A DNA stretch of 64,000 bases from Saccharopolyspora sp. NFXS83. GTDB lineage: Bacteria > Actinomycetota > Actinomycetes > Mycobacteriales > Pseudonocardiaceae. Where the stretch lies: positions 1 through 64,000 of the forward strand of contig NZ_JAPFGB010000007.1 of NCBI RefSeq assembly GCF_026241095.1, in the 5' to 3' direction. The notes under the pieces are model-generated. The model saw only the letters and a list, made by a program, of their open reading frames with translations. It had not been told where the DNA came from and did not search any database. Of this stretch, positions 1 through 64,000 are shown one piece after another (the first letter of the stretch is position 1; each line of letters opens with the position of its first letter). The position numbers were made by a program, and so were the translations under genes.

Positions 1-35
1 GCGGTTGACCAGGCGGTTTCCTCGGCGCGGGCGGG

Positions 36-359
36 TCACATGTTCTGCGCGCCGGCTTTGATGGCCCTGCGGATTCGGGTGTAGGTGCCGCAGCGGCAGA
101 TGTTGCGGATCTCGTCCAAGTCCGCGTCGGTGATGTCGCGGCCTTCCTCGGTGACCTGCCGGACCTTCGCGACGGCGGCCATGATCTGGCCGGGCTGGCA
201 GTAGCCGCACCGGGCGACGTCCTCCTCCAGCCACGCCTCCTGCATCGGGTGGAGGTCCTGGCCCACGGTGCCGGGCAGGCCTTCGATGGTGGTGACCTCG
301 TCCTCCGGCGTGATGTCACCGACCCGCACCGAGCAGGGGTTGAAGGCCTTGCCGTTGAG
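36..359 (-). pseudogene. 5'-truncated (2Fe-2S)-binding oxidoreductase small subunit (IorA/CoxS type)
   Basis: This is the C-terminal two thirds of an aldehyde/isoquinoline-type molybdenum hydroxylase iron-sulfur subunit. The helical [2Fe-2S] domain is intact, with the CGYCQPGQ and CRCGTY cysteine motifs and the preceding VTTIEGL signature. The N-terminal plant-ferredoxin-like domain that should carry the other cluster is absent. Recognisable homology starts with LNGKAFNPCSV near 359, and the frame then runs into unrelated sequence. A GTG at 329 could start a 97-aa peptide, but it would lack one cluster and the partner contacts. Family members are usually about 150-170 aa. The large molybdenum-binding subunit would be expected downstream, beyond position 1. 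A 5'-truncated PucR gene abuts it head to head, so I read this as a remnant. Confidence 0.8.
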
Positions 360-382
360 CGGCCCGCGCCACGGGCTCGCGC

Positions 383-1340
383 CGGGCGCAGCAGCACTGC
401 CCGCTGGATCGGGTGCTGCACGCGTGGCGGCTCGGCGGCCAAGTGCTGTGGGCCGACCTGGCCTCCCGCACCGGCGCGCAGAGCCCCGAGGAGGTGCGCC
501 AGCTCGTCGGCGCGGCCGGTGAGCTGTGGGGCGTCACCGAGCGGTTCTCCACCGAGATGGCGCTGAGCTACCACACCTCGGAGCAGGAGAGGCTCGGCGG
601 CGTGGAGCTCCGGCACACCATGATCCTGGACGCGCTGCTGGACGGCCGGGCCGCCGAGGTCCGCGCCGAGGCGGAGCACCTGCTCGACCTGGGCCGGGGC
701 CGCAACTTCGTGGTGGCGGTCGCGGAGACATCGGGCGAGCACCAGGTCTCCCCGCGCGAGCTCACCCAGGCGTTGCAGCGCCGCGGGCTGCGCTCCGCGT
801 GGCGGCTGCGCACCGGGTGCCAGGTCGGCATCATCGGCGTCGACGACGGCCGGGTAGGCGAGGTCGCCGCCGCGTTGCGCGAACACGCGGTGTCCCGCAT
901 CGGCGTCTCGCAGACGCTCACCGCGCTGATGGAGGTGGGCGCCGAGTACCGGATGACGATGCTCGCGATGGCCACGCTGCCCGCGCACCGGCGGGGTGCG
1001 GTGGCGCTGGACGACTGCCTGCCGGACGCGCTGGCGCTGAGTTCGCCGGAGCTCGCGGACCGGATGGTCGCGGTGCCGTTCGGCCCGGTGCTGGCCCTGC
1101 CCGCGGCCGAACGGGAGGAGCTGCTGCGCACCACCTCAGTGTGGATCAGGTCGCTGGGTTCGACGCTGCGCGCGGCGAAATCCCTGTACTGCCACCGGAA
1201 CACGGTGCTCAACAGGTTGCGCCGACTGGAGTCCCTGACCCACCTGGACCTCAGCGATGTCACGGTGGCCGCAGGTGCTGCTGGCCCTGTCCATCCTCCG
1301 CCGCGAAGGCCGCCTCCCGGCGGAACTCGACTCGGGGTGA
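383..1340 (+). pseudogene. PucR/CdaR-family transcriptional regulator, 5'-truncated and frameshifted
   Basis: The reading frame begins inside the middle domain of a PucR-type regulator, where RAQQHCPLDRVLHAWRLGG matches a typical family motif, and has no proper start. The C-terminal HTH_30 helix-turn-helix is present (AAKSLYCHRNTVLNRLRRLE). After codon 1268-1270 the frame is lost by a single-base shift at about 1271. Reading on in the next frame gives QVLLALSILRREGRLPAELD and a natural TGA at 1338-1340, exactly where such a protein should stop. About the first 100 residues, including the N-terminal sensory region, are missing. Such regulators are often divergent from purine or xanthine-dehydrogenase-type genes, which fits the iron-sulfur subunit remnant next door. 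A GTG at 413 could start a shortened product, but I judge it non-functional. Confidence 0.8.
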
Positions 1341-1415
1341 CGGCTCCCGCGCACGACGAACGCCGACGGCGCGGTGCCCCGACGACCGCCGTCGTCGGGA
1401 CACCCGGCCGTCAGC

Positions 1416-2573
1416 TCACAGGTCGCCGGTGGCGTAGTAGGCGCGGCAGGTGTCGTTCTCGTCGTAGTCGGTGGCGATTTCCAGGATCTTCGCCGTGTCG
1501 GCCAGCGGGGTGAGCGAGGAGCTGTAGTTCGGGCAGGGTTCGTTGCGCGCGCCCGGAACCTGGACGGGCGCGGCGATCTCCGCGTTGTCGCCCGAACCCG
1601 GCTGGTCGCTGACGAACAGGGTGGCGCCGTTGCCTTCGGCGACGGTGCCGTCGGGGTGCTTGAGCTCCTGGCCGACGGTCACCACCTTCCCGTCCGGAGT
1701 GCCGTCGCCCACCACCGTGATCTTCGGCGCGTGCGCGAAGAACCTGCCGTCCGGGAGCGCGAGCAGCGTCCCGGCCTCGGCCGGATCGCCCCAGTTCGAA
1801 CCGTCCTCGGAAACCCGGAAGTACGCGGCGCAGTCGTACGCGTCGCCGGTGCCGCAGATCTCGTAGGAGAAGTAGTACCGGTCGTCGGGCAACCGGCGGA
1901 TCACCGGCATTCCCGGTCGCTGCCCCGGATTCTCCAGCGCCACCACGTTCTCCGGCGCTGCCCAGTTCACCCCGTCCGTGGACGCGGTGCGGCGCAGCAC
2001 CTGGCTGTGCGCGGGCTGGTCGTTCTCATCGGCGAAGTAACAGCCGAGCGCGCCGTTCGCGTCCACCGCCAGCTCCGGCTCCCAGAAGCCCTTGTCCCCC
2101 GAAGCGGTCCCGCAGGTCGACAGGTACGACCAGGTCCGTCCCTGGTCGCGGCTCTGGAACACCGGCAGGTGCATCCGCCGGTTCTCCTCGTTTGCCCCGA
2201 CGCTCGCCGTCCACAGCAGGGTCCCTGCCGGCAGTTCGCCCACCTGCCGGGGCAGTTCGAGCATGCTGCCGCAGCACAGCCCGGTCTCGAACGACGGGTC
2301 GCTGATCCGCCCGACCTCGGTGAACGTGACGCCTTCGTCGGTGCTCTCGTAGATCGGCGCGGCGCCGCCGTCCGCGCCGAAGCTGACGGTGGCGGCCAGC
2401 ACCGTGCCCGACGCCTCGCCCGCGTGCTGCAACCGCACCGACGTCGGGTACAGCCCCATGTCGTCGGACAGCGGAGTGCCCGTCGCCGCGGGAGACGCCG
2501 CACCGGTGGTGGGGAGCGCCAACGCCACCAGCGCCGCGCACAGCAGGAACGTTCTCAGTTTCGCACCACGCAT
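1416..2573 (-). CDS. Secreted sialidase-fold (BNR/Asp-box) protein
   Basis: This 385-aa exported protein has a Sec signal peptide (basic MRGAKLR, hydrophobic core, AAS cleavage region near residue 27). Asp-box motifs of the beta-propeller sialidase fold lie at about residues 77-84 (STDEGVTF), 141-148 (SRDQGRTW), 198-204 (STDGVNW) and 255-261. I do not see the FRIP motif of true sialidases, so the substrate is unknown. An exo-acting glycosidase or a glycan-binding protein are both possible. It is a close paralogue of the lipoprotein gene just upstream on the same strand, 133 bp away, and the two may be co-transcribed. The start is the ATG with the signal peptide directly behind it. Paired cysteines (LCCGS, EICGTG, YDCAAY) suggest disulfides. 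Confidence 0.75.
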   Translation of the reverse strand: MRGAKLRTFLLCAALVALALPTTGAASPAATGTPLSDDMGLYPTSVRLQHAGEASGTVLAATVSFGADGGAAPIYESTDEGVTFTEVGRISDPSFETGLCCGSMLELPRQVGELPAGTLLWTASVGANEENRRMHLPVFQSRDQGRTWSYLSTCGTASGDKGFWEPELAVDANGALGCYFADENDQPAHSQVLRRTASTDGVNWAAPENVVALENPGQRPGMPVIRRLPDDRYYFSYEICGTGDAYDCAAYFRVSEDGSNWGDPAEAGTLLALPDGRFFAHAPKITVVGDGTPDGKVVTVGQELKHPDGTVAEGNGATLFVSDQPGSGDNAEIAAPVQVPGARNEPCPNYSSSLTPLADTAKILEIATDYDENDTCRAYYATGDL

Positions 2574-2706
2574 AGGTTCACTCTCCCCAGAGCGGGTTCG
2601 GTGAGCGCACGGACCACCCGGCGACCACGCCGAAGTCTGCCCCGGCGAGCGCGGGCGTGACGACCGCCACCGGGGTGGGGAGGGCTTTCCCCGCCCCGGA
2701 GCGGGA

Positions 2707-3936
2707 TCAGAGGGGGCCGGTGGCGAAGTAGGCGTGGCACTGCTCGCCTTCGTCCTCGTCCGCCGCGATCTCCAAGATCTGCGAAGGCTCGCCCAGCGGG
2801 ACCAGCGCGGAGCTGTAGTTCCCGCACGACTCGCCGTCCGCGCTCGGCACGTGGACCGGGGCGGTCGAGCCGGTGAACTCCGCCGTTCCCGGATGTTCGC
2901 TGACCAGCAGGGTGCCGCCGTTGCCGTCCGCCGTCGTTCCGTCTGCGTTCTTGAGCTGCTGCCCGACGGTGACGAGCAGTCCGTCGGGGGTGCCGTCGTC
3001 GATCACCGCGATCTTCGGGGCGTGCGCGAAGAACGTGCCGTCGCCCAGCGCGATCGGCGTTCCCGGATCGGTCTCGTCGCCCCAGTCGACACCGTCGGGC
3101 GACACTCGCAGGTACGCGGCGCAGTCGTGGGAACCGCCCGAGCCGCAGATCTCGTAGGACATCACCGATCGCCCGTCCGGCAGCCGCCGGACCACCGGCA
3201 TTCCCGGCCGCCGTTCCGGCTGCTGCAGTGCCACCACGTCCTCCGGATCGGACCAGGTCACGCCATCGCCCGAGGTGGTCCGGACGATCCGCTGGCTGTG
3301 CTGGAAGTCGGCGTTCTCATCGGCGTACGAGAAGTAGCAGTACAACCGGCCACCGGCCACCGTCAACTCCGGTTCCCACAGCCCGTCCTTGCTGGTCGCC
3401 GCCGCGCAGGGGTGCTCGAGCGGTGTCCACTCGACCCCCTGGTCCCGGCTTTGGAACACCGCCAGCCGCATCCGCCGATCGTCGTTCGGGTCCTCCGGGG
3501 GCTGGGGGTTCTCCAGGTCGGGGCCGTTCGCGCCGACGCTGGCCGACCACAGCAGAGTTCCCGCGGGCAAGTCGCCGACCTGCTGCGGCATTTCGAGCAG
3601 GCTGCCGCAGCACAAGCCGGTCGTGAACGACGGATCGGTGATCCGGTGGATCTCGGTGAACGTCGCGCCGCCGTCGGTGCTCCGGTAGATCGGTGCGGAT
3701 CCCTCGGGGCCGAAGCTGACGGTCGCCGCGAGCACCGTTCCGTCGGCCTCGCCCGAGTGCCGCAACCGCACCGCCGCCGGGAACTTCCCGTTGTCCTCCG
3801 CCAGCCGCGTGCCGGTGGCCGCCGCAGCGCGAGTGGCGTGCTCAGCGGCCGGTGCGGTGACCGCCCCGCACCCCGTCGCTCCCAGCAGCACCGCTGCCAG
3901 CGCCGCGCACACCAGTCTCCCCGATTTCGAACCCAC
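2707..3936 (-). CDS. Sialidase-fold (BNR/Asp-box) lipoprotein, paralogue of the adjacent gene
   Basis: The start is placed at GTG 3936 because GGAGGAAGG lies just upstream and the product (409 aa) then begins with a lipoprotein signal: basic GSKSGR, a hydrophobic stretch and LLGATGC. Longer in-frame starts exist upstream but would bury the signal. The mature part shares long blocks with the 385-aa neighbour, including LCCGSLLEMPQQVG, WEPEL, RRPGMPV and the Asp boxes STDGGATF, SRDQGVEW and SGDGVTW. An extra proline-rich insert (PQPPEDPNDDRR) lies between blades. As in the neighbour, no FRIP sialidase motif is visible, so the glycan specificity is unknown. One copy is predicted lipid-anchored and the other released, an arrangement consistent with capture at the cell surface plus extracellular action. 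Confidence 0.75.
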   Translation of the reverse strand: MGSKSGRLVCAALAAVLLGATGCGAVTAPAAEHATRAAAATGTRLAEDNGKFPAAVRLRHSGEADGTVLAATVSFGPEGSAPIYRSTDGGATFTEIHRITDPSFTTGLCCGSLLEMPQQVGDLPAGTLLWSASVGANGPDLENPQPPEDPNDDRRMRLAVFQSRDQGVEWTPLEHPCAAATSKDGLWEPELTVAGGRLYCYFSYADENADFQHSQRIVRTTSGDGVTWSDPEDVVALQQPERRPGMPVVRRLPDGRSVMSYEICGSGGSHDCAAYLRVSPDGVDWGDETDPGTPIALGDGTFFAHAPKIAVIDDGTPDGLLVTVGQQLKNADGTTADGNGGTLLVSEHPGTAEFTGSTAPVHVPSADGESCGNYSSALVPLGEPSQILEIAADEDEGEQCHAYFATGPL

Positions 3937-4114
3937 CCTCGCCCCTTCCTCCGCGCGGCCCGGACCGCGACGTGCCCGCGACATCGCGCGGTGATCGGAG
4001 CCCAGTGTCATCGGAGGCCGACTCCCGGCATACCGCGACACGGAGGCCTCCCCGCCGTCGATCGGGCATTCATGCCTGCCCGATCGACGCGCCGCCCTCC
4101 CGCTACCGACGTAG

Positions 4115-4604
4115 GTGTCCGGGCACCTGCACCGGCACATCACCGAAGGCGACCTGCTGCGGCTGAGCGCTCCGTTCGGCGACGTCACCCTCGGCGACGG
4201 CGACGGGGCGGTGCTGCTGGCCTCCGCGGGCATCGGTTGCACCCCGGTGATCGGCATGCTCGCCCACCTCGCCGCGACCGGATCACCGCCGCGTCGTCGC
4301 CGTGCACGCCGACCGCAGCGAGCGCACGCACGCCCGCCGGGCCGAGTTCGACCAGTTCGTCGCGAAGCTGCCCGACGCGACTGCGCACGTCTGGTACGAG
4401 GAACCGGAAGGAGCCGAGCACCCCGGTGACCGGACCGGCTTGGTGGACCTCGGCACCGTCGACATCCCGGACGGGACGACCGTCTACCTGTGCGGCCCGC
4501 TGCCGTTCCTGCGCGCGGTGCGCGCCCAGCTGCTGAACCGCGGAGTGCCCGCGGACGCCATCCGCTACGAGGTCTTCGGTCCCGACATGTGGCTGGCGCA
4601 GTGA
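4115..4604 (+). pseudogene. Flavohemoprotein (Hmp) C-terminal fragment, truncated and frameshifted
   Basis: This is the NAD-binding end of a flavohemoglobin (nitric oxide dioxygenase). The first segment reads SGHLHRHITEGDLLRLSAPF, then LLASAGIGCTPVIGMLAH, both typical of the reductase domain. At about 4279-4290 the frame is lost. The neighbouring frame continues with VVAVHADRSERTHA, then YLCGPLPFLRAVR and the C-terminal FGPDMWLA, ending in TGA at 4604. An in-frame TAG at 4112-4114 precedes the first recognisable residue. The globin domain and most of the FAD-binding domain (roughly 240 residues) are gone. The upstream 180 bp belong to the promoter side of the divergent lipoprotein gene. A functional product is not expected. 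Confidence 0.82.
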
Positions 4605-4668
4605 CACCGGAGCCGACGCGGTGCCGACGGGCCGGGGTCGGCGGAGCCCCCGGGCCGCCCGGTCGACG

Positions 4669-5967
4669 TCAGGACCACTCCGGTCCGTCTGGGTAGCTGA
4701 AGCGGCGCAGCGAGTCGCGGTGGATTTCCGCGCTGTAGCCCGGATTCTCCGGCGGGAGGTAGTGGCCGTCGCGCATCCGGACGGGATCCACGAAGTGCTC
4801 GTGCAAGTGGTCGACGTATTCGACGACGCGGTCGTCGAGCGAGCCGCTCACCGCCACGTAGTCGAAGATCGACAGGTGCTGTACCAGCTCGCACAGGCCC
4901 ACGCCCCCGGCGTGCGGGCACACCGGAACGCCGCGCGCCGCCGCGAGCAGCAGCACCGCGACGGCCTCGTTGACCCCGGCGAGGCGGCACGCGTCGAGCT
5001 GGCAGATGCCGATCGCCTCCGCCTGCAGGAACTGCTTGAACATCACCGCGTTGTGCCCGTGCTCGCCGGTGGCGACGTGTGTGGGGGCGATGGCGCGCTG
5101 GATCGCCGCGTGCCCGAGCACGTCGTCGGGGCTGGTCGGTTCCTCGAACCAGTGGATGTCGAACTCGGCGAGGCCGCGGTGCCAGCGGATCGCGTCCTGC
5201 ACGCCGAGCGTCTGGTTCGCGTCGATCATCAACCGCCGCCGCGGACCGAGCACCTCGCGGGCGATGCGGCAGCGCCGCCGGTCGTCGTCGAGGTCAGCGC
5301 CGACCTTCAGCTTCACTGAATCCCACCCGGCGTCGACCGCTTCCCGGCACAGCCGCCGCAGCTTGTCGTCGTCGTAGCCGAGCCACCCCGCGCTGGTGGT
5401 GTAGGCGGGATAGCCGGACTCGCGCAGGTGCCGCTCCCGTTCGGCGCGGCCGGGTTCCGCGGCGCGCAGCAGGTCGAGCGCCGCCGCCGGGCTCAGCTCG
5501 TCGCGCAGGTACCGCCAGTCCACCAGGTCGACCAGCTGCTCCGGGGGCATGTCGGCGAGCAGCTTCCACACCGGCTTGCCCGCGGCCTTCGCCGCCAGGT
5601 CCCAGACCGCGTTGACCACGGCCGCCGTCGCCAGGTGCAGCACTCCCTTGTCCGGGCCGAGCCAGCGCAGCTGGCTGTCGGCGGCCAAGTGCCGGGCGAA
5701 GCCGCCGAGGTCCGCGGTGATCTCCTCGACCGGCAGCCCGCTCGCCCGCCGCGCCACGGCGGCGATGGCGGCGACCACGAGTTCGTTGCCGCGGCCGATG
5801 GTGAAGGTGAACCCGTGGCCCTCGGGGGCGCGCGGGTGGTCGGTGCGCAGCACCAGGTAGGCCGCCGAGTAGTCCGGCGCCGGGTTCATCGCGTCGGAGC
5901 CGTCGAGCTCCCGCGACGTGGGGAATCGCAGGTCCACGGTCTCGAAGTCCAGGATGCGGGCGGTCAT
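4669..5967 (-). CDS. L-fuconate dehydratase (enolase superfamily)
   Basis: This 432-aa enzyme is predicted to dehydrate L-fuconate to 2-keto-3-deoxy-L-fuconate in non-phosphorylating fucose catabolism. Mandelate-racemase-subgroup features are clear: the base motif K219-L-K221, metal ligands D249 (DAN), E275 (EEP) and E302 (TGEH), and the general base H352 (PHAGGVG). The N-terminal block [20 protein letters not shown] is characteristic of fuconate dehydratases. ATG 5967 was chosen because it follows GAGGAGCC and starts the conserved MTARI block. That Shine-Dalgarno sits inside a perfect inverted repeat, described separately. No fucose dehydrogenase, lactonase or aldolase is adjacent, so the rest of the pathway must be elsewhere. 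The gene converges with the Hmp remnant. Confidence 0.9.
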
Positions 5968-5968
5968 C

Positions 5969-6071
5969 GGCGGCTCCTCGCTGCGGGATCGGCACCGGCT
6001 CCTGCCCGAACCCACCAGAGGAGCCGCCCGCGCGCAAGGAGGAATCCCGCCGCCTCGCGCGGAATTCCTCC
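5969..6071 (-). promoter_or_regulatory. Leader inverted repeats that can mask the fuconate dehydratase ribosome-binding site
   Basis: Upstream of ATG 5967, GGCGGCTCCTC (5969-5979 on the + strand) is perfectly complementary to GAGGAGCCGCC (6018-6028). In the transcript the copy nearest the start codon contains the Shine-Dalgarno GAGGAG. A second, shorter inverted repeat, GGAGGAAT (6038-6045) with ATTCCTCC (6064-6071), follows further upstream. Together they could form a leader structure that hides and exposes the ribosome-binding site. They could equally be a DNA operator. The sequence alone does not decide. Confidence 0.45.
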
Positions 6072-6097
6072 ATCCGGCCCCGTGCCGGGCGCGGACC

Positions 6098-6814
6098 TCA
6101 GCCCACGGGACGCCGGGCGCGCTCGACCGCCGCGACCAGTTCGGAGTCCGGGCTGGTCAGGAATTCGCGGATCCACGCCACGTGCTCGGGCTTCGCGCGC
6201 TCCGGGGTGCCCGCGTCGAACGGCGGCGCCGGGTCGTACTCCAGGACGAGCTGCGCGAACTCGGCGGTGGCATCGCCGAACATCCGCGCCACCAAGGTGA
6301 GCCCGAAGTCGATGCCCGCCGTGACGCCGCCGCCGGTAATCCGGTTGCCGTCCGCGCACACCCGCTCCGCGGACACCTCCACCCCGAGCCCGCCCAGCAG
6401 GTCCCGCGTGCTCCAGTGCGTCGCCGCCCGGTGCCCGTCGAGCAGCCCGGCTGCCGCCAGCACCATGGAACCGGTGCACACGGAGGTGACGTATCCGGCC
6501 GTGGCGCCGCGGTCGGCGAGGAACGCTAGCGCCGTCTCGTCGGCCATCACCCCGCTGACATCACCGCCGGGCACGAACAGCACGTCCACCTCGGCCGGGC
6601 ATTCCGCGGTGGTGGTCGTCGGTTCGATGCGCACGCCGGTGTCGCAGCGCACCGGTCCCGGTGCGACCGCGACGAGCGACACCTGCATGCCCGCGGCCGT
6701 GAACACCGTCTGCGGTCCCACCAGGTCCAGCAACGCCATGCCGTCGAACACCAGCATCGCCACCGTGCGGGTGGGCGCGTCCGCGTCGAGGGCGGGAATC
6801 GGCGTGTCGGTCAT
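6098..6814 (-). CDS. DJ-1/PfpI family protein (isonitrile-hydratase-like)
   Basis: This 238-aa class I glutamine-amidotransferase-like protein of the DJ-1/PfpI superfamily has a nucleophile elbow at C113 within [20 protein letters not shown]. It is followed by the conserved RAATHW element and [14 protein letters not shown]. That layout resembles isonitrile hydratases and the sensor domain of GlxA-type regulators, but no AraC-type DNA-binding domain follows, so it is a stand-alone enzyme. ATG 6814 is preferred over an upstream in-frame start because the DJ-1 fold begins at MLVFDGM, about 20 residues later. The substrate cannot be read from the sequence. The gene is downstream of the transposase on the same strand with 100 bp between them. 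Confidence 0.82.
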
Positions 6815-6914
6815 CAGGCCTCCGTCGTTCGATCGATCCGATGACCTCACGCTAGGGATGATCGACTCCGGGTGACCGGGGCGAAATCGCCAGGTTCCGC
6901 CGGGTTCCCGCCGT

Positions 6915-8516
6915 TCACCGGCGGCCCGGCGCCGAGCGGTCCAGGCCGAACAGGTCGTAGAGCCGCTGCTGGACCTCGGTCCGGTCGGTGATCACCCGCC
7001 GGGTGCGCGGCCTGCCGCCGGTCGAGGGGTAGCGCAGCACCGTCTCCTCGATGCCGGCGAGCTGCTCGAACAGCTCCCGCACCGACAGGTCCAGTCCGGC
7101 TTCGGTCGCCTCCTGCCGCATCAGGTGCAGCACCGCCACCGCCAGCACCGAGATCATCCGGTGCACCGCGATCCGCTCCGCGTCACCGCGCTCCGGCGCC
7201 TGCGGTGCGCTGAGCCTGCCGAAGGTGGAGTCCAGGTGGTAGCGGGCGCGGTAGGCGGTGATCACGTCCGCGGCCCGCCACGAATCCCGGTCGGTGACCA
7301 GCAGCTGCTTGCCGAAGAACTCGGCGGCGACCCGGCGGCGGGCGGTCTCGTCGATGTGCCAGTGCAGCCGCAGCTCGCCCGGCGTCGACCCGTGCAGCAC
7401 CGTCACCAGCACGCGCTCCACCCAGCGCACCCGGGTGATCCGGGAGATCTCCGCGAGCACGTGGTCCCGCGAGCGGCGGTTGCCGCCCGCCGCCAGCGCC
7501 TCGGCGAGCCCGTCCAGCCGCCGCGCGGCCTGGCCCAGCGCTTCGGTGAACCCGCGCGCCTGCGCCGCGTGCAGCGTCTCGGAATGGGTGAGGATGACCC
7601 GCCTGCTCACCCCGTCCATCACGATCCGCGTGTCGAGCGCCGTCAGCCCCGGCAGCCGCCGCTGGTCCACCGGGCGGCGCGCCGTCGCCGGGTAGGCCAG
7701 CAGCTCCGGGTGGTCGCCGGGCAGCAGGCCGCCCACGAAACCGAGCCCGGTATCCGGGTGCGGCCGGGGGTGGGTGCCCGCGTCGTAGACCACGGTGATC
7801 TCCCCCGCGCCCGCGTGCTCCCGGTACCGCTCGGCGAGCCGTTGCGCGAGCACGCCGTAGGGCGCGCAGTCGTCCCGGTCGCGCAGGTGTTCCTGCGTCA
7901 GCAGCGGAATCGCGCCGTCCCGGCTCACCAAAACGCTCATCCCGGCGAGCTCACCGCAGTCCGGGACCGCCGGTGCGCCCAGGTGCGGCACGTCCACGAT
8001 CAGCGCAGGCAGGCCGCCGGAGGCGCCCAGCTGGCCGCGCACGGCCGCCGACACGCGCGCCTCGACCTCGCCTCGTTCCACCGGCCCCAGGCGGCGCATC
8101 GCACGCCGGAAGCGACCGCGTTCCCACAGCTGCGCGGGCGGTTCCGGCCGGATCAGCCGGGAGACCTCCGGCCACCAGCGTCCTGGATCGGCGCGGCCCG
8201 CGGTGGCCCGGTGCAGCACGGCCAGCGCCAGGCAGGTGCCCGCGGAGACCGCCGCGCGCTGCCTGCCGACGACCTCGTCGACGATGCCCGCCAGGTCGAG
8301 GCGCCGGATCACGCCCCACACCGCGGCCACCTCGCCGAACGGGAGGTGCCGGGTGTGCTCCGGCTCCGCGGCCACCCGGCTCAGCGCGGCTTCGACGTCC
8401 TCGGCGGTGCCCAGGTAGCGCTGGGCGACGATGCGCGGCCGGCCGTCGACCCGGGCCGAGTCGGCGGCGTAGTAGTACGTCCGGCCGTTCACCCGTTTGC
8501 CGATGATCGAAGACAC
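6915..8516 (-). CDS. IS1634-type DDE transposase
   Basis: This 533-aa intact transposase has the N-terminal signature SIIGKRVNGRTYYYAADSAR followed by RIVAQRYLG. The central part carries the DDE core (VYDAGTHPR region, LLVTDRD) and the late Y-x-x-R-x-x-x-E-like region (RARYHLDSTFGRLSAPQAP). That organisation is typical of IS1634/IS4-group elements in actinomycetes. The start is GTG 8516, which sits directly behind AAAGGG with almost no spacing and about 9 nt after TATTAC, so translation may be leaderless. I could not identify convincing terminal inverted repeats or a target-site duplication on either side. It may therefore be a domesticated or trimmed copy. It separates the PfpI gene from fbiC. 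Confidence 0.85.
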   Translation of the reverse strand: MSSIIGKRVNGRTYYYAADSARVDGRPRIVAQRYLGTAEDVEAALSRVAAEPEHTRHLPFGEVAAVWGVIRRLDLAGIVDEVVGRQRAAVSAGTCLALAVLHRATAGRADPGRWWPEVSRLIRPEPPAQLWERGRFRRAMRRLGPVERGEVEARVSAAVRGQLGASGGLPALIVDVPHLGAPAVPDCGELAGMSVLVSRDGAIPLLTQEHLRDRDDCAPYGVLAQRLAERYREHAGAGEITVVYDAGTHPRPHPDTGLGFVGGLLPGDHPELLAYPATARRPVDQRRLPGLTALDTRIVMDGVSRRVILTHSETLHAAQARGFTEALGQAARRLDGLAEALAAGGNRRSRDHVLAEISRITRVRWVERVLVTVLHGSTPGELRLHWHIDETARRRVAAEFFGKQLLVTDRDSWRAADVITAYRARYHLDSTFGRLSAPQAPERGDAERIAVHRMISVLAVAVLHLMRQEATEAGLDLSVRELFEQLAGIEETVLRYPSTGGRPRTRRVITDRTEVQQRLYDLFGLDRSAPGRR

Positions 8517-8661
8517 CCTTTAGGTAATACACTCGCCGACCCCGCCGGACAACCCGATGTGACGCGCTGATCAGGGAGAACACCTCGTCCCGCAGGATAC
8601 TGCCGACGACGCGCGTTCGTGCAGTGGCGGACGCGTGCGGCAGCCGCTTAGCGTTTCGCGC

Positions 8662-11271
8662 ATGGCTTCCGACGACGTTCCCACCACCTCGGCCGCCCCG
8701 AACGCCTCCGCGATGCGCCGCGCGCTCGCCCGCGCGCGCGACGGCAAGGCGCTGGACCACGACGAGGTCACCGTGCTGCTGCAGGCGCGGGACTCCGACC
8801 TGGACCGGCTCGCCGAGTACGCGGCCCGCACCCGCGACGCCGGGCTGGAAGGCGTCGGCAGGGAAGGCGTGATCACCTACAGCCGCAAGGTCTTCATCCC
8901 GCTGACCAGGTTGTGCCGGGACCGCTGCGGGTACTGCACGTTCGTCACCGTGCCCGGACGCGTCGAGTCGCCCTACCTCTCCCCCGACGAAGTCCTCGAC
9001 ATCGCCCGCAAGGGCGCGGCGATGGGCTGCAAGGAAGCCCTGTTCACCCTCGGCGACCGCCCCGAGGACCGCTGGACGGCGGCCCGCGACTGGCTCGACG
9101 CGCACGGCTACGACGACACGCTGTCCTACGTGCGGGCGATGGCGATCCGGGTGCTGGAGGAGACCGGCCTGCTGCCGCACCTCAACCCCGGCGTGATGAG
9201 CTGGCAGGACCTGCAGCGGCTCAAGCCGGTCGCGCCGTCGATGGGCATGATGCTGGAGACCACGGCGAGCAGGCTCTACACCGAGAAGGGCGGGCCGCAC
9301 TTCGGCTCCCCCGACAAGGACCCCGAGGTCCGGCTGCGGGTGCTCGACGACGCGGGCCGCACCACGGTGCCGTTCACCACCGGCATCCTCATCGGCATCG
9401 GCGAGAACCACGACGAACGCGCCGACACGATCTTCGCGATCCGCAAGGCGGCCCGCGCCTACGGCGGCATCCAGGAAGTCATCGTGCAGAACTTCCGCGC
9501 CAAACCCGACACCAAGATGCGCGCCACCCCGGACGCCGACCTGCAGGAACTCGCCGCGACGATCGCCGTCACCCGGCTGGTGCTGGGCCCGAAGATGCGG
9601 GTGCAGGCACCACCGAACCTGATCGGCGACGAGTACGCGCTGATGATCCGCGCGGGCATCGACGACTGGGGCGGAGTGTCCCCGCTGACCCCGGACCACG
9701 TGAACCCGGAACGAGAGTGGCCGCAGATCGACGAGCTGGAGAGGCTCACCGAGCAGGCCGGGTTCGCGCTGCGGGAACGGCTCACCATCTACCCGGAGTA
9801 CGTGCGGGCGGGCGAACCGTGGCTGGATCCGCGGGTGAGCGCGCACGTCGCCGCGCTCGCCGACCCGGAGACGGGCCTGGCGAAGGAAGGTGTGCAGCCG
9901 ACCGGGATCACCTGGCAGGAACCGGACGGCGGTTGGCAGAACCTCGCGGGCAGCGGGCGCACCGACCTGCACGTCGAGGTGGACACGGTGGGCCGCACCG
10001 GTGACCGGCGCGGCGACTTCGACTCCGTCTACGGCGACTGGGACGAGCTGGCCGAGCGGGTGCCGAACGCGCCGGAGCGGATGGACACCGACGTGCGGGA
10101 CGCGCTGCGCCGCGCCGAGCAGGACCCGGCGGGCCTGTCGAACGAGGACGCGCTGGCGCTGCTGCACGCCGACGGCGCCGACCTCGACGCGGTGACCCGT
10201 CTGGCCGACGGCCTGCGCCGCGACGTCGTGGGCGACGACGTCACGTTCATCGTCACCAGGAACATCAACTTCACCAACGTCTGCTACACCGGCTGCCGGT
10301 TCTGCGCGTTCGCGCAGCGGCGCACCGACGCCGACGCCTACACGTTGTCGCTGTCGCAGGTCGGCGAGCGCGTCGACCAGGCGTGGGAGGCGGGCGCCAC
10401 CGAGATCTGCATGCAGGGCGGCATCCACCCCGACATGCCCGGCACCGCGTACTTCGACCTCGCCGCCGAGGTCAAGCGCAGGCAGCCGGACATCCACCTG
10501 CACTCCTACAGCCCGATGGAGGTCGTCAACGGCGCCTCCCGCACGAACCTGTCCATCCGGGACTGGCTCGGCAGGGCCAAGGAATCCGGCGTCGACTCGC
10601 TGCCCGGCACCGCCGCGGAGATCCTCGACGACGACGTCCGCTGGGTGCTCACCAAGGGCAAACTGCCCACGTCGAGCTGGGTCGAGGTCGTCGGCACCGC
10701 GCACGAGCTCGGCATCCCGACGACCTCCACGATGATGTACGGGCACGTGGACACCCCGGAGCACTGGGTGGGCCACATCAAGCTCATCGCCGAACTCCAG
10801 CGCAAAGCCCTGGACAAGACCGGCAAGCCCGGGTTCACCGAGTTCGTGCTGCTGCCGTTCATCCACCAGAACTCACCGATCTACCTGGCCGGGCTGGCGC
10901 GGGCGGGCACCACGCCGCGGGAGAACCGGGCGGTGCACGCGGTCGCCCGGATCCTGCTGCACGGGCTGATCGACAACATCCAGTGCTCCTGGGTGAAGCT
11001 CGGCGTCGACGGCTGCCGCGACGTGCTCGCGGGCGGGGTGAACGACCTGGGCGGCACCCTGATGGAGGAGACGATCAGCCGGATGGCGGGTGCCGACAAC
11101 GGCTCCTACAAGACGATCAGCGACCTGGAGGAGCTCGTCGGACCGACCGGGCGCCCGCTGCGGCAGCGCACCAGCCTCTACGGCACCCCCGCCGCCGAAC
11201 GCGTCGAAGCCGCCCGAGCCAGCGACGGCGTCACCCCCGCGGTCCGCAACTCCCTCCCCATCGTGAGCTGA
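8662..11271 (+). CDS. fbiC: FbiC, 7,8-didemethyl-8-hydroxy-5-deazariboflavin (F0) synthase
   Basis: This fused CofG-CofH enzyme (869 aa) makes the deazaflavin F0 of coenzyme F420 from tyrosine and a ribityl-uracil precursor. Both radical-SAM CX3CX2C motifs are present: C85/C89/C92 (CRDRCGYC) in the CofG half and C541/C545/C548 (CYTGCRFC) in the CofH half. The long conserved blocks [29 protein letters not shown] and [17 protein letters not shown] complete the picture. Length matches the actinobacterial fused form. ATG 8662 is preferred to the in-frame GTG 8635, which would add an unconserved stretch. The gene stands alone. The next feature downstream is a block of palindromic tandem repeats, not another cofactor gene. 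Confidence 0.96.
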
Positions 11272-11314
11272 CACCCGGGTCGCCCACGTCGACCCGCCCG
11301 GCGCCGGGATCAAG

Positions 11315-11500
11315 TGAACGGACCGTTCGCCCAACGGGATTGGTCGAACGGTCCGTTCGCCCCTCCCCGAATTCGAGTCAACGGACCGTTCGCCCAACCA
11401 GCCCGGACAAACGAGCCGCTCACCCCTCCCCGGAGCCGAGTCAACGGACCGTTCTTCCAACGGGATTGGTCGATCGGTCCGTTCACTCCGCGAGGTCGTC
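11315..11500. repeat. Three 63-bp tandem repeats carrying 13-bp palindromes
   Basis: Units start at 11315, 11378 and 11441 and are 63, 63 and about 60 bp long. Each begins with TCAACGGACCGTTC (TGAAC in the first), and units 1 and 3 share CCAACGGGATTGGTCGA. Most units contain two copies of an odd palindrome GAACGG-N-CCGTTC, about 30 bp apart. The centre base alternates A/T, so neighbouring copies are reverse complements of each other. Because 63 is a multiple of three, both strands stay open and would encode repeating peptides, such as NGPFAQRDWS on the + strand. I see no start signals supporting real translation. The block fills the gap between fbiC and the histidine kinase gene. A transcriptional attenuator, protein-binding array or dispersed intergenic element are all possible. 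Confidence 0.75.
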
Positions 11501-11718
11501 GTGGGGGATGTGGCCGGAACCGGTCCGGGCGGCCGGGGTGAGCCGATAGGGTCGGGGAAGCTGATCTTCCGGAGGCGGAGTCGATGCCGCACCGGGGGCA
11601 TCGGTGACGACGACCCCTACCCCGGAGCGCGACGCTTGGTGCCCGACGAGGCTGGACAGGAGCAGGCCCGCGCGCAGCGATCGGGCTCCCGCCGCACGTT
11701 CGCCCCCGGTGGGCGCCG

Positions 11719-12834
11719 ATGACCTCGCCGCAGCTCATCGTGCTCATCGCGGCCTGCGAATCCGCGGGGGTCGGCCTGCTCGGGGCGACGGTGCTGCACC
11801 TGCTGCGGCGCCAGCCGCTGGGCCTGTCGCTGATCGTGGTCGTCGTGATCACCGTGTGCGCCACCAACATCAGCGTGATCACGGCGATGTTCGTGACCGG
11901 GTCCGACAGCATGCCGGTTACGGTGGGCCTCGCCGTCAACTGCGTCGCCGGGGTCGTGTCGGTCGGCGTGGGCCTGGTGCTGGGCCGGTCGGTGATGACC
12001 GGCGGCAGGCAGCTGGCCGACGCCACCCGAGCCTTCGGCCGCGAGCAGCGGTTCAGCGCTCCCGCCGACCTGCCGAGCGCCGAATTCGCCGAGCTGGCCC
12101 GAGAACTGCGGGTCACCAGCGAGAACCTCGCCGAGTCGCAGCGCAGGGAGCGCGCCCTGGACGCGTCGAGGCGGCGGGTCGTCTCGTGGATCTCGCACGA
12201 CCTGCGCGCCCCGCTGCAACGGATGCGGCTCAAGGCGGAGGCCGTCGAGGACGGGATGTCCGCGGACCTGCCGCGCTACTTCCGGGAGGTCCGCGCCGAT
12301 GTGGACCAGCTCACCGAGATGGCCCAGGACCTGTTCGAGCTCTCCAAGCTCCAGGCGGGGACCTTGCGGCTGAAACCGGTGCGGCTCCCGCTCGACGACC
12401 TGCTCAGCGACGTGGTCGCCCGGACCGACGTGCTCACCGACAAGCGCGACGTGCGGCTGCGGGCGGAGCGGATCGACCCGGTGGTCGCGACCGTGGACTA
12501 CGACGCGATGAGCAGGGTCTTCACCAATCTGCTGGTCAACTCGGCGCAGTACGGCCCGGTGGGCGGCGCGGTCTCGCTGGAGCTGCGGTCCGATGGCGAC
12601 CACGCGGTGGTCTCGGTGTCCGACGAGTGCGGCGGAATCCCGGCGGCGGACCTGGATTCGGTGTTCGACACGGGATGGCGCGGTGACGCCGAACGCGACG
12701 CGGCGCCCCAGGGCGGCGGACTCGGCCTCGCGATCGTGCAGGGCTTGGTCGAGGCGCACAGCGGGCGAGTCCGGGTGTTCAACGTCGTGGGCGGATGCTG
12801 CTTCGAAGTCCGGATTCCGCTGGAGGCCGCCTGA
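11719..12834 (+). CDS. Orphan sensor histidine kinase
   Basis: This 371-aa membrane kinase has two hydrophobic segments near residues 5-30 and 35-90 that act as a short sensor/membrane unit. A linker leads to a HisKA dimerisation domain with phospho-acceptor H160 in WISHDLRAPL. The ATPase part shows an N box (FTNLLVNSAQYG), a G1 box (DECGGI) and a G2 box (GGGLGLAIVQG). No response regulator gene lies on either side, so it is an orphan, unusual for this subfamily. Two beta-propeller membrane proteins follow on the same strand after 90 bp and 184 bp, and these could be its output or sensory partners. The start ATG 11719 directly precedes the first transmembrane stretch. Confidence 0.88.
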   Translation: MTSPQLIVLIAACESAGVGLLGATVLHLLRRQPLGLSLIVVVVITVCATNISVITAMFVTGSDSMPVTVGLAVNCVAGVVSVGVGLVLGRSVMTGGRQLADATRAFGREQRFSAPADLPSAEFAELARELRVTSENLAESQRRERALDASRRRVVSWISHDLRAPLQRMRLKAEAVEDGMSADLPRYFREVRADVDQLTEMAQDLFELSKLQAGTLRLKPVRLPLDDLLSDVVARTDVLTDKRDVRLRAERIDPVVATVDYDAMSRVFTNLLVNSAQYGPVGGAVSLELRSDGDHAVVSVSDECGGIPAADLDSVFDTGWRGDAERDAAPQGGGLGLAIVQGLVEAHSGRVRVFNVVGGCCFEVRIPLEAA

Positions 12835-12924
12835 TCATCCGCCGCCGTCCACCCCGATTCACCCCCGGACGGCCCTGCGGTAGCGTCGGTTCGCGAGAAA
12901 TCGATCACCTTGCGTGAGATTCGG

Positions 12925-14202
12925 ATGCGGATGCCTCGATTCGACGATCAGCCCGTCGACCAGCCACACGACGAGATGTCGCCGAACCCCCGCTCAGACC
13001 ATCCGGCCGACGCGAGGCCGGACGCGCCTCACCGGCAGAATCGGATGGGACTGCTGGTCGCCTCCGTCTGCGGCATCGCGTTGATCGCCGCTCCGCTCGT
13101 GTGGGCGGTCACCGCGCAGCGCCCCTCGTCCGTTCCCGCCGGTCTCGGCGCACCGGCCCAGCCCGGCCCGGCCGAGCACGCCGGATCGTTGCCCGCGGGC
13201 CCCGCGAACCTCGACGCCAGGGGACGGCTGGCGCTGGTGGCGCGGCAGGCCGACGGATCGGTCGGGCTGAAGTACCAGCGCGAGTCCGACCGCGGCCAGT
13301 GGGACGGCTGGTACGCGATCGGCCGAGGAGCCGCGGGCGACGTGGTGACGGCCCAGGACTCGCGCGGTGGCATGGGCGCGTTCCTGATCGACACCGGCGG
13401 CGCCCTCCAGTTCGCCGCGGAGGCCGGGCCGGAGTCCCCGCGTCCGGCCGAGTGGACCGACCTGGGCGGCACCGACCTGCGCGGCACGCCCGCCGCCTCG
13501 CGGAACGCCGACGGTCGTTTCGTCGTCGTGGCGCGGGATTCCGGTGGACGCCTGCACGAGACCCACCAGGTCGGCGACGGCTGGAGCGACCTGCGGGAGC
13601 TGGCCGGGCCGCCCGTCGACGGCGATCCGGTGCTGCGCCAGGACAACCAGCAGCGCCTCAACCTGTTCGCGCTCGACGGCGAGCAGCGGCTGCGCGTCCA
13701 GCGCGAATCCGTCCCCGGCGAGTGGGAGCCGGCGCGACCGGTCGGCGAGCGGTTCGCGGGACGCCCCAGCGTGGTCGTCGACTGGGACGGCAAGCAGCGC
13801 GTCTACGTGCGGGGAACGGACGGCGGCGTGCAGGAGATGGTGGAGACCGAAGCCGGTTCGGGCCGGTGGGCCGACTCGACCGAGCTTTCCGGGGACGCGC
13901 CCGCGAAAGGCGATCCGATCGCCACCGTCGACCCCAACAGCACCGTCGTCGTGTTCGCCGTGGCCGAGGACGGGTCGGTGCACGAGCGCTTCATCGGCCC
14001 GAAGAAGAAGCGGTGGACGGAGTGGCGCCCTCTCGACGGCCAGGTCGAACGACTGCTGGCCGCGGTGCAGGACGGTGGCGGCACCCTGGTCGTGCTGGGG
14101 ATCGGGAAGACCGGTTCGATGGAGCAGAACTACCAGAGCTCCGGCCCCGCTCCTTGGGAAGGCTGGCAGCACGGCCTCGGCGGCCGGTTCGCGCCGCGGT
14201 GA
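12925..14202 (+). CDS. Membrane-anchored seven-bladed beta-propeller (PLL/tectonin-like) protein
   Basis: The N-terminal cytosolic tail is about 35 residues. A transmembrane helix follows (GLLVASVCGIALIAAPLVWA), then a Pro/Ala spacer and an extracytoplasmic domain of about seven repeats of 45-50 residues. Each repeat has the pattern G-x-P-A/V, N/D-x-D-G-R-x-x-V-x-x-R/x-D, with aromatic closures such as W-x-x-W and W-E. That pattern resembles PLL-type lectin propellers, so carbohydrate or surface binding is a reasonable guess, though no enzymatic motif is visible. Several starts are possible (TTG 12910, ATG 12925, ATG 12931), and I chose 12925 without strong ribosome-binding evidence. A paralogue follows immediately, and the pair sits behind an orphan histidine kinase. 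Confidence 0.65.
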   Translation: MRMPRFDDQPVDQPHDEMSPNPRSDHPADARPDAPHRQNRMGLLVASVCGIALIAAPLVWAVTAQRPSSVPAGLGAPAQPGPAEHAGSLPAGPANLDARGRLALVARQADGSVGLKYQRESDRGQWDGWYAIGRGAAGDVVTAQDSRGGMGAFLIDTGGALQFAAEAGPESPRPAEWTDLGGTDLRGTPAASRNADGRFVVVARDSGGRLHETHQVGDGWSDLRELAGPPVDGDPVLRQDNQQRLNLFALDGEQRLRVQRESVPGEWEPARPVGERFAGRPSVVVDWDGKQRVYVRGTDGGVQEMVETEAGSGRWADSTELSGDAPAKGDPIATVDPNSTVVVFAVAEDGSVHERFIGPKKKRWTEWRPLDGQVERLLAAVQDGGGTLVVLGIGKTGSMEQNYQSSGPAPWEGWQHGLGGRFAPR

Positions 14203-14386
14203 CGGCGCTCAGGCCGGTCCACCATCGCGCGCGACCGGCCGCACTGGCCCCAGGCGCCCTCGCACCATCGTGGATTTCACCGGGACGGCGCGGCATTCGC
14301 CGCATCGCGGCGGGTGTTCGAGGCGGATCCCCTGGGCAAGCCCCACCCGGTACGGTCAGGAGCGGCGATCATGGAACTAGCGCGGG

Positions 14387-15646
14387 GTGGTGTCGTTGCC
14401 GCAAGCAGAGGGATCGGGGCCGGCGGCCGGGCCGGAAGAGCACACGCCCGCCGACCCGGGCCGACGACCGCGCAAGGACAGGCGGTTCATGCTGGCCACG
14501 GGCCTCGGCGGGATCGGCCTGATCGTCGCCCCGCCCTCCGTGTTCGGTCTCCTGACGAGCGCCCGCCCCGAGGAGGACGGCACCGCCGCCCGCCCGCGCC
14601 TGTCCCCCGATCCCGGCGGGCCGGTGCACTCGGACGAGCAGAACCAGATCGTGGTGCTGGCGAAGGGCACCGACCTCGCCGTGCAGCGCAACCACCAGAC
14701 GACCTCGCGGGACGGGGCGGCCGGTGACTGGCTGCGCCTGGGCGAGCGCGCGGCGGGCCAGCCGATCAGCATCATCGGCCGGGACGGCAGGCTCGCCGCG
14801 TTCGTGATCGACACCGCGGGGTCCCTGCGCTACGCCGAGCAGATCGCGCCGAGCGAGCAGGCGGCGCCGCGGTGGCAGAGCCTCGGCGGCGGCGAACTCG
14901 TCGGATCGCCCGCCGCCTCGCAGAGTTCCGCCGGGCTGCTCGCCGTCGCCGCGAGGGACCGCGGTGGAGCGCTGTGGGAGACGCGCCAGGACCTGTCCGG
15001 CGGCTGGAGCGAGCTGCGCCGCCTGCACGGCTCGCCCGTGCGCGACGATCCGGTGCTGCGCTTGAACCGCGACGGTGCGCTGGCGCTGTTCGCCTTGGGC
15101 CGGGACGGCCGGGTGCGGGCGCATTCCGAGCGCGGGGAGGGTTCCGGCGAGTGGCTCCCCGCCGTCGACATCCCGGGAGTGGTCGAGACCTCCCCCGCGA
15201 CCATCGTCGACAAGCAGCAGCGGCAACGGCTCTACTCGATCCGCGCGGACGGGACGATGTGGGAGAACGTCGAGACCGCCGCGTCCTCCGGCCAGTGGCG
15301 GGGATGGCGCGAGTTCGGGCTCGGCGGCCCGTTCGCGGGCAGGCCCGTCGCCGTGGCCGACGGCAACAGCACGCTGGTCGTGCTGGCGCGGCACGCGGAC
15401 GGAACGGTGTGGGAACGCTTCCAGCGCAACCGGGCCGAGGACCGCTGGTCGCTGTGGAAGCGGCTCTACGGCGACCTCGCCGAACTCGTCGGGGCCGCGC
15501 AGGACGCCAACGGCGTCCTCGTGGTGTTCGGAATCGGGAACAACGGCGCGATGCAGCGCAACTACCAGGTCAAGGGCCAGCTGACGCCGTGGTCGGGATG
15601 GCACGCGGACTTCGGTGGCGAATTCCCGGCTCAGCGAACGCCGTGA
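14387..15646 (+). CDS. Second membrane-anchored beta-propeller (PLL/tectonin-like) protein
   Basis: This 419-aa paralogue of the preceding gene has the same architecture: a basic cytosolic tail (RRPRKDRRF), one transmembrane helix (LATGLGGIGLIVAPPSVFGL), then about seven propeller blades. Near-identical landmarks include GSPAASQ, DDPVLRLN, ATIVDKQQRQRLYS, NSTLVVLARHADGTVWERF and the closing GIGNNGAMQRNYQ. Two consecutive GTG codons at 14387 and 14390 are the candidate starts. No strong ribosome-binding site is seen, so the exact start is uncertain. The blade sequences have diverged more than the framework, suggesting different ligands. A long gap with no gene follows. Confidence 0.68.
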   Translation: MVSLPQAEGSGPAAGPEEHTPADPGRRPRKDRRFMLATGLGGIGLIVAPPSVFGLLTSARPEEDGTAARPRLSPDPGGPVHSDEQNQIVVLAKGTDLAVQRNHQTTSRDGAAGDWLRLGERAAGQPISIIGRDGRLAAFVIDTAGSLRYAEQIAPSEQAAPRWQSLGGGELVGSPAASQSSAGLLAVAARDRGGALWETRQDLSGGWSELRRLHGSPVRDDPVLRLNRDGALALFALGRDGRVRAHSERGEGSGEWLPAVDIPGVVETSPATIVDKQQRQRLYSIRADGTMWENVETAASSGQWRGWREFGLGGPFAGRPVAVADGNSTLVVLARHADGTVWERFQRNRAEDRWSLWKRLYGDLAELVGAAQDANGVLVVFGIGNNGAMQRNYQVKGQLTPWSGWHADFGGEFPAQRTP

Positions 15647-16581
15647 TCTCCCCTTTGTTCAACACCGCGACCGGGAAATTCCCGAACCATGGGAATGGCG
15701 ATCGAGTCGCGCGGAAATCCCTTCTCCGGCGCAATGCCGCGGACCGGGACGCGGGCGATTCATGAATTCCGCCCACGCGCCGCCGACCTGTCGCGCGACC
15801 ACCGCGGTGAGCACCGGTCCAGCGGTGGACGACCACGTCGCGGTCGAGCCGGAACGCGCCTCCCCGAACTGCTCCTATCACTCGATTCCGCAGTGGTGAG
15901 ACCGGAACGCGCCCCACGCGCGCCCCGATCCGCACCACTGCGGTCGACACCGCGAACGCCGGCCTCCGCCGGTCCGCTCGAGCCGGTGAGCGGGCCGCGG
16001 CCGGTCGTTCAGCCACTCCTCACCGCACGGCCCGCGAAGCCGGGAGACGGGCTTCGGAACCGATTCCGATGACGAGCACCGCAGAGTTAACAACACGGCC
16101 ATAGCAGCGTCAAGACCGAAGCCGTCGATCTACGCAAACTGCTCGTTCCCATTCACATTTCCGCGAACACCTCGGCCGATCACCCCCTTGACATTCCGGA
16201 ATCGACGTTTAAATTCGTGAGAGCGTTCTCATGGAGTGCGTTCCCACCGCTCTGAGCACTCCGCGAGCAACGGCGAGCCGGATGGATCCCCGCGTCGACC
16301 TTCGCTTCCGCGATGGTCGGCGAACTTCGTCGGAAGGGCTCGCCGTGCCGCTGTCACCTCCCGTTCAACCCCCGGACGTCCCGCGCCGCGGGACCGCTCG
16401 CGGCTAGCGGCGCCGAGGAGTTCAGCGCGCCCGGATCCGACGGCCGCCCCCGAACCACCCGCCTCCGGGCGGGTCTCCCGCCATCCCCGACGAAAGGACG
16501 AGACCACCTCCCTCCCCCAACGCAACACGATTCACCGGCGAGGAGCCGACCGGCACCTCACCCCGTCAGACAGGCAGAACC
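15647..16581. other. 935-bp gap without a supported gene; holds the promoter of the beta-helix gene
   Basis: Open frames here are short, lack ribosome-binding sites and show no familiar residues, so I call none. The last 400 bp are noticeably richer in A/T than the flanks and contain the promoter and operator-like sites described separately. Transcription from that promoter would leave an untranslated leader of roughly 350 bases before ATG 16582. I do not recognise a known riboswitch fold in it. Confidence 0.5.
16188..16250 (+). promoter_or_regulatory. Sigma70-like promoter with LacI-type operator-like palindromes
   Basis: A perfect -35 hexamer TTGACA near 16188 is followed about 16 bp later by TAAATT as a -10. 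Just downstream lies TGAGAGCGTTCTCA, a 14-bp near-palindrome with TGAGA/TCTCA arms around a central CG. A second looser site, TGGAGTGCGTTCCCA, follows. Both resemble operators of actinobacterial LacI-family sugar regulators such as CebR. No LacI gene is in the window, so the regulator would act from elsewhere. Confidence 0.5.
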
Positions 16582-18393
16582 ATGAAGATCTTCGGTAGAA
16601 CCGAGACCCGCCCCCGGCAGGCGGTGATGGCGCTGGCGACGGCGTCGGCCGTGGCCGCCGGGCTCGTCACCGTCACCGCTGCGGGAGCAGAGCCGCAGGC
16701 TCCGGCGCCGCAACCGGCGCAGGCGGTGCGCGACACCGACCCGAAGAACCCGGACCTCGGTCCCAACACCTACATCGCGACCCCGTCCACTCCCGCGGGC
16801 GAGTTGCAGGGCAAGCTCGACGAGATCGCCGAGCGCCAGCACACCAACCAGTTCGGCCCGGAACGCGACGCGGTCCTGTTCCAGCCCGGCGACTACTCCG
16901 CCGACGTCAACCTCGGCTTCAACACGCAGGTCGCCGGTCTGGGCATGTCGCCCGACGACGTGAACCTCAACGGCCACGTGCGGGTCGAGGCGGACTGGCT
17001 GGGTGAAGGCAACGCCACGCAGAACTTCTGGCGCTCGGCGGAGAACCTGGCGGTCACGCCGCCCTCCGGCGAGATCGAGCGCTGGGCGGTCTCCCAGGCC
17101 GCCCCGTACCGCCGGATGCACATGCGCGGCCAGATGCAGCTGTGGAACGGCTACGACGGCTGGGCCAGCGGCGGTTACATCGCCGACTCCAAGATCGACG
17201 GCCTGGTCGAGTCCGGTTCGCAGCAGCAGTTCCTCACCCGCAACAGCGAACTGGCCGGCGGCTGGTCCGGTTCGGTGTGGAACATGATGTTCACCGGCAC
17301 GGTCGGCGCTCCGGCTCAGCACTTCCCGGACCCGTCGCACACCAACGTGCCGGAAACCCCGAAGTTGCGGGAGAAGCCGTTCCTGAACATCGGCGAGGAC
17401 GGCAACTACAACGTGTTCGTCCCCGCGCTGCGGGAGAACACGCAGGGAGTCAGCTGGGCGAACGGCGCACCGGAAGGTGAGCAGATCTCCTTGGCGGACT
17501 TCTACGTCGCCAAGGAGGGCGACAACGCCGCGACCATCAACGCGGCGCTGGCCGAGGGCAAGCACCTGCTGTTCACCCCCGGTGTCTACCACTTGGACGA
17601 CACCATCAAGGTGGACAACCCGAACACGGTGGTGCTCGGCATCGGCATGGCCTCGTTGGTGCCCGACACCGGCAAGCCCGCGATGTCGGTGGCCGATGTG
17701 GACGGCGTGAAGCTCGCCGGACTGTTCATCGACGCGGGTGAGCAGAACTCTCCCGCGCTGATGACGCTCGGCGAGGAGGACGCGAACGCGAGCCACGCGG
17801 AGAACCCGACGCAGCTCTCGGACGTGTTCTTCCGCATCGGCGGCCCCTGGGCGGGCAAGGCGACGACGACGCTGGACATCAACAGCAACGACGTCCTGCT
17901 CGACCACTCCTGGCTCTGGCGCGGCGACCACGGTGAGGGCATCGGTTGGGATGTCAACACCGCGGAGACCGGGCTCGTCGTGGACGGTGACAACGTCACC
18001 GCGCACGGCCTGTTCGTGGAGCACTACCAGAAGAACAACGTGGTGTGGAACGGCAACGGCGGTCGCACCTACTTCTTCCAGAACGAGTTCCCCTACGACC
18101 CGCCGGACCAGGCGGCGTGGGGCGGTGACGGCGGCTGGGCGGCCTACAAGGTCGCCGACAACGTCACCGACCACGAGGCGTGGGGCCTGGGCAGCTACTG
18201 CTTCTTCAACACGAACCCGGCGGTCACGGCCCCGCGTTCGTTCGAAGTGCCGGTGAACCCGGGCGTCAAGATGCACGACCTCGTGTCCGTCTCGCTGGGA
18301 GGCACGGGCACCATCAACAAGGTCATCAACGACCAAGGTGACACGGCGAACGCTGACAACCAGATCAGCTACGTTCCCGAATTCGGCGGCTGA
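16582..18393 (+). CDS. Secreted right-handed beta-helix protein, probable polysaccharide-active (GH55-like)
   Basis: This 603-aa exported protein has a signal peptide of about 38 residues (RPRQAVMALATASAVAAGL with an Ala-rich cleavage zone). The rest reads as a beta-helix protein with pectate-lyase-type blocks in tandem: GPNTYIATPSTPAGELQ, LFQPGDYSADVNLGFNTQV, then LLFTPGVYHLDDTIKV, VVLGIGMASLVP and RGDHGEGIGWDVNTAETG. Streptomyces homologues of this layout are often labelled coagulation-factor 5/8-like or adenylyl cyclase proteins. The fold suggests a glucanase of the GH55 kind, but I cannot point to a proven catalytic residue. The promoter carries LacI-type operator-like sequences, which fits sugar-controlled expression of an extracellular enzyme. 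A strong terminator follows the stop codon. Confidence 0.72.
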   Translation: MKIFGRTETRPRQAVMALATASAVAAGLVTVTAAGAEPQAPAPQPAQAVRDTDPKNPDLGPNTYIATPSTPAGELQGKLDEIAERQHTNQFGPERDAVLFQPGDYSADVNLGFNTQVAGLGMSPDDVNLNGHVRVEADWLGEGNATQNFWRSAENLAVTPPSGEIERWAVSQAAPYRRMHMRGQMQLWNGYDGWASGGYIADSKIDGLVESGSQQQFLTRNSELAGGWSGSVWNMMFTGTVGAPAQHFPDPSHTNVPETPKLREKPFLNIGEDGNYNVFVPALRENTQGVSWANGAPEGEQISLADFYVAKEGDNAATINAALAEGKHLLFTPGVYHLDDTIKVDNPNTVVLGIGMASLVPDTGKPAMSVADVDGVKLAGLFIDAGEQNSPALMTLGEEDANASHAENPTQLSDVFFRIGGPWAGKATTTLDINSNDVLLDHSWLWRGDHGEGIGWDVNTAETGLVVDGDNVTAHGLFVEHYQKNNVVWNGNGGRTYFFQNEFPYDPPDQAAWGGDGGWAAYKVADNVTDHEAWGLGSYCFFNTNPAVTAPRSFEVPVNPGVKMHDLVSVSLGGTGTINKVINDQGDTANADNQISYVPEFGG

Positions 18394-18413
18394 GCAGCAC
18401 TTCCGCCACAACT

Positions 18414-18448
18414 CCGTTGCCCGAGCGCGATTCGCGCTCGGGCAACGG
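18414..18448 (+). terminator. Strong hairpin terminator after the beta-helix gene
   Basis: CCGTTGCCCGAGCGCG and its perfect complement CGCGCTCGGGCAACGG are separated by three bases, giving a 16-bp stem 20 bases after the stop codon. There is no clear U-tract, as is usual in actinomycetes. It can serve both the + strand gene and the convergent YncE-like remnant. Confidence 0.8.
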
Positions 18449-18520
18449 TGCGTCCAGCCGCGGTCGGCACGGGCTCCGGTACCGGGTGGATCTCCTCGGT
18501 GATGCGCCGGGATCTCCGCC

Positions 18521-19536
18521 TCACCCGGCACGGGGGATGTAGGCGGGGCCGTGCGCGCCGACCTCCCCGGCCTTGGCCGGCTCGACTCGCGAAAGCAGTC
18601 GCAGCGAGCCCAGGTCGACGACGTCCACTACGGAATCGACGACGCACGACACGTACCCGAGGGCGCCGTCCGGCGAGGACGCGATGGTGAGCGGGCTCCG
18701 CCCGATCTCCAGCTCTCCCAGCCGCTCGTGGCCGTCCGCCGCGAACACCGTCAGCCGTCCGGGATCCTGGCTGGTGACGCCCGAAGAGCCCGAAACCGGC
18801 CGGATCTCGCCCGCGAGCAGCTTCCCGCTCGCGCTGAGGTGCACCGGCATCACCCGGTTCTCGGTGGGCAGCACCTCGACGACCGATCGGGTCTTCGCGT
18901 TGATGACCCGGACGCCGTTGGCGCTCGCGGCGCCGTCATCGGCGAACGAGACGTACGGCCCCCCGACGTACAGCGGGAACCGTCCGCCGACACCGCCAGG
19001 CCTTCACTGCCCGGGACCTCGACCTCGTCCACGAGCCGGCCCGCGACGAGATCGACGACGGAGACGAACGGCGCCTCCTTGTTGGTGGCGTACCCCGTCG
19101 TGCCGTCCGGGCCGACCGCGAACCAGTGCGGACCGGGCGCTCCGGTGTCGATCCGGTCGAGGGGCTTGCGCGTGCCGGTGTCCACGACGACCACACCACC
19201 GGAACGGTCCGGCGAACCCTCCACGCTCACGTACAGCCGACCGAGTCCGGCGTCGAGGGCCAGGCCGTGCGGAGCGTGCTTCGGGGCGAAGTCGACCGCG
19301 TCCACGATCCGCCTGCTGCCGGGGTCGATCGCGGTGATCTCGCTGCGACGGCCCGTGTTCGCGTGGTAGTAGCCCGATCGGTACGTGTGCGTGCACCACA
19401 ACACGCGCTGGATCGGGTCGAACAGCAGCTCGTGCGGTTCGGACAGGACCTCGACGGTGCCGACGTGCTGATCGGACTCGGCGTCGAAGAAGGAAACGGT
19501 GGAGCCGCTTTGGCTCACGACTGCCAGCAGGTCGCC
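18521..19536 (-). pseudogene. YncE-like beta-propeller (surface-antigen/lactonase fold), frameshifted and missing its start
   Basis: The 5' part reads GDLLAVVSQSGSTVSFFDA, VLWCTHTYRSGYYHANTGRR, PHGLALD and YATNKEAPFVSVVDL, all standard blocks of the YncE/YVTN seven-bladed family. At about 18973-18975 one C appears lost, and the correct frame continues as LYVGGPYVSFADDGAAS, then VLPTENRVMPVHLS and HGPAYIPRAG to the TGA at 18521. Upstream of the first recognisable residue (about 19536) there is no proper start, because the 5'-truncated LysR remnant begins within 15 bp on the other strand. An ATG further upstream lies inside that LysR sequence. Two independent defects make a functional product unlikely, unless the frameshift is a sequencing error. 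Confidence 0.75.
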
Positions 19537-19549
19537 GGATCTCCCTGGG

Positions 19550-20137
19550 TTCGCCGAACCGTTGCTCTCCAGGATCCAGGCGCGGGCACCGGCCGTGAGC
19601 ATCGTCTTCCTGCCTGAGTCCGCTGAGGACACTCCCGCGCTCCGGCAGGGCGTGGTGGATCTGGAACTGGGCGTGCTCGGCCACCTCGACCCGGAGACGT
19701 GCGCCGAACGGCTGATCACCACGTCGTTGCTGGGCGTGGCCCGGCAGGGCCATCCGCTGGTCGACGGTCCCATCGATGCCCGCCGGTTCGCCGAAGCCGA
19801 CCACATCGGCACGTCCCGGACCGGCAAGCGCCACGGCCCCATCGACACGGCCCTGGCCGAGGTGGGACTGCGGCGCAGAGTCCCGATCGTCGTGCCAAGC
19901 CACACCAGCGCGATGCTCCTGGCCAGGACGACCGATCTGGTCTGCCTCGCCCTGCCCGGAGCTCCCGCGGCCGACCGGATCAGCGCGCTCGGACTGCGCA
20001 CTTTCCCCGTAACGCTGGAAATCCCGCCAATCGAGATCGGCATGGCCCGGCACCCCCGGAGCGACGCCGACCACGCGCACCGGTGGTTCCGCGACCAGGT
20101 CCGCGCCGTGCTCGCTCAGCAGCGCCCGGCCGGCTAG
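19550..20137 (+). pseudogene. LysR-family regulator, 5'-truncated (ligand-binding domain only)
   Basis: The recognisable part starts at FAEPLLSRIQARAP and covers the C-terminal two thirds of a LysR substrate-binding domain: DLELGVLGHLDPETCAERL, ARQGHPLVDGPIDARRF, VPSHTSAMLLARTTDL and a terminal MARHPRSDADHAHRWFRDQV. The N-terminal winged helix-turn-helix (about 60 residues), the linker helix and the first strands are missing. The reading frame upstream of 19550 is only the antisense of the YncE-like gene, so no genuine start exists. LysR genes of this type usually sit divergent from the gene they control, and here the divergent gene has also lost its 5' end at the same junction. I therefore treat both as products of one deletion. 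Confidence 0.78.
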
Positions 20138-20231
20138 GCGTCCGCGGGGAACGATCTTCTGGTCGTTGTCCTGGCCGTGGCGGAGGCGCTGGCAAGACGT
20201 TCAGCGGTCGTTCCGCGAGGACTCCCGAGCG

Positions 20232-20612
20232 TCAGAGCTGAGGAATCCGGGCCCGCAGGAGGCAGAACTCGTTGGCCTCCGGGTCGGCGAGGACGTGCCA
20301 GGGTTCCTCGCCGCTCTGGCCGATGTCGGCCGGTCGCGCACCGAGCGCCAGGAGGCGTTCGAGTTCGGCCTCGTGATCGCGGTCGGTGGCGTTGACGTCG
20401 ATGTGCAGCCGGGGTTTGCCCGGCTCCGGCCGCTCCCGGCGACTGAGGATGATCGTCGGCTGCGCGCCGCCGAACCCCTCGCGCGGGCCGATCTCCACCA
20501 TCTCGTCGCCCTCGCGGTCGAGCACGACGAAGTCCAGGACCTCGCACCAGAACCGCGCCAGCACCTCCGGGTCGTGGCAACCGAGCACGAGCTCACTGAT
20601 CCGACACGCCAT
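20232..20612 (-). CDS. VOC-superfamily (glyoxalase-like) protein
   Basis: This 126-aa protein of the vicinal oxygen chelate fold consists of two beta-alpha-beta-beta-beta modules, the first starting at ISELVLGCHDPEVLARFWCEVLDF and the second around RLHIDVNATDRDHEAELERLLALG. The closing DPEANEFCLL motif, with a conserved acidic residue before F, matches the glyoxalase-like Glyoxalase_6 type. These are mostly of unknown substrate in actinomycetes and may confer drug or electrophile resistance. The ATG start immediately precedes the first conserved strand. It is intact despite lying next to two remnant genes and is transcribed away from the two-component system. Confidence 0.85.
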   Translation of the reverse strand: MACRISELVLGCHDPEVLARFWCEVLDFVVLDREGDEMVEIGPREGFGGAQPTIILSRRERPEPGKPRLHIDVNATDRDHEAELERLLALGARPADIGQSGEEPWHVLADPEANEFCLLRARIPQL

Positions 20613-21014
20613 CGACGAAACCCGCTCTCAGCTCGGAACCACGTCGCACGAGCTCCCCCAGCGCGAACCTGCCCGAACCGTAGCGGGCGACGAGCACGGC
20701 CGCGACGGATTTTCGACGCTTCGCGGTGAACCGCACGTTCATCGCGCAACGGCCCCATCCCCCACCGTTACGGCAGAACAGCAGTGCCCGATTCGACCGC
20801 TACGGCCGACGTCGTGAACGAGAGCACGTCGACCGCCACCAGGCAGGCGACGTCCGCCGTGAGACGTTCCGCGCCGACCGGTCCCCACTCGAACCGCACC
20901 CCGCCGCCGACCCGCGCACGCCGGTCTTCGCCCTCCGGCCAGGCGAGGCACCGCCCACGCCGCGGACATGCCTAATCTGGGTCGCGGAAGATCAGGGCGA
21001 AGGGCGAGGGCGGT
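20613..21014 (+). other. 402-bp intergenic region with the promoter of the two-component operon
   Basis: No reading frame here shows a ribosome-binding site and coding character. TAATCT at 20973-20978, about 37 bases before the response regulator start, is the best -10 candidate on the + strand. GAGGG immediately before ATG 21015 is a good Shine-Dalgarno. Nothing else in the region is recognisable. Confidence 0.4.
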
Positions 21015-21704
21015 ATGGGGTCGCGGAGTTTGCTGGTGGTGGACGACGAGCCGACGGTGCGGGAGCTGCTGGCGGCGACGTTGCGGTTCGCGGGGTTCCG
21101 GGTGACGGCCGCCGCGACCGGGGCCGAGGCGGTGCGGGCGGCGGTGGGCGAGCGCCCCGACCTGGTGCTGCTGGACGTGATGCTGCCGGACGTGGACGGC
21201 TTCGAGGTGCTGCGGCGCCTGCGGGAGGAGCGCGGCGGGCAAGTGCCGGTCCTGTTCCTCACCGCTCGCGATGCTCCTCGGGACAAGGTGCAGGGGCTGA
21301 CGTTGGGCGGTGACGACTACGTGACCAAGCCCTTCGACCCGGAGGAGCTGATCGCCCGAATCCACGCGGTGCTGCGTCGTTCCGGGCACGCTGCGACCTC
21401 GGGCGCGATGACCGTCGCGGACCTGGAGGTCGACCCGGACAGCCACCAAGTGCTGCGCGGCGGGGAGCCGATCCGGTTGTCCCCCACCGAGTTCCGGCTG
21501 CTGGTCTACCTGGTGCGCAACTCCGGGCAGGTGGTGTCGAAGCGGCAGATCCTCGACGAGGTGTGGCAGTACGACTTCGGCGGCGACCCGAGCATCGTGG
21601 ACACCTACATCAGCTACCTGCGGCGCAAGGTGGACACCGCCGAGCCGAAGCTGATCCACACGGTGCACGGGGTGGGCTACGTGCTGCGCGGACCGCGCTC
21701 ATGA
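21015..21704 (+). CDS. OmpR-family response regulator
   Basis: This 229-aa two-domain regulator has a receiver domain with acidic pocket D10/D11, phospho-acceptor D54 (LLDVMLPD) and the conserved K in YVTKPF. A winged-helix Trans_reg_C domain follows (LSPTEFRLLVYLVRNSGQVVSK, then VDTYISYLRRKVD and HTVHGVGYVLR). It resembles TrcR/MtrA-group regulators of actinobacteria. Its stop codon overlaps the start of the histidine kinase gene by four bases (ATGA), so the pair is translationally coupled. A small exported protein behind two palindromic sites follows the kinase and is the likely target. Confidence 0.95.
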   Translation: MGSRSLLVVDDEPTVRELLAATLRFAGFRVTAAATGAEAVRAAVGERPDLVLLDVMLPDVDGFEVLRRLREERGGQVPVLFLTARDAPRDKVQGLTLGGDDYVTKPFDPEELIARIHAVLRRSGHAATSGAMTVADLEVDPDSHQVLRGGEPIRLSPTEFRLLVYLVRNSGQVVSKRQILDEVWQYDFGGDPSIVDTYISYLRRKVDTAEPKLIHTVHGVGYVLRGPRS

Positions 21705-23131
21705 TGGCCCGGCTGTCGTTGCGCGCTCGCGTGCTGCTGATCGCGGTCGGCCTGCTCGCCGCTGGGCTGGCGATCGGCAGCGCCGTGGTGATCGGCTCGC
21801 TGGAGCGCAACCTGGTCGGCAAGCTCGACGCGCAGCTGGTGGCGGTCGCGGGGGCCGGAGCGCAGATCTACAAGGTGCCCGAACCTGGTGCGACCCATCC
21901 AGGCACGGTCGGGCAGGGCACGGTCGTGGTGCGGGACAACTTCGCGCTGCCCGGCTCCACCTTGTACACCGCGCGGCTCGGCGCGGACGGGACGATCGCC
22001 GAGGAGCGCCGGGCTGCCGGGCTTCCGACGGCACGGCCCGAACTCCGGGGGCTCCCCACCGCCGAGCGACCGGTCGACGTGCCGAGCCGGTCGGGTCCGG
22101 AGCGCTGGCGCCTCCTTGCGCTGCCCCGCCCGGACGGGATGGCGGTGACCGCGATCTCCCGGGCTGAGGTGGACGACACCGTGGGCCAGCTCCGCGCGAT
22201 CTCCGCGGGCACCGCCGCCGCGCTGCTGACCGTGCTGGCGCTGGCCGGGTGGTTCGCGATGCGCGCAGGGCTGCGACCACTGCGGCGGATCGAGGAGACC
22301 TCGGCCGCCGTCGCGGCGGGCGACCTGGGCAGCCGGGTGCCGGAGTCGGGCGGGCCTGGCACCGAGATCGGGCGGCTGTCGCGGGCGCTGAACGCGATGC
22401 TCGGCCAGAACGAGGCCGCGTTCGCCGCGCGCAGCGAGTCGGAGGCGCGGATGCGCCGCTTCGTCGCGGACGCGAGCCACGAGCTGCGCACCCCGCTCGC
22501 GGGGATCAAGGGGTTCAGCAAGCTGCACCGGATGGGCGCGCTGCCCGAGGGCGTGGATGCGATGTCCCGGATCGAGAAGGAGTCCGACCGGCTGGAGCGC
22601 CTCGTCGAGGACCTGCTGCTGCTGGCGCGGCTCGACGAGCAGATCCCGTTGCAGCTCGCCCCCATGGACCTGCGAACGCTGGCCGCCGACGCGCTGCACG
22701 ACGTGCACGCGCTCGATCCGACCCGGACGGCCGAGCTCACCGGTCCGGGCGGCGGCCCTCCCGCCGCCGCGCCCGCGCTGGCCGACGAGGAGCGGCTGCG
22801 GCAGGTCGTGACGAACCTCGTCGGCAACGCGGTCCGCCACACGCCGCAGGGCACGCCGGTGCGGATCGGAGTCGGCGCGGTGGAGGCGGGCGCGGTGCTG
22901 GAGGTCGCCGACGACGGCCCCGGACTCGCCGCCGAACAGGCGGAGCGGGTGTTCCAGCGGTTCTACCGGGCAGACGACTCCCGCAACCGCTCCAGCGGCG
23001 GATCCGGGCTGGGCCTGGCGATCGTGCGCTCGCTGGTGGAGGCCCACGGCGGGCGGGTCGAGCTCGACACCGCTCCCGGGGCGGGCACGCGGGTCCGGGT
23101 CCTGCTGCCGTCGGCTGCCGATTCGGAGTGA
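21701..23131 (+). CDS. Sensor histidine kinase paired with the OmpR-type regulator
   Basis: This 476-aa classical HisKA/HATPase kinase has TM1 at about residues 9-33, an extracytoplasmic sensor of about 130 residues, TM2 near 170-187 and a HAMP region. H260 lies in DASHELRTPLAG, followed by the N box (VTNLVGNAVRHTPQG), G1 (DDGPGL), F box (FQRFYRADDS) and G2 (GSGLGLAIVRSLV). Two ATG codons in tandem (21701 and 21704) overlap the regulator's TGA, so I use the first. The sensor domain has no named motif that I recognise, so the signal is unknown. The downstream exported protein suggests an envelope-related response. Confidence 0.94.
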   Translation: MMARLSLRARVLLIAVGLLAAGLAIGSAVVIGSLERNLVGKLDAQLVAVAGAGAQIYKVPEPGATHPGTVGQGTVVVRDNFALPGSTLYTARLGADGTIAEERRAAGLPTARPELRGLPTAERPVDVPSRSGPERWRLLALPRPDGMAVTAISRAEVDDTVGQLRAISAGTAAALLTVLALAGWFAMRAGLRPLRRIEETSAAVAAGDLGSRVPESGGPGTEIGRLSRALNAMLGQNEAAFAARSESEARMRRFVADASHELRTPLAGIKGFSKLHRMGALPEGVDAMSRIEKESDRLERLVEDLLLLARLDEQIPLQLAPMDLRTLAADALHDVHALDPTRTAELTGPGGGPPAAAPALADEERLRQVVTNLVGNAVRHTPQGTPVRIGVGAVEAGAVLEVADDGPGLAAEQAERVFQRFYRADDSRNRSSGGSGLGLAIVRSLVEAHGGRVELDTAPGAGTRVRVLLPSAADSE

Positions 23132-23151
23132 TCTCGGGGAAGTTCTGGGAA

Positions 23152-23238
23152 TTCTCCCGGAGAAGCACCCGCGCCGGTCCGCCGCCGCCGGTCCGTCCGG
23201 GAGGAACGGGCCGCGGCTCCCAGGAATCTCCCAGATTC
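23152..23238 (+). promoter_or_regulatory. Two related palindromes upstream of the small exported protein gene
   Basis: TTCTCC-C-GGAGAA (23152-23164) and GAATCT-CCC-AGATTC (23224-23238) are perfect short palindromes. Both sit within the shared motif GGAAT(T)CTCCC, about 72 bp apart. They lie between the kinase stop codon and the next gene, so they are plausible binding sites for the adjacent OmpR-type regulator. That assignment is inference. Confidence 0.4.
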
Positions 23239-23305
23239 GCTCCGACTTCACCAAGATCGACCGGTCAACCTGAGTGGGTCAGCTTCCACGAGGAAAGGAA
23301 ATCCC

Positions 23306-23689
23306 ATGCGGCTCACCACTCTCCGACGCGCCTCCGCGATCGCCGGAATCGCCCTGATCCCCGCGCTGGCCTTCGGCGCCGCGGCGCAGGCCGCGCCCGC
23401 CGCGCCGACCTCCGCGTCCGCCGAGCAGGCCCCGGCCGCGGCGCCTCAGGACGTCATCGCCGAGACCGGCACGATCTCCCAGGTCGGCCAGGTCGAGACG
23501 CCGGAAGGGCGGTTCACCACGTTCCAGTTCGGCCCCGAGGGCACCTGGTGGCTCGCGGGTGCGGACACCGTCGTGATCAAGGGCGGCCAGGTCGTCGCGC
23601 CGGAGGCCCTCCAGGTGGGCGACCACGTCACCGCCGAGGGCGAGTTCGACGGCCGGACCGCCTCCGCGTCGCGCGTCGAGGTTCGCTGA
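23306..23689 (+). CDS. Small exported protein of unknown function (DUF5666-like)
   Basis: This 127-aa precursor has a clear Sec signal peptide (RLTTLRRASAIAGIALIPALAFGAAAQA). A Pro/Ala/Ser-rich linker follows, then a compact domain of about 75 residues: ETGTISQVGQVETPEGRFTTF, VIKGGQVVAPEALQVGDHVTAEGEFDG and ASRVEVR. The VGDHVTAEGEF pattern resembles the small OB-like repeats of DUF5666 proteins. No enzymatic residues stand out. AGGAAAGGA precedes ATG 23306. The position behind the two-component system, with two palindromes in between, suggests that it is a regulated envelope protein. A strong hairpin follows the stop. Confidence 0.75.
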   Translation: MRLTTLRRASAIAGIALIPALAFGAAAQAAPAAPTSASAEQAPAAAPQDVIAETGTISQVGQVETPEGRFTTFQFGPEGTWWLAGADTVVIKGGQVVAPEALQVGDHVTAEGEFDGRTASASRVEVR

Positions 23690-23694
23690 GACCA

Positions 23695-23735
23695 GCCGTG
23701 CCGCGGAGGGACGAGGAGCCCCTCCGCGGCACGGC
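23695..23735 (+). terminator. Strong hairpin terminator, also part of a duplicated segment
   Basis: GCCGTGCCGCGGAGGG pairs perfectly with CCCTCCGCGGCACGGC across a nine-base loop, six bases after the exported-protein stop codon. The inner 12 bp of the stem recur in the second repeat copy at 24766-24798, downstream of the methyltransferase gene. Confidence 0.8.
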
Positions 23736-23880
23736 CGCGCTCTCCGGTCCGCGTCTCATCAACGCCGCTGGGGCGCGGCCCCGTCCGACTCCGCGCATCG
23801 TCCCGCGGCCTCCCCAGGGCGTGCGCGCCACCGCGGCGAAGCAGACGGCGTTGCGCGGGTTCTCCGCGGCGAACTCGTCC
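23699..23880. repeat. Direct repeat copy 1: orphan tail of a methyltransferase gene plus terminator
   Basis: This segment is nearly identical to 24766-24950. On the minus strand it contains the codons for DEFAAENPRNAVCFAAVAR, the C-terminus of the methyltransferase encoded at 24884-25720, followed by its hairpin. Homology stops abruptly at 23880, so only about the last 20 codons of a second methyltransferase copy survive. The stop codon is altered (ARTPW in place of ARKP-stop). Confidence 0.85.
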
Positions 23881-24246
23881 CGGCTCCTCCCGCAGCTGAG
23901 GATGACGATTCACCGCCCGCACGGGAGCAGTTACGGTTCCGCAGCAACACAGGTGGCCGCTCAAAGCACCCGGCGATATGCAACTGTCCACAAAAGACAT
24001 TTGGCCGGGTCGTGAACTGACGTAAGCCCGAGGGCACCTCGAACTGGGAAAGTTCCGCCGCAGCGCCGTCAACGGAGGTCATCTCCGGTCCACGGAGGAG
24101 CAACGCGGGGCACCGGACCAACCGGGCGGAGTCGTGATGAACGCCACTCCGCATCTTTGATCAACCCGCATTTCAGCTCGCTGATCCAAACCTACGGTGT
24201 TCACGTTCAGAGCAGTGGAACGTCTACTCCGAGGTTGCTGAGAACA

Positions 24247-24615
24247 ATGCGAATGAGGATGCTACTCACTTCCGTCGCTGCCGGTGCCGCAGCGCTGACC
24301 GCTGGAATCACGGCTGCAGTTCCGGCCTCGGCAGGCCCCGCCGTGACAGTGGGGGGAGCTCACCAGGCCGCTCCGAGCGAAGTCCGCAGCGTCAAAACCG
24401 CCATCGACGACGTGACGGTGCGCCGAGGCCCGGGAACGTCGACGGAGGCGCTCGGCATCATTCCCAAGGGCGGTGTCGTGCCGCACACGTCCGAGCACAA
24501 CGTCCAAGGTGAGGTCTACATCGACTGCACCAACCAGGAGAACAACTACTGGGTACCTGTGAATTGGAACGGGGCCAGTGGTTTCGTCGCGGCCGGATGC
24601 GTCATCGCCCAGTAG
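24247..24615 (+). CDS. Small secreted SH3-like protein
   Basis: This precursor of about 122 aa has a signal peptide (MRMRMLLTSVAAGAAALTAGITAAVPASA). Its compact domain matches bacterial SH3 (SH3b) repeats: VRRGPGTSTEALGIIPKGGVVPH, then WVPVNWNGASGFVAAGCVIA. Two cysteines (IDCTN and AGCVIA) may form a disulfide. Such domains often bind cell-wall peptides. ATG 24247, 24253 or 24259 could be the start, and I chose the first. Its base composition is visibly less GC-rich than its neighbours. It lies between two copies of a 182-bp direct repeat, so it probably arrived separately or replaced a lost methyltransferase paralogue. Confidence 0.75.
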   Translation: MRMRMLLTSVAAGAAALTAGITAAVPASAGPAVTVGGAHQAAPSEVRSVKTAIDDVTVRRGPGTSTEALGIIPKGGVVPHTSEHNVQGEVYIDCTNQENNYWVPVNWNGASGFVAAGCVIAQ

Positions 24616-24765
24616 GCCGGCTAGCCGGGTGCGGTGTTCGCACGGCAGCGAGCGCTCCGACAAATGAAGCCGCCCTTCGCAAGTCGTGAAAATGCGGGTC
24701 GACGACCACCGTCGAGTGCGATCACCGCGGCGGGACCAGCGTGAGATCCATTGACCCCGGCCGGG

Positions 24766-24950
24766 TGCCGCGGAGGGACGAGGAGTCCCTCCGCGGCACG
24801 GCTGCGCTCTCCGGTCCGCGCCCCGTTCAACGCCGCTGGGGCGCGGCCCCGTCCGACTCCGCGATTCGTTCCGCGGCACCCGGCTACGGCTTGCGCGCCA
24901 CCGCGGCGAAGCAGACGGCGTTCTGCGGGTTCTCCGCGGCGAACTCGTCC
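24766..24950. repeat. Direct repeat copy 2: 3' end and terminator of the intact methyltransferase gene
   Basis: This copy contains the genuine end of the methyltransferase gene (stop at 24884-24886) and its 3' hairpin, TGCCGCGGAGGG with CCCTCCGCGGCA at 24766-24798. The spacing to copy 1 is about 1,065 bp. Both copies have the same orientation. Confidence 0.85.
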
Positions 24951-25720
24951 ACCTCGGTCAGGTCGGAGCGCCATTCCGAGGTGAACGCGACACCGGGGTC
25001 GAGCAGTTCCCAGCCGGTGAAGAAGCGGCGGAACTCCAGTTCGTCGCGGGCGGTGAAGCCGGGGTTCTGGGTGTCCTTGTAGGAGTCGATGAAGTCCAGC
25101 GTCTGCGACCGGACGGGTTCCGAGACGCCGTCGACGGTGGCGTGGCTGATCGCGAGCCTGCTACCGGGGGGGAGCGCGTCCTTGTACTGCTCCAGCGCGG
25201 CTTCCGGATGCTGGTCGCGCGGGATGAAGTGCAGCAGCGCCACCGCGAGCACGCCGATCGGGCGGCTGAAGTCGAGCAGTTCCCTCGTGGCCGGTGCCGC
25301 GAGGATGGCCCCGGGTTCGAGGAAGTCCCCCTGCACCACGTCGGTTCCGGGCACCGCGTCGAGCAGCTCCTTGGTCTGCACGACCGCCACCGGCTCGTTG
25401 TCCGCGTAGAGCACGCGCGCGTCCGGATTCACCTGGTGGGCGATCTCGTGCGTGTTGCCCACGGTGGGCAGGCCGGCGCCGATGTCGAGGAACTGGTCGA
25501 TGCCCTCTTCGGCCATGGTCTGCACCGCGCGGCGCAGGAAGGTGCGGTTCCACCGCGCCACGTCGGCGATGTGCGGCAGCTTCTCCTTGGCCTGGGCCAC
25601 GAACGCCCGGTCCGCCGCGAAGTTGTGCGCTCCGCCGAGGTACGCGTCGTACACGCGCGCCGCGCTCGGGAGCTCCACGTCCACACCGAGCGCCCGCCAC
25701 CTGTCTTGATCACCAGCCAT
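24884..25720 (-). CDS. SAM-dependent methyltransferase (PF04672/DUF574 family)
   Basis: This 278-aa protein belongs to a Rossmann methyltransferase family that is expanded in actinomycetes. Family marks are the N-terminal PSAARVYDAYLGGAHNFAADR, the SAM-binding FLDIGAGLPTVGNTHE, the acidic LYADNEP, QGDFLEPGAIL, and the late ARDELEFRRFFTGWELLDPG. The substrate is unknown for nearly all members. The ATG start precedes the conserved GVDVELPSAARVYD block. Its last 20 codons and terminator are duplicated about 1 kb away, evidence of a former tandem paralogue. The MFS exporter gene downstream starts a separate unit. Confidence 0.88.
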   Translation of the reverse strand: MAGDQDRWRALGVDVELPSAARVYDAYLGGAHNFAADRAFVAQAKEKLPHIADVARWNRTFLRRAVQTMAEEGIDQFLDIGAGLPTVGNTHEIAHQVNPDARVLYADNEPVAVVQTKELLDAVPGTDVVQGDFLEPGAILAAPATRELLDFSRPIGVLAVALLHFIPRDQHPEAALEQYKDALPPGSRLAISHATVDGVSEPVRSQTLDFIDSYKDTQNPGFTARDELEFRRFFTGWELLDPGVAFTSEWRSDLTEVDEFAAENPQNAVCFAAVARKP

Positions 25721-25889
25721 TCACCCAAAGTAGTGATCACCGGAGGTGACGACAACCACCCGATGGACGGTCGGATTCCCCCTTCCAGTGCCGGAGAGCA
25801 GGCGTGACCTGGGTAATCCCGATCTTGAAACTTCGCTCAGTAACGAACCTCACCAGCGATCACCGCGCCGTCGTGCCCAGGGCGCCGGC

Positions 25890-27479
25890 TCAGACCGCGG
25901 CCTCCTCCCGGGACCGCTGGCGTTCGAGGCCGCTTTCGGTCTGCAGCGGGATCTCCTTGATGCCGAGCACGGCGATCAGCGACACCGCGCCCAGCACCGC
26001 GGCCACCACGAAGATGGTGGCGGTGCCGTTGCCGTAGGCGCCGCGCACGATGTCGGCCAGCGCGGGCGGAAGCTGGTTGAGGCTGCCCAGCCCCACACCG
26101 GCCGAGTCGCCGCCCGCGGGGACGTGGACGCCGATCGCGGCCAGCCCCTGCGCGATCCGGTCGCTCACCTCGGTCGCCAGCACCGCGCCCAGCACCGACA
26201 CACCGACGGTGCCGCCGAGCGAGCGGAAGAACGTCACCGTGGAGCTCGCCGCCCCCAAGTCCGACGGGGCGACGGTGTTCTGCACGGCCAGCACCAGGTT
26301 CTGCATCATCATGCCCATGCCGCAGCCGAGCAGGAAAAGGTAGCAGCCGAGCAGCACCATGCTCGTGCTCTCGGTGATCGTGCCCAGCAGACCGAATCCG
26401 ACGACCGTGAACACCCCGCCTGCGCCCAGGTAGCCCTTCCAACGGCCGAAACGAGTGATCAGCGCGCCGGACCCGGCCGAGGAGAGCATCGATCCGATCA
26501 CCATCGGCAGCGTCAGCAGCCCGGCCGCGGTGGGGCTGTAGCCGCGGGCGATCTGGAAGTACTGCCCGAGGAACACCGCACCGCCGAACATGGCGATGCC
26601 GACGGCGATGCTCGCGATGGTGGCCAGCACGGTGGTGCGGTCCCGGAACAGGCGCAGCGGGATGATCGGCTCCGGTACCCGCGCCTCCACCGCGACGGCC
26701 AGCGCCAGCAGCACCGCGCCGAACCCGGCCAGCCCCCAGGACGTGCCCGATCCCCAGGCGAACTGCTTGCCGCCGAGCGTCACCCAGATCAGCAGCGCGC
26801 ACACCCCGCCCGCGATGAGGGCCGCGCCGAGGTAGTCGACCCGCACCTGCCGCTTGATGACGGGCAGGTCGAGGGTGCGCTGCACGACGATCAGGGCGAC
26901 CACCGCCAGCGGCACCCCGATGAAGAAGCACCACCGCCAGCCGAGCCAGCTCGTGTCCACGATGAAGCCGCCCAGCAGCGGCCCGGCGACGGTGGCCACC
27001 GACATGACCGCGGCGATGGGGCCGGTGTACTTGCCGCGTTCCCGCGGGCTGATCATGGCCGCGACCACGATCATCACCAGGGATTGCAGGCCGCCGAGCC
27101 CGAGTCCTTGCAGCGCACGCCACGCGATCAGCGTGTCGACGGACTGCGCGAGGCCTGCCGCGACGGAACCGGCGGTGAAGATACCGATCGAGACCTGCAC
27201 CAGCAGCTTCTTGCTGAACAGGTCGGCGAGCTTGCCCCAGATCGGGGTGCTCGCCGTGGAGGCGAGCAGGGTCGCGGTGACCACCCAGGTGTACTGGTCC
27301 TGGCTCCCGCGCAGCTCGGTGATGATCGTGGGCAGCGCGGTGGAGACGATGGTCGACGACAGCAGGGCCGTCATCATCGCCAGCAGCATCCCGGTGAGCG
27401 CCTTGATGATCTGGGGTTGCGTCATCCGGCCGCTCTCCTCGGCCGTGGACTCCGGTACGGGCGCGTCCGCGTTGGGCAC
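25890..27479 (-). CDS. EmrB/QacA-type MFS drug exporter (DHA2 family)
   Basis: This 529-aa proton-coupled exporter has about 14 transmembrane segments. Family motifs include the N-terminal LSSTIVSTALPTIITELRGS, motif A in GKLADLFSKKLL, motif C in GPLLGGFIVDTSWLGWRW and the loop RVPEPIIPLRLFRDR. GTG 27479 was chosen because AGGAG lies at good spacing. Starts further upstream would overlap the operator region. Two palindromes at 27574-27617 lie in its promoter and point to control by a TetR- or MarR-type repressor. No such repressor gene is directly adjacent. The nearest is the MarR gene at 29179-29613. Confidence 0.92.
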   Translation of the reverse strand: MPNADAPVPESTAEESGRMTQPQIIKALTGMLLAMMTALLSSTIVSTALPTIITELRGSQDQYTWVVTATLLASTASTPIWGKLADLFSKKLLVQVSIGIFTAGSVAAGLAQSVDTLIAWRALQGLGLGGLQSLVMIVVAAMISPRERGKYTGPIAAVMSVATVAGPLLGGFIVDTSWLGWRWCFFIGVPLAVVALIVVQRTLDLPVIKRQVRVDYLGAALIAGGVCALLIWVTLGGKQFAWGSGTSWGLAGFGAVLLALAVAVEARVPEPIIPLRLFRDRTTVLATIASIAVGIAMFGGAVFLGQYFQIARGYSPTAAGLLTLPMVIGSMLSSAGSGALITRFGRWKGYLGAGGVFTVVGFGLLGTITESTSMVLLGCYLFLLGCGMGMMMQNLVLAVQNTVAPSDLGAASSTVTFFRSLGGTVGVSVLGAVLATEVSDRIAQGLAAIGVHVPAGGDSAGVGLGSLNQLPPALADIVRGAYGNGTATIFVVAAVLGAVSLIAVLGIKEIPLQTESGLERQRSREEAAV

Positions 27480-27573
27480 GGGTGGTCTCCTGTGGGGAAC
27501 GTCGTGGGAGTCAACCTGGACCGCCCGACGGCCCCTCCAGACCGCCACCGCTGCACGGTGACCCGCGGGCAAT

Positions 27574-27617
27574 GGTTGATACCTTCAACCATACGCGATC
27601 CGTTGCATCGTGCAACC
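27574..27617 (-). promoter_or_regulatory. Paired operator-like palindromes in the exporter promoter
   Basis: ATGGTTGA (27574-27581) and TCAACCAT (27587-27594) are perfect complements around five bases. The next palindrome, GTTGCA-TCG-TGCAAC, occupies 27603-27617. The half-sites are related (GGTTGxA). They sit about 95-140 bp upstream of the GTG start of the EmrB-type exporter and are the best repressor-binding candidates here. Confidence 0.55.
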
Positions 27618-27686
27618 AGTCCCCGTCCGGAACGCGCGGCGGCTCGCTCGCCCCCGCAACGAGGAAGCCTCCGCACGAACGACTCC

Positions 27687-28439
27687 TCAGCTCCCGGCGG
27701 CGGCCCGGACATCGGCCAGGTACCGATCGAAGGTCTGCCGCCCCCGGACGTGCTCCCCGCGCGGCAGCAGCCCGCCACCGCGCATGTCGACGCCGACCCT
27801 CCCGGGCGCGGAGACCGGCAGCACGAGCTTGCGCAGACCGCGCGCCCCGACCAGGCGGCGTGCCATGTCGACGACGTCCATCCGCTCGGGCCCGGCCAGC
27901 TCCGGCGCGCGGCCCGCCGCTTCCTGCTCGGCGTGCGCGACCAAGGCCGCCGCCACCTCCGCTGCCGCCACCGGTTGCGACAGCATCCGCGGCACCACCG
28001 CGACGGGCGAGCGGTTCGCGAGCAACGGCGCCGGGAACTCGAAGAACTGCGTGGCGCGCAAGATCGTCCACGGTACGTCCCCGCCCGCGACGACCTCCTC
28101 TTGAGCGCGCTTGCCGTAGTAGTAGCCGAAATCGACGACGTCGCAGCCCACGATCGACAACGCGACCACGTGCCGCACACCCGATCGCCGCGCCGCCGCC
28201 AGCAGGTTCTCGCTCGCGCGGGCGAAGAAGTCGACCGAGGCCCGCTTCCGGACCGTGACCACGTTGCTCACGTCGATCACCGCGCGACAACCGGACAGCT
28301 CCTCGTCCAGCCCGGTGCCCGTCATCAGGTCCACGCCCCGCGAACGCGCCAGCACCACCGGCTCGTGCGCCGCGGCCAGCAACTCCGCCACGACCAGGCG
28401 CCCCACCAACCCGGTGCCTCCCACGACCGCGATCTTCAT
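27687..28439 (-). CDS. NmrA-like NAD(P)-binding oxidoreductase (atypical SDR)
   Basis: This 250-aa protein starts with the nucleotide-binding GGTGLVG motif at residues 7-13 (MKIAVVGGTGLVGRLV). Typical atypical-SDR landmarks follow: VIDVSNV, SVDFFARASENLLAAARRSGV, HVVALSIVG, and a Y-Y-Y-G-K element in the place of the YxxxK pair. The WTILRATQFFEF block is a signature of NmrA/NAD(P)H quinone-reductase-like sensors. ATG 28439 follows GGAGGAGGAG closely. The substrate is unknown, and redox sensing or quinone reduction are common roles in the family. The gene runs parallel to the exporter but has its own upstream region. Confidence 0.85.
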   Translation of the reverse strand: MKIAVVGGTGLVGRLVVAELLAAAHEPVVLARSRGVDLMTGTGLDEELSGCRAVIDVSNVVTVRKRASVDFFARASENLLAAARRSGVRHVVALSIVGCDVVDFGYYYGKRAQEEVVAGGDVPWTILRATQFFEFPAPLLANRSPVAVVPRMLSQPVAAAEVAAALVAHAEQEAAGRAPELAGPERMDVVDMARRLVGARGLRKLVLPVSAPGRVGVDMRGGGLLPRGEHVRGRQTFDRYLADVRAAAGS

Positions 28440-28723
28440 CGGCTCCTCCTCCCGCCCTCGGCCGGTGCTCACCGGCGTCGAGTCGGGGACGAGGCGGCCC
28501 GCGCCCGATGTGACAGGAGGTGATCGGAGTCACCACCCCGAGCGGACCCGCAGAAGCCTTGTCACACCTGCGGCGTCGCTCTCGTCATCAGAGCGCGGCA
28601 CGGCGGACGAGCCGGACGGCCCGAACTCCCCGGGGACGTGCAACGGCCGGTCCTCCGCCCGTCCTCGGCACCGCGGCTCGCGAACCGGAAACCGATCAAC
28701 GAAAACCGGGAAGGACACCGACC

Positions 28724-29167
28724 ATGTCGAACGAAGCACGGCCCGAACGCGGCACCCGAACGAAGGTCGCCGTCGACCGCACCAGCCTGGCGGCGCTGGC
28801 GCTGATCGCCGTCTACAGCGGTTGCTGGGCGTATGTCGCCCCGCTGTCCTGGCACCGGTCGTTCCCCGGCTTCGGCCTGAGCTGGCTGCCCCAGCTCGGC
28901 CCGTACAACGAGCACCTCGCGAAGGACACCGGTGCGATGTTCCTGGCGCTGGCGGTGCTCAGCGCGCTCGCGCTCTGGCGGATCGCCGACGGGGTGCTCG
29001 TGCGCGTCGCGGGTGCGTCGTGGCTGGTGTTCGACGTTCTGCACCTCGGCTACCACCTGACGATGCTGCACATGTACGGCTTGCGGGACCAAGTGCTCAA
29101 CGTGCTCAGCCTCGGTCTCCTGGTCGTGCTGGCACTCGTCCTCGTCCTGCCCGCACGCCGCCGCTGA
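28724..29167 (+). CDS. Four-helix membrane protein of unknown function
   Basis: This 147-aa protein has a polar N-terminal tail and about four transmembrane segments: LAALALIAVYSGCWAYVAPL, GAMFLALAVLSALAL, VAGASWLVFDVLHLGYHL and VLNVLSLGLLVVLALVLVL. The sequence GYHLTMLHMYG contributes two histidines near the third helix. I do not recognise the family, though similar small membrane proteins are common beside MarR regulators in actinomycetes. ATG 28724 is chosen because the protein then begins with a soluble tail and TM1 follows. It converges with the MarR gene, the stop codons being only 12 bp apart. Confidence 0.7.
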   Translation: MSNEARPERGTRTKVAVDRTSLAALALIAVYSGCWAYVAPLSWHRSFPGFGLSWLPQLGPYNEHLAKDTGAMFLALAVLSALALWRIADGVLVRVAGASWLVFDVLHLGYHLTMLHMYGLRDQVLNVLSLGLLVVLALVLVLPARRR

Positions 29168-29178
29168 ACGAGGACCGC

Positions 29179-29613
29179 TCAGAGTTCCGCCTCGCCGAGG
29201 CGGTGCAGGAGGCGGGTGAGCTCGGCGATGTCGTCGGGGTTCCAGCCGCCCAGCGCCTCGCGCCACCGCCGCGCTTGGTCGTCGAGCTGCTCGGCGACCT
29301 TCGCGCTGCCCTCCTCGGTGAGCACGACGAGGCGGGCGCGGGCGTCGCTGGGGTCGGGCACCCGCTCGGCGAGGCCGATCCGCACGACGGCGTCGACCTG
29401 CCTGCTCACGGTGGACTTGTCCAGCGACAGCGCACCGGCGAGGGCCGACATGCGCATCGCCCCCTCCTTCGACAGCAGGACGACCAGCGGGTAGGCGGTC
29501 GGGTCGAGCCGGGGGTGCACCGCGCGGGCGAGCTCGCGGGTGCGCAACCGCGTGCGGCGCCCCAGCTCGCGCATCTCCTCTTCCAGGGCTGGCAGGTACT
29601 CCTCCGCGGACAC
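29179..29613 (-). CDS. MarR-family transcriptional regulator
   Basis: This 144-aa winged-helix dimer has a recognition region MSALAGALSLDKSTVSRQVDA and a wing with DPSDARARLVVLTEEG. Both are typical of MarR repressors that respond to phenolic or oxidising ligands. A perfect 12-bp palindrome, GATCAGTTGATC, lies 23 bases upstream of its ATG and may be an autoregulatory operator. Likely targets are itself, the four-helix membrane protein that converges with it, or the EmrB-type exporter 1.7 kb away. None of these links can be shown from the sequence. Confidence 0.9.
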   Translation of the reverse strand: MSAEEYLPALEEEMRELGRRTRLRTRELARAVHPRLDPTAYPLVVLLSKEGAMRMSALAGALSLDKSTVSRQVDAVVRIGLAERVPDPSDARARLVVLTEEGSAKVAEQLDDQARRWREALGGWNPDDIAELTRLLHRLGEAEL

Positions 29614-29635
29614 CTGGCTCCTTCCGTGCCGAACC

Positions 29636-29647
29636 GATCAGTTGATC
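29636..29647 (-). promoter_or_regulatory. Palindrome upstream of the MarR gene
   Basis: GATCA-GT-TGATC is a perfect inverted repeat within the MarR promoter region. MarR proteins often bind such sites to repress their own gene, so autoregulation is the simplest reading. Confidence 0.4.
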
Positions 29648-29810
29648 TTAATGCCCACTTCGCGGATCGATCGGGTCATCGCCCGATCACCCTGGGTGCA
29701 CGTCGCGCCCTCCCCGGTGCTCACACCCGGTGCGGGACCAGGCATCCTGGGCACCGTGCCGTCCGCCAGGCGGCACCCGTTGAAGAACCGGAACCAGAGG
29801 AGGCCACGGC

Positions 29811-29969
29811 ATGAGCGAGCCCGACCCGTTGATCGACCCGTCCCGCGACCCGAACCCCGGCGTCGCCGACCACGCCGCCCCCGAGGGCGCCGGCATCGAT
29901 CCCTTGATCGACCTGTCCCGCGACCCCAACCCCGGCGTCCCCAACCACGCCAAGCCGGACGAGGACTGA
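29811..29969 (+). CDS. 52-aa protein built of two DPLID-SRDPNPGV repeats
   Basis: ATG 29811 follows GAGGAGG at eight bases, an excellent ribosome-binding site. The 52-residue product is almost entirely two copies of one motif: DPLIDPSRDPNPGVADHA and DPLIDLSRDPNPGVPNHA, joined by APEGAGI and ending KPDED. It is strongly acidic and proline-rich, with no signal peptide, cysteine or membrane segment, and is probably disordered. I do not recognise the family. Each repeat has one Asn and a conserved C-terminal Asn/Asp-His-Ala, which could be a ligand or processing motif. The gene has its own short intergenic region, with a dispersed repeat element directly downstream. Confidence 0.65.
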   Translation: MSEPDPLIDPSRDPNPGVADHAAPEGAGIDPLIDLSRDPNPGVPNHAKPDED

Positions 29970-30011
29970 GCGGTCCCTCCCTGAACGACTTGCGCAGCGG
30001 GTCAGGTAGCG

Positions 30012-30138
30012 GAACCTCAGCGGTTTCCTCGCTGCGGGACCGATCATCCGAGTGGCGCCGCCACGAGGGACATCGCCGTCCTCGCGAGGAACCGCTGAGA
30101 ACCCGCCGGTGGTCGATCCGCGCAGGTGGTCACTGCTC
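30012..30138. repeat. Dispersed intergenic inverted-repeat element, copy 1
   Basis: Arms CTCAGCGGTTTCCTCGC (30016-30032) and GCGAGGAACCGCTGAG (30084-30099) form a long stem with one bulge. Flanking shared blocks, ending in GGTCACTGCTC, recur in inverted orientation at 51197-51316. It lies between the end of the 52-aa gene and the end of smpB, which converge, so it can act as a two-way terminator. Confidence 0.75.
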
Positions 30139-30192
30139 GGCGGCTCCGCCGACGAGCCCCAGAACCGAAGGCCGCCGTGACAACGGCGGGCC

Positions 30193-30723
30193 CTACGGGC
30201 TGTAGCGCAGCACCGGGTCCTCCGGTGGTCTGCGCCGGCCCTTCTCCGCCGGGCGGCCCTTGAGCTGCCAGCCGATGCCGCGGGCCATCTCGCGTTCCGC
30301 GTCGCGGGCCGCGATGTCGCGGCGCTTGTCCCAGTTCTTCTTGCCGCGGGCCAGCGCGAGCTCGACCTTGACCCAGCCGTCGCTGAAGTACATCGACAGC
30401 GGGACCAGCGCGAACCCGGTCTCCCTGGCGCGCACGTTCAGGCTTCGGATCTCCTTGGCGTGCAGCAGCATCTTGCGAGTGCGGCGCGGTGTGTGGTTGG
30501 TCCAGCTGCCGTGCCAGTACTCGGCGATGTGCAGGTTGCGCAGCCACACCTCCCCGCCGTCGACGGTGGCGAAGGCCTCCGCCAGCGAGGCGCGGCCGAG
30601 CCGCAGGCTCTTCACCTCGGTGCCGACCAGGACGAGCCCGGCCTCGTAGGTGTCGACGATCGTGTAGTGGTGCCGCGCCCGGCGATTCGTCGCGATCACC
30701 GAGCGGTCGCCGTGCTGGACCAT
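30193..30723 (-). CDS. smpB: SsrA-binding protein SmpB
   Basis: This partner of tmRNA in trans-translation rescues stalled ribosomes. The 176-aa product carries the canonical blocks IATNRRARHHYTIVDTYEAGLVL, TEVKSLRLGRASLAEAFATV, LHIAEYWHGSWTNHTPRRTRKMLLH, and the late RGKKNWDKRRDIAARDAERE that enters the decoding centre. The C-terminus is a little longer than usual and basic (KGRPAEKGRRRPPED). The GTG/ATG choice favours ATG 30723. No tmRNA gene could be found within the sequence on either side. An intergenic repeat element sits just downstream. Confidence 0.96.
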   Translation of the reverse strand: MVQHGDRSVIATNRRARHHYTIVDTYEAGLVLVGTEVKSLRLGRASLAEAFATVDGGEVWLRNLHIAEYWHGSWTNHTPRRTRKMLLHAKEIRSLNVRARETGFALVPLSMYFSDGWVKVELALARGKKNWDKRRDIAARDAEREMARGIGWQLKGRPAEKGRRRPPEDPVLRYSP

Positions 30724-30869
30724 GCGTCCGACTCTACGACCTCCGCCGGAGATCGTGTTCCGGCCGCCGCGATCATCCGATCGGGTGGGTTCGGCGCCGG
30801 CAGGGCGGTGATCGGCCGCGCGCCTGCTGGACTGGCCGTGATCGCTTTCCGCCTTCCGGGAGGACCACG

Positions 30870-31709
30870 GTGCGACCCCGACTCGACCGCCTGCGCGGCG
30901 CGGCCCTGCTGCTGCTCGTCCCCACCTTGATCGCGCTCGGCTGCCCGCCGGCGAGCGCGACGCCCACCCGCGACGGGGAGTCCTGCGCGGCGACGCTGGA
31001 CTGCTCGGCGCTGGAACTGGACCGGTTGCCGTTGAGCGAGCGGCTGGTGTTCGTGCGCGCGATCCAGGACGAGATCGCCGCCGAGTACATCCCCGGGTTC
31101 CGGCACTGGCGCAACATCGAGGGGATCATCCGGTTCTTCGCCGAGAACGGCTTCGGCGAACCCGGCACCTGGGTGTCCTATGTGGACGCGGGGATCCTGG
31201 AGGGCGTCGAGCGCGGCGCGGCCATCGCCCTGGGCCGCTCCGAGGACGACTTCGGCAATCCCGGGTCCGAGCTGTGGGCCGACTACCTGCGCCGCCTGCA
31301 CCGCGGCGAGCTCACCGAGCGGTGGGTGCACGACCCGGCGTGGGGCAACGCCGAGCAGGCCTCCACCGAGCACGGCGTGCGCTTGGCGGCGGCCCACGGC
31401 GCGGTGGCGAGCAGGGTGGACCAGCAGATCTACGACTTCTCCGAGTTCTACCGGTGGTTGCTGCGCAACCCGCAGACCGCGCTGCTCGCGCTGAACGAGG
31501 CGCTGCGCGGGACGGTCGGGCTGCCGCTGCCCCCGGCGGACTTCCTGCGCTGGTTCACCGACGTCACGATCTCCGAACCGACCTACCGGGGCGGGCACCT
31601 CGCACGTGATGTCGCGGTGCCCGACCCGGTGGCCGCCCCGATCAGCGCGCTGCGGCTGCTGCTGGCCTACGCGCCCGAGCTGCTCGCCGGCGACCGGGTC
31701 AGTCCGTAG
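30870..31709 (+). CDS. Exported protein of unknown function
   Basis: GTG 30870 with GGGAGG six bases upstream starts a 279-aa precursor. Its signal peptide is RPRLDRLRGAALLLLVPTLIALGC. The Cys after ALG could instead make it a lipoprotein, but SATPT resembles an ordinary cleavage site. The mature region begins with a small disulfide loop (SCAATLDCS). It continues as a mostly helical domain with striking conserved-looking stretches: YIPGFRHWRNIEGIIRFFAENG, SYVDAGILEGVERGAAIALG and YDFSEFYRWLLRNP. I do not recognise the family. Its last 11 bases overlap the end of the acyl-CoA dehydrogenase gene, which converges. Confidence 0.65.
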   Translation: MRPRLDRLRGAALLLLVPTLIALGCPPASATPTRDGESCAATLDCSALELDRLPLSERLVFVRAIQDEIAAEYIPGFRHWRNIEGIIRFFAENGFGEPGTWVSYVDAGILEGVERGAAIALGRSEDDFGNPGSELWADYLRRLHRGELTERWVHDPAWGNAEQASTEHGVRLAAAHGAVASRVDQQIYDFSEFYRWLLRNPQTALLALNEALRGTVGLPLPPADFLRWFTDVTISEPTYRGGHLARDVAVPDPVAAPISALRLLLAYAPELLAGDRVSP

Positions 31710-32862
31710 GCCAGCGGGGTTCGGCGAGCGGGTCGATGCCGAGCGCGCTCTTGCCGATCGTCTCCAGCGCCACGTCGTTGTTCGGCGGGTGGAACTGCCC
31801 GGCCCGCACGTCGCGGTAGAAGCGTTCCAGCGGCAGCTTCCGGAAGATGCCGTGCCCGCCGACCATCCGCACACACTGGTCCACCGCCTCGTCCGCGGCG
31901 TTCACCGCCACGTACTTGAGGGTGTTGAGGTCGGCGGGCGCGAGCACCTCGCCCGCCGCGCGCCTGCGCAGCCCGTCGGAGACCAGCGCCTCCGCCGGTC
32001 GCAGCAGCAGCTCGATCCGGCTGGCGTTGAACACTTGGGCGGGCTGGCGCGCCATCGGCAGGCTCGCCCCGGTGACGGTCCGGTTCGTGACGTAGTCGAA
32101 GGCGAACCGCACCGCGGCCCGCGCCACGCCCAGGTAGATCGACGCGACGGTGAACGCGAACCACGCGAAGCCCCGCTCCTGCACCTCGTCCCACACCGCC
32201 GGATCGCTCGGTTTGCGACCGCGCTGCACGGCGGCGTCGGGGACGAACACGTCGTCGAACTTGACGTCCCACGAGCCGGTGCCGCGCATCGCCATCGTGT
32301 CCCAGGTGTCCACGAAGTTCAGGCCCGGAGCGTCGCGCTGCAGCCCGAACAGCAGCAGCTCGCCGGTCTCGGTGTCGGCGGCGGTCCCCCAGAAGAAGCC
32401 GAGCACCGGAGCCAGCGAGCAGAACGACTTGCGCCCGCTGATCACGTAGCCGCCGTCGGTGCGCTTCGCCGGGGTCGACGAGGTGCGCACGTTGAGCCCG
32501 GTGGCGGCGTCGGTGAGGCTGCCACCGACGATGGTGCCTCCCGCCACCATCCGGAAGATCGGCTCGGTGGCCGGGTCGCCGGCGGCCCAGCTCTCGGCGG
32601 CCGAGCCCAGGCCGAACACGTGCATGTTCGCTGCCAGCGCCGTCGAGGCGCAGCCGCCAGCGAGGATCCGCTGGCATTCGGCGACCGTGGCGAGGTCCGC
32701 GCCACCACCGCCGAACTCCGCGGGCACCGCGATGGTCAGGTATCCGGTCTCCCGGAGGCGCTCCAGGTTCTCGACCGGAAATCGGCCGGTGCGGTCGACC
32801 TCGGCCGCCCGTTCGGCGAATTCCGCCGCCAGGTCGGTGGCGAGCGCGGTCCAGTTCGTCAT
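31699..32862 (-). CDS. Acyl-CoA dehydrogenase-family flavoprotein
   Basis: This 387-aa protein has the three-part ACAD fold. The N-terminal helical domain carries TIAVPAEFGGGGADLATVAECQRILAGG, the central beta-domain GLNVRTSS and DTMAMRGTGSWDVKFDDVFVP, and the C-terminal helices VTNRTVTG and CVRMVGGHGIFRKLPLERFYRD. The sequence is divergent enough that a DszC-like FADH2-dependent monooxygenase is as likely as a true dehydrogenase. It is the last gene of a four-gene unit, starting five bases after the alcohol dehydrogenase ends. Its partners are a luciferase-like monooxygenase and an epoxide-hydrolase-like enzyme, which suggests oxidation of a cyclic or terpenoid substrate. Confidence 0.88.
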   Translation of the reverse strand: MTNWTALATDLAAEFAERAAEVDRTGRFPVENLERLRETGYLTIAVPAEFGGGGADLATVAECQRILAGGCASTALAANMHVFGLGSAAESWAAGDPATEPIFRMVAGGTIVGGSLTDAATGLNVRTSSTPAKRTDGGYVISGRKSFCSLAPVLGFFWGTAADTETGELLLFGLQRDAPGLNFVDTWDTMAMRGTGSWDVKFDDVFVPDAAVQRGRKPSDPAVWDEVQERGFAWFAFTVASIYLGVARAAVRFAFDYVTNRTVTGASLPMARQPAQVFNASRIELLLRPAEALVSDGLRRRAAGEVLAPADLNTLKYVAVNAADEAVDQCVRMVGGHGIFRKLPLERFYRDVRAGQFHPPNNDVALETIGKSALGIDPLAEPRWPTD

Positions 32863-32866
32863 TGCT

Positions 32867-33901
32867 TCACGGCTCCACGATGATCTTGCAGTGTTCTTCG
32901 GGATCGCCGAGGGCGTCGAACGCCCACGGCACGTCGTCCAGCCCGACCCGCGCGGTCACCAGCGGGGCGACGTCGACGTCCCCGGCGGCGATCGCCCGCA
33001 ACGACTCCGCGAACTCCGCGGGTTCGTAGCCGAAGGCGAACCGGACGGCGAGCTGCTTGGTGATGGCGAAGTAGGGGTTGATCACGTCATCGCCCATGCA
33101 CACGCCCACCACGACGACCTGGGATCCGGCGGGCGCGTGGCGCAGCACGTCGTTGAGCACACCGGGCACGCCGACGGCCTCGAACACGACGAGCCGCCGG
33201 TCCCCGCCGACCCGGCGCCACGCCGCCCATCCGGTCTCGGTCGCGGGATCGACCACGTGGTGGGCGCCGAGGCGTTCGGCGAGGAGGCGCCGCGCCGGGG
33301 AGAAGTCCGCGGCGACGACCGGCGCGACGCCGCGGGTGCGCAGCGCGGCGATCACGGCGAGACCGACCGGCCCGCAGCCGAGCACGACGGCGCCTTCGTC
33401 GGTGGGTGCGGCGAGGTTCACCGCGTGCAGCCCGACGGCCATCGGCTCGGTGAGCGCGGCGTGGTGCGCGGGCAGCCCGTTGGGGACCGGGAGCACCAGC
33501 GGCGCCGACAGCAGCATCCGCTCGCCGTAGCCGCCGTGCACGGTGTTCGAGTACACGATCGGCACCGGCCCGTTCTCCGAGAGCAGCACGGGGAACGACG
33601 TGACCAGGTCACCCGGGCGCACCGCGGTCTCGGCGCCCGGCCCGACTTCCAGCACCTCGGCCGCGAACTCGTGTCCCATGTGGACATCGCGGTGCAGTTC
33701 CACCTCGTCGGATTCGAACGGCAGGCCGCTCATCTCGCGGCCCAGCGCGAGCATCTCCGCGCCGTGCCGGGCGAAGTGCAGGTCCGAGCCGCAGATCCCG
33801 CAGGCCCGCACCCGCACCAGCACCTGCCCGAGGTCCGGCCGCGGTTCGGCGACGTCGTCGCGCACGAGGACCCGGCCCGAGTTGAGCACCGCGGCGCGCA
33901 T
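32867..33901 (-). CDS. Zinc-type medium-chain alcohol dehydrogenase
   Basis: This 344-aa NAD(P)-dependent dehydrogenase has catalytic-zinc residues in CGICGSDLH (C37) and MGHEFAAEV. The Rossmann motif is VLGCGPVGLAV, and a substrate domain follows. The four-cysteine lobe that binds the structural zinc in classical members is missing, as only non-cysteine sequence lies between the GHE motif and NTVHGGYGERM. ATG 33901 overlaps the TGA of the upstream luciferase-like gene (ATGA), so translation is coupled. The long ESDEVELHRDV insert before the zinc ligand is unusual. The probable role is oxidation of an alcohol intermediate in the TetR-controlled catabolic operon. Confidence 0.88.
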   Translation of the reverse strand: MRAAVLNSGRVLVRDDVAEPRPDLGQVLVRVRACGICGSDLHFARHGAEMLALGREMSGLPFESDEVELHRDVHMGHEFAAEVLEVGPGAETAVRPGDLVTSFPVLLSENGPVPIVYSNTVHGGYGERMLLSAPLVLPVPNGLPAHHAALTEPMAVGLHAVNLAAPTDEGAVVLGCGPVGLAVIAALRTRGVAPVVAADFSPARRLLAERLGAHHVVDPATETGWAAWRRVGGDRRLVVFEAVGVPGVLNDVLRHAPAGSQVVVVGVCMGDDVINPYFAITKQLAVRFAFGYEPAEFAESLRAIAAGDVDVAPLVTARVGLDDVPWAFDALGDPEEHCKIIVEP

Positions 33902-35082
33902 CAGGGTCGCTCCTGCTCGGCGGCGTGCGACTTGATCGCGTTGCCGATCGCCTCGCCCGCCCGGCCGAACAGCTCCTCGCGCTTGCCGGTGGCCCACTCG
34001 TGCGAGGCCCGCGGCGCGCTGAGCCTGCCCTTGAAGTGCGGCAGGACGTGCTGGGCGAACAGCCGGTACGAGTTGAGCGTGCGTTCCGGCGATGCCCAGT
34101 CGTGGCCCAGCAGCAGGAACGTGCCGAACCCGCCGGACTGGTCGAGCAGCACCTCGATGTGCGCGATGGCGTCGTCCGGGGTGCCGATGACCACGCTGTC
34201 GGATTCCGCGTAGGCCGCCGCGTACTCGTGGCGGGACTGCGGCTCGCCGTCGACCTGCTGGGCCAGCGGCACGAATCCGGCGCCACCGCCGAAGTACGCG
34301 CCGAACTCCGGCAACCCGTAGGCGCAGTCGGCGATGGCCTGCTCCTTGGTCTCGGCCAGGTGCATCGCGCCCAGCACCCGCCAGCTCGCCCGGTCCGGCG
34401 CGGGACGGCCTGCTCTCTCCGCCTCCTCCTCGACGACGCCCCAGGCTCGTCCGATCGCGGCGAAGCCGTCGGCGAGGGCGGACATCGACAGCGACAGCAG
34501 CGAGGTGCCGTGCAGACCGGCCAGCCTCGGACCGGACGGCGAGACCATCGCCGCCACCGCGACCTCCGGGTGCGGCCACGAGTAGGGCCGCAGCTGGAGC
34601 CGCGCCTCGTTCATCTCGAACCAGTCGGTGCGGCGGGTGATCGGCCCGTCCTCGGTGAACAGCGCGAGGACGGCCTCCAGCGACTCGGCCATCATGCGGC
34701 GCTGCTCGACGGGGTCGATGCCGAGGATTGCGGCGTCGGTGGGCAGCGCGCCGGGTCCGGCCCCGAAGATCAACCGGCCGCGGGTGAGGTGGTCGAGCAG
34801 CACCAGCCGGTCGGCCAGCAGCCAAGGGTGGTGGTACGGCAGCGACACCACGCCGGTGCCGAGCTTGATGTGCCGGGTGCGCTGCGCGGCGGCGGCGATG
34901 AAGATCTCCGGGCAGCCGATGATCTCGTAGCCGCCGGAGTGGTGTTCGCCGAACCACGCCTCGTCGAACCCGTACTCGTCGAGCGCTTCGACGCGCCGCA
35001 GGTCGTACTCCAGCGCCAGCGTCGGGTCCTGGCCGGTCGGGTGGAAGGGGGCGTAGAAGACGCCGAAGTTCATGGGTTTCAT
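33901..35082 (-). CDS. LLM-class flavin-dependent monooxygenase (luciferase-like)
   Basis: This 393-aa bacterial-luciferase-fold enzyme would use reduced flavin and oxygen. Diagnostic blocks are FGVFYAPFHPTGQDPTLAL, EYGFDEAWFGEHHSGGYEI, LGTGVVSLPYHHPWLLADRLVLLDHLTRGRLIFGAGPGALP and GTPDDAIAHIEVLLDQSGGFGTFLLLGHDW. These are typical of LLM monooxygenases acting on small cyclic ketones or aldehydes. ATG 35082 overlaps the TGA of the hydrolase gene (ATGA). A second in-frame ATG lies nine bases later. No flavin reductase gene is in the operon, so FMNH2 must come from elsewhere. Confidence 0.9.
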   Translation of the reverse strand: MKPMNFGVFYAPFHPTGQDPTLALEYDLRRVEALDEYGFDEAWFGEHHSGGYEIIGCPEIFIAAAAQRTRHIKLGTGVVSLPYHHPWLLADRLVLLDHLTRGRLIFGAGPGALPTDAAILGIDPVEQRRMMAESLEAVLALFTEDGPITRRTDWFEMNEARLQLRPYSWPHPEVAVAAMVSPSGPRLAGLHGTSLLSLSMSALADGFAAIGRAWGVVEEEAERAGRPAPDRASWRVLGAMHLAETKEQAIADCAYGLPEFGAYFGGGAGFVPLAQQVDGEPQSRHEYAAAYAESDSVVIGTPDDAIAHIEVLLDQSGGFGTFLLLGHDWASPERTLNSYRLFAQHVLPHFKGRLSAPRASHEWATGKREELFGRAGEAIGNAIKSHAAEQERP

Positions 35083-36038
35083 GCGCGCTCCTGCTCGGCG
35101 ACGAAGTCGAGGAACGCCAGCAGCGCCGCGTTCACCTCGTCCGGTTTCTCCTGCTGCACCCAGTGGCCCGCGTCGGGCACCAGCACGTCGCCCTGGTGCC
35201 GGGTGAGCCACCCGCCCTGAGTGGACGATGGCGCGCCGACGAGCACCGGATCGAGCTCGCCGCCGATGAACGCGCTCGGCACCTGCACCTTCGCACCGGC
35301 CAGCTCGGGGGTGATCTCCCAGTTGCGGTCGAAGTTGCGGTACCAGTTCAGCCCGCCGGTGAATCCGGTGCGGGCGAACTCCGCGGCGTAGTGGTCGAGT
35401 TCGGCCTGGCTCAGCCACGCGGGCAGGCCGTCGGGTTCCGGGAAGCGGTCGAGGAAGTCGCGCCCGTCGTCGGCGGAGACCAGACCCGATTCCGCCCCCG
35501 GCTCCACGCGGACACCGCAGAGCAGCCTGCGCATCGTCACCGCCGGGTCCGCGGCCAGTTCCGCGTCGGCGACTCCGGGCTCCTGGAAGTGCAGGATGTA
35601 GAAGAACTGATCGCGGAACGCCTCCCGCCACAACTCCGTCGGCGGACGCGGCGGTCGCGGCGAGAACGGCACGCTCATCCCGCACACCCCGGCGACGCGG
35701 TCCGGGTGCAGCAGCGCCGTCTGCCACACCACCATCGATCCCCAGTCGTGGCCGACGAACACGGCCCGCTGCTCCCCGAGGTCGTCGAGCAGCGCGATGA
35801 GGTCGCCCGCCAGGTGCCGGATGTCGTAGGCGGCGATGTCGTCCGGCTTGCCGGAGCGGCCGTATCCGCGCTGGTCCGGTGCCACCGCGCGGTACCCGGC
35901 GGCGGCGATGGCGGGCAGCTGGTGGCGCCACGAGTAGGCGAGTTCCGGGAAGCCGTGCGCGAAGATCACCGGCGGACCGGCGCCCTCCTCCACGACGTGC
36001 AGCTCGACGCCGTTGACGGCGACGGTGCGCTCAGGCAT
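35079..36038 (-). CDS. Alpha/beta hydrolase, epoxide-hydrolase-like
   Basis: This 319-aa hydrolase has the HGFPE oxyanion motif at residues 28-32, the GHDWG nucleophile elbow with D98 (VGHDWGSMV) and the terminal PDAGHWVQQEKP histidine. A catalytic Asp and the HGFPE motif point to epoxide hydrolase or haloalkane-dehalogenase chemistry rather than a serine esterase. ATG 36038 follows AAAGGAG. It is the first gene of the four-gene operon divergent from a TetR regulator. Its promoter region carries two TGGCAAC-type operator-like sites. The substrate is unknown. Confidence 0.9.
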   Translation of the reverse strand: MPERTVAVNGVELHVVEEGAGPPVIFAHGFPELAYSWRHQLPAIAAAGYRAVAPDQRGYGRSGKPDDIAAYDIRHLAGDLIALLDDLGEQRAVFVGHDWGSMVVWQTALLHPDRVAGVCGMSVPFSPRPPRPPTELWREAFRDQFFYILHFQEPGVADAELAADPAVTMRRLLCGVRVEPGAESGLVSADDGRDFLDRFPEPDGLPAWLSQAELDHYAAEFARTGFTGGLNWYRNFDRNWEITPELAGAKVQVPSAFIGGELDPVLVGAPSSTQGGWLTRHQGDVLVPDAGHWVQQEKPDEVNAALLAFLDFVAEQERA

Positions 36039-36140
36039 CGGCGGGTCTCCTTTGACATGAGCCGGGAGCGTGCGGGCTGCTCGACCAGGCGGCCGGAGCG
36101 GATTTTCCTTGTGGTGCGGGAGAAATCGTCGATCCTTCAT

Positions 36141-36189
36141 TTTGGCAACGCCTGTGTCCAAATATAGGGCATGGCAACACCCGTTGCCA
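36141..36189. promoter_or_regulatory. TetR operator-like sites between the catabolic operon and its regulator
   Basis: TGGCAAC-ACCC-GTTGCCA (36172-36189) is a perfect palindrome with seven-base arms. A weaker related site, TTGGCAACGCCTGTGTCCAA, lies at about 36142-36161. Both are in the divergent promoter region between the hydrolase operon and the TetR gene, where a TetR repressor would be expected to bind. Confidence 0.6.
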
Positions 36190-36276
36190 ATACCCGATCA
36201 CTCGCGGCCACCACCCCGCCTCCAGGACCGCCGCCGCGCACGGTGAGGCGGCCGAGGCGAAGTAAGGTGAGCACCG

Positions 36277-36930
36277 TTGTCCACCTTCGATGAACCCGGC
36301 AAACCCGGCCGCTGGGCCGGAAAACCGCCCGCGGACCGAGTCGCGGAGCGGCGAGCGCTGCTGCTCGACGCGGCCCTGGACCTGCTCGGCACCGAAGGCT
36401 GGTCCGGCACCTCGGTGCGCGCCGTGTGCCAGCACGCGCGGCTGAACCCGCGCTACTTCTACGAGAGCTTCCCCGACCTCAACGCCCTGGTCATCGCCCT
36501 CTACGACCGCCTCATCGACGACCTGCACACCGAGGTCCGCACCGCTGCCGAGGCAGCCGGGAACGAACCCCACGAGCGGGTGCGCGCCGTGGTCGACACG
36601 ACGACCCGCTTCGTCGCCGAAGACCGCCGCCGCGCACGCGTCCTCTACGTGGAGGCGCTCGGCAACGAGGCCCTCAACCGCCGTCGCATCGAAACCGGCC
36701 ACCTCATCGCCCGCTACGTCGAAGCCGACGCCACCCGCGGCGCACCGGGAGACCCGGTCGTCGCCATCACCGCCGCCGTCCTCGTCGGCGGCTTCAGCGA
36801 ACTCCTGATGAGCTGGCTCGACGGCCACCTCCCCATCGACCGCGACCGCCTCGTCGACGATGCGACGACGCTGTTCACCGGCCTCGGCGACACCGCCGCC
36901 ACCATCGCCACCCGACGCGGGCGCGGCTGA
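36277..36930 (+). CDS. TetR-family regulator of the divergent catabolic operon
   Basis: This 217-aa dimeric repressor has an N-terminal helix-turn-helix at about residues 25-70 (LLLDAALDLLGTEGWSGTSV, AVCQHARLNPRYFYESFPDL). The larger C-terminal ligand domain includes RRRARVLYVEALGNEALNRRR and VLVGGFSELLMSWLDG. The start is TTG 36277, preceded by AAGG, because no ATG or GTG in this frame gives a better protein. The perfect 18-bp palindrome upstream supports control of the four-gene operon on the other strand and probably of itself. The ligand is likely the pathway substrate. Confidence 0.85.
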   Translation: MSTFDEPGKPGRWAGKPPADRVAERRALLLDAALDLLGTEGWSGTSVRAVCQHARLNPRYFYESFPDLNALVIALYDRLIDDLHTEVRTAAEAAGNEPHERVRAVVDTTTRFVAEDRRRARVLYVEALGNEALNRRRIETGHLIARYVEADATRGAPGDPVVAITAAVLVGGFSELLMSWLDGHLPIDRDRLVDDATTLFTGLGDTAATIATRRGRG

Positions 36931-36989
36931 TCCGCGGCCAGTACCGGCAACCGACGGCCGACCTGGACGTCCTCTGGTCGAGGACGAAT

Positions 36990-37142
36990 GCGAACCGCGT
37001 CGCCGCCGCCGACGACCTGCTGGAGTTCGCCACCTCGGTCGCGCACAGGGCCGGACGAACATCCGCCGAGCACTTCTTCAACGGCCCGCCGAAAAGGCTG
37101 ACGGCCGACGGCACCGAGGTGACCGACGCCGACCGGGCAGCG
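36990..37142 (+). pseudogene. Inositol-monophosphatase/histidinol-phosphatase-like fragment
   Basis: About 50 codons read DDLLEFATSVAHRAGRTSAEHFF and RLTADGTEVTDADRAAN, the N-terminal part of an inositol monophosphatase-family enzyme with the T-D-A-D-R-A element. The active-site EE and DPIDGT motifs that should follow are absent. The frame continues with unrelated residues to a stop near 37230. There is no start codon at the right place. It is a 5' fragment only, probably left by a rearrangement. Confidence 0.6.
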
Positions 37143-37275
37143 AACGCCCTCGCCTTCGAATACGACGCACGGGCCCGCGATCGGCTGGCCACCTGCCCCC
37201 TCCCGTTGGCATGGTCGTGCCACTGGACGTAGCGGGTCGCCCGGCCGTGGTCGGGCTACAGAGCGGGGACATGCC

Positions 37276-37677
37276 GTGAACTTGGATCTTGTCGCGATCG
37301 TCGTCGACGAATACGACCCAGCGATCGATTTCTTCGTGGGCACCTTGGGGTTCGAGCTCGTCGAGGACTCGCCGTCCTCGACCAACGATGGCCGAGCGAA
37401 GCGATGGGTCGTCGTGCGGCCACCTCAGGCTCGAACAGGAATCTTGCTGGCGCGAGCCGATGGGGACAGGCAATCCGCCGTCGTGGGCGAGCAGGTCGCT
37501 GGTCGTGTCGGGTTCTTCCTCCGCGTCCACGACTTCGACGCCGCCTTCGAGCGGATGCAGGCGGCCGGGGTCGAGTTCGTGAGCACACCGCGCACCGAGC
37601 CCTACGGTCGCGTCGCGGTCTTCCTGGACATAGCAGGAAACAGTTGGGATCTTCTCGGCCCTCCCGGCGCCGACTGA
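37276..37677 (+). CDS. VOC-superfamily (glyoxalase/bleomycin-resistance-like) protein
   Basis: This 133-aa protein has two VOC modules. The first is NLDLVAIVVDEYDPAIDFFVGTLGFELVEDS, and the second starts at GRVGFFLRVHDFDAAFERMQAAGVEF and ends FLDIAGNSWDLLGPP. The FLDIAGNSWDLL ending is typical of glyoxalase-type lyases that lack one metal ligand. The function of close relatives is usually unknown. GTG 37276 follows GCGGGGAC at a fair distance. A 417-bp stretch without a gene follows. Confidence 0.82.
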   Translation: MNLDLVAIVVDEYDPAIDFFVGTLGFELVEDSPSSTNDGRAKRWVVVRPPQARTGILLARADGDRQSAVVGEQVAGRVGFFLRVHDFDAAFERMQAAGVEFVSTPRTEPYGRVAVFLDIAGNSWDLLGPPGAD

Positions 37678-38094
37678 GATCACCAGCGCGCCTCACGCGC
37701 ACGCAACGATGCCGGATGCCGGCAACTGACCCCCTAGCACGTCCGCTCGCGCGTGCGATCGAGGCAGGCATGCGGGATGGCGGCAAGTGACCCACAACGA
37801 CGGCGCCCCTGGCCGGTTGATCCTGGGCTCCAGGTTCGGCCGAACACGCCTGTCTCGTGTCGGGCACGTCGACCAAGGGCACATGCGGCCCGCAGACGAC
37901 CGAGGACGATGGCCACTGACCGATGCGGCGCAGCTGCCTACCGCGGAGGCGGCCGGCCGCGCCGCTGGTAGGCGCTGCGGCTGGAACGCCCTCCGGCGGC
38001 CGTGGTCGTTCGCCAAGGCGGCTCGTGGACTTTGAAGGGCGGGGGTCGTACCGGTGTGACCAGTCCGTCTCTCTGGCGATCATGGGAGCTCTCG
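37678..38094. other. 417-bp stretch without a gene; contains a short imperfect direct repeat
   Basis: No frame has both coding character and a start signal. GGATGCCGGCAACTGACCCC (37714-37733) and GGGATGGCGGCAAGTGACCC (37774-37793) are imperfect direct repeats about 60 bp apart, with a weaker relative near 37905 (GATGGCCACTGACC). They could be ends of a lost mobile element, but no transposase remnant is recognisable. Confidence 0.4.
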
Positions 38095-39408
38095 CTACGC
38101 ATCCACCTCGTCGGTGCTCGCCGCTGCCAGGCCCTGCTGCAGGTCCGCGATCAGGTCGTCCACGCCTTCCAGGCCGACGGACAGGCGGATCAGGCCTGGG
38201 GTGACTCCGGCGGAGCGCTGGTCCGGTTCGGGGAGTTGGGCGTGGGTGGTGGACGCCGGGTGGATGACGAGGCTGCGGACGTCGCCGATGTTGGCCAGGT
38301 GGCTGAACAGGGTCAGGGAGTCCACGAAGCGGCGTCCGGCGGCCACTCCCCCGGCGAGGTCGAACGCGAGGACCGCGCCCGCGCCCTCGGTGAGGTAGCG
38401 CTTCGCCGAGGCGTGCCACGGGCTCGACGGCAGGCCCGCGTAGTGGACTCGCGTCACGCTCGGCTGATCCTCCAGCCAGTCGGCGATCGCGCCCGCGTTC
38501 GCGGTGTGGCGGGTCATCCGCAGCGACAGCGTCTCGATCCCTTGCAGCAGCAGGAAGCTGTTGAACGGGGACACCGCCGGTCCCAGATCGCGCACCAGCC
38601 GCGTGCGGACTCGCATCAGGTAGGCGAGCTCGCCGAACTCGGCGTCGAAGATCAGGCCGTGGTAGCTGCGATCGGGCCGGGTGAGCTGCGGCCAGCGCTC
38701 CGGCTCCGCGGCGTAGTCGAACCGGCCGCTGTCGACGATGATGCCGCCGATCCCGGTGCCGTGGCCGGAGAGGAACTTCGTCGTCGAGTGCACCACGACG
38801 TCCGCTCCGTGATCGAGCGGGCGGCACAGGTACGGGGTGGCCACCGTGTTGTCCACGATCAGCGGGACGCCCGCGGTGTGCGCGACGGAGGCGACGCCTT
38901 CGACGTCGAGCACGCCGCCGCTCGGGTTCGCGATGGTCTCCGCGTACAGCGCCCTGGTCCCGGGGCGCAACGCCCCCCGCCACTGGTCGAGGTCGTCGGG
39001 GTCGGCGACGAAGTCGACGGTGATGCCGAGGTCGGCGAGGGTGTGGGCGAACAGGTTGTAGGTGCCGCCGTAGAGCGCCGAGGACGCCACCACGTGATCC
39101 CCGGCCTTCGCGATCGCCAGCAGCGCCAGCGTCGAGGCGGCCTGGCCGCTGGCCACCGCGACCGCGCCCAGCGCGTTCTCCAAGTCGGCGATGCGCTGCT
39201 CGACCACCGACGTCGTCGGGTTCGACAACCTGCTGTAGGCGTAGGTGTCCAGGTCCTGCAGGGCGAACGCGGCGGCGGCGTGCTCGGCGTCGTCGAACAC
39301 GAACGAGCTCGTCTGGTAGATCGGGGTCGCCCGCGCCCCGGTCGTCTCGTCCGGTGCGGCACCGGCGTGCACCTGCCGGGTCTCGAAGGACCAGCGTCGA
39401 TCGGTCAC
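38095..39408 (-). CDS. O-acetylhomoserine sulfhydrylase-type PLP enzyme (MetY/Cys-Met family)
   Basis: This 437-aa gamma-family PLP enzyme has an internal aldimine lysine K211 in VVHSTTKFLSGHG. Classical flanking motifs are ETRQVHAGAAPDETTGARATPIYQTSSFVFDD, SALYGGTYNLFAHTLADLGI, VDNTVATPYLCRPLDHGADV and the late SLVIHPASTTHAQLPEPDQ. It is predicted to make homocysteine or methionine precursors from an O-acylated homoserine, although cystathionine-type specificity cannot be excluded. The start is GTG 39408, three bases below the end of the dioxygenase gene, with GAGG upstream. The two genes are therefore in one transcription unit. Confidence 0.92.
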   Translation of the reverse strand: MTDRRWSFETRQVHAGAAPDETTGARATPIYQTSSFVFDDAEHAAAAFALQDLDTYAYSRLSNPTTSVVEQRIADLENALGAVAVASGQAASTLALLAIAKAGDHVVASSALYGGTYNLFAHTLADLGITVDFVADPDDLDQWRGALRPGTRALYAETIANPSGGVLDVEGVASVAHTAGVPLIVDNTVATPYLCRPLDHGADVVVHSTTKFLSGHGTGIGGIIVDSGRFDYAAEPERWPQLTRPDRSYHGLIFDAEFGELAYLMRVRTRLVRDLGPAVSPFNSFLLLQGIETLSLRMTRHTANAGAIADWLEDQPSVTRVHYAGLPSSPWHASAKRYLTEGAGAVLAFDLAGGVAAGRRFVDSLTLFSHLANIGDVRSLVIHPASTTHAQLPEPDQRSAGVTPGLIRLSVGLEGVDDLIADLQQGLAAASTDEVDA

Positions 39409-39410
39409 GG

Positions 39411-40424
39411 TCAGCGCACCTCCTGCGCGTCGAGCACGTCGGACCACCAGCGCCGCGCCACCTCCGGGTGCGAGCGCAACCAGCCGAGCACCGCGTTCTC
39501 GCCGAACGCCGCCAGCAGCGGGTTGTCCGCGTCGGCGCTGATCCCGCGCGCCTCGGCGGCGAGTTCGGCGGGCAGTTCCAGCGGTTCCACGACGGCGTCC
39601 AGCCGTGGTGCCAGGAAGAACGGCACCGAGTAGCGATCCACCCCGGCGGCGGGGCTGCGGACGCGATGCCTGGTCGCGGTGAGGTAACCGCCGGTGGCGA
39701 TCTCCAGCATCTCCCCGATGTTGACCACGAATGCGCCCGGCACCGGGTCGGCGTCGATCCAGCCGCCCGCGGCGTCCTGCACCTGCAGGCCGGCGATCGA
39801 ATCCTGGTGCAGCAGCGCCAGGTAGCCGTAGTCCTTGTGCGCGCCGACGCCCTGATCCGAGTCCGCGGTGCCCGGGTAGTGGATCAGCTTGAGGTGGGTG
39901 CTCGCCTCCTCGTCGAACCACGTGTCGAAGTGGTCCTCGGCCTGCCCTAGCGAGGCGGCCAGCGCGCTCAGGACCTCCCGGCTCACCCGCAGCACCTCCG
40001 CCTGCCAGGCCAGCGTGGTCTCGCGCAGCTCCGGCAGCGCCGCCGGCCACTGGTTCGGGCCGATCAGCCGCCGCCAGGCCGGATCTCCCGGCCCGGTCGG
40101 CACCGCGTCGCGCTCCGGGCCGATGTCGAGCTGCTCGCGCTGGTCCGGGGCGCCGCCGGTGAGTTCGTGGCCGGTGGCGGTGTAGCCGCGGAACTGCGGC
40201 GAGCGCACGTTCTCGATCTCCCGGCGCTGCTCCAGCGGCAGGGCGAAGAACCGGCGGGTCGCGGTGAAGATCCCGCGCATGAGCTCGTCGGGGACGCCGT
40301 GCCCCACCACGTAGAAGAACCCGACCTCGTGCGCGGCGTGGCGCAGTTCGGCCAGCAGCGCCTCGCGTTCGCGGGGGTCGCGGAACCGGGACAGGTCGAT
40401 CAGCGGGAGCGCGGGCTGCGGCAT
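39411..40424 (-). CDS. Isopenicillin-N-synthase-like 2-oxoglutarate/Fe(II) dioxygenase
   Basis: This 337-aa non-heme iron oxygenase has facial-triad residues H196 and D198 (GAHKDYGYLALL) and H253 (ATRHRVRSP), with R264-x-S266 (DRYSVPFF) for the cosubstrate. The N-terminal DIOX_N block is PLIDLSRFRD, then VGFFYVVGHGVP. ATG 40424 follows GGAGG at seven bases. The family includes enzymes acting on amino acids, flavonoids and hormones. In actinomycetes this subtype is often found next to a MetY-like gene, as here, and may act on a sulfur amino acid or a related metabolite. The true substrate is unknown. Confidence 0.9.
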   Translation of the reverse strand: MPQPALPLIDLSRFRDPREREALLAELRHAAHEVGFFYVVGHGVPDELMRGIFTATRRFFALPLEQRREIENVRSPQFRGYTATGHELTGGAPDQREQLDIGPERDAVPTGPGDPAWRRLIGPNQWPAALPELRETTLAWQAEVLRVSREVLSALAASLGQAEDHFDTWFDEEASTHLKLIHYPGTADSDQGVGAHKDYGYLALLHQDSIAGLQVQDAAGGWIDADPVPGAFVVNIGEMLEIATGGYLTATRHRVRSPAAGVDRYSVPFFLAPRLDAVVEPLELPAELAAEARGISADADNPLLAAFGENAVLGWLRSHPEVARRWWSDVLDAQEVR

Positions 40425-40590
40425 GGTGGCACCTCCGAGCGGGAGCGTAGGCCGCGAAGATCCACCTGTGGTGATCTCCCACTGGACGGGACCCGATCGG
40501 GTCACGAGATGACGCCGAGCGCGTGATCCGGTGCGACGCGGGGAAAAGCCGCCGCTCGATACCAGACCCGATCGCACGCGCATGGCTCTT

Positions 40591-40607
40591 ATGAAAATGA
40601 TTTCCAT
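40591..40607 (+). promoter_or_regulatory. Zur-type box upstream of rpmJ
   Basis: ATGAAAAT-G-ATTTCCAT is a 17-bp near-perfect palindrome with A/T-rich arms matching the classical Zur binding pattern in an otherwise GC-rich window. It sits 45 bp before the zinc-free L36 gene, which in other bacteria is induced when zinc is scarce. Confidence 0.75.
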
Positions 40608-40651
40608 CTTCAGTTACACTGTGCTCGTCATCGCGAGAACGGGAGGGACGA

Positions 40652-40774
40652 ATGAAGGTTCGGGCATCGCTCAAGTCGCTGAAGGAGAAGGACGGCTCCC
40701 AGGTCGTGCGCAGGCGCGGCAAGCTCTACGTGGTCAACAAGCGCAACCCCCGCTGGAAGGGCCGCCAGGGCTGA
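40652..40774 (+). CDS. rpmJ: Ribosomal protein bL36, zinc-independent (C-minus) form
   Basis: This 40-aa protein begins [20 protein letters not shown] and ends with the typical [10 protein letters not shown]. It lacks all four cysteine/histidine zinc ligands of ordinary L36 and is the so-called C-minus paralogue that replaces it under zinc limitation. It is expected to sit in the large subunit near the 23S rRNA. GGGAGG lies eight bases before ATG 40652. The upstream Zur-type box supports zinc-dependent control. A strong hairpin follows. No other zinc-free ribosomal protein genes are adjacent. Confidence 0.93.
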
Positions 40775-40779
40775 CCCGA

Positions 40780-40811
40780 GGCCGGGGTTCCCGATCCGGC
40801 GAACCCCGGCC
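40780..40811 (+). terminator. Hairpin terminator after rpmJ
   Basis: GGCCGGGGTTC and GAACCCCGGCC are exact complements separated by ten bases, six bases after the rpmJ stop codon. No U-tract is present. Confidence 0.8.
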
Positions 40812-41033
40812 GGACACCCCGCCACCGCGACGAAGGCCGCGGCGAACCGGACTTTCGCGATGAACCGCGCACCCGGTCTCCGCAGCTCAGCACACCCCTC
40901 GACACGGGCCCCGTCGCCCGACCTGCGGCGCGAGGTGTAACGCCGAGATCAGCGATCTCGAAAAGCTGGTGAGCGACAGGGAACAGCGCCACCTCCGGGC
41001 TGTTCGTCGCGGCGGACAGCGAGGGGACCTGTC

Positions 41034-42038
41034 ATGTCGTGGGGTTATGCGGTGATCGACGTGGAGACGACGGGCCTGCTGCCGAGTGCGGGCCATCGCG
41101 TCGCGGAGATCGGAGTCGTGCTGCTCGATCCGGCCGGTGCGGTCGAGGACGAGTGGCGCACGCTGGTCAATCCCCTGCGCGACCTCGGCGCGCAGCGCCT
41201 GCACGGCATCACCGCCGCCGATGCGCGGCAGGCGCCGACCTTCGCCGCGCTCGCCCCCGAGCTCACCCGCCTGCTGACCGGCCGGGTGCTGGTGGCGCAC
41301 AACCTGAGCTTCGACGCCCGGTTCCTCGCCGCCGAGTACGAGCGCATCGGGCACGGCGCGCTGCACCTGCCCGCCGCGGGCCTGTGCACGATGAAGCTGT
41401 CCAACAGCTTCCTGTACGCGGCCGGTCGCAGCCTCGTCGCGTGTTGTGAGGCCGCCGGGGTGGCGCTCGCCGAAGCGCGCTCCGCGTTGCACGACGCGCG
41501 GGCCGCCGCCGGGCTGCTGCGGTACTACCTGCAGCTGTCGCCCGACGATCCGCGCTGGGCATGGGCGGAGCGGACCGCGCAGTCCTGGCCGTGGCCGGTG
41601 CTCGACGGTCCCGATGTGGCGTTGGCGCCGCGCCGTCGCCCCGACGCGGTGCCGGACCACTTCCTGGCGCGGATCGTCGAAGTGCTCCCGAGCGTGCTCG
41701 AACCGCCGCAGGCCGACGAGTACCTGACCGCGCTCGACGCGGCCCTCGTCGACCGGAACCTGTCGATCGGCGAGCAGGACGCCCTGGCGCAGACAGCCGA
41801 GCACTGCGGCCTGGACCAGGAGCAGGTCACGGCGCTGCACGACGACTACCTGCGCGCGCTGGCCGCGGCGGCGACCGCCGGTGGCGTGCTCGGCGAGCCG
41901 GAACGCGAAGACCTGGTGCTCGTGGCCGAGCTGCTCGGCTCGTCGCGGGCCGGTCTCGACGTCGCGCTCGCCGCGGATCACCCGGCGTTGGCGCCGCGCC
42001 TCCGGCAGGCACCGGAGGCCGCCGTGCTCACCCGCTAG
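41034..42038 (+). CDS. DEDDh 3'-5' exonuclease (DnaQ-like) with extra C-terminal domain
   Basis: This 334-aa protein has an N-terminal exonuclease domain of about 165 residues: D9 and E11 in VIDVETTG, the third acid in AHNLSFDARFL, and H/D in LHDARAAAGLL. That set is typical of DNA polymerase III epsilon-like DEDDh nucleases. The C-terminal half (EYLTALDAALVDRNLSIGEQ, LGLAEQ-like helices) resembles the TerB-type helical modules often fused to such nucleases in actinomycetes. A role in DNA repair is likely, but neither the gene name nor the partner is certain. ATG 41034 follows GAGGGGACC. The stop converges with the fumarylacetoacetase gene. Confidence 0.88.
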   Translation: MSWGYAVIDVETTGLLPSAGHRVAEIGVVLLDPAGAVEDEWRTLVNPLRDLGAQRLHGITAADARQAPTFAALAPELTRLLTGRVLVAHNLSFDARFLAAEYERIGHGALHLPAAGLCTMKLSNSFLYAAGRSLVACCEAAGVALAEARSALHDARAAAGLLRYYLQLSPDDPRWAWAERTAQSWPWPVLDGPDVALAPRRRPDAVPDHFLARIVEVLPSVLEPPQADEYLTALDAALVDRNLSIGEQDALAQTAEHCGLDQEQVTALHDDYLRALAAAATAGGVLGEPEREDLVLVAELLGSSRAGLDVALAADHPALAPRLRQAPEAAVLTR

Positions 42039-42054
42039 AGCCACCGGCCCCGTC

Positions 42055-42075
42055 CCGCCTGGCTCAGCCGGGCGG
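42055..42075. terminator. Small hairpin between convergent exonuclease and fumarylacetoacetase genes
   Basis: CCGCCTGG and CCGGGCGG can pair across a five-base loop, with one T-G wobble, between the two convergent stop codons. It could serve both directions. Confidence 0.5.
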
Positions 42076-42097
42076 AACGGACGACGTCGGCGGCGAC

Positions 42098-43270
42098 TCA
42101 GGTTCGGGCGGGCAGGATCCGGTTGGTGAGTTCACCGAAACCGAGCCGAGCGCCGGAGGCGGTGGGCGCCGCGGCGGTGAGGGTGATCTCGTCGCCGTCC
42201 TCCAGGAACGTCCGCTCCGCACCGTTGACCAGCACCGGTTCCGCGCCGCCCCAGGTGAGTTCGATGAACGCGCCGCGCTGGTCCCGCGCCGGCCCGGAGA
42301 CGGTGCCGGAGGCGAACAGGTCGCCGGTGCGGCAGGTGGCACCGTTGACGGTCAGGTGCGCCAGCATCTGCGCCGGGGACCAGTACATCTCGCGGTAGGG
42401 CGGGCGGCTGACCTCCGCGCCGTTCCACCGCACGCTGAACTCGACGTCCAACCCCCACGGTTCGACCTCCCGGAGGTACGGCAGCGGCTCCGGGTCCTGG
42501 TGCGGCATGGGCACCCTGGCGCCGTCCAGGGCGAGCAGCGGCACCACCCACGGCGAGATCGAGGTGGCGAAGCTCTTGCCGAGGAACGGCCCCAGCGGCA
42601 CGTACTCCCAGGCCTGCAGGTCGCGCGCGGACCAGTCGTTGACGAGCACGGCGCCGAAGACGTGCGAAGCGAACTCCTCCACCGGCACCGGGACGCCCAG
42701 GTCGGATCCGGTGCCGACGACGAACCCGAGCTCCGCTTCGATGTCCAGCCGCCTGCTCGGCCCGAAACCGGGAGCGGGCTCGTCCGGCGCTTTGCGCTGG
42801 CCGCTGGGCCGCACGATCGGCGTGCCGGAGGCGATGACCGTGCCCGCGCGGCCGTGGTAGCCGACGGGCAGGTGCTTCCAGTTCGGCATCAGCGGTTCCG
42901 AGTCGGGCCGGAACAACCTGCCCAGGTTGGTCGCGTGGTGCTCGGAGGCGTAGAAGTCGACGTAGTCGGCGACCTCGAACGGCAGGTGCATCGTCACCTG
43001 CTCCACCGGGTGCACCGCTGCGTCGGGCACGTCGCCGGACACCAGCGCGGTGATCCGGTCGCGGACCTCCCGCCACTCCCGCGCGCCGCGACGCATGAAC
43101 GGGTTCAGCGACGGGGCCGCGAAGACGTCGTCGCGCAGCGCCTCGGCCAGGTCGATGACCTGGTCCGCGAGCCGGACCCCGACCCGCGGCGGTGCTCCGG
43201 GCGTGCTGAACACGCCGTAGGGCAGGTTCTCGGTGCCGTAGGGGGAATCGGCGGGAACGTCGATGATCAC
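42098..43270 (-). CDS. fahA: Fumarylacetoacetase
   Basis: This 390-aa hydrolase makes fumarate and acetoacetate from fumarylacetoacetate, the last step of homogentisate catabolism. Conserved blocks include ENLPYGVFSTPGAPPRVGV, DFYASEHHATNLGRLFRP, WKHLPVGYHGRAGTVIASGT, LDIEAELGFVVGTGSDLG and FGAVLVNDWSARDLQAWEYVPLGPFLGKSFATSISPWV. These carry the metal-binding acids and the active-site His. GTG 43270 overlaps the TGA of the preceding gene by four bases (GTGA), so translation is coupled. It is the last gene of the homogentisate operon. Confidence 0.95.
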   Translation of the reverse strand: MIIDVPADSPYGTENLPYGVFSTPGAPPRVGVRLADQVIDLAEALRDDVFAAPSLNPFMRRGAREWREVRDRITALVSGDVPDAAVHPVEQVTMHLPFEVADYVDFYASEHHATNLGRLFRPDSEPLMPNWKHLPVGYHGRAGTVIASGTPIVRPSGQRKAPDEPAPGFGPSRRLDIEAELGFVVGTGSDLGVPVPVEEFASHVFGAVLVNDWSARDLQAWEYVPLGPFLGKSFATSISPWVVPLLALDGARVPMPHQDPEPLPYLREVEPWGLDVEFSVRWNGAEVSRPPYREMYWSPAQMLAHLTVNGATCRTGDLFASGTVSGPARDQRGAFIELTWGGAEPVLVNGAERTFLEDGDEITLTAAAPTASGARLGFGELTNRILPART

Positions 43271-44124
43271 GCGGTGGCTCCTTGCGGGTGCGCCAGGTCG
43301 TCGGGGATGAGGCCGAGCTCGGACAGCTCGACGAGCGGGTCGGTGATGCTGCAGGTGCCGAAGGAGACGAAGCGCTCGCGCGCGGCCCGCACCCGCGGCT
43401 CGCCCAAGTCGGTGATCCGTGCGGCGATGCCCGCCGCGTCCCGGTCCGCGAGCTCCCGTTCCAGGTCGGCGGCGGCACCGCCGCGCAGCGCCGAGTCCAC
43501 GGCGAGCAGGATGTTCAGGAACCCGTGCTGGTCGAAGCCGGTCTCCGGGTCGGTGTTGCGGACGGCGTGGTGCAGGCCCGCGGTGGCCTTGAAGGGGATT
43601 CCGGCGCGCACCACCGCCTCGATCGCCGCGGCGAGCTCGGGGACCGACGGGTAGAGCTCGGCGCGGACGCCGCCGGTGCGGAACTTCGCCCGGCAGCCCA
43701 GCGGTGCGAGCGACGCGAGCACGTCGAGGCGCCGCTCGTCCCTCGGGACCTCGACGAACACGTCGGCACCGGTGGCCGCCCGCACCCGTTCCAGCTCGGT
43801 CCGCAGGGAGTCCACCGCCATGCGCTCGGGAACCGGAATCTCCAGCGCGCGCAACGAGAACCGCCCGGACATCGCGTCGAGCACGCCGGAGACGCCCGCC
43901 GGCCCCTCGGGCACGGTCACCGACAGCGGCGCGGCGCCCACCGGTTCCAGCTCCTCCGGCGTCGCCAGCGCGGACGCGGGCACCACCAGCGGTCCGACGA
44001 TCTCCGCGCGGCCCGCCGCGCGGTGCCGGGCGTGCGCCCGCGCGGCCTGCGGCAGCGGCAGCAGGCCGGGCGGGAACACCGCCGCGTCGTCGAGCAGCCC
44101 CCGGACCAGGGCGGGCACCGTCAT
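43267..44124 (-). CDS. Uncharacterised conserved protein coupled between hmgA and fahA
   Basis: This 285-aa soluble protein has no signal peptide or membrane segment. Its ends overlap both neighbours by four bases: ATGA with the homogentisate dioxygenase stop and GTGA with the fumarylacetoacetase start. Well-ordered motifs include PGLLPLPQAARAHARHRA, FVEVPRDERRLDVLA, CRAKFRTGGVRAELYPS and GIPFKATAGLHHAVRNTDPE. The alternating strand and helix pattern with charged loop ends resembles a TIM barrel. I do not recognise a characterised family. The pathway needs an isomerase between these two enzymes. The classical one is a glutathione-dependent GST, and actinomycetes lack glutathione, so this protein is a candidate. 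That role is inferred from context only. Confidence 0.8.
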   Translation of the reverse strand: MTVPALVRGLLDDAAVFPPGLLPLPQAARAHARHRAAGRAEIVGPLVVPASALATPEELEPVGAAPLSVTVPEGPAGVSGVLDAMSGRFSLRALEIPVPERMAVDSLRTELERVRAATGADVFVEVPRDERRLDVLASLAPLGCRAKFRTGGVRAELYPSVPELAAAIEAVVRAGIPFKATAGLHHAVRNTDPETGFDQHGFLNILLAVDSALRGGAAADLERELADRDAAGIAARITDLGEPRVRAARERFVSFGTCSITDPLVELSELGLIPDDLAHPQGATA

Positions 44125-45317
44125 GATCGCTTCCCACCCGCCCAAGTCCACGCGTACTTCCCGTCGTCGCAGGCGGTACCGCCCTCGCCGAGCTCCAGGG
44201 GGCGGAACGTGTCGACCATGACGGCCAGCTCGTCGAAGAACTCCACGCCGATGCTGCGCTCGTAGGCGCCCGGCTGCGGCCCGTGCGAGTGGCCGCCGGG
44301 GTGCACCGAGACCGAGCCCTGCCCGATGCCGGATCCCTTGCGCGCCTCGTAGTTCCCGCCGCAGTAGAACATGATCTCGTCGCTGTCCACGTTGGAGTGG
44401 TAGTACGGCACGGGGATCGACAGCGGGTGGTAGTCCACCTTGCGCGGGACGAAGTTGCAGATCACGAAGTTCTCGCCCTCGAACGCCTGGTGCACCGGCG
44501 GCGGCTGGTGCACCCGCCCGGTGATCGGTTCGAAGTCGTGCACGCTGAACGTGTACGGGTACAGGCAGCCGTCCCAGCCGACGACGTCGAACGGGTGCTG
44601 CGGGTAGACCAGGCTGGTCCCCACGACGCCGGTGGACCCGCGGTGCTTGAGCAGCACCTCCACGTCGGTGCCCTCCCGCAGCAGCGGCTCACCGGGCCCG
44701 TGCAGGTCGCGCTCGCAGTACGGCGCGTTCTCCAGCAGCTGCCCGAACCGGGACAGGTAGCGCTTCGGCGGCACGATGTGCCCGTTGCCCTCGATGGCGT
44801 AGGCCCGCAGCGGTTCGCCGTCGTGCGGCAGCCAGCGGTGCGTCGTCGCGCGCGGCAAGAGCACGTAGTCCCCGGTCTTCACCTCCAGCGCGCCGAACAC
44901 CGTCTCCACGGTCGCCGCACCGGACTCGACGTAGACGATCTCGTCGCCGATCCCGTTGCGGTACAACGGGGAATCCTTGCTCGCCACCACGTAGGAGATC
45001 CGCACGTCCGCGTTGCCCAGCACCAGCCTGCGGCCGGTGACGACGTCGGCGGAACCCGCCGCCTCAGCCGTGAACAGGTCGTGCAGCTTCAGGTGGCGCG
45101 GCGTGAGCGGGTGGTTCGGGGTGGTCGCCTGCTCCGGCAGCTCCCACACCCGCGAGTCCACGATCGCCGACGGCAGGTTGCGGTGGTAGAGCAGCGAGGA
45201 GTCCGAGGAGAAGCCCTCCTCCCCCATCAGCTCCTCGTAGTACAGCCGGCCCTGGTCGTCCCGGTGCTGGGTGTGCCGCTTCGGCGGCACCGCACCGACC
45301 TGGCGGTAGTACGCCAT
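44121..45317 (-). CDS. hmgA: Homogentisate 1,2-dioxygenase
   Basis: This 398-aa ring-cleaving iron enzyme turns homogentisate into maleylacetoacetate. The N-terminal MAYYRQVGAVPPKRHTQHRD, the cupin region GDYVLLPRATTHRW, and the iron-site blocks PVPYYHSNVDSDEIMFYCGG and SVHPGGHSHGPQPG, with two His and one Glu ligand, are diagnostic of the bacterial form. ATG 45317 follows GAGGAGGGGAAG. It lies 86 bp downstream of the MFS gene and its stop overlaps the start of the unknown 285-aa gene. The operon is probably controlled by the divergent IclR regulator. Confidence 0.95.
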   Translation of the reverse strand: MAYYRQVGAVPPKRHTQHRDDQGRLYYEELMGEEGFSSDSSLLYHRNLPSAIVDSRVWELPEQATTPNHPLTPRHLKLHDLFTAEAAGSADVVTGRRLVLGNADVRISYVVASKDSPLYRNGIGDEIVYVESGAATVETVFGALEVKTGDYVLLPRATTHRWLPHDGEPLRAYAIEGNGHIVPPKRYLSRFGQLLENAPYCERDLHGPGEPLLREGTDVEVLLKHRGSTGVVGTSLVYPQHPFDVVGWDGCLYPYTFSVHDFEPITGRVHQPPPVHQAFEGENFVICNFVPRKVDYHPLSIPVPYYHSNVDSDEIMFYCGGNYEARKGSGIGQGSVSVHPGGHSHGPQPGAYERSIGVEFFDELAVMVDTFRPLELGEGGTACDDGKYAWTWAGGKRS

Positions 45318-45403
45318 GACTTCCCCTCCTCGATCCTTCGTCCACGCTGCGCGGTCATTGCACAGAACGAGCCGCGAGCCCACCACCGCTGAACGCCTGA
45401 GGC

Positions 45404-46747
45404 TCACCCGGCCGTCGGGGCCGAGCCCGCGGACCGCTTCCGCTCAGCACCGTCGTCCCTGGGTACCCGCACCGCCAGCAGCATCACCGCGCACACGATC
45501 AGGCACCCGATCGGGAAGTACAGGCCCACGGACACGTCGCCGTCGCCCGCGTTGATGCCGATCACGTACGGCCCGAGGAACCCGCCCAGCGCCGCGATCG
45601 AGTTGATCGCCGCGAGGCCGACCGCGGTGTGCTCGCGGGAGAGCACCCGCGCGGCCATCGCCCAGTACGGCGCCATGTAGCCGAGCACCCCGATCGCCAC
45701 CAGCGACAGGCACACCAGCGCGGGCACGGGTTGGTCGCGGAAGGCGATGGTGCCCGCGAGTCCCGCCGCGGCCAGCACCATCAGCACCACCACGTGCCCG
45801 CGCCGCTCCCCGGTCCGGTCCGAGTTGCGCGCCACCAGCAGCATGCCGACCGCGCCGATCAGGAACGGGATGGCGCCGAGCACGCCGATGTTGGTCGCCG
45901 AGTAGTCCGGGTCGAGCTGGCTGATGATCTGCGGCAGGAAGAACGTGAAGCCGTAGAGCCCGCAGGCCGCGAACAGGTTCGCCACCGCCAGGTACAGCAC
46001 CTTGCGGTTCTTCAGGATCCGCAGCTGCCCGAGGAGCGTCTCGGGCTCCTCCGAGTGGTACTCGGCGCGGATCTCCCGCTCCAGCCACTCGCTCTCCTGC
46101 TTGCTCAGGAACCGGGCCTGGCTGGGCACGTTGGGCAGGTACAGCAGGGTGAGCGCGCCCAGCAGCAGCGCCGGGGCGCCTTGCAGGATGAACACCCAGC
46201 GCCAGCCGCTGAGCCCGAACCACTGCACGTGGTCGAGGATCACGCCACCGGTGAGGCTGCCCAGCACCATCGCCACGGGCTGCGCCAGCGCGAGCGCCGC
46301 GATGGCCCTGCCCCGCTCCCGCGTGCGGAACCACAACGTCATGTACAGCAGCAGACCGGGGAACAGCCCGGCCTCGGCGATGCCGAGCAGGATGCGCGCG
46401 CCGTAGAGCTGCGGCACGTTCTGCACGAATCCGGTGAGCACGGTGACCAGGCCCCAGCTGATCGCGATGCGCGCCAGCCAGATCCGCGCCCCGATCCGCT
46501 TCATGATCATGTTGCTGGGGATCTCGAACAGCACGTACACCAGGAAGAAGATCGATGCGGCGACGCCGAAGGTGGCGGTCGTGATCGCGAGCTCGTGCTG
46601 CATGCCCAGCTGGGCGTAGCTGATGTTGGCCCGGTCCATGTAGTTGAACACGTAGAGCAGGCCCACGATCGGCAGGATCCGGGTCGAGACCTTCCGGACC
46701 GTTCTGCTGCCGATGTCACCGCCTTCTACCTCGGCGGGTGCTGACAT
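45404..46747 (-). CDS. MFS transporter of the anion:cation symporter (ACS) type
   Basis: This 447-aa importer has 12 predicted membrane segments. ACS-family signals are ILPIVGLLYVFNYMDRANISYAQLGM near the start and GIAEAGLFPGLLLYMTLWFRTRERGRAIAALALAQP in the middle. They are typical of carriers for phthalate, hydroxyphenylacetate, tartrate or glucarate-like acids. The long central loop contains ESEWLEREIRAEYHSEEPE. In this operon an aromatic acid that is converted to homogentisate is the natural cargo. The start is ATG 46747, 63 bp below the flavoprotein gene. Confidence 0.9.
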   Translation of the reverse strand: MSAPAEVEGGDIGSRTVRKVSTRILPIVGLLYVFNYMDRANISYAQLGMQHELAITTATFGVAASIFFLVYVLFEIPSNMIMKRIGARIWLARIAISWGLVTVLTGFVQNVPQLYGARILLGIAEAGLFPGLLLYMTLWFRTRERGRAIAALALAQPVAMVLGSLTGGVILDHVQWFGLSGWRWVFILQGAPALLLGALTLLYLPNVPSQARFLSKQESEWLEREIRAEYHSEEPETLLGQLRILKNRKVLYLAVANLFAACGLYGFTFFLPQIISQLDPDYSATNIGVLGAIPFLIGAVGMLLVARNSDRTGERRGHVVVLMVLAAAGLAGTIAFRDQPVPALVCLSLVAIGVLGYMAPYWAMAARVLSREHTAVGLAAINSIAALGGFLGPYVIGINAGDGDVSVGLYFPIGCLIVCAVMLLAVRVPRDDGAERKRSAGSAPTAG

Positions 46748-46810
46748 GACGTTCTCCTCGACGTTGAGCAGGTGGATCCTCGCCCTGAACGAGTCGCTCA
46801 GGGACGGTGT

Positions 46811-48232
46811 TCAGGACCGGTCGGCGCGGTTCGCCGCCGCCCGGCCCGCGATGCGGCCCATGGTCACGGCGTTGGCCACGGCGTTGCCGCCGCCGACGTA
46901 GCGAGCACCGAGCACGCCCGCCCCGGCCTCACCGGCGGCGAACAGGCCGGGCACGACCGCTCCGTCCTGGTCCAGCACGGCCGCCGAACCGTTGATCTCC
47001 AGCCCGGCGTGGGTGCAGACGAGTTCCGCCGGCAAGGTGCGCACCGCGTAGAACGGCGGCTCCGCGATCGGGTCGGGGTGCGCGACGGATCCCTTGTTGC
47101 GCAAGGTCTCGTGGCGCCGGAAGTCCTCATCGGTGCCGTGCGGCAGCTGGTCGTTCCAGCGCCGCACCTCCGCGCTCAGCGCGGCGGCGGGCACCCCGAT
47201 CAGTTCCGCCAGCGCGGGCAGGCTCCCGGCGCGCGCGGTGCGCCCCTGCTCGGCCTCGCGGTGGACCTCCGCCGCGTCCCAGTCGGCGTACCCGGCGGGC
47301 AGCGCGCGACGGGCCCGTTCGTCGAAGACCGCCCACACCGGGCCGGGCTGGGCCTCGATGATGCCGGTCGACACGGCGTAGGAGGCGTCCTCGTCCATGA
47401 AGCGGCGGCCGTGCGCGTTGACGTGGATGCGGGACTTCGGCGGGAAACCGGACTGCCAGTGGTGCATCCGCTGGAAGTACGCGGTGGGCAGCATCAGGCC
47501 CCAGCCGTCCCCGGCGAGCCCGGCGCGCACCTGCTCGCCGAATCGCAGGTGGTCTCCCCGGCTGCCCTCGGCGGCGACGACGAACAACGCCTCGCCGGCC
47601 CGCGCCGCGGCCGGGTAGTACCGCGCCACCAGCTCCGGATCGCGGGCGAAACCGCCGGAGGCGACGACCACGGCGTCCGCCGAGACCGCCACGTCGTCGG
47701 CGACGACACCGGTCACCCGGCTCCCGTCGGTCAGCAACCGCTGCACGCGGGTCGCGAGCACGGTCTCCACGCGGTGCGCTCGGCGGGCCGCGTCCAGCGC
47801 CCGCACCACGCCGTAGCCCTGGTCCTTCGGCACGTGCCCGCGCCACACGTCCTCCACCCCGGCCTGGCACAGCCCCGGCTGGTGCGCGTTCCCGGATACC
47901 TGCGCGGGAATCTCCACGCCGAGCCCGATCAGCCATTCCAGCGCCGCCCCGGCGTTCGCGCAGAACGCGCGGATCAGGCCGGGCCGCAGCAGCCACTGGT
48001 TGAGGTCCATGTAGTGCTGGAAGAACGCGTCCGGCGAGTCCCGCACGTCCAGCGCCGCCTGCACGCTGGTTCCCGCGGCGGTGAACATGCCCGCCGACAG
48101 CTGCGTGGAGCCGCCGAGTTCCCGTTCCGATTCGAACAGCAGCACCGAAGCGCCTCGTTCGGCGGCCGAGACCGCAGCGGCCAGCCCGGCTCCGCCGCCG
48201 CCGACGACGATCACGTCGTAGTGCTCGGTCAT
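46811..48232 (-). CDS. FAD-dependent oxidoreductase (fumarate reductase/ketosteroid dehydrogenase family)
   Basis: This 473-aa flavoprotein has an N-terminal dinucleotide-binding GGGGAGLAAAVSAAERGASVLLFES, then GGSTQLSAGMF. The substrate cap region carries VNAHGRRFMDEDASY. The C-terminal THAGLEINGSAAVLDQDGAVVPGLFAAGEAGAGVLGARYVGGGNAVANAVTMGRIAG is a FAD-binding signature. The fold covers fumarate reductases, 3-ketosteroid-delta1-dehydrogenases and similar desaturases. Here it is likely to oxidise or desaturate a cyclic intermediate. Its start codon shares one base with the stop of the upstream SDR gene (TGATG). Confidence 0.9.
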   Translation of the reverse strand: MTEHYDVIVVGGGGAGLAAAVSAAERGASVLLFESERELGGSTQLSAGMFTAAGTSVQAALDVRDSPDAFFQHYMDLNQWLLRPGLIRAFCANAGAALEWLIGLGVEIPAQVSGNAHQPGLCQAGVEDVWRGHVPKDQGYGVVRALDAARRAHRVETVLATRVQRLLTDGSRVTGVVADDVAVSADAVVVASGGFARDPELVARYYPAAARAGEALFVVAAEGSRGDHLRFGEQVRAGLAGDGWGLMLPTAYFQRMHHWQSGFPPKSRIHVNAHGRRFMDEDASYAVSTGIIEAQPGPVWAVFDERARRALPAGYADWDAAEVHREAEQGRTARAGSLPALAELIGVPAAALSAEVRRWNDQLPHGTDEDFRRHETLRNKGSVAHPDPIAEPPFYAVRTLPAELVCTHAGLEINGSAAVLDQDGAVVPGLFAAGEAGAGVLGARYVGGGNAVANAVTMGRIAGRAAANRADRS

Positions 48233-49023
48233 CAGAGCTCACCTCCGGCGTCGGCGAGGATGCGGTGGTAGAGGCCGTTGGAGACGAGGCCGCCATCGAC
48301 GGTGACCTCGCTGCCGGTCATGTACGCCGAGCGGTCGGAGAGCAGGAACAGGACCGCGTCGGTGACCTCCTCCGGGGTTCCGGTGCGCCCGGCGGGAATG
48401 CTCGCCACCGCGGACTCCACGAAGGTGTCCGATCCGGCCAGCAAGCCGGTGTCCACCAGCCCCGGGTGCACCGAGTTGACCCGGATCCCCCACTCGGCGA
48501 AGTTGCCCGCCGCCGACTTCGACAGACCCGTCAGGCCCCACTTGCTCGCCGAGTAGGCGGGTGAGAAGTAGCCGATCTGCCCGGAGATCGACGAGATGTT
48601 CACGATCGAACCGCCGCCGGAGTCCCGCATCAGCCCGGACGCGGCCCGCATCCCGTGGAACGGCCCGTACAGGTTCACCCGCAGCACCAGGTCCCAGATC
48701 TCGCCGGTGGTCTCGGAGAACTCCAGCCGCCGCGAGATGCCCGCGTTGTTCACCAGCCCGCCCAGCACGCCGCGGTCCGCGCGGATCTCGTCCACCACGC
48801 GCTCCCACCCGGCAGGGTCGGTGACGTCGAGCTCGTGCGCGGAGGCGGACCCGCCCGCCTCCGCGATCTCGGCCGCCACCGGTGCCGCGTCGGCGACGTC
48901 GGCGAGGCACACGTGCACTCCGCGCCGCGCCAGCGCCCGCGCGTGCGCCGCGCCCATCCCGGCCGCGGCGCCGGTGATCAGCACGACGTCCGGGTAGCGC
49001 ACGGACTCGGTCGCATCAGACAT
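48232..49023 (-). CDS. Short-chain dehydrogenase/reductase
   Basis: This 263-aa classical SDR has the cofactor motif TGAAAGMG at residues 17-24, NNAG, NISSISG, the catalytic AYSASK and the late GSEVTVDGG. An acidic residue after the second strand (CLADVAD) favours NAD. It overlaps the next SDR upstream by eight bases (ATGTCTGATG). The gene is the third of the operon, and two SDRs in a row suggest successive oxidations of one substrate. Confidence 0.9.
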   Translation of the reverse strand: MSDATESVRYPDVVLITGAAAGMGAAHARALARRGVHVCLADVADAAPVAAEIAEAGGSASAHELDVTDPAGWERVVDEIRADRGVLGGLVNNAGISRRLEFSETTGEIWDLVLRVNLYGPFHGMRAASGLMRDSGGGSIVNISSISGQIGYFSPAYSASKWGLTGLSKSAAGNFAEWGIRVNSVHPGLVDTGLLAGSDTFVESAVASIPAGRTGTPEEVTDAVLFLLSDRSAYMTGSEVTVDGGLVSNGLYHRILADAGGEL

Positions 49024-49843
49024 GCCGGGACCCGCCGTCGACGGCGATGCTGTGCCCGGTCACGTAGCGGGCGCTGTCGGACAGCAGGAACAGCAGCGCG
49101 CCGAACACCTCCTCCGGGGAGCCGATCCGGTGCAGCGGCACGGTGTCCACCGCGTGCTTGAGGGCCACCGGATCCTCCTTGACCCAGCGGGTCATGTCGG
49201 TGTCGATGTAGCCGGGGGCGATGGAGTTGACCCGGATCCCCTTGTCGCCGAACTCCACCGCGAGCGATTCGGTCAGGTGCGCCACCGCCGCCTTCGAGCT
49301 GCAGTAGGCGCCCCGGCCGCGGCGCACCCTGGTCGCCGACACCGAGGACATGTTCACGATCGCGCCACCGGGGGCGAGGTGGCGCGCGGCGGCCTGCGCG
49401 CCGTAGAGGACGCCTTCGACGTTGACCTTGAGGGTGCCGCCGAACTGGTCCGGGGTGATCTCCTCGGCGAGCGCGAAGGGGAAGATCCCCGCGTTGTTGA
49501 CCCAGAAGTCCAGCCTGCCGAACTCCGCGAGCGCCGTGGCGGCGAGCCGCTCGTGCTGCTCGGCGAGCGCGACGTCCACCTCCTGCCCGACCACGCGCCC
49601 AGGTCCGTCCACGAAGGACTCCTCGGCGACGGCGGCGTTGATCCGCTCGGCCTCGGCCGCCATCCCGGCGGCGTCGATGTCACCGCCGACCACGTGCACG
49701 CCGCGCGCCGCCAGGCCGCGCGCGAACACCGCTCCCATGCCGCGGGCGGCTCCCGTCACGACGGCCACCTTTCCGGGCAGTTCCGGGTAGACGGCGCCGA
49801 TCGGCCGGTGCAGCGCCCCGCCGGGGCCGGTCGCAGTGCTCAT
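49016..49843 (-). CDS. Short-chain dehydrogenase/reductase
   Basis: This 275-aa classical SDR has VTGAARGMGAVFARGLAARG at the cofactor site, GGDID after the second strand (again NAD-type), FWVNNAGIFPFAL, NMSSVSA, the catalytic AYCSSK, then RVNSIAPGYIDTDMTR and GHSIAVDGG. ATG 49843 is near the end of the NTF2-like gene. Its reach into the following SDR gene (eight-base overlap) shows coupling. It belongs to the aromatic-acid operon controlled by the IclR gene. The exact step is unknown. Confidence 0.9.
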   Translation of the reverse strand: MSTATGPGGALHRPIGAVYPELPGKVAVVTGAARGMGAVFARGLAARGVHVVGGDIDAAGMAAEAERINAAVAEESFVDGPGRVVGQEVDVALAEQHERLAATALAEFGRLDFWVNNAGIFPFALAEEITPDQFGGTLKVNVEGVLYGAQAAARHLAPGGAIVNMSSVSATRVRRGRGAYCSSKAAVAHLTESLAVEFGDKGIRVNSIAPGYIDTDMTRWVKEDPVALKHAVDTVPLHRIGSPEEVFGALLFLLSDSARYVTGHSIAVDGGSRHV

Positions 49844-49860
49844 GGGTTCTCCTTGCGCTA

Positions 49861-50301
49861 TCAGAGGGATCGGCGCGGTTCGTCGTCGCGGCGCACCACG
49901 CGGCGGCGGATGCGCCACTGCTCGTCGAGCAGCACCAGGTCGTCGGTGAAGGTGGTCATCCGCGCCAGCCGCGACGCGCCGCCCGCTTCGGTGACGACGA
50001 TCTGGAGGTAGCCGCGCACGACGAGCGCGTCGCCGTCCTCCGGTTCGACGTCGAGGTTCGTGATCACGTGCCGCGTCCTGGTGCCCGCCTGCTCGTCGGC
50101 GTCGGCGAAGCGCTCGGCGAAGGCGACCAGCGCGGCGGTGCCGACGGCGGGCTCGGGGTAGCTCGGCGACCAGAACTCGCCGTCCGGGGTGAACGTCGCC
50201 GCCCACTCCCGCGCGCGAGCGCCGTCGATGCGGTGGCTCTGCGCGCCGTAGAGCCGGTGGACGTGCCCGATCACCTCGCCGCTGACGACTCCTGCCGGCA
50301 C
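49861..50301 (-). CDS. NTF2/SnoaL-like protein
   Basis: This 146-aa protein has a cone-shaped NTF2 fold: EVIGHVHRLYGAQSHRIDGARAREWAATFTPDGEFWSPS, then VGTAALVAFAERFAD, RHVITNLDVEPEDGDALVVRGYLQIV and DEQWRIRRRVVRRD. Small enzymes of this group act as ketosteroid-type isomerases, dehydratases or as small subunits of ring-hydroxylating oxygenases. GTG 50301 has GAGGAGG upstream. It is the first gene of the operon, facing the IclR regulator. Confidence 0.8.
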   Translation of the reverse strand: MPAGVVSGEVIGHVHRLYGAQSHRIDGARAREWAATFTPDGEFWSPSYPEPAVGTAALVAFAERFADADEQAGTRTRHVITNLDVEPEDGDALVVRGYLQIVVTEAGGASRLARMTTFTDDLVLLDEQWRIRRRVVRRDDEPRRSL

Positions 50302-50360
50302 GGAGCACCTCCTCGGATCAGCCGTCCGAGTTCGGGTCGATCACCGGAAACCAGACGTGC

Positions 50361-50383
50361 TATTATCGCACTCGGTGTGCGAT
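50361..50383 (+). promoter_or_regulatory. Promoter -10 and overlapping palindrome of the IclR gene
   Basis: TATTAT at 50361-50366 is a good -10. It overlaps ATCGCAC-TCGGT-GTGCGAT (50365-50383), a perfect palindrome with seven-base arms. IclR-type regulators bind such sites in divergent promoters, so this is the likely operator for both the regulator and the operon on the other strand. Confidence 0.65.
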
Positions 50384-50441
50384 TTAAGAGGACTGTAAGC
50401 GGGCTCACCTACCCCGTCAAGAGCCGTACGAGAGGTGCAGC

Positions 50442-51155
50442 ATGTCCGAGACCAACGCGGAACCGACCGCGCCCGGCGTTGCCGAACTCGACTCGGGAAT
50501 GTCGAAAACCCTGCACAACGGGCTGCGCATCCTCGAAGTGCTCGCCGAGCACCCGCGCGGGCTCACCCTCAACGAGATCGCCGAACGCGTCGGCGTGCAC
50601 CGCACCGTCGCGCACCGGCTGGTCCGCACCCTCGAAGCGCACCGGCTGTGCCGCCGCGACGACGTCAAGCGCATCTCGCTCGGCACCGGGCTCGTGCACC
50701 TGAGCGAGCCCGTCGAGCAGGACCTGCGCACGCTCGCCCGGCCCGTGCTGGAAGAACTCACCGAACGCACCCAGGCGACCGCGCACCTCGTGGTGCAGGA
50801 GGACGAGCAGCAGGTGCGGATGCTCATGATCGTCGAGCCGCGCCGCGCCCGGATGCACGTGTCGTTCCGCCCCGGCCAGGTCGACCCGATCGACCGCGGC
50901 TCGGCCGGCCTCGCGCTGCTGGCCGCCGCGCCCGCCCGCGAGCACGAGCGGGACGAGGTGCGCAGCACTCGCGAACGCGGATTCGCCGTGTCCTACGGGG
51001 AGATCGCGCCGTCGGTCACCGGAATCTCCGCGCTGGTCCCGGGAACCGAGCGCCCCACCAGCCTCGGCCTCTCCCTGTTCGAGGTCGACGACGAACGCGA
51101 ACTGGGCCGCGCGGTCCTCGACGCCGCCCACCGCCTGAGCACGCTGCTGCGCTGA
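50442..51155 (+). CDS. IclR-family regulator of the homogentisate-type operon
   Basis: This 237-aa regulator has an N-terminal winged helix-turn-helix at about residues 25-90 (LEVLAEHPRGLTLNEIAERV, VHRTVAHRLVRTLE). A GAF-like effector domain follows, containing ATAHLVVQEDEQQVRMLMIVEP, DRGSAGLALLAA, FAVSYGEIAPSVTGISALVPG and a late AVLDAAHRLSTLL. It is divergent from the eight-gene operon, with a palindrome in between. IclR proteins often repress or activate genes for aromatic-acid breakdown in response to the substrate. The gene ends 196 bp from the convergent amidohydrolase gene, with a repeat element in between. Confidence 0.9.
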   Translation: MSETNAEPTAPGVAELDSGMSKTLHNGLRILEVLAEHPRGLTLNEIAERVGVHRTVAHRLVRTLEAHRLCRRDDVKRISLGTGLVHLSEPVEQDLRTLARPVLEELTERTQATAHLVVQEDEQQVRMLMIVEPRRARMHVSFRPGQVDPIDRGSAGLALLAAAPAREHERDEVRSTRERGFAVSYGEIAPSVTGISALVPGTERPTSLGLSLFEVDDERELGRAVLDAAHRLSTLLR

Positions 51156-51196
51156 CCAGGGCCCGCCGCGCTGCTTCGCGCCAAGGCGAAACCGCT

Positions 51197-51316
51197 GAGC
51201 AGTGACCGCCCACGGCACCGGCGCCGAGGCGGGTTCTCAGCGGCCTTCTCGCGAGGACGGCGATTCCGCCGCGCATCGAACACCGATCCCGCAGCGAGAA
51301 GACCGGTGAGGTTGCA
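51197..51316. repeat. Dispersed intergenic inverted-repeat element, copy 2
   Basis: This inverted-orientation relative of the element at 30012-30138 shares GAGCAGTGACC, GCGGGTTCTCAGCGG, CTCGCGAGGACGGCGAT and TCCCGCAGCGAG. Its arms CTCAGCGGCCTTCTCGC (51236-51252) and GCGAGAAGACCGGTGAG (51294-51310) pair with two mismatches. Like copy 1 it lies between two convergent genes, here IclR and the amidohydrolase. Confidence 0.75.
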
Positions 51317-51351
51317 CCACCCGACCGCCCGAGCAGACCGGGAACGGCAGG

Positions 51352-52965
51352 TCAGTCCTCTTCGTCGGGATCGCGGACGTAGAGCGGCTTGCCGCGCAGC
51401 ACGGTGCGCTGGCAGCGCGGCAGCGGAGCTCCGGGGCTCAGGTCCGGCAGCGGCGGCACGCCCGCGCGCGGGTCCGTCGACCAGCGCTGCACCCGCGAAT
51501 CCGGTGCGGTCACGACCAGATCGCCCGTTTCCCACACCGCGTAGGTCGCCGGAGCGCCCGGCACCAGCGCGCCCGTCACGCCGTCGTCGAAACCGGCGGC
51601 GCGCCAGCCACCTCGGGTGTGCGCGGTGAACGCGGCTCGCGGCGAGATCCCGAAACCGTCCGTGCGGTGGTGCACCGCGGCCCGCACCGACGCCCACGGG
51701 TCCACCGGTGTGACCGGGGCGTCCGAGCCGAAGGCCAGCACGATCCCGTTCGCGGCGAGCGCCGAGAACGGGTTCAACCGGGTGCCCCGCTGCACGCCCA
51801 ACCGGCGCGCGTACATGTCCGACGCGCCGCCCCAGGCGGCGTCGAACGACGGCTGCACCGAGGCGACGACGCCGAAGGAACCGAGTTCGGCGGCCTGCTC
51901 CGCGTCGACCATCTCCAAGTGCTCCAGGCGGTGCCGCATGCTCGCCAGCGCGGGAACACCCAGCACCTTCGCCGCCCGGCGGAAACCCTCGCAGGCCTCG
52001 GCCACCCCAGCGTCGCCGATCACGTGGAAACCGGCCTGCAGACCCTGCCGGGTGCAGTCGATCAGGTGCTCGGCCACCGCTTCGGCGTCCAGGTAGAGCA
52101 CGCCCGACGTGGCCGGGTCGTCCGTGTAGGGCTCGCCCAGCGCAGCCGTGCGCGACCCCACCGCGCCGTCGATGAACAGATCGCCGCCTAGTCCGCGCAC
52201 CCCTAGCTCGCGCGCGGTCTGCAACGCGCCCAGTTCGCCCCAGTAGCCGATGACCTCCGGCACGTCGCCGCGGGCGGAGAGCTCCATCAGGTCCCGGAGG
52301 TCGTCGGCACCGGAGATGTCCGGGCCGGCGCATTCGTGCACGCTGGCCACGCCTTGCGAGGCGGCGTGGCGCAGGAACGCCAGCTGGGCCTCGCGGCGCT
52401 GCCGCAAGCTCAGGGATTCCCGGGCGGCGCTGCGCGCGTGGTGGTGCGAGACGCGGGTGAGCGGGCCGTCCGGGCTCCAGCCCTCGGTGTCCTTGGCCAG
52501 CGGTGCGCGGTCGATCAACGCGCTCGACACCAGGGCCGAGTGCACGTCGATCCGCGACAAGTAGACGGGCGCGCCACCGCAGGCGGTGTCGATCTCCGCG
52601 CGGGACGGCGGGCGGCGCTCCGGCCACCACGTCTCGTCCCAGCCGTGCCCCCACACGAGCGCACCGGGATGTTCCTCCACGTGATCGCGCAACGCGTGCA
52701 GGAACTCGGTGAGCGAAGCGCAGCCGGTCAGATCCAGGCCGTTGATCAACAACCCGGACGAGGTGGCGTGCACGTGCGCGTCGACGAACGCGGGCGCGAC
52801 GAACGCCCCGCCGAGGTCGACGATCTCTGCCTCGGGATGCAGTGCACGGCCGACCCTGTCAGAACCGACCCAGGCGATGGTGCCGTCGATGACGGCCATC
52901 GCGGTGGCGTCGGCATCGGCGGGCGAATGAATCCGGCCGCCGAGCAGCAACGTGGTCTCGGACAT
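51352..52965 (-). CDS. Amidohydrolase, YtcJ-like (amidohydrolase_3 family)
   Basis: This 537-aa metal-dependent hydrolase of the amidohydrolase superfamily has the metal motif DAHVHATSSG (H64, H66), then WGHGWDETWWPERR, GVASVHECAGPD, FHVIGDAGVAEACEGFRRAA, SMRHRLEHLEMV and the late FGSDAPVTPVDPW with the last metal Asp. The family hydrolyses cyclic amides and N-acyl amino acids. The substrate is unknown here. ATG 52965 is taken because the small N-terminal beta-sandwich starts right away (SETTLLLGGRIHS). The gene is not in the homogentisate operon but converges with its regulator. Confidence 0.9.
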   Translation of the reverse strand: MSETTLLLGGRIHSPADADATAMAVIDGTIAWVGSDRVGRALHPEAEIVDLGGAFVAPAFVDAHVHATSSGLLINGLDLTGCASLTEFLHALRDHVEEHPGALVWGHGWDETWWPERRPPSRAEIDTACGGAPVYLSRIDVHSALVSSALIDRAPLAKDTEGWSPDGPLTRVSHHHARSAARESLSLRQRREAQLAFLRHAASQGVASVHECAGPDISGADDLRDLMELSARGDVPEVIGYWGELGALQTARELGVRGLGGDLFIDGAVGSRTAALGEPYTDDPATSGVLYLDAEAVAEHLIDCTRQGLQAGFHVIGDAGVAEACEGFRRAAKVLGVPALASMRHRLEHLEMVDAEQAAELGSFGVVASVQPSFDAAWGGASDMYARRLGVQRGTRLNPFSALAANGIVLAFGSDAPVTPVDPWASVRAAVHHRTDGFGISPRAAFTAHTRGGWRAAGFDDGVTGALVPGAPATYAVWETGDLVVTAPDSRVQRWSTDPRAGVPPLPDLSPGAPLPRCQRTVLRGKPLYVRDPDEED

Positions 52966-53368
52966 GTCCTGTGTTCCCTGTCCTGGGGATCTCCCCCGGC
53001 TTCGGCTTGCTGGCGGCGCAAGGCGTGGCGACCTGTTTCACCTGGTCCCCGCCCATCGGCGGACCCCTCCACTCCGGGCCGCGCCGACCGCCTCGGTCGA
53101 CGCGGGACCGCCGGTTCCGCATGGCCGACCTGGTCCGGCCGATCAGGGCGGCACTCTTCCACCCGAACGACCCCACCCGCTCGGTCAGGAGCCGGGTCGA
53201 TCACCTTACGCGGATCACCGCGGCTGGGGTCGATCGAGGTCCGCGCCGTCCGGACTTCGCCCGTGCGCCACCGTGGCCGGCGCCTGGAGCGTCGCTCCCG
53301 ACTCCGGCCACGATCGTTCGCCGAAGCTTACCCGCAGTGCCCGCGGGATCGACGTCACGCCGTGCGGT
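52966..53368. other. 403-bp stretch without a supported gene
   Basis: This stretch lies between the start of the amidohydrolase gene and the end of fxsA. Several open frames exist because of the high GC content, but none shows a ribosome-binding site with coding-like residues. It must hold the amidohydrolase promoter. I could not identify a reliable -10 or operator. Confidence 0.4.
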
Positions 53369-53950
53369 TCACCGAGCCGAGCCGCCGTCCGGCCGCTCTG
53401 CCTGCGTCGATGCGTCCAGGGACGGGTGCTGCTTCGGGATGTCGTCCTCACTGACCGACACGACCTCGCCGTCGATGACGTCGCCGTCGTCGCGGTAGCC
53501 CGCGCCGGGCCGTCCCGCGCCGGGGAACCGGGCGCCGGGCATGCCGCCGCCCCAGCCGACGTTCGCGCCCGCGCGCATCCGCTCCTGCATCTGCTCGGCG
53601 CGGCGTTCCGCGGCGCGCCGCAGGCGGCGGCGCAGGAACGCCCTGGTCGGCGGCAGCAGGCACAGCAGGCCGAGCACGTCGCTGACGAAGCCGGGGAGCA
53701 CGACGAGCAGCCCGCCCGCGACGATCAGCACGCCGTCGGCGACCTCCCGCTCCGGTGGCCTGCGCAGCCGGGCGGCCTCGTTGAACGCTTCGAAGGCGCG
53801 GCGGCCCTCCCTGCGCAGCATCCAGCTGCCGAGGGCGGCGCCCGCGATCAGCAGGCCGATCGTGGGCAGCACACCGATGGCGCTGCCGACCAGCACGAGC
53901 ACGCTGATCTCCACGACGCCGATGGCCAGGAGCAGCAGGAGAATGGGCAA
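53369..53950 (-). CDS. fxsA: FxsA-family membrane protein
   Basis: This 193-aa protein is a member of the FxsA family, small membrane proteins named for suppressing F exclusion of phage T7 in E. coli. The N-terminal part has three or four hydrophobic helices: PILLLLLAIGVVEISVLVLVG, IGVLPTIGLLIAGAALGSWMLRREG, and VLIVAGGLLVVLPGFVSDVLGLLCLLPPTRA with the family's PGFVSD motif. A basic helix and a Gly/Pro-rich acidic tail follow. The tail is longer than in E. coli and probably unstructured. A neighbouring amidohydrolase gene is common for actinomycete fxsA. Confidence 0.92.
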   Translation of the reverse strand: MPILLLLLAIGVVEISVLVLVGSAIGVLPTIGLLIAGAALGSWMLRREGRRAFEAFNEAARLRRPPEREVADGVLIVAGGLLVVLPGFVSDVLGLLCLLPPTRAFLRRRLRRAAERRAEQMQERMRAGANVGWGGGMPGARFPGAGRPGAGYRDDGDVIDGEVVSVSEDDIPKQHPSLDASTQAERPDGGSAR

Positions 53951-54086
53951 AGCGAACCTCCGGAGGCATTTCGTCTCACTTGCTCAACGCACGGGATGCC
54001 CGATTTTCTCCCAAATCGGACGACCGATCCGCGCGGTGTTACCGGCACCACTCCGGACACCGCCCATGATCGAGTTCGGCTGCTCA

Positions 54087-54092
54087 TAGACT
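54087..54092 (+). promoter_or_regulatory. Probable -10 of a leaderless transcript for the SGNH hydrolase
   Basis: TAGACT, a common actinobacterial -10, ends eight bases before ATG 54101. There is no Shine-Dalgarno between them, so transcription probably starts at or next to the start codon. Confidence 0.5.
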
Positions 54093-54100
54093 GCTCGGCG

Positions 54101-55195
54101 ATGCGGGCGCACAAATCGAGATTCCTCGCACTGCTGGCGGTCTGCGGCGTCTTGGCGCTCGCGATCCTGGTCAGTGATCAGTACCTGCCGAGCCTGCCGC
54201 AGCAGCCGCAGCGGCTGCCCCCAGCGGTGGTCACGCTCGGCGACAGCACGCTGTCCGGCGAGGGCGGCGGGCGTTACGAAGCGGGCACGAACGGTGAGAA
54301 CGGCGACTGGTGCCACCGCTCGCCGGCCGCCGCGGTGCACCAGCTGGCGCTGCCGCCGCAGGTGACGCGCATCAACCTCGCCTGCTCCGGAGCGCAGGCG
54401 AAGCTGGTCGGTTCCGCCGACGACCCCGAGCACGCCGAGGGTTCCCAGGCTGCGCGGCTCGCGGAGCTCACCGAGCGGTTCCGGATCACCGACATCGTCG
54501 TGCAGGTCGGCGCCAACGACGACCCCGGTTTCACCGACGTCGTCAACCGCTGCGTGGAGGCGTGGGCGACCCGCGCCCCCGGGGGCTGCGCCGAGCCGAT
54601 GCGCGACGCGTGGCCGCAGCGGGTGGCGGCGATGCGCCCGAAGGTCGTCTCCGCGCTGCGCGACATCCGCTCCGTGATGGACGAGGCCGGGTACACCCCG
54701 AGCGCCTACTCGCTGGTGGTGCAGTCCTACGCCTCCCCCGTCGGCCCGGACGTCGACCCACGGCTGAACAACCTCTCCGGCTGCCCCTTCCAGCCGGGCG
54801 ACCTGCGGTGGATCCGCGACACCGGGGTTCCGCAGCTGTCCGAGGGGTTGCGCGCGGCGGCCGACGAGACCGGGGCGCGCTTCCTGGACCTCTCCCGGGC
54901 GGGCCACGGGCACGAGGCCTGCACCGCGGCCCCCACCGGCGGCACGCCCGCGGGCCAGGTGCCCGCGCCGCGCAACGACGCCGAGTGGTTCACCCGGCTC
55001 ACCGTGGATTGGGAGAGCCTGCAGGACGATTACCGCGCGCCGCACGCGATGCAGGAGTCCTTCCACGCCAACCCCGCCGGGCACGCGGCCCTCGCGGGGT
55101 GCCTCGGTGAGTTCCTCGCGGGCGACGACCAGCAGGCGGCCTGCGTCGCCGACGAGCGAGGAGAGCTCAAGCCCGTTCCCGAACAGGCACCTTGA
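54101..55195 (+). CDS. Exported SGNH/GDSL-type hydrolase
   Basis: This 364-aa secreted or membrane-anchored hydrolase has an N-terminal hydrophobic segment (FLALLAVCGVLALAILVSDQY). Block I has the catalytic serine S49 in LGDSTLSGEGG, INLACSGAQ supplies the Gly block, VGANDD is the N block, and ESFHANPAGHAAL is the His block V. At least three cysteine pairs are suggested (WCHR, LACSG, RCVEAW, GCAEP, GCPF, ACTAA, ACVAD). It resembles secreted actinomycete lipases/esterases and acetyl-xylan-type enzymes, but the substrate is unknown. The start is ATG 54101, just behind a TAGACT -10, so the mRNA is probably leaderless. Confidence 0.88.
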   Translation: MRAHKSRFLALLAVCGVLALAILVSDQYLPSLPQQPQRLPPAVVTLGDSTLSGEGGGRYEAGTNGENGDWCHRSPAAAVHQLALPPQVTRINLACSGAQAKLVGSADDPEHAEGSQAARLAELTERFRITDIVVQVGANDDPGFTDVVNRCVEAWATRAPGGCAEPMRDAWPQRVAAMRPKVVSALRDIRSVMDEAGYTPSAYSLVVQSYASPVGPDVDPRLNNLSGCPFQPGDLRWIRDTGVPQLSEGLRAAADETGARFLDLSRAGHGHEACTAAPTGGTPAGQVPAPRNDAEWFTRLTVDWESLQDDYRAPHAMQESFHANPAGHAALAGCLGEFLAGDDQQAACVADERGELKPVPEQAP

Positions 55196-55411
55196 TCCGG
55201 TCCGCTCCCCCGATCGCGCTTCGCGGTCGCGCGTGCGCGCGTCGTCATCCCCCGCGACGTGGTGGCGATCGGGCGGCGTGAGGCTCGTTCTCGTTGGCGG
55301 ACCTGGACGTTCGCCCCGAACGGCGGCTCCGCCGCGGCGGGCGGGGCTGAGCCCCCGGCTTCCGCGATGGGACGATCTCAGCGGTACCGGACCGTTCGGA
55401 GGGGAGCCGTC

Positions 55412-57694
55412 ATGGCGACAACGCCGGAGACCGCAGCGGACGGGGCCTGGGACGTTCCCGCGCTGCTGCGCTCGTTGACGATCGAGCAGAAGGTGGCGCT
55501 GCTCGACGGCGCGGACTTCTGGACGACCGAACCGCTGCGCGAGCACGACGTCCCGTCGATCATGCTCACCGACGGTCCGCACGGCCTGCGCAAGCAGCGC
55601 GCCGGTGGTGATCACCTGGGTCTCGCCGACAGCGTGCCCGCCACCTGCTTCCCCACCGCCTCGGGCCTGGCGAGCTCGTGGAACGTGGACCTGCTCGACG
55701 AGATCGGCCGCGCGCTCGGCGCCGAGTGCCGGGCCGAGGACGTCGCGGTGCTGCTGGGGCCGGGCGTGAACATGAAGCGGACCCCGCTGTGCGGGCGGAA
55801 CTTCGAGTACTTCGCGGAGGATCCGCTGCTGGCCGGGCACCTGGCGGCGGCGCTGGTGCGGGGCGTGCAGGCCCAGGGCGTGGGCACCTCGGTCAAGCAC
55901 TTCGCGGTGAACAACCAGGAGACCGAGCGGCTCACGATCTCCGCGGAGGTCGACGAGCGGACGCTGCGGGAGATCTACCTGCCCGCGTTCGAGCACGTCG
56001 TCCGCGAAGCCCGGCCGTGGACGGTGATGTGCTCCTACAACCGGATCAACGGGGTGTACGCCTCGGAGGACCGCTGGCTGCTCACCGAGCTGCTGCGCGA
56101 GGAGTGGGGGTTCGACGGGCTGGTCGTGTCCGACTGGGGCGCGGTCAACGCCCGCGACGAGAGCCTCGCGGCCGGGCTGGACCTGGAGATGCCCTCCTCG
56201 GGTGGCGCGGGAGCCGAGGTGATCTTGGAGGCCTGCCGGGCGGGAACGCTGCGCGAGCAGGACGTCGACGTCGCCGCCGGGCGGGTGCTGCGCCTGGTCG
56301 AGCGCGCCGCTTCGGCGCCGGCCGCGCCCGGTTTCGACCCGGAACACCACCACGCGCTCGCCAAGCGGGCCGCGATCGAGAGCGCGGTGCTGCTCAAGAA
56401 CGACTCCGGCGTCCTCCCGCTGCGGCCGGAGTCGACGAAGGTCGCCGTGCTCGGCGAACTCGCCCGCACGCCGCGCTACCAGGGCGCGGGCAGTTCCCAA
56501 GTGCGCCCGACGCGGCTGGACGACGCGCTGAGCGCGCTGAACGCCGCCGGGTTCGCCGAACTGCGCTTCGCCCCCGGTTACGAGGTGGAGGCCGGCGCTC
56601 CCGATCCGGACCTGGCCGCCGAAGCGGTGCGCCGGGCCGCCGACGCCGACGTCGCGGTGCTGTTCCTGGGCCTGCCCCCGTCCGCGGAATCCGAAGGCTA
56701 CGACCGGGATCACCTGTCGCTGCCCGCGAACCAGCTCCGGCTGCTGCGGGAGGTGGCGGCCGTCAACGAACACGTCGTCGTGGTGCTCGCGGGCGGTTCG
56801 GTGGTCACCGTCGACGAGTGGCAGCACCACGCCACGGCGATCCTGCAGGGCTGGCTGCCCGGCCAAGCGGGCGGCGGCGCGCTCACCGACCTGCTCACCG
56901 GCGCCGCGAACCCGTCCGGACGGCTCGCCGAGACGATCCCGGTGCGCGGCGCGCACGCCCCGGCCGTCGGCCGGTTCGCCGGGGAGCACGGGGCGGTCCG
57001 CTACGGCGAGGGCCTGCTCATCGGCTACCGCTGGTACGACGCGCACGAGCTGCCCGTGAGCCACGCGTTCGGGGAAGGCCTGTCCTACACGACGTTCGAC
57101 TACACCGAACTGGACGTGTCGGTGCTGGAGGACGGGCCGCGGCCGAGGGTCAGCGTCTCGCTCACCGTCACCAACACCGGTTCCCGCGCGGGCCAGGAGG
57201 TCGTGCAGCTCTACGTCGCCGATCCGGAGTGCTCCGTGTCCCGGCCGGAGCAGGAGCTCAAGGCGTTCGCGAAGGTCGCGCTGGAGCCCGGCGACAGCAC
57301 CCGCGTGGCGCTGGAGCTCGATCAGCGCGCGTTCGCCTACTGGCACCGGCCGCTCGGCCGCTGGGTCGTGGAGGGCGGCGAGTTCGAGCTGCGGGCCGCG
57401 TCGTCGTCCCGTTCCGTGCGGCTGTCGGCCGTGGTGGAGCTAGCGGGTGAGCGGATCCTCAGCCCGCTCGCGCCGGAATCCGAGCTGGGCGCCTGGCTGG
57501 ATCACCCGGTGGCGAGCCGCCTGCTGGGCGAGGCTCTCGCGGCGAGCCCGATGAGCGAGATGGCCGCCGATCCGCAGCACGTGCGGATGATGCGGTCGTT
57601 CCCCGCCGCGCGGCTGGCCAGGTTCCCCGGCGTGCCCATCACCCACGAGCAGTTGCGGGAGTGGGCGGAGCAGGCGAACAGCGCGCAGCGGTGA
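55412..57694 (+). CDS. GH3-family beta-glycosidase
   Basis: This 760-aa intracellular-type beta-glucosidase has no signal peptide. The GH3 N-terminal barrel runs from PALLRSLTIEQKVALLDGADFW to the nucleophile D241 in LVVSDWGAVNARDES, and includes KHFAVNNQETER. A GH3 C-terminal alpha/beta sandwich follows (LLKNDSGVLPLRPE, FLGLPPSAESEGYDRDHLSLP, GWLPGQAGGGALTDLLTG), then a fibronectin-III-like domain (VTNTGSRAGQEVVQLYVADPE, GEFELRAASSS). ATG 55412 follows GGAGGGGAGCC. The long GH3-C and FnIII layout matches bacterial enzymes for gluco- or xylo-oligosaccharides. It probably handles sugars brought in after extracellular hydrolysis. Confidence 0.93.
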   Translation: MATTPETAADGAWDVPALLRSLTIEQKVALLDGADFWTTEPLREHDVPSIMLTDGPHGLRKQRAGGDHLGLADSVPATCFPTASGLASSWNVDLLDEIGRALGAECRAEDVAVLLGPGVNMKRTPLCGRNFEYFAEDPLLAGHLAAALVRGVQAQGVGTSVKHFAVNNQETERLTISAEVDERTLREIYLPAFEHVVREARPWTVMCSYNRINGVYASEDRWLLTELLREEWGFDGLVVSDWGAVNARDESLAAGLDLEMPSSGGAGAEVILEACRAGTLREQDVDVAAGRVLRLVERAASAPAAPGFDPEHHHALAKRAAIESAVLLKNDSGVLPLRPESTKVAVLGELARTPRYQGAGSSQVRPTRLDDALSALNAAGFAELRFAPGYEVEAGAPDPDLAAEAVRRAADADVAVLFLGLPPSAESEGYDRDHLSLPANQLRLLREVAAVNEHVVVVLAGGSVVTVDEWQHHATAILQGWLPGQAGGGALTDLLTGAANPSGRLAETIPVRGAHAPAVGRFAGEHGAVRYGEGLLIGYRWYDAHELPVSHAFGEGLSYTTFDYTELDVSVLEDGPRPRVSVSLTVTNTGSRAGQEVVQLYVADPECSVSRPEQELKAFAKVALEPGDSTRVALELDQRAFAYWHRPLGRWVVEGGEFELRAASSSRSVRLSAVVELAGERILSPLAPESELGAWLDHPVASRLLGEALAASPMSEMAADPQHVRMMRSFPAARLARFPGVPITHEQLREWAEQANSAQR

Positions 57695-57756
57695 CCGGCA
57701 TCTCGCGGCGCACGCCCCGGTCGAGGCCGGTTCGGCCGGGGCGGCACACTGGGGGT

Positions 57757-57975
57757 GTGGAGACGGTGAAGAACGCACGCCCCCGGCTGGACGCCTCGTC
57801 GGTCGCCGTGTGCGCACACGTGGGCATCGGAGCGGACGACTCGGTGGCGCGGGCCGCGCGGGACCGGCTGGGCAACGCGCTCGCGAATTACCGCAGGCAC
57901 TGGTCGGCCAACTCCGAGCCGCAGGTGTTCGAGGATCGCCTCCTTCCCGGCGACGAGGCCAAGAACCCCGCCTGA
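57757..57975 (+). CDS. Small 72-aa protein of unknown function, possibly leaderless
   Basis: GTG 57757 starts a 72-residue frame reading PRLDASSVAVCAHVGIGADD, then RLGNALANYRRHWSANSEP and a terminal RLLPGDEAKNPA. Its helical middle and codon use look gene-like, but no family is recognised. There is no Shine-Dalgarno. CACACT about seven bases before the GTG resembles a -10 of leaderless actinobacterial transcripts. It sits between the GH3 gene and the convergent multicopper oxidase gene. A spurious frame is possible. Confidence 0.4.
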   Translation: METVKNARPRLDASSVAVCAHVGIGADDSVARAARDRLGNALANYRRHWSANSEPQVFEDRLLPGDEAKNPA

Positions 57976-58000
57976 CCTCCCGTTCCCGGGCGTTCCCTGG

Positions 58001-61000
58001 TCATCTTCGGATCCGCCGCCTCCTCCGACGGCGGGGTGCCCGGCGGCCCTCGACGATCGCGGCGGCGGGCAGCACCGCCGGATGCACCGGTTCCGGTGCG
58101 GCGTGCCCCGGTTCCCCGTTCAGCGGCAGCAATCCTGGCCGGTGGTGCGGTTCCACCCGCAGCAGCCCCCACAACCCGGCGTTGACCTGGTTGATGGTCA
58201 AACCGTCCCGGATGAGGAAGTCACCGGTCCGGCCCCTGGGGCCACCGGCACCACCGATGAGCTCGATGGTCGCCTCGGTCTCCGGCAGCATTCCGCCGAC
58301 GGCGGAGCGGATCGCGGCGTTCGCGTCGCCGCGCTGGTAACGCCACATGTGCCCCGCCACCAGCATCGTGTGCACCCGCCCCCGATCGGCGCCGTGCACG
58401 AACCGCACGGTCACCGGATCACCTCGGTGAGCGCGGAACACCGGCGTCGCCGGGTCGCCGTGCACCCGCGAGCTGAACACGTGCGCCTGTTCCGGATCGT
58501 CGCGCAGCCGCGGGGCGAAGCGTTCGTTGCGGTAGTTGATGCCGCGGTTGCCCCGCTCGTAGGGATCCAGGTCGACGTCCTCGCCCGACACGGCCTCCGG
58601 GATCGGTTCGCCGTCGCGGTCGAACAACCGCACGCCGTCCTGCCAGATCGCCACGAACTCGCGGGTGGCCCGCGCGGCGCCCTCCTCGACCCAGCGGACG
58701 TCGGCAACCGCGCCGGTGGCCGGTCCGCCGGTCACCGGATCCGTCCAGCTCGCCCCCGGTGGTTCGATGATCAGCGTTCCGAACAGGCCGTGGTGCGCGT
58801 TGCCGCGGCGGTCCCCGAAGTCGGACAGCGCGATCGTCGAACCCGCGATCTCGGGTGCGGCGAACCAGTAGGTCGTGATCGACTCGCCGGGCCGCACCGT
58901 CTGGTCCGCGTTGAACCCGACGGTCGACCCGTCGGAGGTCCGCACGTCGTAGTCGACCATCCCGCCGTGCAACGACACCCGGTCACCGCGCGGGAACGGA
59001 GCGTCCGCGGGCAGCGGCACGTGGTCGCCGTGCGGTGGCTGGCCGCCGGGGCGCAGCCCGTTGGTCAGCGTGATCTCGATGCACTCACCGGCGCTCGCCC
59101 GCAGGACCAGCGGTGCCGGTTGCCGGAGCCCCGCGCGCACCGCCGCCGCGTCCTGCGACCTGACGTAGGCCAGCCCGAACGGATCGTGGTCCCGGTCCTC
59201 GGGGTTGAACCTGAGCGGATGCTCGACCGCGTCGACGTCGAACGAGCGCACCGGTGCCGTGCGCGGGCAGGTGTTCACCGGTTCCGCGCGCGGTGGCGCG
59301 TGCCCTGGAGGCCGAGGCCGGTCGACGACCGGCCTCGGCTCGGGCGCCTGCCCCGGGAGGCCGTGATCGGGCAGCGGAGCCAGGTCCCGCTGCGGCCGGT
59401 CGGTGGTGCGGAAGATCCCCCACAGCCCCAGCCACTGGTCGTCGAGCGCGGTCGATCCGTACATGAAGTCGCCCGGACCACCGGCACCTCTGTTCACGAT
59501 CGCCGGGCCGCCGTTGCCCGGTGTCACTTCGGCTTCGTCCTTGAGCTCCTCGCCCTCCATGCCCCGGTGGACGATGGTCGACCCGACGATCTCGTAGTTG
59601 AAGTACTCGGCGAGCCCGAGGGCCTGCTGGTCGGTGAGATCGCTGTTCGGGTTGTCGGGCTCGTTGAGCCATTTGTGCCCGTGCAAGGTGAAGTCGTGCA
59701 TCTCCTCGTGCGCCGCGGCGATGTTGCGGATCAGCACGGGTTCACCGGTGTAGGCGCGCAGCACCGGAGTGGCCGGGTCGCCGTGCACCGTCGAGGAGTA
59801 CGCGTAGGCCGGGTCACCGCGAGGCCCCGGCACACCTGGCCGGGTGCGGATCTGGAACGGCTCGTTGCGGTAGTTCACCGCGTACCCGCCCTGGTCTTCA
59901 CCGAAATCACCGGGAACGCCGGGCGGCTGGACCGGCGGCCCCGCGCCGAAGTTCCGCCACAGCGGGACGCGGTCGGCGTAGTAGAGGGTGAATTCGCGGA
60001 AGTCCATGCCCAGGTCGGACTCGATGATCGCCACGGTGCCGACGCCGTCGGTGGGCTCGCCGGTCCGGGTGTCGCGCCAGATCGCGTCCGGCGGTTCGAC
60101 GTTCATCGACGCGTACAGCCCCTTCTGCTGGTGCAGGCTGGGGTACTGGTGGTCGTGGAAGAACACCGATCTCAGCGGTTCGTCCACGTACCACCGGAAC
60201 GCGGCCGTCTGCCCGAGCATCGCGGTCTGCGCGTAGTTGAACCCGACGGACGTGCCGTCCGAAGCGAGCTCGTCGAACCGGACCAGGTGCACGTGGGCGG
60301 AGACCTCCGAGGTCTCCTCCGGCAGCATGTAGTCGCCGTCGAGGCGGTTGACGTGGTCGATCGGCTCGTCGGGATCCTCGTCCAGGTGCAGGTCGTTGGT
60401 GAGCAGGATCCGCATGCAGTCGCCCTGGCGCGCTCGGATCGTGTACGGCTCGGGTCTCTCCCGCCCGGAGGTGACCGCGTCGAGGTGGCTCTCCTCGACG
60501 TACAGCCGGCCCTGGCGGTCCTTCCACCCCGCTTCGTTGTAGAGCAGCGGCATGTCGACGGCGTGCGGCCGGTAGGTGCGTTCCGGGCGCTCCGGCGGGC
60601 ACGGGTCGACGAACCCGGCGCCGGGCTTGTCCGGGTCCAGCGCCGGCATGTTCGCCGCCTCCATCGGCGTAGGCCCGCGGACCGTGTCGCCGGGGCGCCG
60701 AAGCTCCGCGAAGTCGTCCTCGATGACGGTGTGCGGCGGTTTGTACGCGCGCTGGCCGAATTCTCCTTTGACGAACAGCGGAAAACCGGGATGCCGGGCG
60801 TCCGGCGCGGGTGTCGCACCGGCCCGGTCCGGCAGCTCCTGCAGCGCTTGCAGCGGCGTGCCGTCCGGGTTGGACGCGGTGCCGTCGCGCAGCCGGTCGA
60901 AGATCCGCAGGTGACCCCAGAAGCCCTGCGCGAAGTGCGGGTAGAAGTGGCAGTGGAAGACCGAATCGCCGATGGTGCCCTGCACTCCGCCCGCACCGCC

Positions 61001-62791
61001 TTCCAGGCGCAGCTCGAACGCCTCACCCGGCCCGATCGCCTGGACGTCCTTGCGCGGTGACGCCGGGTTGTTCGGGTCGGCGAACCAGCGTTGGGTGTGC
61101 TGGTGCCAGGGGTGGGTCTCGCGGACGCCGGGGTGGATGAGCGCGAACCGGACCGGGTCGCCCAGGTACGCCTTGGAGATCATCGCGTCGGTGTCCACCA
61201 CCGGCGGTCCGCCGGGTTCGCCCGGTCGCGTCAGCTTGCCCTCGTCGCCGAAGACCCACGACTGCAGGTGCGATTCCTCGCTCTGGCACTTCGCGCCGGG
61301 ATCTTCGACGACCCGCCCGAGGTCCGCCACGAAACCGTCGCAGAAGTGATCTTCCGTGGTGAAGGTGCGCCCGTTGGGCAAGGTGATGGTCTTCGCCACG
61401 CCCGACGGGTTCTCCGGGGTGGGCGTCCCCCGATGTTCCAAGATCGCCCGCAACCGGTTCCGCAGCGGCTCGCTGCGGTAGTTGATCCCGAACGTGGAGT
61501 CCGGCAGGCCCGTGGTGGGGAAGGTGGGTTGCTCGCCGTCGCGGTCCCGGACCCCTTCGACCTCGTCCATGATCATGATGGCGAGGGAGCGGTGGTCCTC
61601 GCCGTCCGGAACCCGGACGTCGGCGAACAGCTCGGACTGCACCGCCCGGCCGGTCCCGCGGTCGAGCAGGTCCGCGCCGGTGATCGGGTCGTGCCAGGTC
61701 GAACCCCGCGGGTGCACGATCACGCCGCCGAACAAGCCGCGCTGGGTGCTCGTGGAGCCTTCGGCCGCGCTGTCGAGGTTCGCGATGTCCACGACCGGCG
61801 CCTGCCCCTCGTGGTCGGCGTACCAGGTGAACGTGCCCTGCTCGCGGTGGCCGAGCGAGGTGTCCGGGTTCCCGCCGACCATCGCCCCGTCGGAGTCCCG
61901 CGGGTCGAACTGCACCAGGCCGTCGGGATGGATGCCCACCCGGCGGTCTCGGATGTCGTTGCGCAGCTCGATCCGCACGCAGTCCCCGACGTTCGCCCGG
62001 ATCGTCAACGGCTGGGACAGCTGCGGATTCCGCTGCAGGTCCCGCTTGCCGACGCGGGCGTCGTCGTTCTTCAGCGCGTAGACCAACCCGTCCGGCAGGT
62101 GGTCTCCCCAGCCGTTGAGCGGGATGTCCAGCTGGAACGCGGACAGGTCGTAGGTGATCTGCCGAGCTCCGGCCGGGCACACCCCCGACGGCGGCGGCGC
62201 GGCGGGAGCAGGCGACGTCCGGCCGGGATCACCTGTCGCCGGTAGCGCGCAGAGCGGCACCACCACGAGCACCGACAGCACCCCTGCCACCGAAGCCCGC
62301 CGCCACGACCGCTCGCGCCACCACCGGCCGACCGCCACGATCGCCGCCGTCGGCAGGCAGACCACGGCCGCCGACGCCAGCATCACCGGCGCCGCCACCG
62401 CCGCCTGGTGCACGACCCCACCCGCATCAGGCAGCGACTGCGCCCTGCCGAGGAGCAGCCCGGACAGCGCCGTCCTGGCCGGGAGCACGACCGACAGCGC
62501 CGCGCACATCGCGAGCGCGGTGGCGCACGACCGCTGCACCCACCGGGTCGCCGGCGCGGCGGCGCCCACCGCGACGTCGGCACCCGCCAGTGCCAAGACC
62601 ACGGCCGCCATGGCGAACGCGAACGCGAACAGCCCGAATCCCACCGCTTGCACCGGCGCGGGAAATCCGCCGACGCCGATCCACCCGACGCCGCGCGGAT
62701 CGGCCAGCGCGACGCCCGCGGTGATCACCGCAGACACGGCGCTCCGGGCCAGCACCGACGACCGGTACCGGCGCTGCATCGTCGTCCGCAC
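58001..62791 (-). CDS. Giant membrane-anchored multicopper oxidase with six or more cupredoxin domains
   Basis: This 1,596-aa protein starts at GTG 62791 behind GGAGGAGG. The first about 190 residues form a membrane domain of about five helices (VLARSAVSAVITAGVAL, AVGFGLFAFAFAMAAVVLAL, AVVCLPTAAIVAVG, VAGVLSVLVVVPLCAL). A very long extracytoplasmic region of repeated cupredoxin-like units follows. Copper motifs are HPWHQHTQRW near residue 560 and VFHCHFYPHFAQGF near 612 (HxxHxH and HCHxxxH, with Phe in the axial slot). A second set has SAHVHLV, VFFHDHQ and DFTLHGHKW. The third region (SLHGGMVDYD) looks partly degraded in ligands. The size and the FHCHFYPHFAQG block recall MnxG-type Mn(II) oxidases. 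The substrate is unproven. Confidence 0.85.
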   Translation of the reverse strand: MRTTMQRRYRSSVLARSAVSAVITAGVALADPRGVGWIGVGGFPAPVQAVGFGLFAFAFAMAAVVLALAGADVAVGAAAPATRWVQRSCATALAMCAALSVVLPARTALSGLLLGRAQSLPDAGGVVHQAAVAAPVMLASAAVVCLPTAAIVAVGRWWRERSWRRASVAGVLSVLVVVPLCALPATGDPGRTSPAPAAPPPSGVCPAGARQITYDLSAFQLDIPLNGWGDHLPDGLVYALKNDDARVGKRDLQRNPQLSQPLTIRANVGDCVRIELRNDIRDRRVGIHPDGLVQFDPRDSDGAMVGGNPDTSLGHREQGTFTWYADHEGQAPVVDIANLDSAAEGSTSTQRGLFGGVIVHPRGSTWHDPITGADLLDRGTGRAVQSELFADVRVPDGEDHRSLAIMIMDEVEGVRDRDGEQPTFPTTGLPDSTFGINYRSEPLRNRLRAILEHRGTPTPENPSGVAKTITLPNGRTFTTEDHFCDGFVADLGRVVEDPGAKCQSEESHLQSWVFGDEGKLTRPGEPGGPPVVDTDAMISKAYLGDPVRFALIHPGVRETHPWHQHTQRWFADPNNPASPRKDVQAIGPGEAFELRLEGGAGGVQGTIGDSVFHCHFYPHFAQGFWGHLRIFDRLRDGTASNPDGTPLQALQELPDRAGATPAPDARHPGFPLFVKGEFGQRAYKPPHTVIEDDFAELRRPGDTVRGPTPMEAANMPALDPDKPGAGFVDPCPPERPERTYRPHAVDMPLLYNEAGWKDRQGRLYVEESHLDAVTSGRERPEPYTIRARQGDCMRILLTNDLHLDEDPDEPIDHVNRLDGDYMLPEETSEVSAHVHLVRFDELASDGTSVGFNYAQTAMLGQTAAFRWYVDEPLRSVFFHDHQYPSLHQQKGLYASMNVEPPDAIWRDTRTGEPTDGVGTVAIIESDLGMDFREFTLYYADRVPLWRNFGAGPPVQPPGVPGDFGEDQGGYAVNYRNEPFQIRTRPGVPGPRGDPAYAYSSTVHGDPATPVLRAYTGEPVLIRNIAAAHEEMHDFTLHGHKWLNEPDNPNSDLTDQQALGLAEYFNYEIVGSTIVHRGMEGEELKDEAEVTPGNGGPAIVNRGAGGPGDFMYGSTALDDQWLGLWGIFRTTDRPQRDLAPLPDHGLPGQAPEPRPVVDRPRPPGHAPPRAEPVNTCPRTAPVRSFDVDAVEHPLRFNPEDRDHDPFGLAYVRSQDAAAVRAGLRQPAPLVLRASAGECIEITLTNGLRPGGQPPHGDHVPLPADAPFPRGDRVSLHGGMVDYDVRTSDGSTVGFNADQTVRPGESITTYWFAAPEIAGSTIALSDFGDRRGNAHHGLFGTLIIEPPGASWTDPVTGGPATGAVADVRWVEEGAARATREFVAIWQDGVRLFDRDGEPIPEAVSGEDVDLDPYERGNRGINYRNERFAPRLRDDPEQAHVFSSRVHGDPATPVFRAHRGDPVTVRFVHGADRGRVHTMLVAGHMWRYQRGDANAAIRSAVGGMLPETEATIELIGGAGGPRGRTGDFLIRDGLTINQVNAGLWGLLRVEPHHRPGLLPLNGEPGHAAPEPVHPAVLPAAAIVEGRRAPRRRRRRRIRR

Positions 62792-62878
62792 GAGGCCTCC
62801 TCCCGCTTTCTTCCGTCGAGCTGTCGGATGAATCGCTGTGCGGGCGGGCCCCTCGGACTCCACCGCCGCGCGAACCGC

Positions 62879-63424
62879 CTAATGACCGCCGTGACCGCGC
62901 CCCAACGGCTCGGGTTCTCGCGGCGGGACCGGCTCCTGCTCCATCGGCCGAACCGGCAGGCCGACGGTGATGTCGTCGTCGCCGTCCGGAACGGTCAGCC
63001 GGACGTGCTCGGCGCCGTCCGGGGCGCGGAACCGCAGCCGTTCCTCGACGGTGCCGCCCGGCCGGATCCGCCGCGGCCCGCCGACTCCCGCGACCGCCTC
63101 GGCCGGTCCGACCGCATCGTCGATCCGCAGCTCTACGTCCTCAAAGGACAGTCGCACGGGTGCGCCGGTCGTGTTGCGCAGTTGCAGCACGATCTGAACT
63201 TCGGGGCCGTGTTCCATCGGCATCGGCGCGATCATCTGATCCATCGGCGGTGACGGGATCAACGTGGCCGTGGCGTCCAGCCAACCGGAACCCCACCGCG
63301 CCGGGACGCCGACCGCGGGTTCCGGTGCCGCGACGCCGAATCCCACCGCGCAGGCGGCGAGCAACGGCAACGGCAGCAGGCCGAGCGTCCGCCACCTGCG
63401 ACGGGACCGAGCGGGGAACCGCAT
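62879..63424 (-). CDS. Methionine/histidine-rich lipoprotein upstream of the multicopper oxidase
   Basis: This 181-aa predicted lipoprotein has a basic start (RFPARSRRRWR), a hydrophobic core and the lipobox LAAC with C25. A Met-rich metal-binding-like stretch (PPMDQMIAPMPMEHG) precedes an Ig-like or cupredoxin-like domain (VQIVLQLRNTTGAPVRLSFEDVEL, RIRPGGTVEERLRF, VRLTVPDG). The C-terminus is GRGHGGH, a potential copper site. ATG 63424 follows GAGG at six bases. The multicopper oxidase gene starts 88 bp downstream, so the two probably form one unit in which this protein would deliver or buffer copper outside the membrane. Confidence 0.78.
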   Translation of the reverse strand: MRFPARSRRRWRTLGLLPLPLLAACAVGFGVAAPEPAVGVPARWGSGWLDATATLIPSPPMDQMIAPMPMEHGPEVQIVLQLRNTTGAPVRLSFEDVELRIDDAVGPAEAVAGVGGPRRIRPGGTVEERLRFRAPDGAEHVRLTVPDGDDDITVGLPVRPMEQEPVPPREPEPLGRGHGGH

Positions 63425-63569
63425 GTGCACCTCGCATGCGCGGCCGAGCGTGCACCGCATCCAGACGGACCTTCACCAAGGGGAGCACGACGAGATGTAC
63501 CGCTCCGCCCACTGCTGCGCCAACAAGCGCAACCAAGAAGAACCCGAAGGGATCAGTGTTGTCCGGCAT
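63425..63569 (-). CDS. Possible start of a small membrane protein overlapping the lipoprotein gene
   Basis: An open frame from ATG 63569 encodes a hydrophobic segment (FGFFLVALVGAAVGGAVHLV, then VLPLVKV) preceded by PDNTDP. It would overlap the lipoprotein gene in another frame and run to 63141, but only its first about 45 codons look gene-like. Codon use is less GC-rich than nearby. It may be a small membrane partner, or the first part of a frame-damaged gene. It is kept only as a weak candidate. Confidence 0.25.
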
Positions 63570-63715
63570 TCAGAGCGCGTCTCGTCAACGGGGCGCGAAT
63601 CTCGTGCCATGCGGGGGATCCGGTGAGGTTCTGAGCTGAGTTCCGCTCGCGGGCGAGGAGTTCGTCGCGACCGCTCCCGAGGAATCTCCCCGGAAGAACC
63701 CCGATCAGATCCGGG

Positions 63716-64000
63716 TCAGTCGAGCACCATCAGCCATCCGGCCAGCGCGAGCAACGTGACCAGCAGCACCGGCACGGTGAGCACGATCCCGGTGCGGAAG
63801 TAGCGCCCCCACCCGACGTGCAAGCCCTTGCGGTCGAGCACGTGCAGCCACAGCAAGGTGGCCAGGCTGCCGATCGGCGTGATCTTCGGCCCCAGGTCGG
63901 ACCCGATGACGTTCGCGTACACCATCGCCTCGTGCGCGAGCCCGGTCGCGCCCGCGCCCGCGATGGCCAGCGCGGCGATCAGCACCGTCGGCAGGTTGTT
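63716..64000 (-). CDS. ArsB-type anion permease, C-terminal part (runs off the window)
   Basis: This is the C-terminal end of a 10-12 helix ArsB/NhaD-type carrier. Its last four segments are visible, with the typical [32 protein letters not shown] block and [15 protein letters not shown] near the end. The frame is open to the window end (NNLPTVLIA continues upstream), so the N-terminus lies outside. The motif [18 protein letters not shown] is shared by arsenite efflux permeases. With the copper-type genes next to it, it hints at a metal or metalloid resistance cluster. Confidence 0.85.

Follow-up and report, generated by a model that had tools for sequence, protein, structure and literature searches.

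A plan of six cupredoxin domains is shared by ceruloplasmin and coagulation factors V and VIII, and in ceruloplasmin the trinuclear copper site lies between domains 1 and 6. Other multicopper oxidases are smaller: CueO is of the three-domain type, and the two-domain small laccases of Streptomyces form trimers of three copper-bearing protomers. The closest described relatives of the protein reported here are the MnxG proteins. MnxG of Bacillus sp. PL-12 (PDB 9bxa) belongs to the Mnx complex (MnxE3F3G), which has three kinds of subunit; according to one report, activity depends on joint expression of mnxEFG, and both MnxE and MnxF are copper-binding (PMC5622069). A similar mnx operon is carried on a Priestia megaterium plasmid (CP109763.1), with MnxE and MnxF genes upstream of the MnxG gene, and the identities of these two subunits were confirmed against chains B and E of 9bxa. 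Predictions of transmembrane helices exist for manganese-oxidase homologues of Pseudomonas, the passages on them naming no multi-helix domain (PMC8218464), so membrane association of MnxG-like proteins is not new as such. No description of an MnxG that carries a fused multi-helix membrane domain was recognised in the literature searched, which took in few subscription papers, and the group described below is small and apparently unstudied. A membrane-fused relative with another partner would offer a further system in which to learn how much of MnxG is enough for Mn(II) oxidation and how copper reaches the site, and would broaden the search for actinobacterial metal oxidisers.

The window, a stretch of 64,000 nucleotides from Saccharopolyspora sp. 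NFXS83, encodes such a protein:

58001..62791, minus strand: giant multicopper oxidase gene, GTG start, 1,596 residues (open frame, homologue, PDB match)
62177..62791, minus strand: N-terminal membrane module, residues 1-205, about five helices (hydropathy, low-confidence model, loop charges)
60752..62176, minus strand: unit 1, cupredoxin domains 1 and 2, residues 206-680 (unit profile alignment, Pfam)
59372..60589, minus strand: unit 2, cupredoxin domains 3 and 4, residues 735-1140 (unit alignment, AlphaFold model)
58112..59254, minus strand: unit 3, cupredoxin domains 5 and 6, residues 1180-1560, no complete copper site

The frame translates into 1,596 residues with zero internal stops, the length given in a preliminary description of this DNA, and a Shine-Dalgarno-like GGAGGAGG lies immediately 5' of the GTG at 62791. 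A scan for promoters and terminators returned no promoter-like site, and its sole terminator-like site is on the plus strand within the oxidase gene. A long frame arising by chance or as an artefact of GC-rich DNA was rejected, because a genome of the same genus encodes a homologue with 93% identity across residues 1-1595 and ten named relatives exist.

The only strong sequence match in the PDB is 9bxa chain A, MnxG (E = 8e-228), which covers query residues 222-450, 501-1067 and 1106-1554; the next match, ascorbate oxidase, has an E-value of 0.03. The same entry is the best fold match (Foldseek TM 0.79; VIA Z 32.7 over 939 residues at 2.5 A) of an AlphaFold model of residues 480-1596 built with 20 aligned sequences (pTM 0.81, mean pLDDT 75), followed at Z 21-23 by factor V, two-domain laccases and ceruloplasmin. 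The core resembles PL-12 MnxG in its six domains, their order, the places of the copper motifs and an alignment from end to end; it differs in that the match begins after the membrane module and identity is 32-38%. Likewise, Priestia MnxG has an MnxG-type core with 36-38% identity and all 11 copper ligands described below, but no membrane segments precede it in either of the two loci, whereas the query has five. Ceruloplasmin and factors V and VIII, the next Foldseek matches, show 10-13% identity. The NCBIfam equivalog model for MnxG (NF041487) matches in nine stretches (E = 1.6e-79) at 267.4 bits, far below its cut-off of 3,100, so annotation by this model alone would miss the MnxG name.

The preliminary description was right about what the gene encodes and half right about what it means. 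The likeness to MnxG and the lack of a comparable membrane domain in MnxG, both of which it had proposed, are borne out by these comparisons, the latter for Priestia MnxG. Its suggestion of a new type of metal oxidase was too strong for a core that aligns end to end with MnxG, and the fusion is found in a small actinomycete clade and in a Rubrobacteraceae clade. A membrane-anchored variant of MnxG would be the better-fitting description.

Within the core (residues 206-1560), three tandem two-domain laccase-like units align with one another in profile comparisons at 30-32% identity (E = 2e-66 to 5e-87), which makes six cupredoxin domains where six or more had been counted at first reading, and two Pfam families, Cu-oxidase_3 (PF07732) and Cu-oxidase_2 (PF07731), score above cut-off. 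The copper motifs are concentrated in domains 2 and 3:

61082..61120, minus strand: domain 2 motif ETHPWHQHTQRWF, with H560 (type 1) and H563 and H565 (trinuclear)
60914..60970, minus strand: domain 2 motif GDSVFHCHFYPHFAQGFWG, with H613 and H615 (trinuclear), C614 and H619 (type 1) and F624 (axial)
60266..60307, minus strand: domain 3 motif EVSAHVHLVRFDEL, with H833 and H835 (trinuclear), kept in 27 of 27 rows
60113..60169, minus strand: domain 3 motif SVFFHDHQYPSLHQQKGLY, with H879 and H881 (trinuclear), kept in 27 and 26 of 27 rows

These roles follow the standard motif order of multicopper oxidases, which assigns H560, C614 and H619 to the type 1 site and the remaining eight histidines to the trinuclear site. 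All 11 ligands (H560, H563, H565, H613, C614, H615, H619, H833, H835, H879 and H881) are invariant in 25 of 25 sequences, the query included, in an alignment of residues 1-905 that lacks loci L036 and L042 of the later 27-row set. In that later set H560, H563, H565 and H619 are kept in all 27 rows, and H613, C614 and H615 in 26 each. At the corresponding type 1 histidine of the query and the 26 other rows, 9bxa has alanine because the entry is, by its title, the H340A variant. The motif HCHFYPHFAQG singled out at first reading corresponds to residues 613-623.

The motifs therefore give one type 1 site, in domain 2, and one trinuclear site, between domains 2 and 3, as befits a member of the multicopper oxidase superfamily. 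Domains 1, 4, 5 and 6 have no complete ligand set in the motif tables, a result supported for domains 4 and 5 by the columns of the 27-row alignment, whereas for domains 1 and 6 the loss is read from the motif tables; a protein with more than one complete copper site was ruled out by the motif tables and the unit alignment. The mixture of complete and lost motifs noted in the preliminary description thus comes down to a single set, and the complete trinuclear site on which it had made its reading depend is present. By position, domain 2 thus takes the role that falls to the final domain in an ordinary laccase, and domain 3 that of the first, and the arrangement differs from that of ceruloplasmin, with its site between domains 1 and 6. 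It differs also from the two-domain small laccases of Streptomyces, which resemble one unit (Z about 22): here three units are fused and one site is complete.

Such likenesses bring up a broad-range, laccase-like phenol oxidase, an improbable reading in our view, in which the axial phenylalanine at the type 1 site would give a high potential. Residue 624 is indeed Phe, and high-potential laccases have Phe or Leu at this position; unit 3, moreover, aligns with two-domain laccases at Z 22. However, unit 3 has no copper site, and of the 27 rows 15 have Phe as the axial residue, 11 have Met and one has Ala, so that Phe is not a conserved trait.

One incomplete site in the core deserves separate mention:

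59438..59698, minus strand: former type 1 site of domain 4, with H1032 and D1118 kept and the Cys lost (unit alignment; putative role)

In the unit alignment, H1032 and D1118 align with the type 1 ligands H560 and H619. Of the 27 rows, only L035, on a long branch, departs from either residue, and domain 5 has conserved positions as well (D1324 in 24, D1327 in 23 and H1333 in 24 of the 27 rows). By the repeat plan, the domain 4/5 interface would be the pseudo-equivalent of the active domain 2/3 interface, and the H1032/D1118 region is a candidate Mn site. Since many other acidic residues are also conserved (in 21 rows, leaving aside fragments, L035, L036 and L042), this site is a lead rather than a result.

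The membrane module, N-terminal to the core, contains five hydrophobic 19-residue segments by hydropathy, in agreement with the roughly five helices first described. The AlphaFold model of residues 1-905 (mean pLDDT 68.5) places helices at 12-30, 45-74, 80-113, 123-159 and 165-180, all with low confidence; the module is mostly below pLDDT 60, so the helix count rests mainly on hydropathy. Positive charge is highest in residues 1-11 (four Lys/Arg) and in the loop 155-167 before the last hydrophobic segment (five), a distribution that suggests an N-in, C-out topology. With this orientation, the protein is most likely an outward-facing, membrane-tethered metal oxidase. Pfam found no family above cut-off in the 10 modules compared: eight had no match, and the other two one sub-threshold match each. 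Heme or metal binding by the query module was considered in view of the histidines that some relatives have in and around these helices, and rejected, as the query module contains one histidine.

The group is rare in the genomes sampled. Searches that counted the query's own genome found the protein in 2 of 6 genomes of the genus, in 5 of 80 of the family (a 161-residue piece at E = 1e-15) and in 7 of 346 of the phylum (E = 1e-30, up to 10 candidates scored per genome); the four other family matches are distant relatives with 44-50% identity in the 161-residue piece. Scanning genome contigs brought the named loci to 10, and the viral collection contained no relative. Hydropathy was then surveyed in stop-to-stop frames at 28 loci. 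The ten named loci, G003 and L035 have two to five hydrophobic segments ahead of the core, the metagenome-assembled genome (MAG) of Frankiaceae having only two; Rubrobacteraceae frames with an intact start have seven or eight. Besides the Priestia loci, none was found in three Pseudonocardiaceae frames (1,233-1,268 residues), a Pseudonocardia plasmid and Halalkalicoccus; Nonomuraea, with two segments, and G411, with one, were labelled as having no module. Four of the six Rubrobacteraceae loci (L036-L041) are larger forms, with frames of 1,921-2,104 residues stop to stop and seven to eight segments, and L036 and L041 are in broken frames.

On a 27-row tree, built by a quick method with several open forks and three long branches and leaving out two broken L041 frames from the G319 chromosome (also left out of the 27-row counts), the query falls in a clade of 13 rows (SH-aLRT 100), 12 of which have the module. 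The members with the fusion are actinomycetes, among them Cellulomonas, Cryobacterium, Jidongwangia and Amorphoplanes. G411, also a member of this clade, has a frame that leaves its contig at the C-terminal end, and its columns for domains 5 and 6 look out of frame. Five Rubrobacteraceae rows form a separate clade (SH-aLRT 100), all with the module. The fusion is accordingly not unique to this protein. The modules may or may not share one origin: the module label requires three changes on the tree, and the alignment between modules of the actinomycetes and those of Rubrobacteraceae is weak (hhalign E = 3e-5, probability 72%, 70 columns).

Ligand loss does occur in the family. In the distant Pseudonocardia plasmid relative (L042 6010-9780), H613 and C614 are gone, H615 is replaced by Arg and H881 by Gly, so that it probably lacks working type 1 and trinuclear sites; it still has the His/Asp pair of domain 4. 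A structural or non-catalytic protein that merely keeps the motifs might be imagined from this case, a reading we consider highly improbable for the query, as neither it nor any of the remaining 12 rows of its clade has lost a ligand.

How would copper reach the site of a membrane-anchored MnxG? The gene upstream on the same strand, 87 bases from its stop codon to the oxidase start, offers a candidate:

62879..63460, minus strand: companion gene, likely start 63424; Ig-like product, rich in Met and His, bearing a LAAC lipobox-like sequence

The companion combines this lipobox-like sequence with a Met/His-rich stretch, PPMDQMIAPMPMEHG, and a His-rich tail, and a single copy was found in the query genome (150 of 195 first-look candidates scored). 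By tblastn, relatives adjoin the oxidase in G003 and in a Dactylosporangium MAG; the lipobox is present in the query and G003 proteins and absent from the Dactylosporangium copy. A profile of these three rows matches a frame upstream of the oxidase in the Frankiaceae MAG (E = 9e-4), and with that row added it matches two more frames, one immediately upstream of the oxidase in G061 (E = 2e-5) and the other a short way downstream in Rubrobacter G319 (E = 4e-4), E-values that hold for the chosen set of loci only. The companion adjoins the oxidase in five loci (G000, G003, L009, L008 and L035) and lies just downstream in Rubrobacter L036. With six rows, the profile detects members in 11 of the 16 genomes chosen for this search; those 16 include G000, G003, G061 and G319, from which profile rows had been taken. 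The companion was not found in G042, G070, G428, G430 and G432 (150 of 273-299 candidates scored in G070, G428 and G432), and matches in G075, G429 and G431 are weak or distant. In five Rubrobacteraceae genomes it lies about 0.3, 3.0, 5.8, 5.9, 6.4 and 18 kb from six oxidase loci. G277 and G319 have further copies or weaker matches elsewhere (three and four matches in all), so nearness to the oxidase is less telling there. Membership of the Ig-like extracellular families DUF4352 and DUF4232 is tentative: the query member scores below cut-off against DUF4232 (E = 0.07, 13.7 of 27 bits) and reaches E = 0.008 against PDB YcdA, and DUF4352 is matched by three of six relatives (best E = 6e-6), the query's own member not among them. 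The Met-rich, Ig-like lipoprotein gene next to the oxidase, and the presence of its relatives beside or near several other membrane-fused members, are new here.

This gene occupies the place that MnxE and MnxF genes hold in the Priestia operon. Unlike the PL-12 complex, which contains MnxE and MnxF, the query-type oxidases come from genomes in which neither was detected: when 12 actinobacterial genomes were searched with single Priestia sequences, which diverged MnxE and MnxF could escape, no match reached E = 0.01, the Priestia control was found, and a weak MnxF match in G430 (E = 0.06) was the only other one. By analogy, a companion of another fold that handles copper would be the functional counterpart of MnxE/MnxF.

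The remaining neighbours are as follows:

63718-64000, minus strand: ArsB-like arsenite efflux transporter, C-terminal part, upstream of the companion gene
55259-57694, plus strand: glycoside hydrolase family 3 (GH3) enzyme, convergent with the oxidase gene

The order is GH3, oxidase, companion and arsB-like gene in G000, and oxidase, companion and arsB-like gene in G003, where the choice of another open reading frame over the stretch in which GH3 would lie limits the order shown to these three genes. A 464-residue ArsB-like frame occupies the corresponding place in G003. No Mn-handling gene was recognised among the oxidase neighbours examined, the arsB-like and GH3 genes.

Taken together, we regard it as moderately probable that the protein is a membrane-tethered oxidase of MnxG type with Mn(II) as its most likely substrate and a companion that probably supplies copper. 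Homology makes Mn(II) the leading substrate, with Cu(I) as the main rival. The five-helix module would anchor the protein, placing the C-terminal catalytic part outside the cytoplasmic membrane. A substrate, most likely Mn(II) by comparison with Bacillus Mnx, would donate electrons singly to the domain 2 type 1 copper (H560, C614, H619, with Phe axial); the His-Cys-His motif would relay them to the trinuclear site, which lies between domains 2 and 3 and would be the place of O2 reduction to water. The remaining cupredoxin domains may serve as a scaffold and may also bind metal at their surface, with the type 1 remnant in domain 4 as the candidate place for Mn, and the adjacent Met/His-rich Ig-like lipoprotein would probably deliver copper. 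Of this picture, the architecture, the homology, the conservation of the ligands and the adjacency of the genes are shown directly, and the topology, the copper loading, the path of the electrons, the part played by the companion and the substrate are inferred. The reading is favoured by the end-to-end homology to MnxG, the invariance of the 11 ligands, the single site, the recurrence of the module in the clade, the distribution of positive charge in the module and the adjacency or nearness of the companion. Against it stand the undetected MnxE and MnxF, the low NF041487 score, the lack of a recognised Mn-handling neighbour, the ligand loss in L042, the several clade members with no adjoining companion and the low-confidence model of the module.

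Some of the same evidence could be read as copper tolerance: a membrane-tethered cuprous (or ferrous) oxidase would convert Cu(I) to Cu(II) outside the membrane, with the Met-rich companion as Cu(I) carrier. We hold this to be possible, if on the unlikely side. The companion is rich in Met and His, and several relatives have His-rich stretches in their membrane modules. A CopC/CopD gene is annotated near the Priestia mnx operon, and among the frames listed, inspection by eye picked out frames resembling CopC and CopD close to two Rubrobacteraceae genes (L038 and L039), while L037 and L039 each have another multicopper-oxidase-like frame nearby; these neighbours keep copper oxidation as a rival function. 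However, the core is of MnxG type from end to end, unlike the three-domain CueO, and no copper gene was recognised among the neighbours of the query gene examined. Beyond the Mn(II) oxidase favoured above, one may speculate on a second, membrane-anchored class of MnxG in actinobacteria, which would do without MnxE and MnxF, receive copper from the lipoprotein, use H1032/D1118 as its Mn site and confine Mn oxidation to the cell surface; that all these parts hold together seems to us rather doubtful.

The histidine content of the membrane modules varies among relatives. In the Rubrobacteraceae and Frankiaceae MAG modules, histidines lie in and beside the helices. Modules beside an adjoining companion have 1, 1, 3, 9 and 2 histidines, and the eight for which no adjoining companion was found (one of them, L005, on a short contig) have 9-19. 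However, L008, which has an adjoining companion, ties with L011 at 9, four Rubrobacteraceae modules have 5-11 despite a companion nearby, and the Cellulomonas genome and one Cryobacterium genome contain companion-like matches at a distance. That His-rich loops replace the companion is, on these counts, a weak lead. Membrane-module loops are also His-rich in the Cryobacterium homologues, and the homologue of Cellulomonas aerilata (L004 5017-6060) carries a tandem HDHADPAAAAAP-like repeat in such a loop.
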